Assembly: GCA_027023025.1 (NCBI GenBank)
Contig: JALVXB010000028.1
Coordinates: 1 to 36,461, forward strand
Direction of reading: 5' to 3'
Length of the DNA stretch: 36,461 bases
Source of the DNA: Caldisericaceae bacterium
GTDB lineage: Bacteria > Caldisericota > Caldisericia > Caldisericales > Caldisericaceae
The notes under the pieces are model-generated. The model was not told the DNA's origin, made no database searches, and saw only the letters and a list, made by a program, of their open reading frames with translations. Within the stretch, counting starts at the first letter, position 1. The number at the start of each line of letters is the position of its first letter. Position numbers and translations under genes: made by a program. Of the stretch, positions 1 through 36,461 are shown one piece after another.

Positions 1-163
1 ATTTTTTCCTCGCTGTGCTCCTCCTTTTCATTCTATGTTCTTCATTGTTGCTATTTTTGCCTGCTATTCTCCTTTATTTTCTCCCTATTCCTTCTCCAAG
101 GTATTGACTTATTATACTAAGTCTTAAGGTTATTATACATTAAAATATCTATACAAAAACTAA
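1..163. other. AT-rich leader region, no gene identified
   Basis: No convincing coding region. The minus strand is purine rich between 1 and 100, and a short in-frame start near 32 could be the beginning of a gene that runs off the left edge, but only about ten codons are visible and no good ribosome binding site precedes it. Two copies of TTATTATAC lie at 109-117 and 130-138, 21 bp apart. They might be an operator for the downstream aminotransferase promoter or just AT-rich sequence. Confidence 0.4.
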
Positions 164-191
164 TTGACTAACAAATTAAAAATTGTATTAT
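164..191 (+). promoter_or_regulatory. Predicted promoter of the aminotransferase gene
   Basis: TTGACT (-35) at 164-169 and TATTAT (-10) at 186-191 are separated by 16 bp. Transcription would begin near 198, giving a leader of about 15 nt that just includes the AAGGAG ribosome binding site at 201-206. Seen directly as a motif match; activity is inferred. Confidence 0.55.
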
Positions 192-212
192 GCGTAGCGA
201 AAGGAGATAAAG

Positions 213-1403
213 ATGAAAAGCTTATCAAAACTTGCAAATGTCTTTTTAACAAAGAAAAACAATGAAACGATTACCCCCTTTGATATGAAGGTACTGACGA
301 GAAAGTTGGAAGACGAAGGAAAGGAAATTGTCCACCTTGAAATAGGAGAGCCTGACTTCGACACACCAGAAAATATAAAAGAAGCAGGGATAAATGCAAT
401 CAATAATGGCTTTACGCATTATGCACCATCGCAGGGGCTGCCAGAACTAAGAGAAGCAGTTGCAGATTACATCAGCAGGACAAGACACATCTCTGTTACT
501 CCGGACGAAGTAATTATTACCCCTGGCGGAAAAAACATTATCTTTTACACGATGATGGCTCTGCTGAGCGAAGGAGATGAAGTAATTATCCCGGACCCAG
601 GATATTACCCATACAGGACGGATGCAGAATTATTTGGCGCAAAGGTAGTCTCACTTCCGCTCGTTGAGGAAACGAATTTTTCGTTCAACAGAGAGACATT
701 TAAATCTTTAATTACTCCACGCACAAAACTTATCGTGCTAATTTCTCCTGCAAACCCGACTGGCAACCTGTTTTCTCAGTCTGACCTTGAATTCATCGCA
801 AACCTTGCAGAAGAGAACGACATCTATGTGTTGTCCGACGAAATATACTCCCGCATCGTGTATGAAGGAGAATTTCGAAGCATCGCCTCGATACCGGTAA
901 TGAAAGAAAGGACGATTATCCTCGACGGTTTTTCCAAAACATACGCAATGACAGGCTGGAGGCTTGGGTACGGCATAGCAAATAAAAATCTCATACGGAT
1001 ATTCAATAAATTTCTCGTTTCATCCAATTCCTGCACGGCAACCTTTACGCAGATTGCAGGTATAGAAGCACTAAAAGGAAATCAGGATGCAGTAACCGAA
1101 ATGGTGCACGCATACAAAGAACGCAGAGATTTTCTATACAAAGAGATTAACAGTATAAAAGGCCTGTCAGTCAAAAAACCGGACGGCGCTTTTTATCTAT
1201 TCGTAAACATTAAAAAGACAGGAATGAGTTCAAACGAATTTGTACTATATTTGTTAAACAACTTTGGCATTGCAACAATTCCGGGCAGTACATTTGGCAC
1301 ATACGGAGAAGGCTACATCCGCATTTCCTATGCAAACTCTATGGAGAACTTGAGAAAGGCAGTTATTCAAATAAGGAAAGCGGTAAAGGCTATCAAATCG
1401 TAA
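213..1403 (+). CDS. Class I/II pyridoxal-phosphate aminotransferase (aspartate aminotransferase-like)
   Basis: A 396-residue PLP-dependent transaminase of fold type I, cytosolic. The PLP lysine is K242 in a GFSKTYAMTGWRLGYG motif; upstream are the NPTGN loop and a SDEIYSRI block (the Asp that contacts the PLP pyridine nitrogen), and downstream is the RISYA arginine motif that binds the substrate carboxylate. Length and motif order fit the AspC/AraT-like I-gamma aminotransferases, which act on aspartate, aromatic amino acids or alanine; the exact amino donor cannot be read from sequence. The ATG at 213 is chosen because AAGGAG ends 6 nt upstream. It is a single-gene unit pointing away from the pilus locus. 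A later ATG at codon 25 has no such binding site. Confidence 0.9.
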   Translation: MKSLSKLANVFLTKKNNETITPFDMKVLTRKLEDEGKEIVHLEIGEPDFDTPENIKEAGINAINNGFTHYAPSQGLPELREAVADYISRTRHISVTPDEVIITPGGKNIIFYTMMALLSEGDEVIIPDPGYYPYRTDAELFGAKVVSLPLVEETNFSFNRETFKSLITPRTKLIVLISPANPTGNLFSQSDLEFIANLAEENDIYVLSDEIYSRIVYEGEFRSIASIPVMKERTIILDGFSKTYAMTGWRLGYGIANKNLIRIFNKFLVSSNSCTATFTQIAGIEALKGNQDAVTEMVHAYKERRDFLYKEINSIKGLSVKKPDGAFYLFVNIKKTGMSSNEFVLYLLNNFGIATIPGSTFGTYGEGYIRISYANSMENLRKAVIQIRKAVKAIKS

Positions 1404-1742
1404 ATAATGAGTTCGGAGACCATAAAGTAATCTATACATCGAGAGATAATAGTTGTTTTTGCTGGTATGTATTCTGAATAATTAGCTTTGAATAATAATG
1501 ATTTACTGGTGTCAACCAAAAGGTATTGCCGTTAAGGCAGAGATTCTTCACTGTATTTAGAATAACCCCATCTCTCCGTCGTCCTCGAGCGAGTGTTAGC
1601 GAACGAAGGATTTCGTTTTTTGTTATGAAGCTACGACTCTTCACCGCACTTAAATCAGCTAAGAAAATCCGAGAACAAAAATTAGTAGCAATAAAAGAGC
1701 CAAAAAAGAAGGTTTCAAACTGATAAATAAAAATATACTAAA
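1404..1742. other. Gene-free region made of degenerate repeat modules
   Basis: This 339-bp gap lies between two convergent genes. It holds a minus-oriented copy of the intergenic repeat (1531-1567) and, at about 1574-1670, further modules resembling the same family (CGAGCGAGTG, GCGAACGAAGGATT, and on the minus strand GTGAAGAGTCGTAGC). Short open frames here translate the repeats into low-complexity Arg/Ser-rich peptides and are not supported as genes. No strong terminator hairpin is visible for either flanking gene. Confidence 0.6.
1531..1567 (-). repeat. Intergenic repeat, copy E (inverted)
   Basis: Read on the minus strand this begins GGTTATTCT and ends GTGAAGAATCTCTGCCTT, matching the tail of the clearest copy at 14347-14391. 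It sits in the gap between the aminotransferase and yjbQ and is opposite in orientation to the four copies near 14.2-14.4 kb. Confidence 0.6.
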
Positions 1743-2138
1743 CTATTTTCCTATAATCTCTACAAGTACTCTTCTACTGCGTGGACCGTCGAATTCGCAG
1801 AAGTATATGCCCTGCCAGGTGCCTAAAACAAGATGGCCATTTTTTATAATAATAGTCCTATCTGAACCTATGACGGATGCCTTTATGTGTGCAGCTGCAT
1901 TTCCTTCGAGGTGTGTATAGTTTCCATTCCATGGCACGATTCTATTTAAGTAATTCAAAATATCCGTTTTAACGGATGGGTCTGCATTTTCGTTAATCGT
2001 CACGGCAGCAGTAGTATGCGGAATGTATACAATGCAGATTCCGTCCCTGATGCCACTTTTCTCCACTATTTTTTCTACTTGCCCGGTTATATCAACAATT
2101 TCGGAGTGCCGCATTGTTCTTACGGGAAATTCAAACAT
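1743..2138 (-). CDS. yjbQ: YjbQ family protein (UPF0047)
   Basis: A 131-residue, single-domain protein matching the YjbQ/UPF0047 family almost end to end. The family motifs are visible: IVYIPHTTAAVTINENADPSV, HLEGNAAAHIKAS and LGTWQGIYFCEFDGPRSR. Family members are trimeric beta-barrel proteins; some complement a thiamine-phosphate synthase defect when overproduced, but the physiological role is uncertain. The ATG overlaps the TAA of the upstream diguanylate cyclase gene as TAATG, so translation is probably coupled, and GGAGG lies 9 nt upstream. It is the last gene of the second pilus operon. A functional link with pili or c-di-GMP is suggested only by position. Confidence 0.88.
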   Translation of the reverse strand: MFEFPVRTMRHSEIVDITGQVEKIVEKSGIRDGICIVYIPHTTAAVTINENADPSVKTDILNYLNRIVPWNGNYTHLEGNAAAHIKASVIGSDRTIIIKNGHLVLGTWQGIYFCEFDGPRSRRVLVEIIGK

Positions 2139-3550
2139 TAATTCTCACCTCCTATATCTCCATTATACTTAGCTATGCAGTTTCTACCACTGTTTTTTGC
2201 TTTGTACGCTGCAACATCCACTGCTTTAAGAATTTGCTCTGGTGTGCTTCCGTCATCTGGAAATTCCGCAACTCCACCTGAAATTGTAAGCTTTCCGTTC
2301 GGTTGTTTTTCTTCGCCTGGAAATTTTGTTTCTTCCACATTTTTGCGAACTCTTTCTGCATACTTAAATGCACCGTCTTTACTTGTTTCTGGAAGTATTA
2401 CTATAAATTCTTCGCCACCAAACCGTGCAGGCAAGTCTGTAAACCTGCTTTCCTTTTTCAAAATTGCTCCTACTTTTTTTAGTGCAATGTTTCCTACATC
2501 GTGCCCATTATTGTCGTTGTACTCTTTAAAGTAGTCAATGTCAAACATTGCAAGTGAAAATACTTTTCCATATCTTTTTGCGCGAGATAGCTCTTTAGAT
2601 AACTCTCTTCTAAATACTCTGTAGTTGTACAATCCAGTAAGTTCGTCTTTTTCTGCAAGTTCTTCCATTTTTTTGTACAGGAGTGCATTCTCTACTGCTC
2701 CACTGAGGAGGTTTGCAACGGATTGAAGAATTTTTGCATCTTCCTCGCTAAAAGTATTTTTCTCGTTACTTTCTATATTCAATACTCCCAGAAGTTTGTC
2801 GTTGTAAAGAAGCGGAATTGCAATTTCAGCCTTCGTCCTTTTACTCCCCTCTATGTATCTTTTGTCTTTTTCGACATCGTTAGATATAATAACTTTCCTT
2901 AGTTTTCCAGCAAGTCCAGTGATACCTTCGCCTCTCTGTATACTCAACTTTACCCCTTTCTTATTAAATCCTTTTGTGCTTCTTTTTATCGACAGTGTGT
3001 AATTTTCATCCAATAAAAGAATTGCTACATTGTCGTATCCAAATGTTTCTCTGATGAGATTTATCGTTTTTTGAAGCAATTCATCCAGCTTAATTGTTTT
3101 TATAATTTCACTACTAATTTTGTAGAGAAGTTCAAGGTCTCTGTATCTTTTTATTATGCTGTAGTTAAGTTTGTTCTGAATGATAATAAGACCTATAAGA
3201 GTAGATATTATTTCGAGGTCGTGTATTTTGCCATTCAATTTAGTACTGCTTTTTATACGGACAGCACCTATAAGTTCTTTTTTATTAGTTATTGGTATAA
3301 AAATTTCGTTTTTATCTTTTTTGAATGGTTTACCTCGAATAAATCTTTTGGTAAGTCTTTCGTCGTCAGTTAACAGGTCAATTTTTTCGTTTTCCTCCAT
3401 TGACAGAAGATAATCTTCTTTTTTAAGGAAAACAGAAAACTCCTCAAGACCAAACTTTTTTTTAGTGAGTGTTTTAATTTTTTTAATTACCTGCTCTGCG
3501 TCTTTATTGGATATTAAGTCTTGTTTTACTATCGCTATTATTTCCTTCAA
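2138..3550 (-). CDS. GAF-GGDEF diguanylate cyclase
   Basis: A 470-residue soluble enzyme predicted to make cyclic di-GMP from two GTP. Residues 1-130 look like a degenerate GAF module, 140-290 are a clear GAF domain (GITGLAGKLRKVIISNDVEKD), and 300-460 are a GGDEF domain. The active-site loop is GGEEF at 378-382, and RFTD at 369-372 is an RxxD inhibitory site at the standard spacing, so both catalysis and product feedback should work. There is no membrane segment. The start appears to be TTG at 3550, with GGTGA a few bases upstream at the end of pilO. It lies in the pilus operon between pilO and yjbQ, which suggests that it signals to the pilus machinery, although no PilZ-domain receptor is present in the window. 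Confidence 0.9.
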   Translation of the reverse strand: MKEIIAIVKQDLISNKDAEQVIKKIKTLTKKKFGLEEFSVFLKKEDYLLSMEENEKIDLLTDDERLTKRFIRGKPFKKDKNEIFIPITNKKELIGAVRIKSSTKLNGKIHDLEIISTLIGLIIIQNKLNYSIIKRYRDLELLYKISSEIIKTIKLDELLQKTINLIRETFGYDNVAILLLDENYTLSIKRSTKGFNKKGVKLSIQRGEGITGLAGKLRKVIISNDVEKDKRYIEGSKRTKAEIAIPLLYNDKLLGVLNIESNEKNTFSEEDAKILQSVANLLSGAVENALLYKKMEELAEKDELTGLYNYRVFRRELSKELSRAKRYGKVFSLAMFDIDYFKEYNDNNGHDVGNIALKKVGAILKKESRFTDLPARFGGEEFIVILPETSKDGAFKYAERVRKNVEETKFPGEEKQPNGKLTISGGVAEFPDDGSTPEQILKAVDVAAYKAKNSGRNCIAKYNGDIGGEN

Positions 3551-3553
3551 ATC

Positions 3554-4168
3554 TTATTCACCGCCATAGTACCAGCGTGTTTCACTATTTGTCTGGACAT
3601 ATATAGTAAAAGTTATAGATATTTGTTTTTTTATAGATCTGTTTGCTTTAGATTGCATGCCTCCAGGGTTGTTACTAAAAGAGCCGTTAAACGAAACTGA
3701 ATTTGGTTTTATAGTGTATCCTTTGTTTTCTAAGTACGATAAAAAATTTATTAGGCTATCGTAATTTTGTCCGCTCATTTCTATGTTTATTGATAGTTCT
3801 TTGACTGGAGGTTTAGTATTTGTAAGGTTCTTAATCTCGCCAAACGAAATGCTCTGTACTCCAAGATTGTATGCTTTTGCCGTTTTGTCCAAATTTTTTA
3901 GAAAAGTAAATAGAGTATTGTCAGAAAAAATCTCGGATTCTAGTTTTTTAATTTCTGTAATTTTTTCCTGTTCTTGTTTTTCGAGCAGACTCGCTACCTC
4001 TGCTTCGGCAGTCTTCTCTTTTAAAATACGCGAGGATTTTTTAAGGGCTTTTGAGGTTGAGGCAATCTGATATATTCGGAATCCGTAAAAACTGCCGACA
4101 ATAACCATTTCTAATATTGCCAGTGTAAAAAATAACGCTAATCCATTTGTTTTTTTATTTTCCTTCAT
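3554..4168 (-). CDS. pilO: PilO-like (GspM-like) type IV pilus inner-membrane protein
   Basis: A small bitopic membrane protein of 204 residues: short charged N-terminus, one transmembrane helix near residues 10-30 (LALFFTLAILEMVIVGSFYGF), a Lys/Glu-rich coiled coil to about 90, then a ferredoxin-like periplasmic domain ending in TFTIYV. This is the PilO/GspM layout; sequence conservation in the family is low, so position carries much of the weight. I place the start at the ATG at 4168, where AGAGG sits 8 nt upstream, rather than the in-frame GTG at 4177. It overlaps the end of the PilM-PilN gene by 14 nt. In the pilus it would pair with the PilN part of that fusion to link the ATPase platform to the cell envelope. 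Confidence 0.75.
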   Translation of the reverse strand: MKENKKTNGLALFFTLAILEMVIVGSFYGFRIYQIASTSKALKKSSRILKEKTAEAEVASLLEKQEQEKITEIKKLESEIFSDNTLFTFLKNLDKTAKAYNLGVQSISFGEIKNLTNTKPPVKELSINIEMSGQNYDSLINFLSYLENKGYTIKPNSVSFNGSFSNNPGGMQSKANRSIKKQISITFTIYVQTNSETRWYYGGE

Positions 4169-5633
4169 TTTGTGCACCTCTTATTTTTGCAACGATGTTA
4201 AAAGTTGCACTTTCACCGTTTACTATTCTCGTTATAGAGGCCTGGGTAATTGTTTTTGCAGATGACAGGTTTCTTTCGAAGTCGAATATCTTATAATATT
4301 CGTCAGCACTTCCCTTAATAACTATCGTACTATCATTAGTTATTGATAGACTATTTATCAAGACACCTGGTGGAAGTTTTTGTTTTAGTTCACGAAGTAC
4401 TGCTGATTTGATTCTCGCTTTCTTAACGAGATTATCTACCAGAAGATATTGGTTTAGCATACCATTTGTTTCGTTTAACTTGCTTTTTAGTTTTGCCGTA
4501 TTCTCTGCTGCCTTTTCTGCTTTTTTAATCCTGACTTGAATACTCTGAAGATTTGTCTCCAGGCTGTTTAATATACTATTTACATAAGGATAGAAGTATA
4601 TTCCAAGTACATTTACTGCAATAAGCAATAGGAGAGTAAGTGCAATTTTTGCTTTCATCGACTTTTTCTCTACTAGGATGTGTTTTGAAATATCGCAGAG
4701 AAGCGGATCAGATTCTTTACTTGCACTGAGTATGGCCGTTCCTACCGCCCTGATAAATTCACTACCACCTTCGTTCTGGATGCGCAAGTATAATTCTTCG
4801 TCCTGGATTGATACATTTTTTGCATCCATTTTTGGAATAATTATGGGGTATGCGATTCGCTGGCTTAGTATTGCAAGTAGTTTTTCTATACCAGAATTTT
4901 GAGATATAAGAAAGATATTTTTTATCGAGAAGTTTCTGCTCCTTACTACATAGGTAATTGTGGTTGCAATGTTACCAGACCAGGTACTTCCCGTTGAAAT
5001 ACTGCCCTCCTTTAAAAGTTCGTCAGAGCCGGTATCGTGTATATACGAGAAGTAGAGTTTTCCGTCTTTTACGAACGAGATCGTCGTAATAGAACTATCT
5101 ACACTTACTATGGCAAATGGTTCATTAAGATGATAAATGGTACTTATAAATTTAGCCTCAGCAAAATTTGCAGGAATAACACCTCTGGTGCTAAACCCGC
5201 ACTTCCTGGAGGATTTTATAATGTTCATTAAGTCTGTTTCCTTTATACCTGCCCACATAATTTTGACTTTGTTTTTTTCTCTTTCAAGTGTAGTGAAACC
5301 TAACGAGACATTCTCGTGGTTGAAAATTGCATAATCCTTGATTTCTGCCTCTATTAATTTAAAGATTTCGTTTTCAGGTATTAATGGTACGGTTTTTTCT
5401 TTGACGACGACTTTCGAGTCTGGAGGGGTTATAAATGCGTTTCCAGTTATTTGTTCCTTTTTGAGTGTATTTCTACACTTCTTCAAAAAATCTGAGTTCT
5501 TGTCTTTCCCTTCTTTTAAGAAGTCGCCAGCAAACTCTTTTAGTGCAGCAATTGTTATGTGACCTTTTTTAATAGTTATTACTGCGACTCTTACGAAGTG
5601 CTCGCTTATACTAAAACCGATAAATTTTTTCAT
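4155..5633 (-). CDS. PilM-PilN fusion protein (GspL-like)
   Basis: A 492-residue protein. Residues 1-320 are an actin-like PilM/FtsA-type ATPase domain (start KKFIGFSISEHFVRVAVI; phosphate loop region IVSVDSSITTISFVKDGKLYFS). A transmembrane helix follows near 328-350 (IALTLLLLIAVNVLGIYFYP), then a coiled coil and a PilN-like domain (LRELKQKLPPGVLINSLSI) to the end. Most type IV pilus loci encode PilM and PilN separately; the joined arrangement is that of GspL in type II secretion. AGGGG lies 7 nt before the ATG. It sits between a pseudopilin gene and pilO, the normal order. Its role would be the inner-membrane alignment complex that couples PilB ATPase to assembly. Confidence 0.82.
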   Translation of the reverse strand: MKKFIGFSISEHFVRVAVITIKKGHITIAALKEFAGDFLKEGKDKNSDFLKKCRNTLKKEQITGNAFITPPDSKVVVKEKTVPLIPENEIFKLIEAEIKDYAIFNHENVSLGFTTLEREKNKVKIMWAGIKETDLMNIIKSSRKCGFSTRGVIPANFAEAKFISTIYHLNEPFAIVSVDSSITTISFVKDGKLYFSYIHDTGSDELLKEGSISTGSTWSGNIATTITYVVRSRNFSIKNIFLISQNSGIEKLLAILSQRIAYPIIIPKMDAKNVSIQDEELYLRIQNEGGSEFIRAVGTAILSASKESDPLLCDISKHILVEKKSMKAKIALTLLLLIAVNVLGIYFYPYVNSILNSLETNLQSIQVRIKKAEKAAENTAKLKSKLNETNGMLNQYLLVDNLVKKARIKSAVLRELKQKLPPGVLINSLSITNDSTIVIKGSADEYYKIFDFERNLSSAKTITQASITRIVNGESATFNIVAKIRGAQNEGK

Positions 5634-5642
5634 CGTGTACCC

Positions 5643-6191
5643 CTATTGTTCATAGTTTATAAGATAAATCGTTTTTTCAAAAGTAGTTCCTGTAGCAGTT
5701 TCAATCGTTACTTTTACATAATAAGGTGGAGCACTATTAGTCGTATCGAAGTTTGAGCCATCCAGCGTGAAATTTTTAATTATGCCTTTTTCAAGCCCTT
5801 CGGGGAAGACTTCCTTCGCGTTACTATTTATCCATTTGTAGAATATTGCATCTGGTGTGTTCTGGTCGTCAATTTCGTAATTGTAGGTATTATCTGAAAC
5901 ATAGTTGCCATTCTCGTCGGCATCCTTACAGATGAATGTAACTTTATAACTCGTTGCTGTACTCGTTACAGTAATGGTTCCATTTTCCGCCCTTCGTATA
6001 GAGCGTTCAAAGTCCTGCATTATTAGATTAGCATAATAGTCACCCTTCAGTTTCGTGCTTCCGTAGGTTTGCATCAGAATAGATTGATGGAGCAATGTAA
6101 CAATGGGTATTACGAGAACTGCTAAAATTGCAATTACAATTACTTCTTCTATTAATGTAAAGCCTTTTCTACAACCCAACGCTTTTGCCAT
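5643..6191 (-). CDS. Prepilin-type N-terminal cleavage protein (minor pilin)
   Basis: About 182 residues with a class III signal peptide: short basic leader, G followed by FTLIEEVIVIAILAVLVIPIVTLL, with Glu at mature position 5 as prepilin peptidase substrates require. The rest is a soluble pilin head with no close family I can name; size and position suit a GspJ/PilW-type minor pilin. An ATG at 6197 is in frame, but AGGGA lies only 2 nt before it and 8 nt before the ATG at 6191, so I prefer 6191. It overlaps the end of the preceding pseudopilin gene. The prepilin peptidase that would process it is not in this window. Confidence 0.8.
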   Translation of the reverse strand: MAKALGCRKGFTLIEEVIVIAILAVLVIPIVTLLHQSILMQTYGSTKLKGDYYANLIMQDFERSIRRAENGTITVTSTATSYKVTFICKDADENGNYVSDNTYNYEIDDQNTPDAIFYKWINSNAKEVFPEGLEKGIIKNFTLDGSNFDTTNSAPPYYVKVTIETATGTTFEKTIYLINYEQ

Positions 6192-6603
6192 TTGCATCGT
6201 CCCTTATAAAATTACACCTCATCCGTATTATTGGCTTTGTCTGGTCAGTCATAAGGTATATGTCTACTTCTATTTCTTTTATCCAAGTTTTTCCGTTATC
6301 TAACGGATTGATTTTTCCATTTGTTTGTGTGTTTGGAACAAAATATTTATATCCAAATCTTTCGTAAGGAGAAGAAAACTGTATTATCCCTGAAGTACTT
6401 ATGCTTGTTAATTGTGTTTTATCCAGCGTTTTTAGATATTCTATCTTTTTTGTAGCAAGCATTGACGCGGTTTCAATGTATTCTGCAGTATCAATGTTTT
6501 GTGCACCTGTATAGTAAACTTTAAATGCCCAAACTGCCATAATAGCAATCAGTGCTATTGAAACCACAACTTCTATAATGGAAGCACCTTTTCTACTTCT
6601 CAC
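6169..6603 (-). CDS. Prepilin-type minor pilin (pseudopilin)
   Basis: 144 residues beginning with a short basic leader, then a cleavage site KG followed by ASIIEVVVSIALIAIMAVWAF. The +1 residue would be Ala rather than Phe, but Glu is at +5 and the hydrophobic helix is intact, so it should be a prepilin peptidase substrate. The remainder is short and resembles GspI/PilV-type pseudopilins in size. The start codon is GTG, with GGAGG 9 nt upstream inside the end of the preceding gene. It is one of three consecutive minor pilin genes that probably form the tip complex that starts fibre assembly. Confidence 0.78.
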   Translation of the reverse strand: MRSRKGASIIEVVVSIALIAIMAVWAFKVYYTGAQNIDTAEYIETASMLATKKIEYLKTLDKTQLTSISTSGIIQFSSPYERFGYKYFVPNTQTNGKINPLDNGKTWIKEIEVDIYLMTDQTKPIIRMRCNFIRDDANGKSVGL

Positions 6604-6604
6604 T

Positions 6605-7714
6605 TTAGAATTCCTCCCTGAATGTACCCGGTAAAACTTCTGTAGTGGTTCCTGGAATTATAAAGTGGGGTGGTGGATTAGTGTAGTAATCTGTTACATA
6701 TTGCATGCTCGTATCACCCCATGGCCCTCCTAATTCACCTAACGGATTTTTTTCTATAACTTCCCCGTCTATTTCTCCGTACGAAGAGATACTATATTCC
6801 ATATCTACTCCGCCTGCAGTGTATATGAAACCGTGAAGATACAGAGTGGTGTCATCGTCGTAACTGTAAGTAAAATTAAACTCTACAGTTCCGCTTCCAA
6901 AGTGAGTGATAATTGGATATGTGGAATTGTTGTCTTTACTGTTTTCAGCTCCGTACCAGTTAGTATCGTCACCATTTGCAGGACCCATCTTGTCCAGAAT
7001 AAGATTTTTTGCATTCGTTATTATCGAGAGATTGTAAGATTCATCGTAAATGTAAACGAAACTTACTGTTAGTGTAGCATCAGCTTCCGTTTGTATGTAA
7101 ATCACCTTTCCGAGGTCTTGAGGTAATACATAATAGGTAGGACTTGTTCCAGATATTTCCACATATTTTTCTGCGTAATTTTCGTTATAGTAGTTTTCAT
7201 CAGGATAAGGTACAGATGCTGGAGAATTATTGTATTTATATCGATTTCCGTAAATATAATTGTAAAAATAGCTTCTTCTTACACCGTCGCGTCCACCTGT
7301 GGATGTAAATAAACAGTACTTAAATGGATCGCTTATGTTGCTTCCAAGTTGGACTGATGCAAATATCTTTCGTGAAAACGACCCTGTTTTACCTATTGAT
7401 TCAATGTAGGAATCTCCTCCAAAGCCTGAATTATCAGGTGTGTGATAAATCGTAGTGAAATTTCCTATTCCGTTTACTGCTCCAGATATAGAATCTCCAT
7501 CGTTATAGATAATACCGCTGTTTAGATTGGCGATCATTTGGTTTACGCCCATTTCAGCAAGGTAAAGTGCTTGTTCTCTCTGATAAATTTCAGTCTCCTG
7601 TAACGCACTAAATCTCAATCTCCTGAGAAGGCTGTTTGCAAACACTACCATAACCACGGCAATTATTAAAATGACAATTATTAAAGCCTGTCCTCTCCTC
7701 TTTTGACCACTCAT
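6605..7714 (-). CDS. PilX/GspK-like minor pilin
   Basis: 369 residues. The N-terminus is RRGQALIIVILIIAVVMVVFANSLLRR, followed by EREQALYLAEMGVNQ-type sequence (here EIYQREQALYLAEMGVNQ), the signature of PilX N-terminal-domain proteins. There is no Glu at +5 after the putative Gly cleavage site, as in GspK, which caps the pseudopilus tip. The long C-terminal region (residues 80-369) is Tyr/Asn/Gly-rich with no recognised domain and may be an adhesive or surface-exposed head. First gene of the second pilus operon: a promoter lies 10-37 nt upstream and no Shine-Dalgarno precedes the ATG. Confidence 0.75.
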   Translation of the reverse strand: MSGQKRRGQALIIVILIIAVVMVVFANSLLRRLRFSALQETEIYQREQALYLAEMGVNQMIANLNSGIIYNDGDSISGAVNGIGNFTTIYHTPDNSGFGGDSYIESIGKTGSFSRKIFASVQLGSNISDPFKYCLFTSTGGRDGVRRSYFYNYIYGNRYKYNNSPASVPYPDENYYNENYAEKYVEISGTSPTYYVLPQDLGKVIYIQTEADATLTVSFVYIYDESYNLSIITNAKNLILDKMGPANGDDTNWYGAENSKDNNSTYPIITHFGSGTVEFNFTYSYDDDTTLYLHGFIYTAGGVDMEYSISSYGEIDGEVIEKNPLGELGGPWGDTSMQYVTDYYTNPPPHFIIPGTTTEVLPGTFREEF

Positions 7715-7723
7715 GGTGTATAA

Positions 7724-7751
7724 ATTATACTACATTTGTATAAATTTTCAA
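7724..7751 (-). promoter_or_regulatory. Predicted promoter of the minor-pilin operon
   Basis: On the minus strand, TTGAAA (7751-7746) and TATAAT (7729-7724) are separated by 16 bp. The -10 ends 9 nt before the ATG at 7714, so the transcript would have a leader of at most about 3 nt and no room for a Shine-Dalgarno. It would drive the PilX-like gene, two pseudopilins, pilM-N, pilO, the diguanylate cyclase and yjbQ. Confidence 0.65.
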
Positions 7752-7782
7752 TTTATTAGTGAATTTGAAACTCTAAGATATT

Positions 7783-7812
7783 AAAAAATAGCGGTGCTTA
7801 AGCACCGCTATT
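7783..7812 (-). terminator. Rho-independent terminator of the major pilin gene
   Basis: Positions 7787-7812 form a perfect 26-bp palindrome with 13-bp arms (AATAGCGGTGCTT and its complement). On the minus strand it is followed directly by a run of T (7788-7783). It lies 26 bp after the pilin stop codon and separates the pilin transcript from the downstream minor-pilin promoter. Confidence 0.85.
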
Positions 7813-7837
7813 AAGAAGTCGATTAAATTGTTCAGGA

Positions 7838-8293
7838 TTAATACTGATACCAGTATTTGCCTGTGACAGGATCTGTTCCTTTTGAATTAATTCTTACATC
7901 TGCTTTGTCGTAAGTTCCGCTTTTAACATCGTAGACCCAGCCGCCTGCATCTGTTACTTCCGTGCTTTCTACTACTCCGTCTCCGTCGCCTGTTACGACT
8001 GCATTACTTTTAACGACAGTGCCATTTGAATCCGTTACTTCTACTTCAGGCACGCTGCCATCTGCAAAAATCGTACCGTCAAGTTGTGCCGGGTATACAC
8101 CGTGGTTTTTTGCGTAGTAAATACCAAGCGCAGATCTGACTGATCCGAGTTGTGCCTGTGCTTCAGAGCTTCTTGCTTCTTTGATAATTCCTTGATACTT
8201 AGGAAGGGCGTACATTGCAAGGATACCTAAGATTGCAATAACAATAACCAATTCCACTAATGTGAATCCTTTTTTGTTATTCCATCTGAGCAT
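7838..8293 (-). CDS. Major type IV pilin / GspG-like pseudopilin
   Basis: 151 residues: leader MLRWNNKKG, cleavage after Gly, then FTLVELVIVIAILGILAMYALPKYQGI, a textbook class III signal with Phe at +1 and Glu at +5. The alpha-helix continues through ARSSEAQAQLGSVRSALGIYYAKNHGVYP, as in PilA/GspG. The C-terminal part is acidic and Gly-rich (DGDGVVE, GGWVYDVKSGTY), resembling the calcium-binding end of GspG. An in-frame TTG at 8311 exists, but GGAGGTG lies 7 nt before the ATG at 8293, which I take as the start. It has its own promoter and a strong terminator, as expected for the most abundant pilus subunit. Confidence 0.9.
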   Translation of the reverse strand: MLRWNNKKGFTLVELVIVIAILGILAMYALPKYQGIIKEARSSEAQAQLGSVRSALGIYYAKNHGVYPAQLDGTIFADGSVPEVEVTDSNGTVVKSNAVVTGDGDGVVESTEVTDAGGWVYDVKSGTYDKADVRINSKGTDPVTGKYWYQY

Positions 8294-8326
8294 TTTATCA
8301 CCTCCATTCAATTTTTAGTAGTGACT

Positions 8327-8354
8327 ATTCTATAACTTTTCTAAAATTTGTCAA
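8327..8354 (-). promoter_or_regulatory. Predicted promoter of the major pilin gene
   Basis: TTGACA (8354-8349, a perfect -35) and TAGAAT (8332-8327) with a 16-bp spacer, in the 66-bp gap between pilC and the pilin gene. Its core closely matches the pilB promoter, suggesting coordinated use. The leader would be about 27 nt and contains GGAGGTG. Confidence 0.7.
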
Positions 8355-8359
8355 ATGTT

Positions 8360-9589
8360 TTAAAGAGTTTTTCTATAGGCACCAGGCAACCCAAACATAG
8401 GTAAGTACATAGCAAGTGCTATAAATCCGACTATTATACCCAATATTACGATCATCGTAGGCTCCATTTTTGCAGTCATATTTTTAATTTTGTGATCTAA
8501 ATTTCTGTCCCATAGGTCTCCAAGCTTGTCCAGAAGTGTATCTAATCTCCCGCTTTTTTCTCCTACGGCTGCCATTTGTGACATTATTTTTGGGAACACT
8601 TTTCTTTCTCTGAGAGATAGTGAAAAACTCCCTCCTTTTTCTATGTCTAACTTTACGCTCTCCAATTCTTTAATTAAGTACGAATTTGCAGTAACTTTTG
8701 ATGCAGTTTCCAGGGCAGTTATTATATCTATTCCACTTCTCAGTATTAAGGAAAGGGAGTGAACGAACCTGGAGAGTGCAGTAAGTTTTGATATATCTCC
8801 AAATAGCGGCATCTTCAACTTCCACTTATCCAGTAGGTACTTCCCTTTTTTGTTCGCATAAATTAGTTTGTACGCTGCATATACAATTACAAAGAATAAA
8901 ATTATTTGTATGTAATCGTGGGTTAAATAATGGCTTAATTGGAGAACGATTATCGTTGGCGTTGGTAATTTTTGTCCTGCCTGATTGTATATGCTAACGA
9001 ATTTCGGAAGCACATATACGAGCAAAAATATTACAACTGCCGTTACTACGCTTACGACAAACTTTGGATATGCAAATGCAGAACTGATTCTTTTTCTGAT
9101 TTCGTCGTCCCGCTCCAGATATTTTGCAATTCCCTGAAGTACACTATCTAAAGTTCCCGAGCGCTCTCCTACTTCCAATAGACTTAAATATATCGGTGGG
9201 AAAATATTAGGGTACTTCGAAAAGGCACTTTTAATGGAAGCCCCTCTTTCTATGTCATTTTTAATTTTTTGTATTACCTGTGAGAAGTATTTGTTTTCTG
9301 TTTGCTCTGATAGGCCGTCTAAACTGTCCAGAATAGAGAGACCTGAATTAATCAAAGTAGCGAATTGTTCTGTGAATACTATAAGCTCTTCACTTTTTAC
9401 TTTTCTCGTGAGTATGTTAATATCTAATAGAGACTTGCCTTTGCCCGATTTTCTCGTCTCCCTCAATTTTATTGGATATATGCCTCTGTTTTCCAGTATC
9501 GTGTGAGCCTCACTAATTGACTTAGCTTCGAGGAAGCCTTTTATTTTTTTCCCGTTTTCGTCTTTTGCTATGTATACATAGGAGGGCAT
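8360..9589 (-). CDS. pilC: PilC/GspF type IV pilus inner-membrane platform protein
   Basis: 409 residues, the usual PilC length. After a short cytosolic N-terminus (PSYVYIAKDENGKKIKGFLEAKS) it has two T2SSF repeats at about 70-195 and 270-395, each with the motif pattern FTEQFATLINSGLSILDSL / LSRFVHSLSLILRSGIDIITAL and GSFSLSL, and three membrane segments (near 170-190, 215-240 and 375-400). It is the rotor-like platform that inserts pilin subunits, driven by PilB. Its ATG overlaps the pilB stop as TAATG, so the two are translationally coupled. Confidence 0.93.
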   Translation of the reverse strand: MPSYVYIAKDENGKKIKGFLEAKSISEAHTILENRGIYPIKLRETRKSGKGKSLLDINILTRKVKSEELIVFTEQFATLINSGLSILDSLDGLSEQTENKYFSQVIQKIKNDIERGASIKSAFSKYPNIFPPIYLSLLEVGERSGTLDSVLQGIAKYLERDDEIRKRISSAFAYPKFVVSVVTAVVIFLLVYVLPKFVSIYNQAGQKLPTPTIIVLQLSHYLTHDYIQIILFFVIVYAAYKLIYANKKGKYLLDKWKLKMPLFGDISKLTALSRFVHSLSLILRSGIDIITALETASKVTANSYLIKELESVKLDIEKGGSFSLSLRERKVFPKIMSQMAAVGEKSGRLDTLLDKLGDLWDRNLDHKIKNMTAKMEPTMIVILGIIVGFIALAMYLPMFGLPGAYRKTL

Positions 9590-11268
9590 TATGCTTCAGC
9601 CACCACTCTTTCAACTTCTCTTAGTGTAGTAATTCCACTTATTGCTTTTTGCAGTCCTGCTTTTCGCATCGTAGTCATTCCGCTTCTTTCTGCGTATTCC
9701 TTAATTTCGTCGTACGAAGCAGATTGCTGAATGAGCTTTCTGAGCATTTTGTCTATTTCGAGTATCTCAAAAATGCCAGTTCTTCCCCTGAATCCAGTAA
9801 AGTTACACAAGGCGCATCCTCTGCCTCTGTATAACTTATCTACCTCAAAGTTTAGTTCGGTTTTGATCGTTTCTTTTTCACTTTCGTTTGGAATGTAAGA
9901 TTCTTTACAATTTGGACATATTACTCTTACGAGCCTTTGTGCAACAACACCAATTAGAGACGAAGCTATTAGATATGGCTCAAGCCCAAGATTTAGCAAT
10001 CTTATAGGAGTTGACGCAGCATCGTTTGTGTGGATTGATGCAAAAACGAGATGTCCAGTAAGAGAAGCCTGAACAGCAGTTCTTGCCGTATCCAGATCGC
10101 GTATTTCTCCTACCATTATGATGTTTGGATCGAGCCTTAAGATGGAGCGCAGCCCTACTGCAAATGTAATGCCAGCCTCTTCGTTAATCTGAATTTGCGT
10201 AATTCCTGGAATGTCGTATTCCACCGGGTCTTCCAGCGTAATGATTGTTTCCGTACCTGTATTTATAGTAGAAAGGGCAGAATACAGAGTTGTCGTCTTT
10301 CCGCTTCCAGTTGGTCCGGTAACGAGGATTATTCCGTAAGGCCTTTTTATAAGTCTGGAAAATACTTCGTATTGGTCTTCCAACATTCCCAGTCTTTCCA
10401 TTGGCATAAGCATTTTCTGTCTACTCAAAATTCTTATAGTAAGTTTTTCTCCGTATTTTGCTCCTATTGACGAAACACGAAAGTCGTAAAATTCGTTCCT
10501 GTACTGTGCGCTAAAGTGTCCGTCTTGCGGCCTTCTTCGTTCTGCTATATCCATTCCCGCAGAAACTTTTATTCTGGAAATTACTGAATCGGAAATTTCC
10601 TTTGGAATATTTATGCTGTTGTACATTACTCCGTCTATGCGGTAGCGGACACGCGTGCTAAATTGTGAAGGGTCCAGATGAACATCGGAAGCATTTTGTG
10701 ATATTGCATCTGACAAAATTGAATTTACTAAGCCCACTATGGAGCGGTCTTCGCCTGCAGTTTCGGGAATTATCGGGATTACGCTTTCTCTGGTTTCGTT
10801 TCCTCCTAATGCAGAAATTACCTGTTCTGCTCTTGCTTTAAGGTTGTAAATTTTGTTTAGTGCCTGCTCAAACTCGTTTTCCGTTATTAAATATGGCTTA
10901 ATTCTTAATCCTGTGATTAACCGTGCGTTTTCAAGAACTTCAGGATTTACAGGAGGAACGCAGGCAACTTCCAGTGTGTTATTGGTTCTCTTTAAAGGGA
11001 TAATGTAATTGGTTCTGATAAATTGTTCAGGAAGAAGTGAAACGATGTCGGGATCAAGGGCGTAATTTTCAATATTTATGGAAGGGATGTTGTACTGGTT
11101 TGAGAGAATGTTTGATAATTCTTGGGGTGAGATGAGGCCTTTTTGAATGAGAATCTGTCCGAGCCTTTCGTGTGTTTTCTTTTGCTCTTCAAGTGCTTGC
11201 ATAAGTTGTTCTTTTGTGATTAATCCTTTTTGAAGAAGTAAGTCCCCTACCCTCATCTCTTTTTGCAT
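9589..11268 (-). CDS. pilB: PilB/GspE type IV pilus assembly ATPase
   Basis: 559 residues. N-terminal MshEN-type domain (about 1-150: VGDLLLQKGLITKEQLMQAL and GLISPQELSNILSNQYNIPSI), then a RecA-like ATPase core. Walker A is [12 protein letters not shown] near residue 318, the Asp box, Walker B-like LDPNIIMVGEIRD and the His box LTGHLVFASIHTNDA follow. Four zinc-ligand cysteines (CPNC near 452, CALC near 486) are typical of extension ATPases and absent from PilT. MshEN domains can bind c-di-GMP, which makes the cyclase in the neighbouring operon relevant. The ATG at 11268 has no Shine-Dalgarno and sits 7 nt after the -10, so a leaderless mRNA is likely. An in-frame ATG at 11256 is the alternative. 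Confidence 0.94.
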   Translation of the reverse strand: MQKEMRVGDLLLQKGLITKEQLMQALEEQKKTHERLGQILIQKGLISPQELSNILSNQYNIPSINIENYALDPDIVSLLPEQFIRTNYIIPLKRTNNTLEVACVPPVNPEVLENARLITGLRIKPYLITENEFEQALNKIYNLKARAEQVISALGGNETRESVIPIIPETAGEDRSIVGLVNSILSDAISQNASDVHLDPSQFSTRVRYRIDGVMYNSINIPKEISDSVISRIKVSAGMDIAERRRPQDGHFSAQYRNEFYDFRVSSIGAKYGEKLTIRILSRQKMLMPMERLGMLEDQYEVFSRLIKRPYGIILVTGPTGSGKTTTLYSALSTINTGTETIITLEDPVEYDIPGITQIQINEEAGITFAVGLRSILRLDPNIIMVGEIRDLDTARTAVQASLTGHLVFASIHTNDAASTPIRLLNLGLEPYLIASSLIGVVAQRLVRVICPNCKESYIPNESEKETIKTELNFEVDKLYRGRGCALCNFTGFRGRTGIFEILEIDKMLRKLIQQSASYDEIKEYAERSGMTTMRKAGLQKAISGITTLREVERVVAEA

Positions 11269-11274
11269 ACTGAT

Positions 11275-11302
11275 ATTCTATACTTTTTGAGGTATTAGTC
11301 AA
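11275..11302 (-). promoter_or_regulatory. Predicted pilB promoter (leaderless)
   Basis: TTGACT (11302-11297) and TAGAAT (11280-11275), spacer 16 bp. Only 6 nt separate the -10 from the ATG at 11268, so transcription should start at or next to the A of ATG. Two GTTTACGCA direct repeats lie immediately upstream of the -35. Confidence 0.65.
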
Positions 11303-11304
11303 AT

Positions 11305-11324
11305 GTTTACGCAAAGTTTACGCA
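11305..11324. repeat. Tandem GTTTACGCA repeats next to the pilB -35
   Basis: GTTTACGCA occurs at 11305-11313 and again at 11316-11324, a period of 11 bp (about one helical turn). They lie 3 bp upstream of the pilB -35 in the pilB/speD divergent region, a position typical of an activator site. Function is inferred. Confidence 0.5.
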
Positions 11325-11422
11325 TTTTTACCCATAAAACATTCGATTTATTCTTTTTCAATCGTCTTTCCTGTATGCTAATAATTTCGTCTTAAAATTT
11401 GCTAAAATTATGCAAAAAACTA

Positions 11423-11450
11423 TTGAAAAAATTCTAAAATCTGATATAAA
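11423..11450 (+). promoter_or_regulatory. Predicted promoter of the polyamine operon
   Basis: TTGAAA at 11423-11428 and TATAAA at 11445-11450 with a 16-bp spacer. The transcript would begin near 11457 and carry a leader of about 48 nt that contains a hairpin (11460-11477) and a strong Shine-Dalgarno. Confidence 0.6.
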
Positions 11451-11459
11451 CAGCACCGA

Positions 11460-11477
11460 TAAGGTACTATTACCTTA
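11460..11477 (+). promoter_or_regulatory. 5' leader hairpin before the AdoMet decarboxylase gene
   Basis: TAAGGTA (11460-11466) and TACCTTA (11471-11477) form a perfect 7-bp stem with a 4-nt loop, at the very start of the predicted transcript and 12 nt before the Shine-Dalgarno. It could stabilise the mRNA 5' end or affect translation; no known riboswitch class is recognised. Confidence 0.4.
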
Positions 11478-11504
11478 CTAATTCTTTGGAAGGGGGTGGC
11501 TGAA

Positions 11505-11924
11505 ATGCGCACTGAAGGAAAACACATTATTATGGATGCTTCTGGCTGCAGTCCAGAAACTCTGAACGACCTCGAAGCGCTGAAGCAGATCCTTGTGGAT
11601 GCTGCGGAGAAAGCTAATGCAACAGTTTTGAACGTTGCATTTCACCATTTTACTCCTCAGGGAGTTAGTGGGGTGGTGGTAATTTCTGAATCTCATCTCT
11701 CCATACACACCTGGCCTGAGTATGGGTATGCTGCACTCGACTTTTATACATGCGGCGATGCCGATCCGAAAGTTGCATGTGAATATGTTGCTGAGAAACT
11801 AGGTGCAAAACACATTCATACGACGGAAATTGCCAGGGGAGAAGAAGAAAATGGAAAATACCTCCACAGGATTGTAAACACTAAGGAATCTGAGAATGAG
11901 CAAAAAGTATCTGTACTTTCATGA
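11505..11924 (+). CDS. speH: S-adenosylmethionine decarboxylase proenzyme (SpeH type)
   Basis: 139 residues. It decarboxylates S-adenosylmethionine to supply the aminopropyl donor for polyamines. The self-cleavage site is E62-S63 in SESHLSIHTWPE; Ser63 becomes the pyruvoyl cofactor and the two chains assemble. Other family motifs are GKHIIMDASGC, the HHF segment and YTCGDADP with the catalytic Cys. This is the short prokaryotic class 1B form (as in Thermotoga and Bacillus). I choose the ATG at 11505 because GGAAGGGGG precedes it by about 8 nt; an in-frame GTG at 11496 lies inside that binding site. The gene overlaps the next by 29 nt. Often named speD in annotations. Confidence 0.93.
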   Translation: MRTEGKHIIMDASGCSPETLNDLEALKQILVDAAEKANATVLNVAFHHFTPQGVSGVVVISESHLSIHTWPEYGYAALDFYTCGDADPKVACEYVAEKLGAKHIHTTEIARGEEENGKYLHRIVNTKESENEQKVSVLS

Positions 11925-12831
11925 CAAGTTTGAGGAAGGTGAAGAACATCTGCACGGTATAGAGAGTGTGCTTGCTGAGGCAAAAACACCCTATCAATTC
12001 ATGCAGATCGTAGAGAGTACTTTTTACGGTAAGATGCTTATTATTGACGGAGATGTACAGTCGTCCGTAAAGGATGAATATATCTATCACGAAGCGCTTG
12101 TTCATCCTGCTATGCTTTTACACCCCAATCCTAAAAAAGTTTTTATTTTTGGTGGTGGTGAAGGTGCAACTTTAAGGGAGGTATTAAAGCATAACAGTGT
12201 TGAAAAAGCAATCATGATAGATATAGATGAACAGGAAATAAGTTTAAATAAAAAATTTCTTACTGAGTGGCACAGAGGTTCTTTTGATAATCCTAAGGCT
12301 TCAGTACTGAACACTGATGCGCGGCATTTTATGGAGAAAAGCGTTTCCTCTAATTCAAGCGAAGTAATCATTAGTGACCTGACGGAGCCGTTTGATGCAG
12401 GACCTTCGTATAAACTGTTTACTAAAGAATTTTTTGAACTTTTGTTTGACAGACTTACTACGGATGGTATTTTTGTTTTACAGGCTTCTATGCTGAGAAA
12501 TGTTACTTTTAGAATGCACAGGGCAATAAGGAACACATTGTCAAAAGTATTTCCCATAGTACGCAGTTATTATGCTTATGTGCCAAGCTTTGACACGACC
12601 TGGAGTTTTGTGCTTGCGTCCAAGCAGTACGATCCAAAAGCACTTTCGGTAGAAAAGGTTAATTCCCTTATCCAGCGGAGAATAAACGGCGATCTGCGTT
12701 TTTACGATGGAGAAGCACATACGAGGATGTTTTCACTGCCCAAAGACATTAAACGCATTTTAAGTAAGGACACAGAAGAGATTATAACAGACAGCAAACC
12801 ACTTGTGCTAAAAAGAAAAGAAAATGTATGA
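11896..12831 (+). CDS. speE: Polyamine aminopropyltransferase, ACL5/thermospermine-synthase-like
   Basis: 311 residues, SAM-dependent-methyltransferase-like fold. It transfers the aminopropyl group of decarboxylated AdoMet to a di- or polyamine, releasing methylthioadenosine. Motifs: KDEYIYHEALVHPAMLLHPNPK, nucleotide-binding GGGEG at 86-90, and SDLTEPFDAGPSYKLFT with the catalytic Asp at 161. The GGGEG form, the DLTEP...GPSY block and YVPSFDTTWSF (228-238) resemble plant ACL5 thermospermine synthases more than classical spermidine synthases, which usually have GGGDG and DSTDP. The product may therefore be thermospermine or another long polyamine. ATG at 11896 has AAGGA 8 nt upstream. Overlaps the next gene by 4 nt (ATGA). 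Confidence 0.9.
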   Translation: MSKKYLYFHDKFEEGEEHLHGIESVLAEAKTPYQFMQIVESTFYGKMLIIDGDVQSSVKDEYIYHEALVHPAMLLHPNPKKVFIFGGGEGATLREVLKHNSVEKAIMIDIDEQEISLNKKFLTEWHRGSFDNPKASVLNTDARHFMEKSVSSNSSEVIISDLTEPFDAGPSYKLFTKEFFELLFDRLTTDGIFVLQASMLRNVTFRMHRAIRNTLSKVFPIVRSYYAYVPSFDTTWSFVLASKQYDPKALSVEKVNSLIQRRINGDLRFYDGEAHTRMFSLPKDIKRILSKDTEEIITDSKPLVLKRKENV

Positions 12832-14108
12832 TTCTTATTAAAAACGGAACAATTCTCACGCTTAAAGGAAATAAATTTTTCACGGGAGACCTTGCAATGA
12901 AGGACTCCCGTATTTTTTATGTGGGTAAAAGCAAGAAGTGGGATGTAGAATTTAACACAGTAATTGACGGGACTGATTTTATCGTAATGCCGGGATTTGT
13001 TAACACGCATACGCACCTTGCAATGGTACTGATGCGCGGCATTGCAGACGATATAGAACTCCATAAATGGCTTAACGATGTTATTTTTCCTATTGAGGGC
13101 AAACTCACGAAGGATGATGTTTACTTTGGTTCGCTCCTTGCTTCAATTGAGTCGATAAAATCTGGCGTTACCGCTGTTGCAGATTTTTACTTTCACATGG
13201 ACGCTGTATTTAACGCGGTAAAAGAAACAGGTATTCGCGCAAATTTAGGTTTTGGGCTTGCATCTAAGTTTGACTTTGACATGATAAAACTAAAAGTAGC
13301 GACAGATTTCGTAAAAAAGTACAATGGCCTAGAAGATGGTAGAATACTTGCAAGTTTTGCGCCCCATGCGCCATATACCTGTACGCTGAAGTTCATGGAA
13401 GCGATTGCAAAGCGTGCAAAGGAAATGGGAGTGCTCGTCCATACGCACTTACACGAGACAGAAAAGGAAATTGTGGATTTTAAAAAACAGTACGGAACAA
13501 CTCCTATACAAAAACTTGCTTCTGTTGGGTTTTTCGATGCGAAAGTAAATGCGGCGCACTGCGTATATATGAGTACAGAAGACTACAAAATTTTAAAAGA
13601 GCATAGTGTAGGTGCTGCATTGAACACTCAAAGCAACTTAAAACTTGGTTCTGGTATTCCCAATATTCCTGAAATGCTAAGATACGGATTAAACCTCGGC
13701 ATTGGAACTGACGGCGCTTCGTCGAATAATAACCTTGTACTACTTGAAGATATGCGGCTCGTGTCGTTTTTAGCAAAAGGGCTTTCGCGTGACCCACAGC
13801 TTCTTCCAGCAGACGAACTTTTAAGGATTGCCACAATAAACGGTGCAAAAAATATTGGATTTAGTGATGTAGGCTTATTAAAAGAAGGATACAGAGCGGA
13901 CATTATATTAATTAATAAAAATAGTGAAACATTAACGCCATTTACAAATCCACATTCTCTCGTTGCGTATTCTATGAAACCCAGTGATGTTGATACGGTT
14001 ATAGTCAACGGAAACATCGTTATGCAGCACCGAAAAGTTTTAACTGTGGACGAGGAAGCAGTTAAAAAAGAAGTCAGAAAACATTATAAACGCTTGGTTG
14101 GTTCTTAA
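12828..14108 (+). CDS. mtaD: 5-methylthioadenosine/S-adenosylhomocysteine deaminase
   Basis: 426 residues, amidohydrolase superfamily, MtaD/TrzA branch. Metal ligands are in VNTHTHLAM (HxH near residue 62), HLHETEKE, AHCVYMS and GTDGASSNNNL. A small beta-sandwich is formed by the N- and C-terminal strands. The enzyme deaminates methylthioadenosine or S-adenosylhomocysteine to the inosine forms. Its place directly after the aminopropyltransferase, with an ATGA overlap, fits removal of the methylthioadenosine that reaction produces. In many bacteria this role is filled by an MTA nucleosidase or phosphorylase; neither is in the window. Confidence 0.92.
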   Translation: MILIKNGTILTLKGNKFFTGDLAMKDSRIFYVGKSKKWDVEFNTVIDGTDFIVMPGFVNTHTHLAMVLMRGIADDIELHKWLNDVIFPIEGKLTKDDVYFGSLLASIESIKSGVTAVADFYFHMDAVFNAVKETGIRANLGFGLASKFDFDMIKLKVATDFVKKYNGLEDGRILASFAPHAPYTCTLKFMEAIAKRAKEMGVLVHTHLHETEKEIVDFKKQYGTTPIQKLASVGFFDAKVNAAHCVYMSTEDYKILKEHSVGAALNTQSNLKLGSGIPNIPEMLRYGLNLGIGTDGASSNNNLVLLEDMRLVSFLAKGLSRDPQLLPADELLRIATINGAKNIGFSDVGLLKEGYRADIILINKNSETLTPFTNPHSLVAYSMKPSDVDTVIVNGNIVMQHRKVLTVDEEAVKKEVRKHYKRLVGS

Positions 14109-14184
14109 CTTCTGATTGTTAAGTATCCTTTTCTTCAAAGAACTTCTTTAACTTAGAGTTTCGTTGTTCTTGCTAAAATTCTTT

Positions 14185-14219
14185 GTTATTCTAAGCTCAG
14201 CAGAATATCTCTACCTTAA
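14185..14219 (+). repeat. Intergenic repeat, copy A
   Basis: GTTATTCTAAGCTCAGCAG then AATATCTCTACCTTAA. The ends match copy C; the middle is diverged. Confidence 0.5.
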
Positions 14220-14271
14220 AAATAAAAAACTAACAATAAATAAAAGACTAAAAAACAGACCATTTGCAAAA

Positions 14272-14310
14272 GTTCATCACTCTAAGCAAGCGAAGAGTCT
14301 CTGGCTTAGA
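14272..14310 (+). repeat. Intergenic repeat, copy B
   Basis: GTTCATCACTCTAAGCAAGC then GAAGAGTCTCTGGCTTAGA. It shares the GAAGAGTCTCTGGCTTA end with copy D, suggesting two subtypes (GAATCTCTGCC and GAGTCTCTGGC). Confidence 0.55.
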
Positions 14311-14346
14311 TAAACATTTTATATTTTTATACCACTTGCATTTTTC

Positions 14347-14391
14347 CGTCATTCTGAAAGAGCGAAGCGACTGAAGAATCTCTGCCTTAAC
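14347..14391 (+). repeat. Intergenic repeat, copy C (best preserved)
   Basis: CGTCATTCTGAAAGAGCGAA followed by GCGACTGAAGAATCTCTGCC and TTAAC. This resembles the GTCATTCTGA-AGCGAAG-GAATCTC intergenic repeats common in several thermophile and anaerobe genomes (recalled from general knowledge). It is the reference for the other copies here. Confidence 0.65.
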
Positions 14392-14408
14392 AACTCTCGT
14401 AATTTTTC

Positions 14409-14446
14409 TGTCACTATAAGTAAAGCAAAGAGTCTCTGGCTTAAAT
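14409..14446 (+). repeat. Intergenic repeat, copy D
   Basis: TGTCACTATAAGTAAAGC then AAAGAGTCTCTGGCTTAAAT. Same subtype as copy B. Confidence 0.55.
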
Positions 14447-14583
14447 AATTACTTTCAAAGATAAGCGCATTCTAAAAAAGAAGCAAAAGATAACCAAGTT
14501 TGCTTTCCAGAAGCTGAGTAAAAAAACCATTGTTATATGCGCATAAAATTCTGCAATAAAATTATCAAAGATCCTTAAAACAA

Positions 14584-14624
14584 CTGGGGATTGCGATAAA
14601 CCTCGTATCTTTTGCAATCCCCAG
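14584..14624 (-). terminator. Terminator of the GH57 gene
   Basis: CTGGGGATTGC (14584-14594) and GCAATCCCCAG (14614-14624) form a perfect 11-bp stem with a 19-nt loop, 23 bp after the stop codon. The T tract after it on the minus strand is modest (TTGTTTT), so it may be a pause or terminator, possibly serving both convergent genes. Confidence 0.65.
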
Positions 14625-14647
14625 GAAATAATACCTGTTTAAACAAA

Positions 14648-17600
14648 CTACGGCATATAGGTTACCGTTGCTGTTTTACTATCTTTATCAAATTTGTAAT
14701 TCAGGCCAAAGGCATACGCAAGAGAGTATAGAGGAATCATTGGAGTTCCATTCTCCATATATCCTTTAATGTCTGGATTATTAGGGAATAACGGAATCGC
14801 GTTACTGTTCAACAGTGCTTTGTTCTGCCCCACCCAGTACTCAAATTTATTACCCAAAAACACAATTGTAATCTTCTTTGCAGCAGGATCGAAAGAATAA
14901 TTACCAAACAGAGATTTAGAGATACTCTCCGCAGGGACAAACAAGCACCCGAACTTTTCGTTATAAACTGCCGAATTATTATTTTCAGGATCCAACTTCA
15001 GCGTAGTTCCATTTTTCGTATAAGTGGTACTACCTGCTTTTACGACGACCTTAACAGGATACTTCACAATAATACTACTACTTAACTTACTCGTCGCATT
15101 ATCTTTGCCATCTCCAGTTGAATCAAAATTAATCACACCGTTAAGTGGTATGACAGTGCCGTTTTCCACATCCTTTGCAACTTTCAGCGCAATGTGCAAA
15201 GTTACCGATTTGCCTTTTTTTATGCTTCCATTCCAGACGATTTTGCCGTTTAAAACTTTCACAGCGCCAGAGACAGAAGCAGCACTAACGGCACTTGTAA
15301 GTTGCGGAATTGCCATCTCAAACTCGTTTGCATTTGGGTCATCCTTCTGCAAACCCGCACCAATATTCTTTATCACGACACTTATATCTACAGTATCTCC
15401 CGGTTTTAACTGCTTAAAATTCGGCACACTTATAAACCCAGTAAGTTTTGGAATTGGCTTTATGGGCTCAAGCGGTAAATACGGAATTACGGCGTACTTC
15501 TTAGTCTTTACATCAAAACTATTTAGAATATCTTTCTGAGATTTGCCGTTTGGAACAAAAATATCGTATACATTTGGAGAAACGCCTGCACTAAATGCAC
15601 CTGGGTCAGCACCACCTCCCTGCCATTCAGCGGCAGTAGGTGCAACAATTCTCCAATAACCCGTACCGTAGCCATCCTGACTTCCAGAGATAATTGCAAT
15701 GTAAGGCTTGTACGAACTGCTAATCGTAATGTACTTCTTCGGCAAAACAACTGTAATCGTATTTGCATTTTGGTCTGTTTGAATTTGCAACTCCCCCTGC
15801 ACAGTGGTTCCATCAGAAAGTTTTATAAAGTTTCCATAAGACCAGCCTGCAATACGCAGGGCAATATCCCAGGGATGTTCAGGTGAAAGCAAAACTCTTG
15901 GACCTTTGGGCACAATCGGCTGAGTTTTTCCACCGTCCTTAAAATCGATGTAAGTTTCTACGATCTGAAAAGAGAAACCGTTCGGCCCATTCCAGGGGTT
16001 CCCACCTAAATTAGAAAATTTATACTGAAGAATGTAGTTTTCTCCATTATCTAACATCTTAAAGTGGACGAGGTCAAAAAGTCCTTCCCCTGCACTCTTA
16101 AATACATCTGCAAGCGGATACTGGTAATTGCCCGGACCATTGTCGTCATATGCGTCGTCGAGTAATTCCCCTACGACATTTCCGCTGAGTTTTACGGGAA
16201 ATTTAAACTGCATCGGAGGTGTAAGTACTTCAAACACGCCATTATTCTTCGTTGCAAGAACAACCCACACATTATTTTCGAAAATGCCAGAAAGAGAGAT
16301 TCCTCTCTTTTGCATAATTTTATCTGCTGCATAATATCCAGAAACAGGTATACCAATCGTATACGAATTGTAAGGGAATGGATTCATTGCAATCTCCGGC
16401 TTTCCGTTAACGAAAACGGGCATAATAGAATTTTCGTCGCCCCAGAATACATAAAGGTTTGGCAAAGATTTTATAGCAAAGGTAACGACAAAATTGCCCT
16501 TTTCTTTTGATTCGCTGAAGGATTTAATAGAGATATTTACATCTTTCAAAAGAGGGACTTCAGGCATTTTATCATTAGAGAAATAGACCGGTTTATAAGA
16601 GTACGGCGTGCCGTCAGGGAAGTAGTTGCTATACAAATACAAAGGCACACTTTCACCAAGCATTCCGTACAGTTCCATAAGGTACAGCTTAAACAATCTG
16701 TCGAACGATGGGTCGTTTCCAGAATCCTGATCGGAGCCGTACCACCAGAACCAATCGCTTCCCTCTGCACGCATTAGTAAATTATATGCTTTATTTTTTT
16801 CTTCTTCAGAAAGACTGCTTGTTTTGCTTAACAATCTTGCCCTTGCAGCCTTTAGCCACATCCAGGCAACATTCTCTTGCTTTTCCCCAATCCAGGTGTC
16901 CAGAGTAGGATTCACCCAGCTCGATTCTCCAAATTTTCCATTTATTTTCTTAACAGGCAAAGCACCGTAAGAAGTAATTGAGGAAATGTCTTTACCCTGT
17001 AAGTCTAATACGCTCACTTTATGTATTGGGACGGTTTTTCCTTTCCCAAAATTTTTAATATATTGAGAGGGAGTAATTAATCGGATTTTCCCTTCTTTCT
17101 CAAGTTTACTCAGTTCTTTGTAAAATGCATTAAGGAAATCATTTCCGTCATTCGGATAGTATTCCCAGACATTTTCCCCGTCAAGTGCAATTGTATATAC
17201 GAGATTTCCGCTTTTGTTTAGTTTTTCTACATCAAGCAGCGTTGTTTTCACATCGTTTATTGCATCTTCTATGCTTTTGCCTGAATACCTGAATCCTATC
17301 CCGTCAGAAAGATATTTTTCTCTGAAAAATACAGTAACGCCGTCCACATCGTATGGCACATACTGCAGAGAAGGGTTGTTTTTTACATCTACCCCTAATT
17401 GGTTTAGATTGGATGCATCTGAAATCGTCCAATTCCACCCATTTTCTTTAAACACTTTCAGCGCTTCGTCGTTCAATGCACATTCCGATGCCCATGCACC
17501 ATCAGGTTTTTCATTAAATACTTTATAAAACAAATTATTCGCCGTTTTTATTTGCATCTTTAAGTCGTTATCCCATCCAAAATCAGTAAGTAAAGCAGAA

Positions 17601-18376
17601 ATTGGGTGGGAGTAAGGTGTAGTTACGACTTCAGCCTGGCCGCTGGAAATAAGTTTTTTATACCAGGAGAAAACATTCTGTATAAGCTCACTTTGTCTAT
17701 TTAAAATAAGTTGAACATCGGAATAGGTAAAATTCTCGCTGTTTTCTGCCTTCTCGTATAACGGTTTAAGCTCAGGATCGTTCTTCACATATTCACTATC
17801 CATCCAGAACAGATTAAACAAAGCAACAAGATTCGTATAGTCCTGGTTTGAAAGGTAATTAACGATTGCCTTCTTATTAAGAGGGTTACCAAACTTCTTA
17901 AATGCTTCGTCGCGCTTATCAAGCAACTTTTTATAAAGAGGCACTTTTTTTACTATGTGGTCCCAATTAATGTCAAAAAATCCACCAGGTATCTGTATTA
18001 TTTCCCACTTCTGGCTATCAGTAAGCTTCTCTGCAGGAATTTCAGAGAGGATTTCACGAATATCCTTTTCTCCCTTCTGGTAATCAATAAGTTGCTGCAT
18101 AAGTGAACCAGAAAGGTCAAATGTGACTTTCACATCAGGATATTTGGAAACGAGATACGGCATTCTCCAGTAATCTTTTACGGCGTGAAGCCTCACCCAG
18201 GGCAAAATAAATTCCTTTTTTAAAGGATTCTCGTAGAACGGCTGGTGATTGTGCCACACGATAATGACATTGAGCGGCTTTTCCTTTGGCGCACATCCAC
18301 CGCCAGGAAGAACGACAAGCATACCTACAAAAGTAACGACGAGAAAATACACTACAAACCTTCGCCAATTTTTCAT
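14648..18376 (-). CDS. GH57 amylopullulanase-like secreted lipoprotein
   Basis: 1242 residues. An N-terminal hydrophobic signal ends in LPGGGC, probably a lipobox (Cys28), so the protein is likely anchored outside the membrane. Residues 35-460 are a GH57 alpha-glycosidase domain: HNHQPFY near 42, nucleophile E298 in WASECALN, acid/base D399 in ALDGENVWE. Both catalytic residues are present. A region at about 730-968 resembles the glucodextranase C-terminal/DOMON-like carbohydrate-binding module of amylopullulanases, 975-1095 is a beta-sandwich (LKPGDTVDISVVIKNIGAG), and 1105-1242 resembles the copper-amine-oxidase N-terminal domain repeats (FVPAESISKSLFG, MIPLYSLAYAFG), often found on cell-surface proteins. 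It probably cleaves alpha-1,4 and alpha-1,6 links in starch or pullulan. AGGAGG precedes the ATG. No transporter neighbours. Confidence 0.9.
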   Translation of the reverse strand: MKNWRRFVVYFLVVTFVGMLVVLPGGGCAPKEKPLNVIIVWHNHQPFYENPLKKEFILPWVRLHAVKDYWRMPYLVSKYPDVKVTFDLSGSLMQQLIDYQKGEKDIREILSEIPAEKLTDSQKWEIIQIPGGFFDINWDHIVKKVPLYKKLLDKRDEAFKKFGNPLNKKAIVNYLSNQDYTNLVALFNLFWMDSEYVKNDPELKPLYEKAENSENFTYSDVQLILNRQSELIQNVFSWYKKLISSGQAEVVTTPYSHPISALLTDFGWDNDLKMQIKTANNLFYKVFNEKPDGAWASECALNDEALKVFKENGWNWTISDASNLNQLGVDVKNNPSLQYVPYDVDGVTVFFREKYLSDGIGFRYSGKSIEDAINDVKTTLLDVEKLNKSGNLVYTIALDGENVWEYYPNDGNDFLNAFYKELSKLEKEGKIRLITPSQYIKNFGKGKTVPIHKVSVLDLQGKDISSITSYGALPVKKINGKFGESSWVNPTLDTWIGEKQENVAWMWLKAARARLLSKTSSLSEEEKNKAYNLLMRAEGSDWFWWYGSDQDSGNDPSFDRLFKLYLMELYGMLGESVPLYLYSNYFPDGTPYSYKPVYFSNDKMPEVPLLKDVNISIKSFSESKEKGNFVVTFAIKSLPNLYVFWGDENSIMPVFVNGKPEIAMNPFPYNSYTIGIPVSGYYAADKIMQKRGISLSGIFENNVWVVLATKNNGVFEVLTPPMQFKFPVKLSGNVVGELLDDAYDDNGPGNYQYPLADVFKSAGEGLFDLVHFKMLDNGENYILQYKFSNLGGNPWNGPNGFSFQIVETYIDFKDGGKTQPIVPKGPRVLLSPEHPWDIALRIAGWSYGNFIKLSDGTTVQGELQIQTDQNANTITVVLPKKYITISSSYKPYIAIISGSQDGYGTGYWRIVAPTAAEWQGGGADPGAFSAGVSPNVYDIFVPNGKSQKDILNSFDVKTKKYAVIPYLPLEPIKPIPKLTGFISVPNFKQLKPGDTVDISVVIKNIGAGLQKDDPNANEFEMAIPQLTSAVSAASVSGAVKVLNGKIVWNGSIKKGKSVTLHIALKVAKDVENGTVIPLNGVINFDSTGDGKDNATSKLSSSIIVKYPVKVVVKAGSTTYTKNGTTLKLDPENNNSAVYNEKFGCLFVPAESISKSLFGNYSFDPAAKKITIVFLGNKFEYWVGQNKALLNSNAIPLFPNNPDIKGYMENGTPMIPLYSLAYAFGLNYKFDKDSKTATVTYMP

Positions 18377-18392
18377 ATAAACCTCCTTCCTA

Positions 18393-18427
18393 ATTCTAAA
18401 AATTTTTATAAAGGCACCCCATACGCC
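18393..18427 (-). terminator. Possible weak terminator after tgt
   Basis: On the minus strand, AAGGC, a 9-nt loop and GCCTT form a 5-bp stem, followed by TATAAAAATTTTTAG. It lies between tgt and the GH57 gene. The stem is short, so some read-through into the GH57 gene is plausible; I found no promoter of the common TTGA-16-TANNAT type in this gap. Confidence 0.35.
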
Positions 18428-18440
18428 TTATTGCAAATTC

Positions 18441-19559
18441 TTATTTCGAATTCTTCAAATATCTTGCCTTAAACTCAGTATAAAACTCTTCAAAGTAATC
18501 CCCTGCTATTGCCTTGCGAATGTCCTGAATTAACCTGTGCATAAAGTACAGGTTGTGAATTGTTGCAAGTCTTGGCGCAAGGTATTCTTTTGCCTTAAAA
18601 AGGTGATTTAAGTATGCCTTTGTAAAGTATCTGCAGGTTTCGCACCCACAGTCCTCCTCAACGGGAGTAAAGTCTTCTTTGTAAATCGCTTTCGTAATTT
18701 TAATCGGGCCGTCTTTCGTAAAGAGTGTTCTGTTGCGTGCAACACGCGTGGGCAGCACACAGTCAAACATATCCACCCCCAGCCGCACATACTCCAGGAT
18801 ACTGATCGGGTCACCCACTCCCATAAGGTAGCGCGGTTTATCCTCTGGTAGTAAAGAAACGGTATAATCTACAAATTCTTTCGTAAGGTTTTTGTCTTCA
18901 CCTATGCTGAGCCCCCCGAGAGTTACACCCTGAAAGCCGAGCGACAAAATATTTTTTACTGCAACTTCACGGAGGTCTTTATAAAACCCGCCCTGTATTA
19001 CGCCAAACATCACCTGGTCGTCTCTCTTCTTTGCACGGAGACTCCTTTCTGCCCAATCCAGCGTAATCTCAAGCTCCTTTTCTGTCGTTTCGTGGTCAGA
19101 GGGATATTCGCTACAAATGTCAAGCGGTATAATAATGTCTGAACCAAGTTTTTCTTCTATCTCAACGACCTTTTCTGGAGTAAAGTGATGTTTTGAGCCA
19201 TCTATAAAAGAGCGGAATTCTACGCCGCTTTTTTTGATTTTCCTTATCTCTCTCAGGGAAAGCACCTGGAATCCGCCGCTGTCCGTTAAAATGGCATGTT
19301 TCCAGTTCATAAATTCATGCAGCCCGCCTGCCTTTGCAATGGTATCTGGCCCTGGCTGCAAATAAAGGTGATAAGTATTCCCAAGAATAATTTTGAAACC
19401 GATCTTTTCAACATCCAGCGAAGAAAGCGTCTTTACGGTAGCCTGTGTTCCTACTGGCATAAAAACAGGGGTCTCTATTTTCCCGTGCGCTGTTTTAAAC
19501 TCTGTAAGACGCGCCCTGCTTTTTGTACTTTGTTTTAACACTTTAAAATTAATGTCCAT
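18441..19559 (-). CDS. tgt: tRNA-guanine transglycosylase
   Basis: 372 residues, standard bacterial length. It exchanges G34 of tRNAs with GUN anticodons (Asp, Asn, His, Tyr) for preQ1. Visible motifs: ILTDSGGFQVLSL (the general acid/base Asp), GGLSIGED, DMFDCVLPTRVARN (nucleophilic Asp region) and the zinc site CGCETCRYFTKAYLNHLF. The tRNA-His(GTG) gene in this window is a predicted substrate. It starts 8 bp after queA, whose product acts next on the same nucleotide, so both are in the cvpA-queA-tgt unit. Confidence 0.96.
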   Translation of the reverse strand: MDINFKVLKQSTKSRARLTEFKTAHGKIETPVFMPVGTQATVKTLSSLDVEKIGFKIILGNTYHLYLQPGPDTIAKAGGLHEFMNWKHAILTDSGGFQVLSLREIRKIKKSGVEFRSFIDGSKHHFTPEKVVEIEEKLGSDIIIPLDICSEYPSDHETTEKELEITLDWAERSLRAKKRDDQVMFGVIQGGFYKDLREVAVKNILSLGFQGVTLGGLSIGEDKNLTKEFVDYTVSLLPEDKPRYLMGVGDPISILEYVRLGVDMFDCVLPTRVARNRTLFTKDGPIKITKAIYKEDFTPVEEDCGCETCRYFTKAYLNHLFKAKEYLAPRLATIHNLYFMHRLIQDIRKAIAGDYFEEFYTEFKARYLKNSK

Positions 19560-19567
19560 ATTTCACC

Positions 19568-20596
19568 TCAAATAATTAGCATTGCATCACCAAAACTGTA
19601 AAAACGGTAATGTTCTTTCACTGCAACTTCGTAAGCGTGCAAAGTAAATTCCTTACCGGCAAACGCAGAAACGAGCATCAATAATGTAGTTCTTGGAAAG
19701 TGGAAGTTTGTGATAATTGCGTCAACAATTTTAAAGGGATATCCAGGCTTTATAAACAGCTTTGTTTTCCCGCTCATCGACTTAAGCTTCCCGTTATAAG
19801 CAGATGCAGTTTCGAGAGTACGCACGACAGTTGTGCCACACGCAAAAACTCTTCCGCCTTTTTCTTTTGCTTTGTTAACGATTCGTGCTGTTTCTTCTGG
19901 CACGAAGAACTCTTCCTCGTGCATTTTATGGTGTTCTATAATTTCTTCTTTCACCGGCTTAAAGGTACCAAGCCCTACATGAAGCGTTACATAAGCGATA
20001 ATTACACCTTTATTTTTTAATGCGTCAAGAAGCACTTTCGTAAAGTGTAACCCAGCCGTAGGAGACGCAACAGCACCTTCCTTTTCTGCAAAAATCGTCT
20101 GGTACTCTTTCTCGTCCGTTATTTTACCTTTTATGTACGGCGGCAGTGGCACATTCCCGATGCTTTCAAGTATCTCGCGCATAGTAAGGTTGCTTCTACT
20201 TACAAACTGCACGACATTTTCACCGTTACTCCCTTTTTCTTTAACCTCAATCGTTATATCTTCGTTTACTGCGATTCTATCACCTGTGTGTATTCTTCTA
20301 TTGGGACGGGTCAGCGCAAGCCACTCAAATTCAGAACGCTGTTTAAGCAGAAATACTTCACGCTTTCCACCTGTTTCCTTATTTAAACCTTTTATGCGTG
20401 CACGAATTACTTTTGTATTGTTCAGAACGAGGACATCACCCGATTTGAAATAATCTACAATCTGAAAAAATTTCTTATGGGTAATACTTTGCTCTTTCCT
20501 GTTTAACACCATTAACCTTGCGTGATCTCGCGGATAAATGGGGTGCTGTGCAATAAGCCCCTCTGGGAGATAATAGTCGAATTCTTCGAGTTTCAT
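19568..20596 (-). CDS. queA: S-adenosylmethionine:tRNA ribosyltransferase-isomerase
   Basis: 342 residues. It adds the ribosyl moiety of SAM to preQ1-modified tRNA to make epoxyqueuosine. The family is recognised by FDYYLPEGLIAQHPIYPRDHARLMVL at the N-terminus, DVLVLNNTKVIRARI, GAVASPTAGLHFT and NFHFPRTTLLMLVSAFAG. The start ATG lies 1 nt after the cvpA stop codon and lacks a clear Shine-Dalgarno, so translation probably depends on ribosomes finishing cvpA. Confidence 0.96.
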   Translation of the reverse strand: MKLEEFDYYLPEGLIAQHPIYPRDHARLMVLNRKEQSITHKKFFQIVDYFKSGDVLVLNNTKVIRARIKGLNKETGGKREVFLLKQRSEFEWLALTRPNRRIHTGDRIAVNEDITIEVKEKGSNGENVVQFVSRSNLTMREILESIGNVPLPPYIKGKITDEKEYQTIFAEKEGAVASPTAGLHFTKVLLDALKNKGVIIAYVTLHVGLGTFKPVKEEIIEHHKMHEEEFFVPEETARIVNKAKEKGGRVFACGTTVVRTLETASAYNGKLKSMSGKTKLFIKPGYPFKIVDAIITNFHFPRTTLLMLVSAFAGKEFTLHAYEVAVKEHYRFYSFGDAMLII

Positions 20597-20597
20597 A

Positions 20598-21311
20598 TCA
20601 TCGTAACATAGGAGTAATAATTTCTATTGCCTTTTTCTTTAAAACAGGAAAAAGTGCGCTGCCTATCTGATAAAACTTCGAGCTTTCTATCTGGGCAAGG
20701 ACATTGCCGCCCAGGTGTAGGTACCCCATTGAGCTTACGAGTATTTCGGCAATTATAAACAGAATAATAAATGCAATAGAAAAACGGAAAAGAGCGCCAA
20801 GTAGCGCATCTACCCACTTAAGGAATGGACTTACACGGACAGCCTTGCGCACGAGTACACCTACAATTCTGAAAATAATTATTACGAGCAAGAATAAAAC
20901 GATAAATGCAATTCCGTATAGAATACTGTTTGCTATACTGCTTACTATATACTGCTGCACAGTAAGCTGAGGTTGGGCGCTTGCATTTTGCATAAGAAAT
21001 GTTTGAATAAACGAAGGAAGATGCAACGAAGAAAATGCAGCGTTAATGTTCTGCGCAGTCGCAGGAAGATTGGCAACTACATCAGGAAGTTTTATAATGG
21101 GTGCAATTTTTTCTTTTAGAAACGGAGTTATAGATATCCACTTGTCAAGAATAGGAGCAAAATTTGCACTGTATCCTTTTGCAACAAACCAGCCTACAAC
21201 TACGCCAAGAATGTCAAAAAAGGGTACAATTACACCCGACTTTATTCCTTTAATTATCTCAATCAAAAGAATAATAAAAACAATTAAATCAATGTAGTTC
21301 AGATTATTCAT
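20598..21311 (-). CDS. CvpA family membrane protein
   Basis: 237 residues with four or five hydrophobic segments: about 8-30 (DLIVFIILLIEIIKGIKSGVI), 33-48, 115-150 (ILYGIAFIVLFLLVIIIFRIVGVLV) and 165-190. The N-terminal NYIDLIVFIILLIEIIKGIKSG is typical of the CvpA/colicin V production family, integral inner-membrane proteins whose biochemical role is unclear; in some bacteria they affect cell envelope homeostasis. The middle segment (65-115) is longer than in minimal CvpA proteins. First gene of the cvpA-queA-tgt unit; its ATG sits 7 nt after a -10 element and has no Shine-Dalgarno. Confidence 0.8.
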   Translation of the reverse strand: MNNLNYIDLIVFIILLIEIIKGIKSGVIVPFFDILGVVVGWFVAKGYSANFAPILDKWISITPFLKEKIAPIIKLPDVVANLPATAQNINAAFSSLHLPSFIQTFLMQNASAQPQLTVQQYIVSSIANSILYGIAFIVLFLLVIIIFRIVGVLVRKAVRVSPFLKWVDALLGALFRFSIAFIILFIIAEILVSSMGYLHLGGNVLAQIESSKFYQIGSALFPVLKKKAIEIITPMLR

Positions 21312-21317
21312 ACGATA

Positions 21318-21345
21318 ATTTTACATACAAAGAGAAAAAATTCAA
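21318..21345 (-). promoter_or_regulatory. Predicted cvpA-queA-tgt promoter (leaderless)
   Basis: TTGAAT (21345-21340) and TAAAAT (21323-21318), spacer 16 bp, in the 60-bp gap after hflX. Exactly as for pilB, 6 nt separate the -10 from the ATG at 21311. Confidence 0.6.
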
Positions 21346-21371
21346 TAGAATAAACAATTCATAACAAACAT

Positions 21372-22637
21372 TTAAACTTTATATGCCTTAAACTTATCGA
21401 CATCCTGCTTAAATCCCTTAACAATTAAAAATACGCCTTTTTCTGTACTCTCAGAATGTAAAACTTCCAGTGTATCGTATATCCTGGAAAGAACGCTCTG
21501 CTTACTGTGAGGGATGAACAACTTCTCGCTCGTGTGAAGGCGTGAAATCTCTTTGCCAATTCTTTCTTTCAATACTTCTATTCCTTCACCCTTTAGCGCT
21601 GAAATAAAAACTGCTTCTGGATACCTCTGCTTAAGAAAATTGAGTTTTTCCTCGCTAATTTTGTCAATTTTATTGAACACTGTAATTCGAGGGATAAGAG
21701 ATGCACCCAATTCGTTTATCGTCCTGAGGACGGTTTCCATTTTCGCACTAAAGTCCGGAACAGAAACATCCGTAACATGCAGGATAATCCACGCATCGAG
21801 AATTTCCTCAAGAGTGGAATGGAATGCGTAAATCAAGGCAGGCGGCAGATCTCTTATGAAGCCAATCGTATCTACAAACAACACCTTTTCCCCGTTTAGT
21901 TCCCTTTCCCTTACCAGAGTGTCTAAAGTTGAAAACAGCATATCTTCCACATATGCATCAGGAGTGGTGAGTTTGTTAAGTAAAGTCGACTTTCCGCTGT
22001 TTGTATATCCTGCAATTGCTATTATAGGAATGTTGCTCTTTTTCCTCTTTTTTCTTCTCAGCATCCGCTGTTTTCTTATCTCTAAAAGCTTCTTTTCCAG
22101 CACTTTTATCCGCTTTTCTATGTATCGCCTCTTTAATTCTGTTTTCTTTTCACCGGGCCCTTTAAGGCCCATTTCAGAGCCTACCTGCTGGTCAAGGGAA
22201 ATTCCGCTGTGCACGATCTCTGGGAGGTGCATTTCAAGTTCAGATAGTTCAACCTGTAATTTTCCTTCTTTAGTTTTTGCACGCATATCAAAGATCATCA
22301 GTATGAGATGCGGCCTGTCAACAACTGGCACTCCGATCTCTTTCGAAAGATTTCTTATCTGAAGATAAGAAAGTTCCGTGTCTATAAAAACGATTTCTGT
22401 ATCAAGTAATTTTACGATTTGCCTGATTTCGTTTACTTTGCCTTTTCCAAGGAAAAATCCGTAATTTGGTTTTCTTGCAACATATGTGGTTTCTGCTGAA
22501 ATTTCGTACCCAAGCGTTTCTACAAGGAGTTTAAACTCTTCAAACGAATCTTCAGAGATTTCTCTTACGAGTGGATTGATTACTTCTACTACTACCGCTT
22601 TTTTGCTATCTTTCAGTATTTGAGTTTCTGACCCCAT
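21372..22637 (-). CDS. hflX: HflX ribosome-associated GTPase
   Basis: 421 residues. N-terminal HflX domain with GKVNEI-type nucleotide-interacting loop (NYGFFLGKGKVNEIRQIV) and GPGEKKTELKRR linker, then a G domain: G1 GYTNSGKS near 210, G3 DTIGFIRDLP, G4 NKID, G5-like ISALKGEG. HflX splits stalled or stressed 70S ribosomes. The ATG overlaps the stop of the holin-like gene (TGATG), so they are coupled. The C-terminal domain is about 60 residues, as in other long HflX proteins. Confidence 0.95.
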   Translation of the reverse strand: MGSETQILKDSKKAVVVEVINPLVREISEDSFEEFKLLVETLGYEISAETTYVARKPNYGFFLGKGKVNEIRQIVKLLDTEIVFIDTELSYLQIRNLSKEIGVPVVDRPHLILMIFDMRAKTKEGKLQVELSELEMHLPEIVHSGISLDQQVGSEMGLKGPGEKKTELKRRYIEKRIKVLEKKLLEIRKQRMLRRKKRKKSNIPIIAIAGYTNSGKSTLLNKLTTPDAYVEDMLFSTLDTLVRERELNGEKVLFVDTIGFIRDLPPALIYAFHSTLEEILDAWIILHVTDVSVPDFSAKMETVLRTINELGASLIPRITVFNKIDKISEEKLNFLKQRYPEAVFISALKGEGIEVLKERIGKEISRLHTSEKLFIPHSKQSVLSRIYDTLEVLHSESTEKGVFLIVKGFKQDVDKFKAYKV

Positions 22638-22990
22638 CAGGCATACCTGCGCTTTGGAAAAAGCAACGCCGTAATTGCCATACTAAATAGAGAAAGTAAT
22701 ACAGAACCAATCATTGCATCCCAGAAAGAAGAAATTTTAAATCCAAAGTCGAATGCTGCCACAAACTCAAGAACGATTCCGTTCAGGATAACGACAAACA
22801 AACCAAATGTTACGATGTCAATAGGTAGAGAAATAAAGAGCAAAAACGGTTTTATCGTTGCGTTTGCAATGCCCAGCAGAATAGCAGCAAGAATAAGACT
22901 CCAAAAACTGTCAAATTGGAACCCGTGCAAAATTCTGCTTACGATGTAAAATGAAATGCTATTTATCAAAAGCGATGCTATAATCCTCAA
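22637..22990 (-). CDS. Phage holin family IV-type (YvlD-like) membrane protein
   Basis: 117 residues with four hydrophobic helices: about 3-20, 28-50, 52-75 and 90-113. The pattern LLINSISFYIVSRILHGFQFDSFWSLILAAILLGIANATIKPFLLFISLPIDIVTFGLF is characteristic of the YvlD/'phage holin family' proteins, which are common chromosomal membrane proteins and not evidence of prophage. Their function is unknown; YvlD belongs to an envelope-stress operon in Bacillus. The start is TTG at 22990 with AGAGG 7 nt upstream. It lies 4 bp after uvrC. Confidence 0.82.
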   Translation of the reverse strand: MRIIASLLINSISFYIVSRILHGFQFDSFWSLILAAILLGIANATIKPFLLFISLPIDIVTFGLFVVILNGIVLEFVAAFDFGFKISSFWDAMIGSVLLSLFSMAITALLFPKRRYA

Positions 22991-22994
22991 TCAT

Positions 22995-24641
22995 TCACCT
23001 CTTCTTTTTATTAAGTATACCAGAACGGTGCAAAGTTGTAAAATATTTTTTCGCAAACCTGTGGGATTCATCCCTGACCCTTTGCAAAAGCTTTAATACT
23101 TCAGAACGCCTTGATAGTCTTATAGGTTCACTCCGTCCTTCCACAAAGACGAGTTCTTCTTTCTTTGCAAGCGAAGCAATCTCCACATCTACATTAAGCA
23201 ACTTTTTAATTGCAATGGCAGAATCAAGCTGCCCTTTGCCACCATCAATAAGGAGAAGGTCTGGCATTTTGTCTGAAAACTCTTCTTCTGTACCCCGTTT
23301 GAAACGCCTGAACAAAACCTCTTTCAGCATGGCAAAGTCGTTTGGGCCTTCCACATACTTAATTTTAAACTTTCTGTACTGGTTCTTATCAGGCTTTCCA
23401 TTGGTAAAAACGACCATAGAACCTACGGCATCCTGTCCCGAAACATTTGATATGTCGTATCCTTCTATGCGTATTGGAAGATTTGAAAGTCCCAGTGCTT
23501 CTTTCACACTTTCCAGCAACTTTTTTTCTTTTAAAAGTTTTCTACGCTCAATGTAACTTTCAAGCTGTACCTTTGCGTTGTTTTCTGCCATCTTCACGAT
23601 ATTTTTCTGAAGTTCTCCCCGTGCCTGAATAATGCGCACCTTTGTGTTGTTTTGAGAAGAAAGAAATTCTTCCAATTGCTTCCCGTCGGGTAAATTTACG
23701 CCGATATAAATCTTATTAAAGTTTCCATGAAAAGGATTTTGCATAAGAAACTCTTTGACAATTTCTTCTCTTGTTGAACTGCCTGGTACATTCAGCAGAA
23801 AAGGATACGACGAAATAAGTTTTCCGTGTCTTACACTCATCTTTACGATAGAAGCAATTTTACCTTTCCGATAAACTCCAAATGCATCAAAAGAAACATT
23901 TCGTTCTACTACGACGCTTTGTTTTTCCATAAGGGAAAAAATACTGCGAATCTGGTCTCTGTATATAGCAGCCCGTTCAAACTCCAGATTTCTTTTTGCT
24001 TTCTCCATCTCGATTGAAAGCCTTTTTAAAACTCTGTCACTATTTCCCTTAAGAAAATCCTTTAAAGATTCTACAATTTTTAAGTAATCACTCCTTGAAA
24101 TTTTGTGCGCACAAGGGGCACTGCACAAACCGATGTGGTAGAGCAAGCAAGGCTCAATTGTTTTGTCTTCCGTAATCTTAATGTTGCAGGTGCGAATAGG
24201 GAAAATTTTTCTGATTGCCTTTATCGTAAGGTCAATAGCTTTTCCATGCGGAAAAGGCCCAAAGTACTCCCCATTCTGCCCCCTTATTCTGTAAACTTTC
24301 AAAAGCCTTGGATAGTCTTCACTTGTAATCTTTATGTAAGGGTAATTCTCGTCGTCTACAAGGCGGATATTATAAGGAGGCTTATACTTTTTTATTAGAT
24401 TGTTTTCAAGAAGGAGTGCTTCCTCCTCCGAGCCCGCTACGATAAAGTCTACAAACCGGATTTTACTACTGAGAGAGACAGTTTTGATATCGGAAGGATG
24501 GGCATACGAAGAAACTCTTTTTCTGAGAGATTTTGCTTTACCTACATATAACACCTTCCCTTTCTCGTCCTTCATTATGTAAACACCGGGAAGAAGGGGA
24601 AGGTGTTTTATTTCATCAGGGAACTTTATGCTACTTTGCAT
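22995..24641 (-). CDS. uvrC: UvrC nucleotide-excision-repair endonuclease, lacking the C-terminal HhH domain
   Basis: 548 residues. N-terminal GIY-YIG nuclease (LPGVYIMKDEKGKVLYVGKAKSLRKRV, about 14-95) for the 3' incision, CysRich segment (CNIKITEDKTIEPCLLYHIGLCSAPC), a UVR motif near 200-235 (EKAKRNLEFERAAIYRDQIRSI) that binds UvrB, and the RNase H-like nuclease (IEGYDISNVSGQDAVGSMVVF; LLIDGGKGQL; RDESHRFA) for the 5' incision. The protein stops about 20 residues after RDESHRFA, where most UvrC proteins continue into a two-HhH DNA-binding domain of about 60 residues. No such sequence follows in any frame before the next gene. Overlaps the rny end by 11 nt. Confidence 0.94.
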   Translation of the reverse strand: MQSSIKFPDEIKHLPLLPGVYIMKDEKGKVLYVGKAKSLRKRVSSYAHPSDIKTVSLSSKIRFVDFIVAGSEEEALLLENNLIKKYKPPYNIRLVDDENYPYIKITSEDYPRLLKVYRIRGQNGEYFGPFPHGKAIDLTIKAIRKIFPIRTCNIKITEDKTIEPCLLYHIGLCSAPCAHKISRSDYLKIVESLKDFLKGNSDRVLKRLSIEMEKAKRNLEFERAAIYRDQIRSIFSLMEKQSVVVERNVSFDAFGVYRKGKIASIVKMSVRHGKLISSYPFLLNVPGSSTREEIVKEFLMQNPFHGNFNKIYIGVNLPDGKQLEEFLSSQNNTKVRIIQARGELQKNIVKMAENNAKVQLESYIERRKLLKEKKLLESVKEALGLSNLPIRIEGYDISNVSGQDAVGSMVVFTNGKPDKNQYRKFKIKYVEGPNDFAMLKEVLFRRFKRGTEEEFSDKMPDLLLIDGGKGQLDSAIAIKKLLNVDVEIASLAKKEELVFVEGRSEPIRLSRRSEVLKLLQRVRDESHRFAKKYFTTLHRSGILNKKKR

Positions 24642-26187
24642 AATCCGTGTAACGGGTTTCTCGCACTACCGTTACTTTTATTATGCCCGGATATACAACC
24701 TCCTGTTCGATTTTTTTTGCAACATCGTGAGAAATTTTCAGTGCAAGATTTTCGTCTATTTCCGTAGGATTTACCATAATACGGACTTCTCTTCCTGCCT
24801 GAACGACAAAAGCTTTTTTAATGCCCGGGACTGAAGATGCAATTTTCTCTATCTCTTCAAGCCTCTTTATGTACACTTCAAGATTCTCTCTTCTTGCTCC
24901 AGGCCTCGTTGCAGAAAGCGTATCTGCAATTTGAACAATGGTATCAAGTACATTTTCAGGTTTTACTTCGTTATGGTGTGCTGCGACTGCATGAACTACG
25001 AGTGGATTTTCACCATATCGCTTCAAAAGGTCCGCACCAATCAAAGCGTGAGGCCCTTCAATTTCGCTGCCCATAACCTTACCAATGTCGTGAAGGAATG
25101 CAGCGCGTTTTGCAAGGGTTACATTTTCCCCAAGTTCCGATGCGAGAATACTTGCAATCATCGCACTTTCAATGGAATGCTGAAGCAAATTTTGTCCAAA
25201 ACTCGTTCTGAATTTCATTCTACCTATAAGCTTCTTTATTTCAAGCGGCACATTGTATATAGAAACGGACATAAGTGCTTCTTCAGCTTCTTTAAGTATC
25301 ATCTGTTCTACATCTTTCTCTGCTTCTCTTACGAAGTCTTCAATGCGTGCAGGATGAATCCTTCCGTCCAGTATAAGATGCTCTAACGCTTGCTTTGCTA
25401 CTTCCCTCCTTATGGGGTCAAAGCAGGACAGCGTTACGGCTTCTGGCGTGTCGTCCACCAGTACATCAACACCTGTAAGCGTTTCAAAAGTTCTTATATT
25501 TCTACCCTCACGCCCAATAATACGCCCTTTAATTTCTTCTGACGGAAGAGGTACTACAGAAACGGTCGTCTCTGACACATAGTCAGTAGCGCATCTTTCC
25601 ATTGCTTCGGAAAGAATCACTTTTGCTTTTTGCTCTACATCCGTCTGAAGTTCTTCTTCCATTTCTTTTATGCGTTTTGCGTATTCCCCTTGAAGTTCTT
25701 TCTCAATGTTTTCAAGAACAATGCGCCTTGCTTCGTCAGGCGAAAGACCCGCAACCCTGAAGTATTGTGCTTCGGCTTCCTTCATTTTCTCTTCGACTGC
25801 TTTTCGCATCCGTTCTACTTCCTGTTCTTTTCTTACGAGCTCTTTCTCCTTGTATTCGAGAGAATTAAGTTTATGCTCTGCAGCTTCTTCTTTTCTCAGC
25901 AGCCGGGATTCTATTTCCTGTATTTGTTTCTGTTCCTGTTTTATCCGATTTTCCAGTTCGTCCTCTTTTTTCTCAAACTGCTTTTTAAGGTTTATTTCCA
26001 TATCAAGGCGGGCGGATTGAATTTCTCTTTCGGCTTCTTCTTTTCGTTTTTTAATGTATTCTTCTATAGAACCTATTTTGGTTTTGTAGATGTAGCCCTC
26101 GAAGAAAAACCCTAATAGAAAACCAATTGCAAGCATTGCAATGGTAATAATCAAATATAAAATGTATGGAACCTGCATGTTTCGCAC
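24631..26187 (-). CDS. rny: Ribonuclease Y
   Basis: 518 residues. One N-terminal transmembrane helix (about 8-30, ILYLIITIAMLAIGFLLGFFF), a long Glu/Lys-rich coiled coil to about 200, a KH domain (IKGRIIGREGRNIRTFETLTGVDVLVDDTPEAV) and an HD domain with the metal motif FLHDIGKV followed by AAHHNEV. It is the membrane-bound endonuclease that starts mRNA decay. The start is GTG at 26187, supported by GGAGG 7 nt upstream; the in-frame ATG nine bases later lies too far from it. It follows recX by 4 bp, an arrangement (recA-recX-rny) seen in several bacterial groups. Confidence 0.97.
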   Translation of the reverse strand: MRNMQVPYILYLIITIAMLAIGFLLGFFFEGYIYKTKIGSIEEYIKKRKEEAEREIQSARLDMEINLKKQFEKKEDELENRIKQEQKQIQEIESRLLRKEEAAEHKLNSLEYKEKELVRKEQEVERMRKAVEEKMKEAEAQYFRVAGLSPDEARRIVLENIEKELQGEYAKRIKEMEEELQTDVEQKAKVILSEAMERCATDYVSETTVSVVPLPSEEIKGRIIGREGRNIRTFETLTGVDVLVDDTPEAVTLSCFDPIRREVAKQALEHLILDGRIHPARIEDFVREAEKDVEQMILKEAEEALMSVSIYNVPLEIKKLIGRMKFRTSFGQNLLQHSIESAMIASILASELGENVTLAKRAAFLHDIGKVMGSEIEGPHALIGADLLKRYGENPLVVHAVAAHHNEVKPENVLDTIVQIADTLSATRPGARRENLEVYIKRLEEIEKIASSVPGIKKAFVVQAGREVRIMVNPTEIDENLALKISHDVAKKIEQEVVYPGIIKVTVVRETRYTDYAK

Positions 26188-26191
26188 ATCC

Positions 26192-26665
26192 TCACCTCCT
26201 GTCTTTCAACTCAGCGAGGACCTTCCTAACTGTAAACTCTCTATAACCTCTGCTTGAAAGGAAACTGCCTAACTTATCAAGCGGCCGTTTCGTCGAAAGC
26301 GAAAGTGCATTTTCTCTTTCTTTATTTTCGTCGTATATGACCGAAAGTAAAGGCTCGAATACTTCATGTTTTATACCTTTTGCTATTAATAAATATTTGA
26401 TTTTCAAATACCCATATTTCTTCTCAAAAGCATATTTTCTAATAAGTCTTTCGGCATATAGTTTCTCGTTAAGAAGCTCCCGCTCAGTTAATTTATTAAT
26501 CGTATTTTTAACTTCTTCTTCACTATACTTCTTTCTTAATTTTTGCTTTAACTCTTTTACCGAATAATCCCTTCTGGAAAGAAGCCTGAGTGCGTAATTA
26601 AAACACGAAATAGGTTTACTGCTTCGCGCTTTCTTCTTCCTCTTCCTTTCCGAAGAATTTATCAT
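26192..26665 (-). CDS. recX: RecX regulatory protein
   Basis: 157 residues, the usual RecX size, made of three-helix repeats: [39 protein letters not shown], then [34 protein letters not shown], then [24 protein letters not shown]. RecX binds RecA filaments and modulates them. The predicted ATG lies 50 nt inside recA, in another frame; the Lys/Arg-rich first 15 residues overlap the RecA acidic tail. The overlap implies coupled translation. I see no good internal start that would shorten it without losing the first repeat. Confidence 0.88.
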
Positions 26666-27647
26666 TCACTTCTTTCCTTACCTTTTCCAGAATTTCAGGA
26701 TGCTCAGAAATAAAATTAATCGCGTTATCTCTGCCCTGCCCGAGTTTAATGTCTCCATAAGAATAATAAGAGCCTGCTTTTTTAATAACTCCTGCCTTTA
26801 CTGCTACATCAAACAGATCTGCAAGTTTTGACACGCCTTTCCCAAAAATCAGGTCAACGATTGCCTCTCTATATGGAGGAGCAACTTTATTTTTTACGAC
26901 CTTTATCCTTAACCTGTTGCCAATAACCACGCCTTTGTCCTTAATACTCTCTACTCTTCTGATGTCGAGTCTTACAGAGGAGTAAAACTTTAACGCACGG
27001 CCACCAGGCGTTACTTCGGGATTGCCAAACACGATACCTATTTTTTCTCTTAACTGGTTAATAAATATAACGCAGGTTTTAGACTTGCTTATAGAACCCG
27101 TAAGTTTCCTTAATGCCTGCGACATAAGGCGTGCCTGGACGCCCATAAACGAATCGCCCATATCGCCTTCGAGCTCTGTTTTTGGCACGAGTGCAGCAAC
27201 CGAATCCAGAACCACGATGTCCACCGCACCAGAGCGCACAAATGTATCGATAATTTCAAGTGCCTGCTCTGCATAATCCGGCTGCGATATAATCAGGTCG
27301 TCGATATTTACTCCGAGGTTTGCTGCATACTCCGGAGAAAACGCGTGTTCAACATCCACAAACAATGCTTTACCGCCTTCTTTTTGTGCATTTGCAACGG
27401 CCTCCAGTGCAAGCGTCGTTTTACCCGTACCTTCGGGGCCGTATATTTCAATAATTCTGCCTCTGGGAAACCCACCTGCACCAAGTGCAATGTCCAGAGA
27501 AAGAATGCCCGTGGGAATTACTTCTACAGAAAGATGAGACTTTTTATCCCCCAAACGCATTACAGAACCCTTGCCAAACTCCTTCTCGACCTGCGCAATG
27601 GCAAGCTTAAGCGCATTTTCTTTATTAATATTTTCCTTATTTGCCAT
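26616..27647 (-). CDS. recA: RecA recombinase
   Basis: 343 residues. DNA-dependent ATPase for homologous strand exchange and the coprotease of SOS responses. Walker A is GPEGTGKT at 70-77; Walker B region [15 protein letters not shown]; loop L1 [55 protein letters not shown] covers L2. The C-terminus is acidic ([11 protein letters not shown]), as usual. AGAGAGG precedes the ATG. It has its own predicted promoter in the gap after thpR and overlaps recX. Confidence 0.98.
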
Positions 27648-27665
27648 ATTCTTACCTCTCTTTAC

Positions 27666-27684
27666 GAAAATTTATCTATTTTTC
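27666..27684. promoter_or_regulatory. Candidate operator at the recA transcription start
   Basis: GAAAATTTATCTATTTTTC is an imperfect inverted repeat with GAAAA/TTTTC ends, directly downstream of the recA -10 and covering the predicted start site. The position suits a repressor such as LexA, but the sequence is not a known LexA box and its AT richness makes chance possible. Confidence 0.3.
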
Positions 27685-27712
27685 ATTATAGTTAATTTTC
27701 AAGCGAAATCAA
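27685..27712 (-). promoter_or_regulatory. Predicted recA promoter
   Basis: TTGATT (27712-27707, inside the 3' end of thpR) and TATAAT (27690-27685), spacer 16 bp. Leader of about 30 nt containing AGAGAGGT. Confidence 0.6.
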
Positions 27713-28229
27713 ACTGAGCAATTACTTCGTATATAGGGCCATACCTAGTTAAAGTGCTTTTTACTAAAGATAAACCGCTTGCACTTACGCTTAAAGAAGG
27801 AAAATCAATGTCGGCACGGGAGATATCAAGAGGTGCGCGCGTCCTGCCAAGCGTTAAGTGTGGGACATAACTCTTCTCCTGATTGAAGCCAAGTGTGCTT
27901 AAATCGTTATCTATAACTTTCATTAATTCAATAATTCTTTCTCCATCTTTTACTGCAACAAAGATAACTTTTGCACGCCTTTTATTTGGAAATGCAGAAA
28001 TACCCTGATAAATAAAAACAAAATTGGTAAATCTGCTGGCAATGTCTTCCAATTTTGCTTTCACAAGATCACTCTGAAAATTTTCTACTTCTCCGAGAAA
28101 CTTCAGCGTAAGGTGTAAATTATTTTTATCCACCCATTTTACATTGTGGTATTTTCTCATTAATGCTTTCTCTACGGAGAAAACTTTGTTTTTATCAAGA
28201 TCTGTTTTTAAGGCTATAAATAATCTCAT
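27699..28229 (-). CDS. thpR: RNA 2',3'-cyclic phosphodiesterase
   Basis: 176 residues, the 2H phosphoesterase (LigT/ThpR) family. The two HxT[x] motifs are LHLTLKFLGEV near 42 and PHLTLGRTRAP near 127, at the right separation. The enzyme hydrolyses 2',3'-cyclic phosphate ends of RNA to 2'-phosphates. The ATG overlaps the rimO stop as ATGA. It is near rny but in the preceding transcription unit. Confidence 0.93.
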   Translation of the reverse strand: MRLFIALKTDLDKNKVFSVEKALMRKYHNVKWVDKNNLHLTLKFLGEVENFQSDLVKAKLEDIASRFTNFVFIYQGISAFPNKRRAKVIFVAVKDGERIIELMKVIDNDLSTLGFNQEKSYVPHLTLGRTRAPLDISRADIDFPSLSVSASGLSLVKSTLTRYGPIYEVIAQFDFA

Positions 28230-29548
28230 AATTTTCTAATTGCTTTTGCAAAGAGTTTTTCTTCGTCAAAATCGTATATTTTTGCTTTATAAATGCTTCC
28301 TTCTTCAACGACTTCGTCGTTATCAATTACAACAAAGTCGTCAATCTCCGGCGCATCGTAAACCGTCCTGCCTATAAAAGCATTCACAGTCTCGTCAAAG
28401 TAATCCACTATAATGTCCATTTGTTTTCCGTTCATACGAGAGAACTTCTCCACATTTATATCGTGCTGCAACTTCTCAATAATGTGCTGCCTTTCAATTT
28501 TAGTTTTTTTATTTACCCGTTTGTCCAATGAATAGCTCTCCGTTCCTTTTTCCCTGAAAAACGGAAACACGCCAAGGTGTTCAAACTTTGCCTTCTTTAC
28601 GAACTCGATAAGTTCGTTAAATTCTTTTTCGCTTTCTCCAGGAAAACCAACGATTACAGTCGTGCGGACTGCTATTCCATGAGACTTTAGCTTATCAATA
28701 AGTAGTTCGATATCTTTTTTACTGCCTATTCTACGCATCCTTTTAAGGATAAAGTTGCTAATGTGCTGGATAGGGACATCAATGTAAGGCACTACCTTAT
28801 TATCATTTGATGTAATGTACTCTATAAGCTCGTTAGAAATTTCAGAAGGATAAGTGTATAAAAGCCTAATCCATCTAATACCTTTCACCCTGTTCAGCAA
28901 ATTTAGCAAGTCAAGAAGGCTATTTTTCCCGTACAGGTCTATTCCGTACTGCGTCGTATCCTGCGCAATTAGAATGAGTTCCTTCACGCCGTTCTCTGCA
29001 AGTGACTCTGCCTCAGAAACGAGAAATTCCACATCAAAGCTGTGCACTGGCCCTTTAATTTTAGGGATTAAACAAAAAGCACACTTATGGTTGCAACCGT
29101 CCGCTATTTTGAGGTACTCGTAATGAGGAAGCGTAATCTGCAAACGAGCAAACTCTTCAGAGCGCACCGTACTATCCACAAACGCTTTTCCTCTCCCAAG
29201 CAGTGCGCTTTCTACATCTCCAATGTTGTTCGTTCCGGTTATTGCATCTACCTCCGGGAACTTTTCTAACAGTTTTTCTTTTACGAGAGAAGGATAACAT
29301 CCTGAAACGATAACTTTTGTAACTTTACCACTTTCCTTTTTTTCGATAAATTCTCTTATTACTGCTTCAGACTCTGCCCTTGCACTTTCAAGAAATGCAC
29401 AGGTATTAATGATGACAGAGCGTGCTTCGTCCGTATCAAATGTAATAGAAAACCCATCCTGTATAAGAAGGCCCAATATTCTTTCGCTATCCACTATATT
29501 CTTGGGACATCCAAGGCTCACAATACCAATAGGTTCAAAATTCCTCAT
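28226..29548 (-). CDS. rimO: Ribosomal protein S12 methylthiotransferase
   Basis: 440 residues. A radical-SAM enzyme with two [4Fe-4S] clusters that methylthiolates Asp in ribosomal protein S12. The N-terminal UPF0004 domain has GIVSLGCPKNIVDSERILG (C14), NTCAFLESA and a third Cys (VSGCYPSLV); the radical-SAM CxxxCxxC is CNHKCAFC; a TRAM domain ends the protein (YDAPEIDDFVVI). LGCPKN with NxVDSE is typical of RimO and not MiaB. The ATG follows the rodZ-like TAG directly with no gap. Confidence 0.96.
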   Translation of the reverse strand: MRNFEPIGIVSLGCPKNIVDSERILGLLIQDGFSITFDTDEARSVIINTCAFLESARAESEAVIREFIEKKESGKVTKVIVSGCYPSLVKEKLLEKFPEVDAITGTNNIGDVESALLGRGKAFVDSTVRSEEFARLQITLPHYEYLKIADGCNHKCAFCLIPKIKGPVHSFDVEFLVSEAESLAENGVKELILIAQDTTQYGIDLYGKNSLLDLLNLLNRVKGIRWIRLLYTYPSEISNELIEYITSNDNKVVPYIDVPIQHISNFILKRMRRIGSKKDIELLIDKLKSHGIAVRTTVIVGFPGESEKEFNELIEFVKKAKFEHLGVFPFFREKGTESYSLDKRVNKKTKIERQHIIEKLQHDINVEKFSRMNGKQMDIIVDYFDETVNAFIGRTVYDAPEIDDFVVIDNDEVVEEGSIYKAKIYDFDEEKLFAKAIRKL

Positions 29549-30295
29549 CTAGGGCTTTTTGTACACAACCTCCACGACTTTCTTATTTTTACTCACAACG
29601 CCTAATTTTTTCCCGTTCAAAGTAACAAAGGCATGCGTTGCATTTCCAAACAGAATTTTTACATAGTTCTTCCCCTTAAACTCTTTTTCCTCACCAGGGT
29701 GAATAAAAAGCTGAGTATACTTTCCGTCAATCGTAACACCTACCCAGCATAACTTATCTGCAGAAACCACGACATCCACGCCAGAGTAGGCCTTTTTTGG
29801 AGGATTTAGCTTATTTTCTGAAGAAGGTGGATTTTGCTCGTTTGCAGGTTTCTGCTGACCTGACGAAGGGGTTTTGTTTTCATTTTTAGAAGAGTTTTTA
29901 CTTTCGGAGGGCGTCGTAATTTGCGTTCCTGAATTATTTTTAGGATGATTGCTTAACGAATACTTAACAAATATACCGATAACAATCGCAATAATAACAG
30001 CACCGATAACGACAAAAGTCGTAATGTTATTTTTGTTTTTATTAGGTTGATGTGTATCTTCTTTTTTATCAAAAAGAGACTTGTATTGTAACACAAGAGG
30101 CTCCGGGTCAAGCCCAAGAGCCTCCGCATACTTTCTTATGTAAGCGTTCACAAAACCGTCGTAGCGCTCAAACTTGTTGTTTTCTATCTGCTCAAGATAA
30201 TACTTTCGAACGAGCGTTTTATTTGATATGTCTTCCAGCGTAAGGTGTTGTCTTTCTCTTTCGCTCTTTAAGTAATCACCAATATTAGGTTTCAA
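29549..30295 (-). CDS. RodZ-like helix-turn-helix membrane protein
   Basis: 248 residues. Residues 1-75 are a RodZ-type HTH (GDYLKSERERQHLTLEDISNKTLVRKYYLEQIENNKFERY), with a transmembrane helix near 92-115 (ITTFVVIGAVIIAIVIGIFVKYSL), a Ser/Asn/Pro-rich linker to about 170 and a C-terminal DUF4115 domain (DVVVSADKLCWVGVTIDGK...GEEKEFKGKNYVKILFGNA). RodZ connects the MreB cytoskeleton to cell-wall synthesis. The start is TTG, with AAAGG close upstream, and it overlaps the end of lon by 11 nt. The rodZ-rimO pairing is frequent. Confidence 0.87.
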   Translation of the reverse strand: MKPNIGDYLKSERERQHLTLEDISNKTLVRKYYLEQIENNKFERYDGFVNAYIRKYAEALGLDPEPLVLQYKSLFDKKEDTHQPNKNKNNITTFVVIGAVIIAIVIGIFVKYSLSNHPKNNSGTQITTPSESKNSSKNENKTPSSGQQKPANEQNPPSSENKLNPPKKAYSGVDVVVSADKLCWVGVTIDGKYTQLFIHPGEEKEFKGKNYVKILFGNATHAFVTLNGKKLGVVSKNKKVVEVVYKKP

Positions 30296-32603
30296 AGGCT
30301 ACCTTTAACACCTCCTCGACATCATCAATCAAAACAAACTTTAGTTTATTCTTTGCTACTTTCGGAATCTTTTTCAGGTCGTTTTTGTTTTGTTTCGGTA
30401 AAACAATCGTCTTAATACCGGCTCTATAAGCACCCAGTACTTTTTCTTTTATGCCACCAACGGGCAAAACTCTTCCCCGTAAAGTAATTTCACCCGTCAT
30501 TGCAACATCTTTGTTTACTGGTTTTTCCGTAAGTATAGAAACGAGAGTCGTGAAAATCGTAATCCCTGCAGAAGGGCCTTCTTTTGGCACGGCACCTTCA
30601 GGCACGTGAATGTGTATGTCGTACTTGTTGTAAAAGTCTGGGTCTATTCCGAACTTCTCGGCATGCGAACGCACATAACTTAATGCAGCCTGAGCGCTTT
30701 CTTTCATTACATCGCCAAGCTGCCCCGTCAAAATCAAATTCCCCTTCCCTTTCATCTTCGTTGCTTCAATGTAAACAATGTCACCGCCAGCAGATGTTAC
30801 GACCATACCACAAGCAACACCTACCTGACTCTTCTTTTCCTGCATACTTACGGGGAATACAGGATTGCCAAGGTATTTCTCAAGATTCTTCGTAGTAATT
30901 ATCACCTTTACAGAACCTTTTTCTGCCTTTTCCTTTGCAACCTTACGCATTACTTTCATAATTATGCGCTCAAGATTTCTAAGCCCTGCTTCGCGCGTAT
31001 ATTCCCTGATTATTCTCAGCAAAGCATTATTACTAAACTCAAGCTCCTTTTCAGTAAGGCCGTGTGCTTTTAACTGTTTCGGTATAATAAACTTCTTCGC
31101 TATTTCTATTTTTTCTTCGTCAATGTATCCCGGAAGAGAAATAACTTCCATTCTGTCAAGAAGAGCAGGTGGAATTGTATCCACGATGTTTGCAGTGGTA
31201 ATAAATAACACTTCTGAAAGGTCAAACGGAAGCTCTATGTAATGGTCAGAAAATGCATTATTCTGTTCAGGGTCAAGCGCCTCAAGCAATGCGGCAGTAG
31301 GATCGCCTCTAAAATCTGCACCCACTTTATCAATTTCATCTAACAGGAAAACGGGATTTTTAACGCCTGCCTGTTTTATACCCTGAATAATCCTGCCAGG
31401 CATTGCGCCCACATAAGTCCTTCTGTGTCCTCTTATTTCTGCTTCGTCTCTGATGCCGCCAAGAGAAACATGCACAAATTTTCTGTTCAGTGCTTCTGCT
31501 ATTGAACGCCCGAGAGATGTTTTTCCAACGCCAGGAGGTCCAACAAAACATATAATCGGACCTTTAATGTTCTTCGTAAGTTTTTTAACGGCGATAATCT
31601 CGAGAATTCTCTCCTTAATGTCGTTAAGGTCGTAGTGGTTCTTATCGAGAATTTCCTTTGCCTTTTTAATGTCTATACGGTCCCTCGTCCGTTTATCCCA
31701 AGGGAGGTCAATCAACCAGTCCAAATATGTACGGATTACGGCGCTCTCAGGGCTCATCGCCGGTATCTTTTTGAGTCTTTCTAATTCCTCTTCTATCTTA
31801 TCTTTCACATAAGAAGGAAACTTCCTTCCCTTCATCTTCTTTTTGTATTCGCCTATTTCACCGACTTCTTCGCCAACTTCGCCAAGCTCTTTCTCAATTT
31901 CTTTTAACTTTTCTCTGAGGAAGTATTCCTTCTGGCTTTTTTCTATTTTGTTTCTTACCTCTTCGTCTATCTTTCGACTTAACTCCAATATTTCGTCCTC
32001 ACGCTCAAGGTAGTGGACGATCTTTTTAAGCCTTTCCGTAACATCAATCGTTGAAAGTAAGTCCTGCTTTTCCTCGATACTCAAAAACAGGTTGGCCGCA
32101 ACTATGTCAGCAAATCTATCAGGATCAGTTGCATTCGTTAAAGATACGATAATATCTTGTGGTACTTTTTTATTTAACTCAGCGTAAAGAGAGAACTTTT
32201 CCACTATAAGTCGCATCAACGCGTCCTGCTCAAGAGTTTTCTGAGCCTCGCCTTTCTCTATCGGCTCTACATCTACTTTCCAGTAAGGTTCGTTTGTATA
32301 AAACTTTTTAATTTTTACCCTCTGAATGCCTTCAACAAAAATTCTGTAAGTGCCGTCGGGCAACTTTAATATTTGTAGAATTTCAGCCCCTACGCCAACA
32401 GAATACACATCATTTTCAGTGGGTTCTTCCACGATTCCCTTTTTCTGTGTAGCAAGAACAATCCTCTTGTTCGTTTCGAGGGCCTTTTCTATGGAAGCAA
32501 TCGACTTTTGCCTGCCAACGAGAAGTGGAATCACCATATATGGAAAAACTACTATGTTTCTAAGCGGTATGAACGGTGCCTCAGTCATATCCCAGTTCTT
32601 CAA
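30285..32603 (-). CDS. lon: ATP-dependent Lon protease
   Basis: 772 residues, LonA type without a membrane segment. N-terminal substrate domain ([25 protein letters not shown]), coiled coil, AAA+ module with [18 protein letters not shown] and Walker [11 protein letters not shown], and the C-terminal protease with the catalytic dyad S678 ([10 protein letters not shown]) and K721. It degrades misfolded and regulatory proteins. The start is TTG at 32603, supported by GGAGG 7 nt upstream. It is the last protease gene of tig-clpP-clpX-lon. Confidence 0.97.
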
Positions 32604-32614
32604 TCTATCACCTC

Positions 32615-33847
32615 CTATGCGATTTTTTTAATGTAAGTTCTTTTACCGGAAGCATCGAGAAGTACTGCCTGCTCCATACCTGAAAGGAATCCCTTCGTAA
32701 TAATGCACTTTCTAACATTTTTCAGGCTGGGAAGAGTGTACATAAGTTCCATCATCGATTGTTCCATAATAGACTTAAGCCCTCTTGCGCCAATTCCTAA
32801 TTCAATTGCTTTATCCGCTATGTAGCCAAGCGCTTCGTCTTCAAATTCAAGTTCCACATTATCAAAAGCAAAAATTTCTTTGTACTGTTTTACGAGAGAA
32901 TTCTTAGGTTTGTACAAAATTTCTATAAGTTCTGCACGAGAAAGTGCTTTAAGCCTTGCAACCACCGGAAAACGCCCTACAAATTCCGGCAGCATGCCAA
33001 ACTTAACGAGATCCTGTGGCAAGATTTTAATGTCCTCGGCCTTAACATCTTTAGTCTCGTTTCCAAACCCAATTTTTCTTTTTTTCACTCTACTCAGTAA
33101 AATGTCTTCAATTCCGTCAAATGTACCACCACCTATAAAAAGTATGTCTTTTGTGTTCACTTTTATAAATTCTTGATAAGGATGTTTTCTTCCACCAGCA
33201 GGAGGTACATTTGCAATTGTTCCTTCCACAATCTTTAATAATGCCTGTTGTACGCCTTCACCGGAAACATCCCTCGTAATGGAAGGGTTTTCACTTTTTC
33301 TCCCAATTTTATCTATCTCGTCTAGATAAACGATCCCTTTTTCTGCCCTGCTTACATTAAAGTCCGTGAGCTGCAACAAACGCTGAATAACAGTTTCCAC
33401 ATCTTCCCCAACATATCCCGCTTCCGTAAGAGAGGTAGCATCAGAGATAGATAAAGGTACGCCTATAATCTGTGAAAGTACTCTTGCAAAAAGAGTTTTT
33501 CCAGAACCTGTCGGACCTATAAGCAATATATTGCTTTTTTCTATGTTTACATCGTCCTTGTTTGCCAGAATGCGCTTATAGTGATTATACGCTGCAACAG
33601 AAATAATTTTCTTTGCTTCTTCCTGTCCTATAATGTACTCGTCTAACTTTCTATGGATTTCTTTAGGTGTAGGCAAATTTTTGAGTTCGTTCTGCGTCCT
33701 CTTTGACTCCTCTGCCCTTACGATGTTGTAGGCTTTTCTTATGCATTCATCACAGATGTAAATGCCTTTAGGGCCTGCGACTAATTTATTTACCTCTTTA
33801 TAACTTTTTCCACAGAAAGAGCAACGAGGCTCTTTTATTTCGTCCAC
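32615..33847 (-). CDS. clpX: ClpX, ATPase subunit of ClpXP
   Basis: 410 residues. N-terminal zinc-binding domain with C9, C12, C32 and C35; AAA+ unfoldase with [26 protein letters not shown], the pore GYVGED motif and the IGF loop (RKIGFGNE) that docks on ClpP. Start codon GTG overlaps the clpP TAG as TAGTG; GGAGG lies 12 nt upstream, a longer distance than for most genes here, so re-initiation from clpP may matter. Confidence 0.97.
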
Positions 33848-34452
33848 TAATCTTTTTCACCTCCAAGCGTTCGCGAACGCTTTATAATCTGGTCTATAAT
33901 GCCATATTCCTTTGCATCTTCGGGTGACATATAAAAGTCGCGCTCCGTATCTTTTTGTACTTTTTCAAGAGGCTGCCCAGTGTGCAATGCAATTATCTCG
34001 TTTCCCATTTTTTTAATTCTGAGAATTTCCTTTGCTTGAATTTCCACATCTGTAGCCTGCCCCTGCGCACCACCCCAGGGCTGGTGAATCATAATACGAG
34101 AATGAGGCAAAGCAAAGCGCTTTCCCTTCTCACCAGCAGCAAGAAGTATTGCAGCAAGCGACGCTGCCTGTCCAAGACAAATCGTAGAAACAGGTGCTTT
34201 AATGTACTGCATCGTATCGTAGATAGCCATTCCAGGAATCACTTCTCCCCCGGGACTGTTAATGTAAAGGTAAATATCCCTCGTTGGGTCCTGTGCTTCC
34301 AAAAAGAGCATCTCTGCAACAATGAGGTCTGCAACCTCGCCGTTTATCTCCCCGGTTAAAAAAATAATCCTATCTTTTAATAAGCGTGAGAATATATCGT
34401 AACTTCTTTCTGTACGCCCGTTTTCTTCGATCACAAACGGAACTATTGGCAT
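33847..34452 (-). CDS. clpP: ClpP protease subunit
   Basis: 201 residues, S14 serine peptidase with an intact triad S98 (GQAASLAA), H123 (MIHQPWGG) and D172. Short N-terminal propeptide-like leader [25 protein letters not shown]. Forms the tetradecameric chamber served by ClpX. It starts just after tig and is joined to clpX by a 1-nt overlap. Confidence 0.98.
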
Positions 34453-34454
34453 AC

Positions 34455-35738
34455 TTACTCATCCCCTTTCGTTTCTTGCTGCTTCTTTCCTTCTTCTATC
34501 TTTTCTTCGTTAACTTTTTCCTTTTTAATTATAGCACGATCCTTTAAGAAAGAAATTGCTTTGTTCCTGAGAAGCTGGTCCTCTATGATAGACTTCACAT
34601 CTTCAGAGAGTCTTATATTCTTACTTGAAATGTTTTGCTCTTTTACAAACCTGTCAAACTCTGCTTTAATCTCGTCGTCAGTCACCTTAATGTTTTCTTT
34701 TTTAATAATTGCCCTGATAATTAAGTCTTTTTTAATGTCTTTTATTACAGACTTTTTGATACCTTCCTTCAGTTCTTCGAGTTTGTCAGGCGCATCCTTA
34801 AATGCATCAGTTAACTTAATACCGTGTTTTAAGTACTGATTTTCCAGATCCTTAAATCTACTTTCAGTTTCTTCTTTTACGAGTTTTTCAGGAAGTTCCA
34901 CATCTAATTTGTCAGCAAGAATTTCAAGTGCTTCGTTTCCTTTTGATTCCTCAAGTTGCGTTTCTTTGTTCTTCAACGCTTCTTCCCTGATACTCTTTTT
35001 CATTTCTTCAAGATTTTCAAACCCTGCATCTTTTGCAAGTTCGTCGCCAATTTCAGGAATCTTTTTCTCCTTAACTGCAACGACCTTAACCTGAACAGTC
35101 ATATTATCTGACTTTACTTCGAATGTATCTCCGGGCTTTTTTCCAACGATTTGCTCGTCAAAGTCACCCACGAATTGTTTCTTACCTACTTCAAGCGTTA
35201 CATCTTTCCAATCCGCATCCTTAACTTCGTTGATCTTGTATTGAACATCTACGAGATCGCCTTCTTCCGCTGCCCTATCCACTTCTTTTACCTCTGTAAA
35301 TGTATTCTGTAAATCTTTTAATTTCTTTTCAAGTTCTTTATCTATCTCGTTTAAGTCCAGAACGACATCTATTTTTTCAGGAATTTCAACATCTACATCA
35401 GGTAAAAATTCTACCGTAAAAGTAAGTATGACTTCGTTTTCGTCAAGCTTATCAAGCTTTACATCTGGCCTCGTAATCGGATTTATTTTTTCTTTTGCTA
35501 AAAACTCATCCAGGTCTTTCTGTATTAATTCGTCCAGCGCTTCCTCGAGAAGCCTGCTTTTACCAACAAAACGCGCACCAATTTCGTAAGGTGCTTTTCC
35601 TTTTCTGAATCCAGGGACATTTACTTTGCCGGCAAGTTTTTTATAGGCATTCTTCTTAGCTTTCTCGATTTCTTCCCCCGTGTTTTTCGACTGAAAAACT
35701 ACTTTCGTGTTCGTCTTTTCCTTAATCTCGTAACTCAT
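34455..35738 (-). CDS. tig: Trigger factor chaperone
   Basis: 427 residues. N-terminal ribosome-binding domain with the signature GFRKGKAP near 42-49, FKBP-type prolyl isomerase domain at about 155-240 ([11 protein letters not shown] ... [10 protein letters not shown]), and a long Glu/Lys-rich helical C-terminal arm (250-427) ending in a charged tail. The FKBP part is diverged, so isomerase activity is not certain. AAGGAG precedes the ATG. It lies 27 bp after tRNA-Leu with no space for a separate promoter of the usual type, suggesting that it is transcribed with the tRNA cluster or from a promoter inside it. Confidence 0.95.
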
Positions 35739-35765
35739 TTCAAAACTCCTTTCTTAATATAAAAA

Positions 35766-35852
35766 TGGTGCGAAGGGCGGGACTTGAACCCGCATGGGTC
35801 TCCCCACTGGATCCTAAGTCCAGCGCGTCTTCCAATTCCGCCACCCTCGCAC
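35766..35852 (-). tRNA. tRNA-Leu (anticodon TAG)
   Basis: 87 nt with CCA encoded. Acceptor GTGCGAG pairs with the 3' end; anticodon loop CTTAGGA; a variable arm (TGGGGAGACCCA) as in class II tRNAs; T loop TTCAAGT. Reads CUA and probably other CUN codons. Confidence 0.95.
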
Positions 35853-35879
35853 TTTCCTCGAAATATTCACCATAAAAAA

Positions 35880-35955
35880 TGGTGGGTCCTGCGGGACTCG
35901 AACCCGCAACCCACGGATTAAGAGTCCGTTGCTCTACCAATTGAGCCAAGGACCC
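35880..35955 (-). tRNA. tRNA-Lys (anticodon CTT)
   Basis: 76 nt with CCA encoded. Acceptor GGGTCCT/AGGACCC, anticodon stem ACGGA/TCCGT, loop CTCTTAA, T loop TTCGAGT. Reads AAG. Confidence 0.95.
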
Positions 35956-35967
35956 ACCTGTAAAACC

Positions 35968-36043
35968 TGGCGCGCCTAGCAGGAGTCGAACCCGCAACCA
36001 ACGGATCCGAAGTCCGCCGCTCTATCCATTGAGCTATAGGCGC
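35968..36043 (-). tRNA. tRNA-Arg (anticodon TCG)
   Basis: 76 nt with CCA encoded. Acceptor GCGCCTA/TAGGCGC, loop CTTCGGA, T loop TTCGACT. Reads CGA, perhaps all CGN by wobble. Most bacteria use an ACG anticodon for this box. Confidence 0.93.
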
Positions 36044-36052
36044 TCTTCACTC

Positions 36053-36129
36053 TGGTGCGCCCAACAGGATTTGAACCTGTGGCCTGCGGATTAGGAATCC
36101 GCCGCTCTATCCTACTGAGCTATGGGCGC
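36053..36129 (-). tRNA. tRNA-Arg (anticodon CCT)
   Basis: 77 nt with CCA encoded. Acceptor GCGCCCA, anticodon stem GCGGA/TCCGC, loop TTCCTAA. Reads AGG. Closely related to the tRNA-Arg(TCT) at 36247-36323. Confidence 0.94.
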
Positions 36130-36160
36130 TTCTGTTTTTCCGCCCACCTTTGCACCGTTA

Positions 36161-36237
36161 TGGGGTGGGTGAGGAGATTCGAACTCCCAACAACCGGATC
36201 CACAGTCCGGTACTCTAACCATTGAGCTACACCCACC
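36161..36237 (-). tRNA. tRNA-His (anticodon GTG)
   Basis: 77 nt including CCA and an encoded G(-1) opposite C73, the identity element of histidine tRNA. Anticodon stem CCGGA/TCCGG, loop CTGTGGA. A predicted substrate of Tgt and QueA encoded in this window. Confidence 0.95.
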
Positions 36238-36246
36238 ATTAAAAAA

Positions 36247-36323
36247 TGGCGCGCCCAGCCGGATTCGAACCAGCGACCGACGGATTAGAAATCCGTTGCT
36301 CTATCCTGCTGAGCTATGGGCGC
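36247..36323 (-). tRNA. tRNA-Arg (anticodon TCT)
   Basis: 77 nt with CCA encoded. Acceptor GCGCCCA, anticodon stem ACGGA/TCCGT, loop TTTCTAA. Reads AGA and AGG. Confidence 0.95.
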
Positions 36324-36333
36324 TTTACCGCTC

Positions 36334-36410
36334 TGGTCGGGGCGAGAGGATTCGAACCTCCGATCTCATGGTCCCAAACCATGCGCGTTACCAAACTACG
36401 CCACACCCCG
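36334..36410 (-). tRNA. tRNA-Pro (anticodon TGG)
   Basis: 77 nt with CCA encoded. Acceptor begins C and pairs with G72, as in bacterial proline tRNAs; anticodon stem CATGG/CCATG, loop TTTGGGA. Reads CCA and other CCN codons. First gene of the cluster. Confidence 0.95.
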
Positions 36411-36419
36411 CACAAGCAT

Positions 36420-36447
36420 ATTTTATAGATAACTGTTAAAAAATCAA
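36420..36447 (-). promoter_or_regulatory. Predicted promoter of the tRNA cluster
   Basis: TTGATT (36447-36442) and TAAAAT (36425-36420), spacer 16 bp, ending 10 bp before the first tRNA. It is the only candidate found upstream of the seven tRNA genes and tig. Confidence 0.55.
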
Positions 36448-36461
36448 GTATTAACAAAAAA

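Follow-up and report, generated by a model that had tools for sequence, protein, structure and literature searches.

The closest described relatives of the SpeE protein considered here come from Thermus, from the archaeon Pyrobaculum calidifontis and from plants. Thermus SpeE produces thermospermine far more than spermine (PMC11107197), and T. thermophilus arrives at spermidine through agmatine (PMC12979288, section 6). The P. calidifontis enzyme converts spermidine to thermospermine, and combines a low affinity for putrescine with high activity on aminopropylagmatine and norspermidine (PMC12175538). The Medicago enzyme MtTSPS is set apart from plant spermidine synthase by Asp129 and Leu179 (PMC6514230). 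In general, thermospermine synthases mostly carry Glu in motif 2; however, spermidine and aminopropylagmatine synthases are interspersed in the thermospermine-synthase clade and no motif separates them (PMC11107197, section 10). Most of the tetraamine synthases assayed by expression in E. coli also made spermidine from putrescine, and Table 1 of the same paper contains no Caldisericota enzyme (PMC11107197). A search of the open-access literature found no paper on the polyamines of Caldisericum or the specificity of its SpeE.

The window analyzed here is a stretch of 36,461 nucleotides from a Caldisericaceae bacterium (contig JALVXB010000028.1 of assembly GCA_027023025.1). The genome to which it belongs comprises 1.66 Mb in 43 contigs and is 99.89% complete. 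An original prediction had read one of its genes, at 11896–12831, as a likely thermospermine synthase with motifs matching the plant ACL5 enzymes.

The speD-speE-deaminase cluster

The speE reading frame is intact and extends from an ATG at 11896 to 12831 on the plus strand, encoding 311 amino acids. A profile search matched the protein to PF01564 (Spermine_synth) with 153.4 bits against a cut-off of 22.9 (E = 6.6e-45) and to the N-terminal tetramerisation domain PF17284 with 38 bits against a cut-off of 22.1. From both domains and the predicted fold, it is a member of the SpeE-type aminopropyltransferase family. The protein scores below the TIGR00417 cut-off for speE (228.3 versus 249.55 bits) and also below that of NF002010 (253.5 versus 260 bits), a narrow miss that weakens the name of spermidine synthase rather than the activity.

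Upstream, speD (11496..11924, plus strand) has the profile of an S-adenosylmethionine decarboxylase of the B. subtilis type, with matches to PF02675 (2e-44), TIGR03330 (153.3 bits, cut-off 75.65) and the PDB entries 1tlu, 1vr7 and 1tmi (114–116 bits). Its ATG at 11505 is a likelier start than the GTG as listed. SpeD would be responsible for synthesis of the aminopropyl donor. The reading frames of speD and speE overlap by 29 bases, and speE in turn overlaps by 4 bases with a downstream amidohydrolase gene (12828..14108, plus strand; PF01979, 2.5e-74). The best PDB match of the amidohydrolase is the MTA/SAH deaminase 4f0r with 242.5 bits, followed by TM0936 with 229 bits, and the enzyme probably clears the methylthioadenosine by-product.

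Among the 21 nearest loci (L002–L022), speD lies just upstream of speE in all 21 and the deaminase just downstream in 17, being absent from that position in L010, L011, L012 and L015. The nearest named records to SpeE are from Caldisericota, and the organism, a relative of Caldisericum, has its polyamine genes clustered as speD-speE-mtaD. In E. coli, speD adjoins speE as well. At one related locus, a PNP/UDP phosphorylase gene (PF01048; L009:7203-7994) directly follows the deaminase, which fits a deaminase-first salvage of methylthioadenosine.

The surroundings of the cluster present some further features. Two 33-nt copies of a sequence (AAGCGAAGAGTCTCTGGCTTA...), 85% identical to each other, are located at 14288–14320 and 14423–14455 in the intergenic region 3' of the deaminase gene; we take them to resemble the short repeats that are dispersed in the genomes of other bacteria. 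They are followed on the minus strand (14648–18376) by a gene for a protein of 1242 amino acids, in which a GH57 domain is combined with a glucodextranase C-terminal module and a domain resembling the copper-amine-oxidase N-terminus. Further away, the minus-strand gene at 6605–7714 encodes a protein that weakly matches tapirin in its N-terminal part (E = 0.00042, well short of the cut-off), and judging from PilB- and PilC-like translations, the minus-strand gene run around it resembles a cluster for a type IV pilus.

Active-site motifs and placement of SpeE

Three motifs on which the original prediction was founded, GGGEG, DLTEPFDAGPSY and YVPSFDTTWSF, are indeed present and are conserved in related proteins. 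From the alignment, GGGEG (aa. 86–90; 12151..12165, plus strand) is the dcAdoMet-binding motif 2 in its Glu form, and IDIDEQE (aa. 108–114; 12217..12237, plus strand) is motif 3, with an Asp equivalent to Asp129 of MtTSPS. The segment DLTEPFDAGPSY (aa. 161–172; 12376..12411, plus strand) supplies the catalytic Asp and an adenine-stacking Leu that corresponds to Leu179 of MtTSPS, and presents a Glu at a position where most enzymes have Asp. The C-terminal motif YVPSFDTTWSF (aa. 228–238; 12577..12609, plus strand) aligns with IPSYADIWGW of the plant enzyme. Since DLTEP and PSFDTTW are both kept in all seven of the loci L002–L008, the motifs are not a product of chance.

In an alignment of 69 rows, motif 2 has Glu in 43 of the 45 rows on the thermospermine-synthase side, whereas all 24 rows on the spermidine-synthase side have Asp and none has Glu. 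The motif 3 Asp is found in 44/45 rows of the former and 6/24 of the latter, and the position that follows the catalytic Asp holds Leu, Ile or Val in 45/45 rows against Ser in 22/24. As the loci were gathered with peptides of the window SpeE, its kin are over-represented and these counts describe those kin rather than the family as a whole. Within this set, the contrast between GGGEG and GGGDG stands as proposed; the companion contrast with DSTDP is too simple, since the spermidine synthase of B. subtilis has DSTEP. Reading the product from DLTEP was also considered and rejected, with Glu replacing Asp in 13/45 rows on the thermospermine-synthase side and in 5/24 on the other.

A phmmer search against the PDB ranked Thermus SpeE first (1uir/3anx, 245–247 bits), followed by the Pyrobaculum (7xif, 207 bits) and Medicago (6bq2, 201 bits) enzymes and then by the spermidine synthases of T. 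maritima (173 bits) and B. subtilis (170 bits). The identity with Thermus SpeE, a triamine/agmatine aminopropyltransferase, is 43.1% over 295 aligned positions. GGGEG, the DLT motif and the motif 3 Asp are common to both; where the window SpeE has DLTEP and PSFDTTW, however, the Thermus enzyme has DLTDP and PGFFLNF. Pyrobaculum SpeE is 39.5% identical, also shares GGGEG and the DLT motif, and forms a separate archaeal branch in the tree. With plant ACL5/MtTSPS, the identity is 37.8% and the common features are the motif 2 Glu, the motif 3 Asp, the Leu that follows the catalytic Asp, and the segments GP(S/C)YKL(F/Y)TK and PS(F/Y)xxxW. The enzymes of T. maritima (1inl), B. subtilis (1iy9) and E. 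coli have the same fold and are 32–37% identical, but carry GGGDG and D-(S/C)-T-(D/E)-P.

The AlphaFold2 model of SpeE (pLDDT = 93.0, pTM = 0.92) was compared with known structures by VIA-align, in which entries at most 1 Z apart are considered tied. Thermus 1uir (Z = 43.5, 1.7 Å, 303 aligned) and Medicago 6bq2 (Z = 42.5, 1.4 Å, 290 aligned) were followed by Pyrobaculum 7xif (Z = 40.2, 1.9 Å, 282 aligned) and T. maritima 1jq3 (Z = 39.1, 2.2 Å, 283 aligned). While the fold comparison is about tied, Thermus SpeE is closer than the plant enzyme by both score and identity. The backbone of the tree among the Thermus, plant, cyanobacterial, Chloroflexi and Caldisericota branches offers no resolution. 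The plant enzyme was accordingly discarded as the nearest kin, and "plant ACL5-like" is not a fair label for the window SpeE.

A tree had been suggested as a check on the prediction. It was calculated from 69 rows (L002–L055, L067, L078, L080, L101–L103, the window SpeE and eight references), excluding 23 loci (L056–L066, L068–L077, L079 and L081) that are mostly Clostridia/Ruminococcus spermidine synthases, the short divergent L104 and human spermine synthase. A starred branch with support of 99/92 separates SpeE and the three thermospermine-making references from the five spermidine synthases, those of T. maritima, B. subtilis and E. coli among them. A subset of 37 rows, without most of the longest branches, gave the same starred split with support of 100/99. 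AU tests agreed less firmly: placing Caldisericota beside the spermidine synthases is disfavored but only marginally so, without formal rejection (p = 0.054 with 69 rows, 0.064 with 37). Caldisericota with the plant enzyme alone gave p-AU = 0.051, and with Thermus p-AU = 0.42. From sequence, tree and predicted fold, "thermospermine-synthase clade" is a supported and fair label for SpeE, subject to these marginal AU tests.

The clade is a different matter from the product. The characterized references were limited to enzymes with a PDB entry or E. coli sequence, and because they do not include those bacterial spermidine synthases that were assayed in PMC11107197 and fall there within the thermospermine-synthase clade, the product of SpeE is not readable from the tree. 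The motifs, offered earlier as evidence of a thermospermine product, fall short for a similar reason: GGGEG marks the clade and not the product, since tested spermidine and aminopropylagmatine synthases share that clade and its motifs (PMC11107197).

Gene complement and the product of SpeE

Profile searches identified speE as the only PF01564 gene of its genome, and the Thermus genome searched alongside also has a single SpeE. Of 54 genomes searched across the phylum, 40 gave a match, in no case to more than a single gene; one of these matches is in two pieces on one contig (G044) and another is weak and partial (G023). The same searches of the SpeE-bearing genome found no PF00491 agmatinase/ureohydrolase, no PF01862 pyruvoyl arginine decarboxylase and no PF04371 agmatine deiminase, and an agmatine route was rejected on this gene content. 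The sole PF02784 protein was considered as an ornithine or arginine decarboxylase and was rejected as such, being LysA by its score over the cut-off (369 versus 298 bits); with this as the single PF02784 gene, the genome has no carboxyspermidine decarboxylase of that family.

What the genome does contain is one PF01276 decarboxylase of 482 amino acids, on contig G000:C34. A 482-aa enzyme from C. exile, an organism chosen for assay as one without agmatinase and AIH, was assayed as an ornithine decarboxylase with kcat/Km values of 590 per M per s for ornithine and 82 for arginine (PMC8503589). Judged by family, length and kinship to the C. exile enzyme, the G000:C34 protein is likely an ornithine decarboxylase, and could in principle take arginine, which the C. 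exile enzyme does 7-fold less well. Since a likely ornithine decarboxylase is present and the agmatine-route families tested are absent, putrescine is the expected diamine. SpeE would be the sole enzyme of known type seen in the genome able to make spermidine from putrescine; being the only SpeE-family gene in a genome in which no agmatine-route genes were found, it has to accept putrescine if the cell forms spermidine by any of the known routes.

The genome encodes a second aminopropyltransferase of another family. This 342-aa protein (G000:C16:7232-7966, minus strand; L105:2715-3743) matches PF01861 with about 272–273 bits and N4-bis(aminopropyl)spermidine synthase (5xnc) with 241.8 bits. 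It shares the PF01861 domain, a GDDD motif and an acidic C-terminus with 5xnc, the chain of which is longer at 371 residues. From its domain and GDDD motif, the protein can be classed as a putative branched-chain polyamine synthase, BpsA, with a product that is predicted in this case. Its gene has a one-base overlap with a yifB-like gene. BpsA enzymes build branched polyamines by extending spermidine (PMC12979288), and bpsA is also present in the Thermus composti control. Within the phylum, PF01861 was matched in 34 of 54 genomes, and in 20 of the 25 with completeness of at least 90% and contamination of at most 5%. A SpeE match accompanies it in 31 of the 34, one of which (G023) is weak.

With a rough probability of 70%, we infer the following pathway. 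Ornithine would be converted to putrescine by the decarboxylase of aspartate-aminotransferase fold, and SpeD would provide decarboxylated AdoMet. SpeE would then move an aminopropyl group onto putrescine to give spermidine, and may continue to thermospermine as its Thermus relative does. BpsA would extend spermidine to branched tetra- and pentaamines, with the amidohydrolase deaminating the methylthioadenosine freed at each transfer. In its parts, SpeE is most likely the spermidine synthase of the cell, and thermospermine is plausible as a further product, at about even odds. Because the genome also has BpsA, a branched polyamine is, by genes, at least as likely as thermospermine to be the long polyamine of the organism.

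A narrower reading, which overlaps this proposal as one half of it, is that SpeE, although of the GGGEG clade, is a plain spermidine synthase without any tetraamine product, leaving BpsA to form branched compounds as the only long polyamines. The interspersed spermidine and aminopropylagmatine synthases, which cannot be told apart by motif (PMC11107197), are in keeping with it, as is the presence of a spermidine-using BpsA, the gene of which is some 3 kb away from speE in three of five genomes of one family (G069, G070 and G072 of f7). Thermospermine is, however, made by each of the three clade members of solved structure (Medicago by its name), and no spermidine-synthase PDB entry is closer to SpeE than those three. 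This reading is possible, and we hold it only tentatively.

Less probable is a dedicated thermospermine synthase as in plants, which would use only spermidine, acquired from outside the cell. The clade, the motif 2 Glu, the motif 3 Asp and the adenine-stacking Leu are as in MtTSPS, and two Bacillota genomes, G011 and G014 (loci L012, L015, L102 and L103), provide a suggestive parallel. Both have a GGGDG-type SpeE gene between those for a pyruvoyl arginine decarboxylase (PvlArgDC) and an agmatinase, and on another contig a speD adjoining a SpeE of the window type (L012, L015). The latter group with Caldisericota with support of 92/26 in the 69-row tree and 90/91 in the 37-row tree; G014 has, in addition, a third and divergent PF01564 protein (L104). 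The window-type enzyme is the spare one in these genomes, and may have a tetraamine as its product there. This arrangement speaks for thermospermine activity being latent in the branch, and gives the thermospermine-synthase reading its strongest argument. In the Caldisericaceae genome, on the other hand, the enzyme is the sole SpeE-family member, a likely ornithine decarboxylase is encoded as well, and the searches revealed no second route of a known kind by which putrescine could become spermidine. Arabidopsis, in contrast, has a separate spermidine synthase in addition to an Acl5 with only trace spermidine-synthase activity (PMC11107197, Table 1). A search for potA gave 39 ABC ATPase matches, none over the cut-off (best 310.9 versus 355.6 bits); uptake of spermidine may nevertheless occur. 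The original prediction was partly supported: it was correct with respect to the clade, subject to the marginal AU tests, and a dedicated enzyme is unlikely.

The poorest candidate is a Thermus-like N1-aminopropylagmatine synthase, from the product of which an aminopropylagmatine ureohydrolase would release spermidine. Among relatives of solved structure Thermus SpeE is the nearest, and of the 18 bacterial spermidine synthases assayed for it, 17 accepted agmatine (PMC11107197); however, neither the ureohydrolase nor the pyruvoyl arginine decarboxylase of such a route was found in this genome, against two PF00491 genes in the Thermus genome searched, making it very improbable.

Possible branched polyamines in Candidatus Cryosericum

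Thermospermine and other long polyamines had been considered fitting for a thermophile. That argument finds no support, for two reasons: the same type of SpeE occurs in Candidatus Cryosericum, and the genome under study has BpsA as a different long-polyamine enzyme. The paper naming the Cryosericum group describes it by title as a phylum active in thawing permafrost (cited in PMC9541943). The genomes of C. hinesii (G015) and C. septentrionale (G016), represented by loci L016 and L018, have both a GGGEG-type SpeE and bpsA. BpsA of C. hinesii (L106:1839-2870; PF01861) retains the GDDD motif and is 54.8% identical to the protein described above. In the Cryosericum family as a whole (f3, to which these genomes were assigned by identical contig coordinates), bpsA was found in nine of 15 genomes and in all four with completeness of at least 90%.

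According to a 2026 review, bpsA occurs in thermophilic lineages only (PMC12979288). The Cryosericum genes, identified by sequence, run against that restriction, with the permafrost association taken from the title of the naming paper; the search of the open-access literature located no paper on bpsA outside thermophiles. The SpeE of this group is divergent. In Cryosericum and its kin (L013, L014 and L016–L022), the altered active-site motifs are DLTDL in place of DLT(D/E)P, a Thr where nearly all others have Gln, and GAYDVPW. The branch is 0.81–0.93 changes per site long in both trees. With its motifs altered and its branch long, Cryosericum SpeE may differ in substrate.

The compact pathway predicted for Caldisericota would consist of ornithine decarboxylase, SpeD, one SpeE of the GGGEG type and BpsA. 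That Cryosericum keeps this pathway for a role at low temperature, and that branched polyamines are therefore not confined to heat, is a proposal on which our confidence is evenly divided.

SpeE relatives are readily named from a single motif, and this genome illustrates how such naming fails: its one SpeE is a GGGEG enzyme, and yet spermidine is the most likely product. The Caldisericota gene set provides a clean test of whether a single GGGEG enzyme can proceed from putrescine to spermidine and on to thermospermine without an agmatine route. The distribution of bpsA is the more interesting lead: with a GDDD-containing bpsA in Cryosericum, the same gene set also tests whether branched polyamines are really an adaptation to heat.
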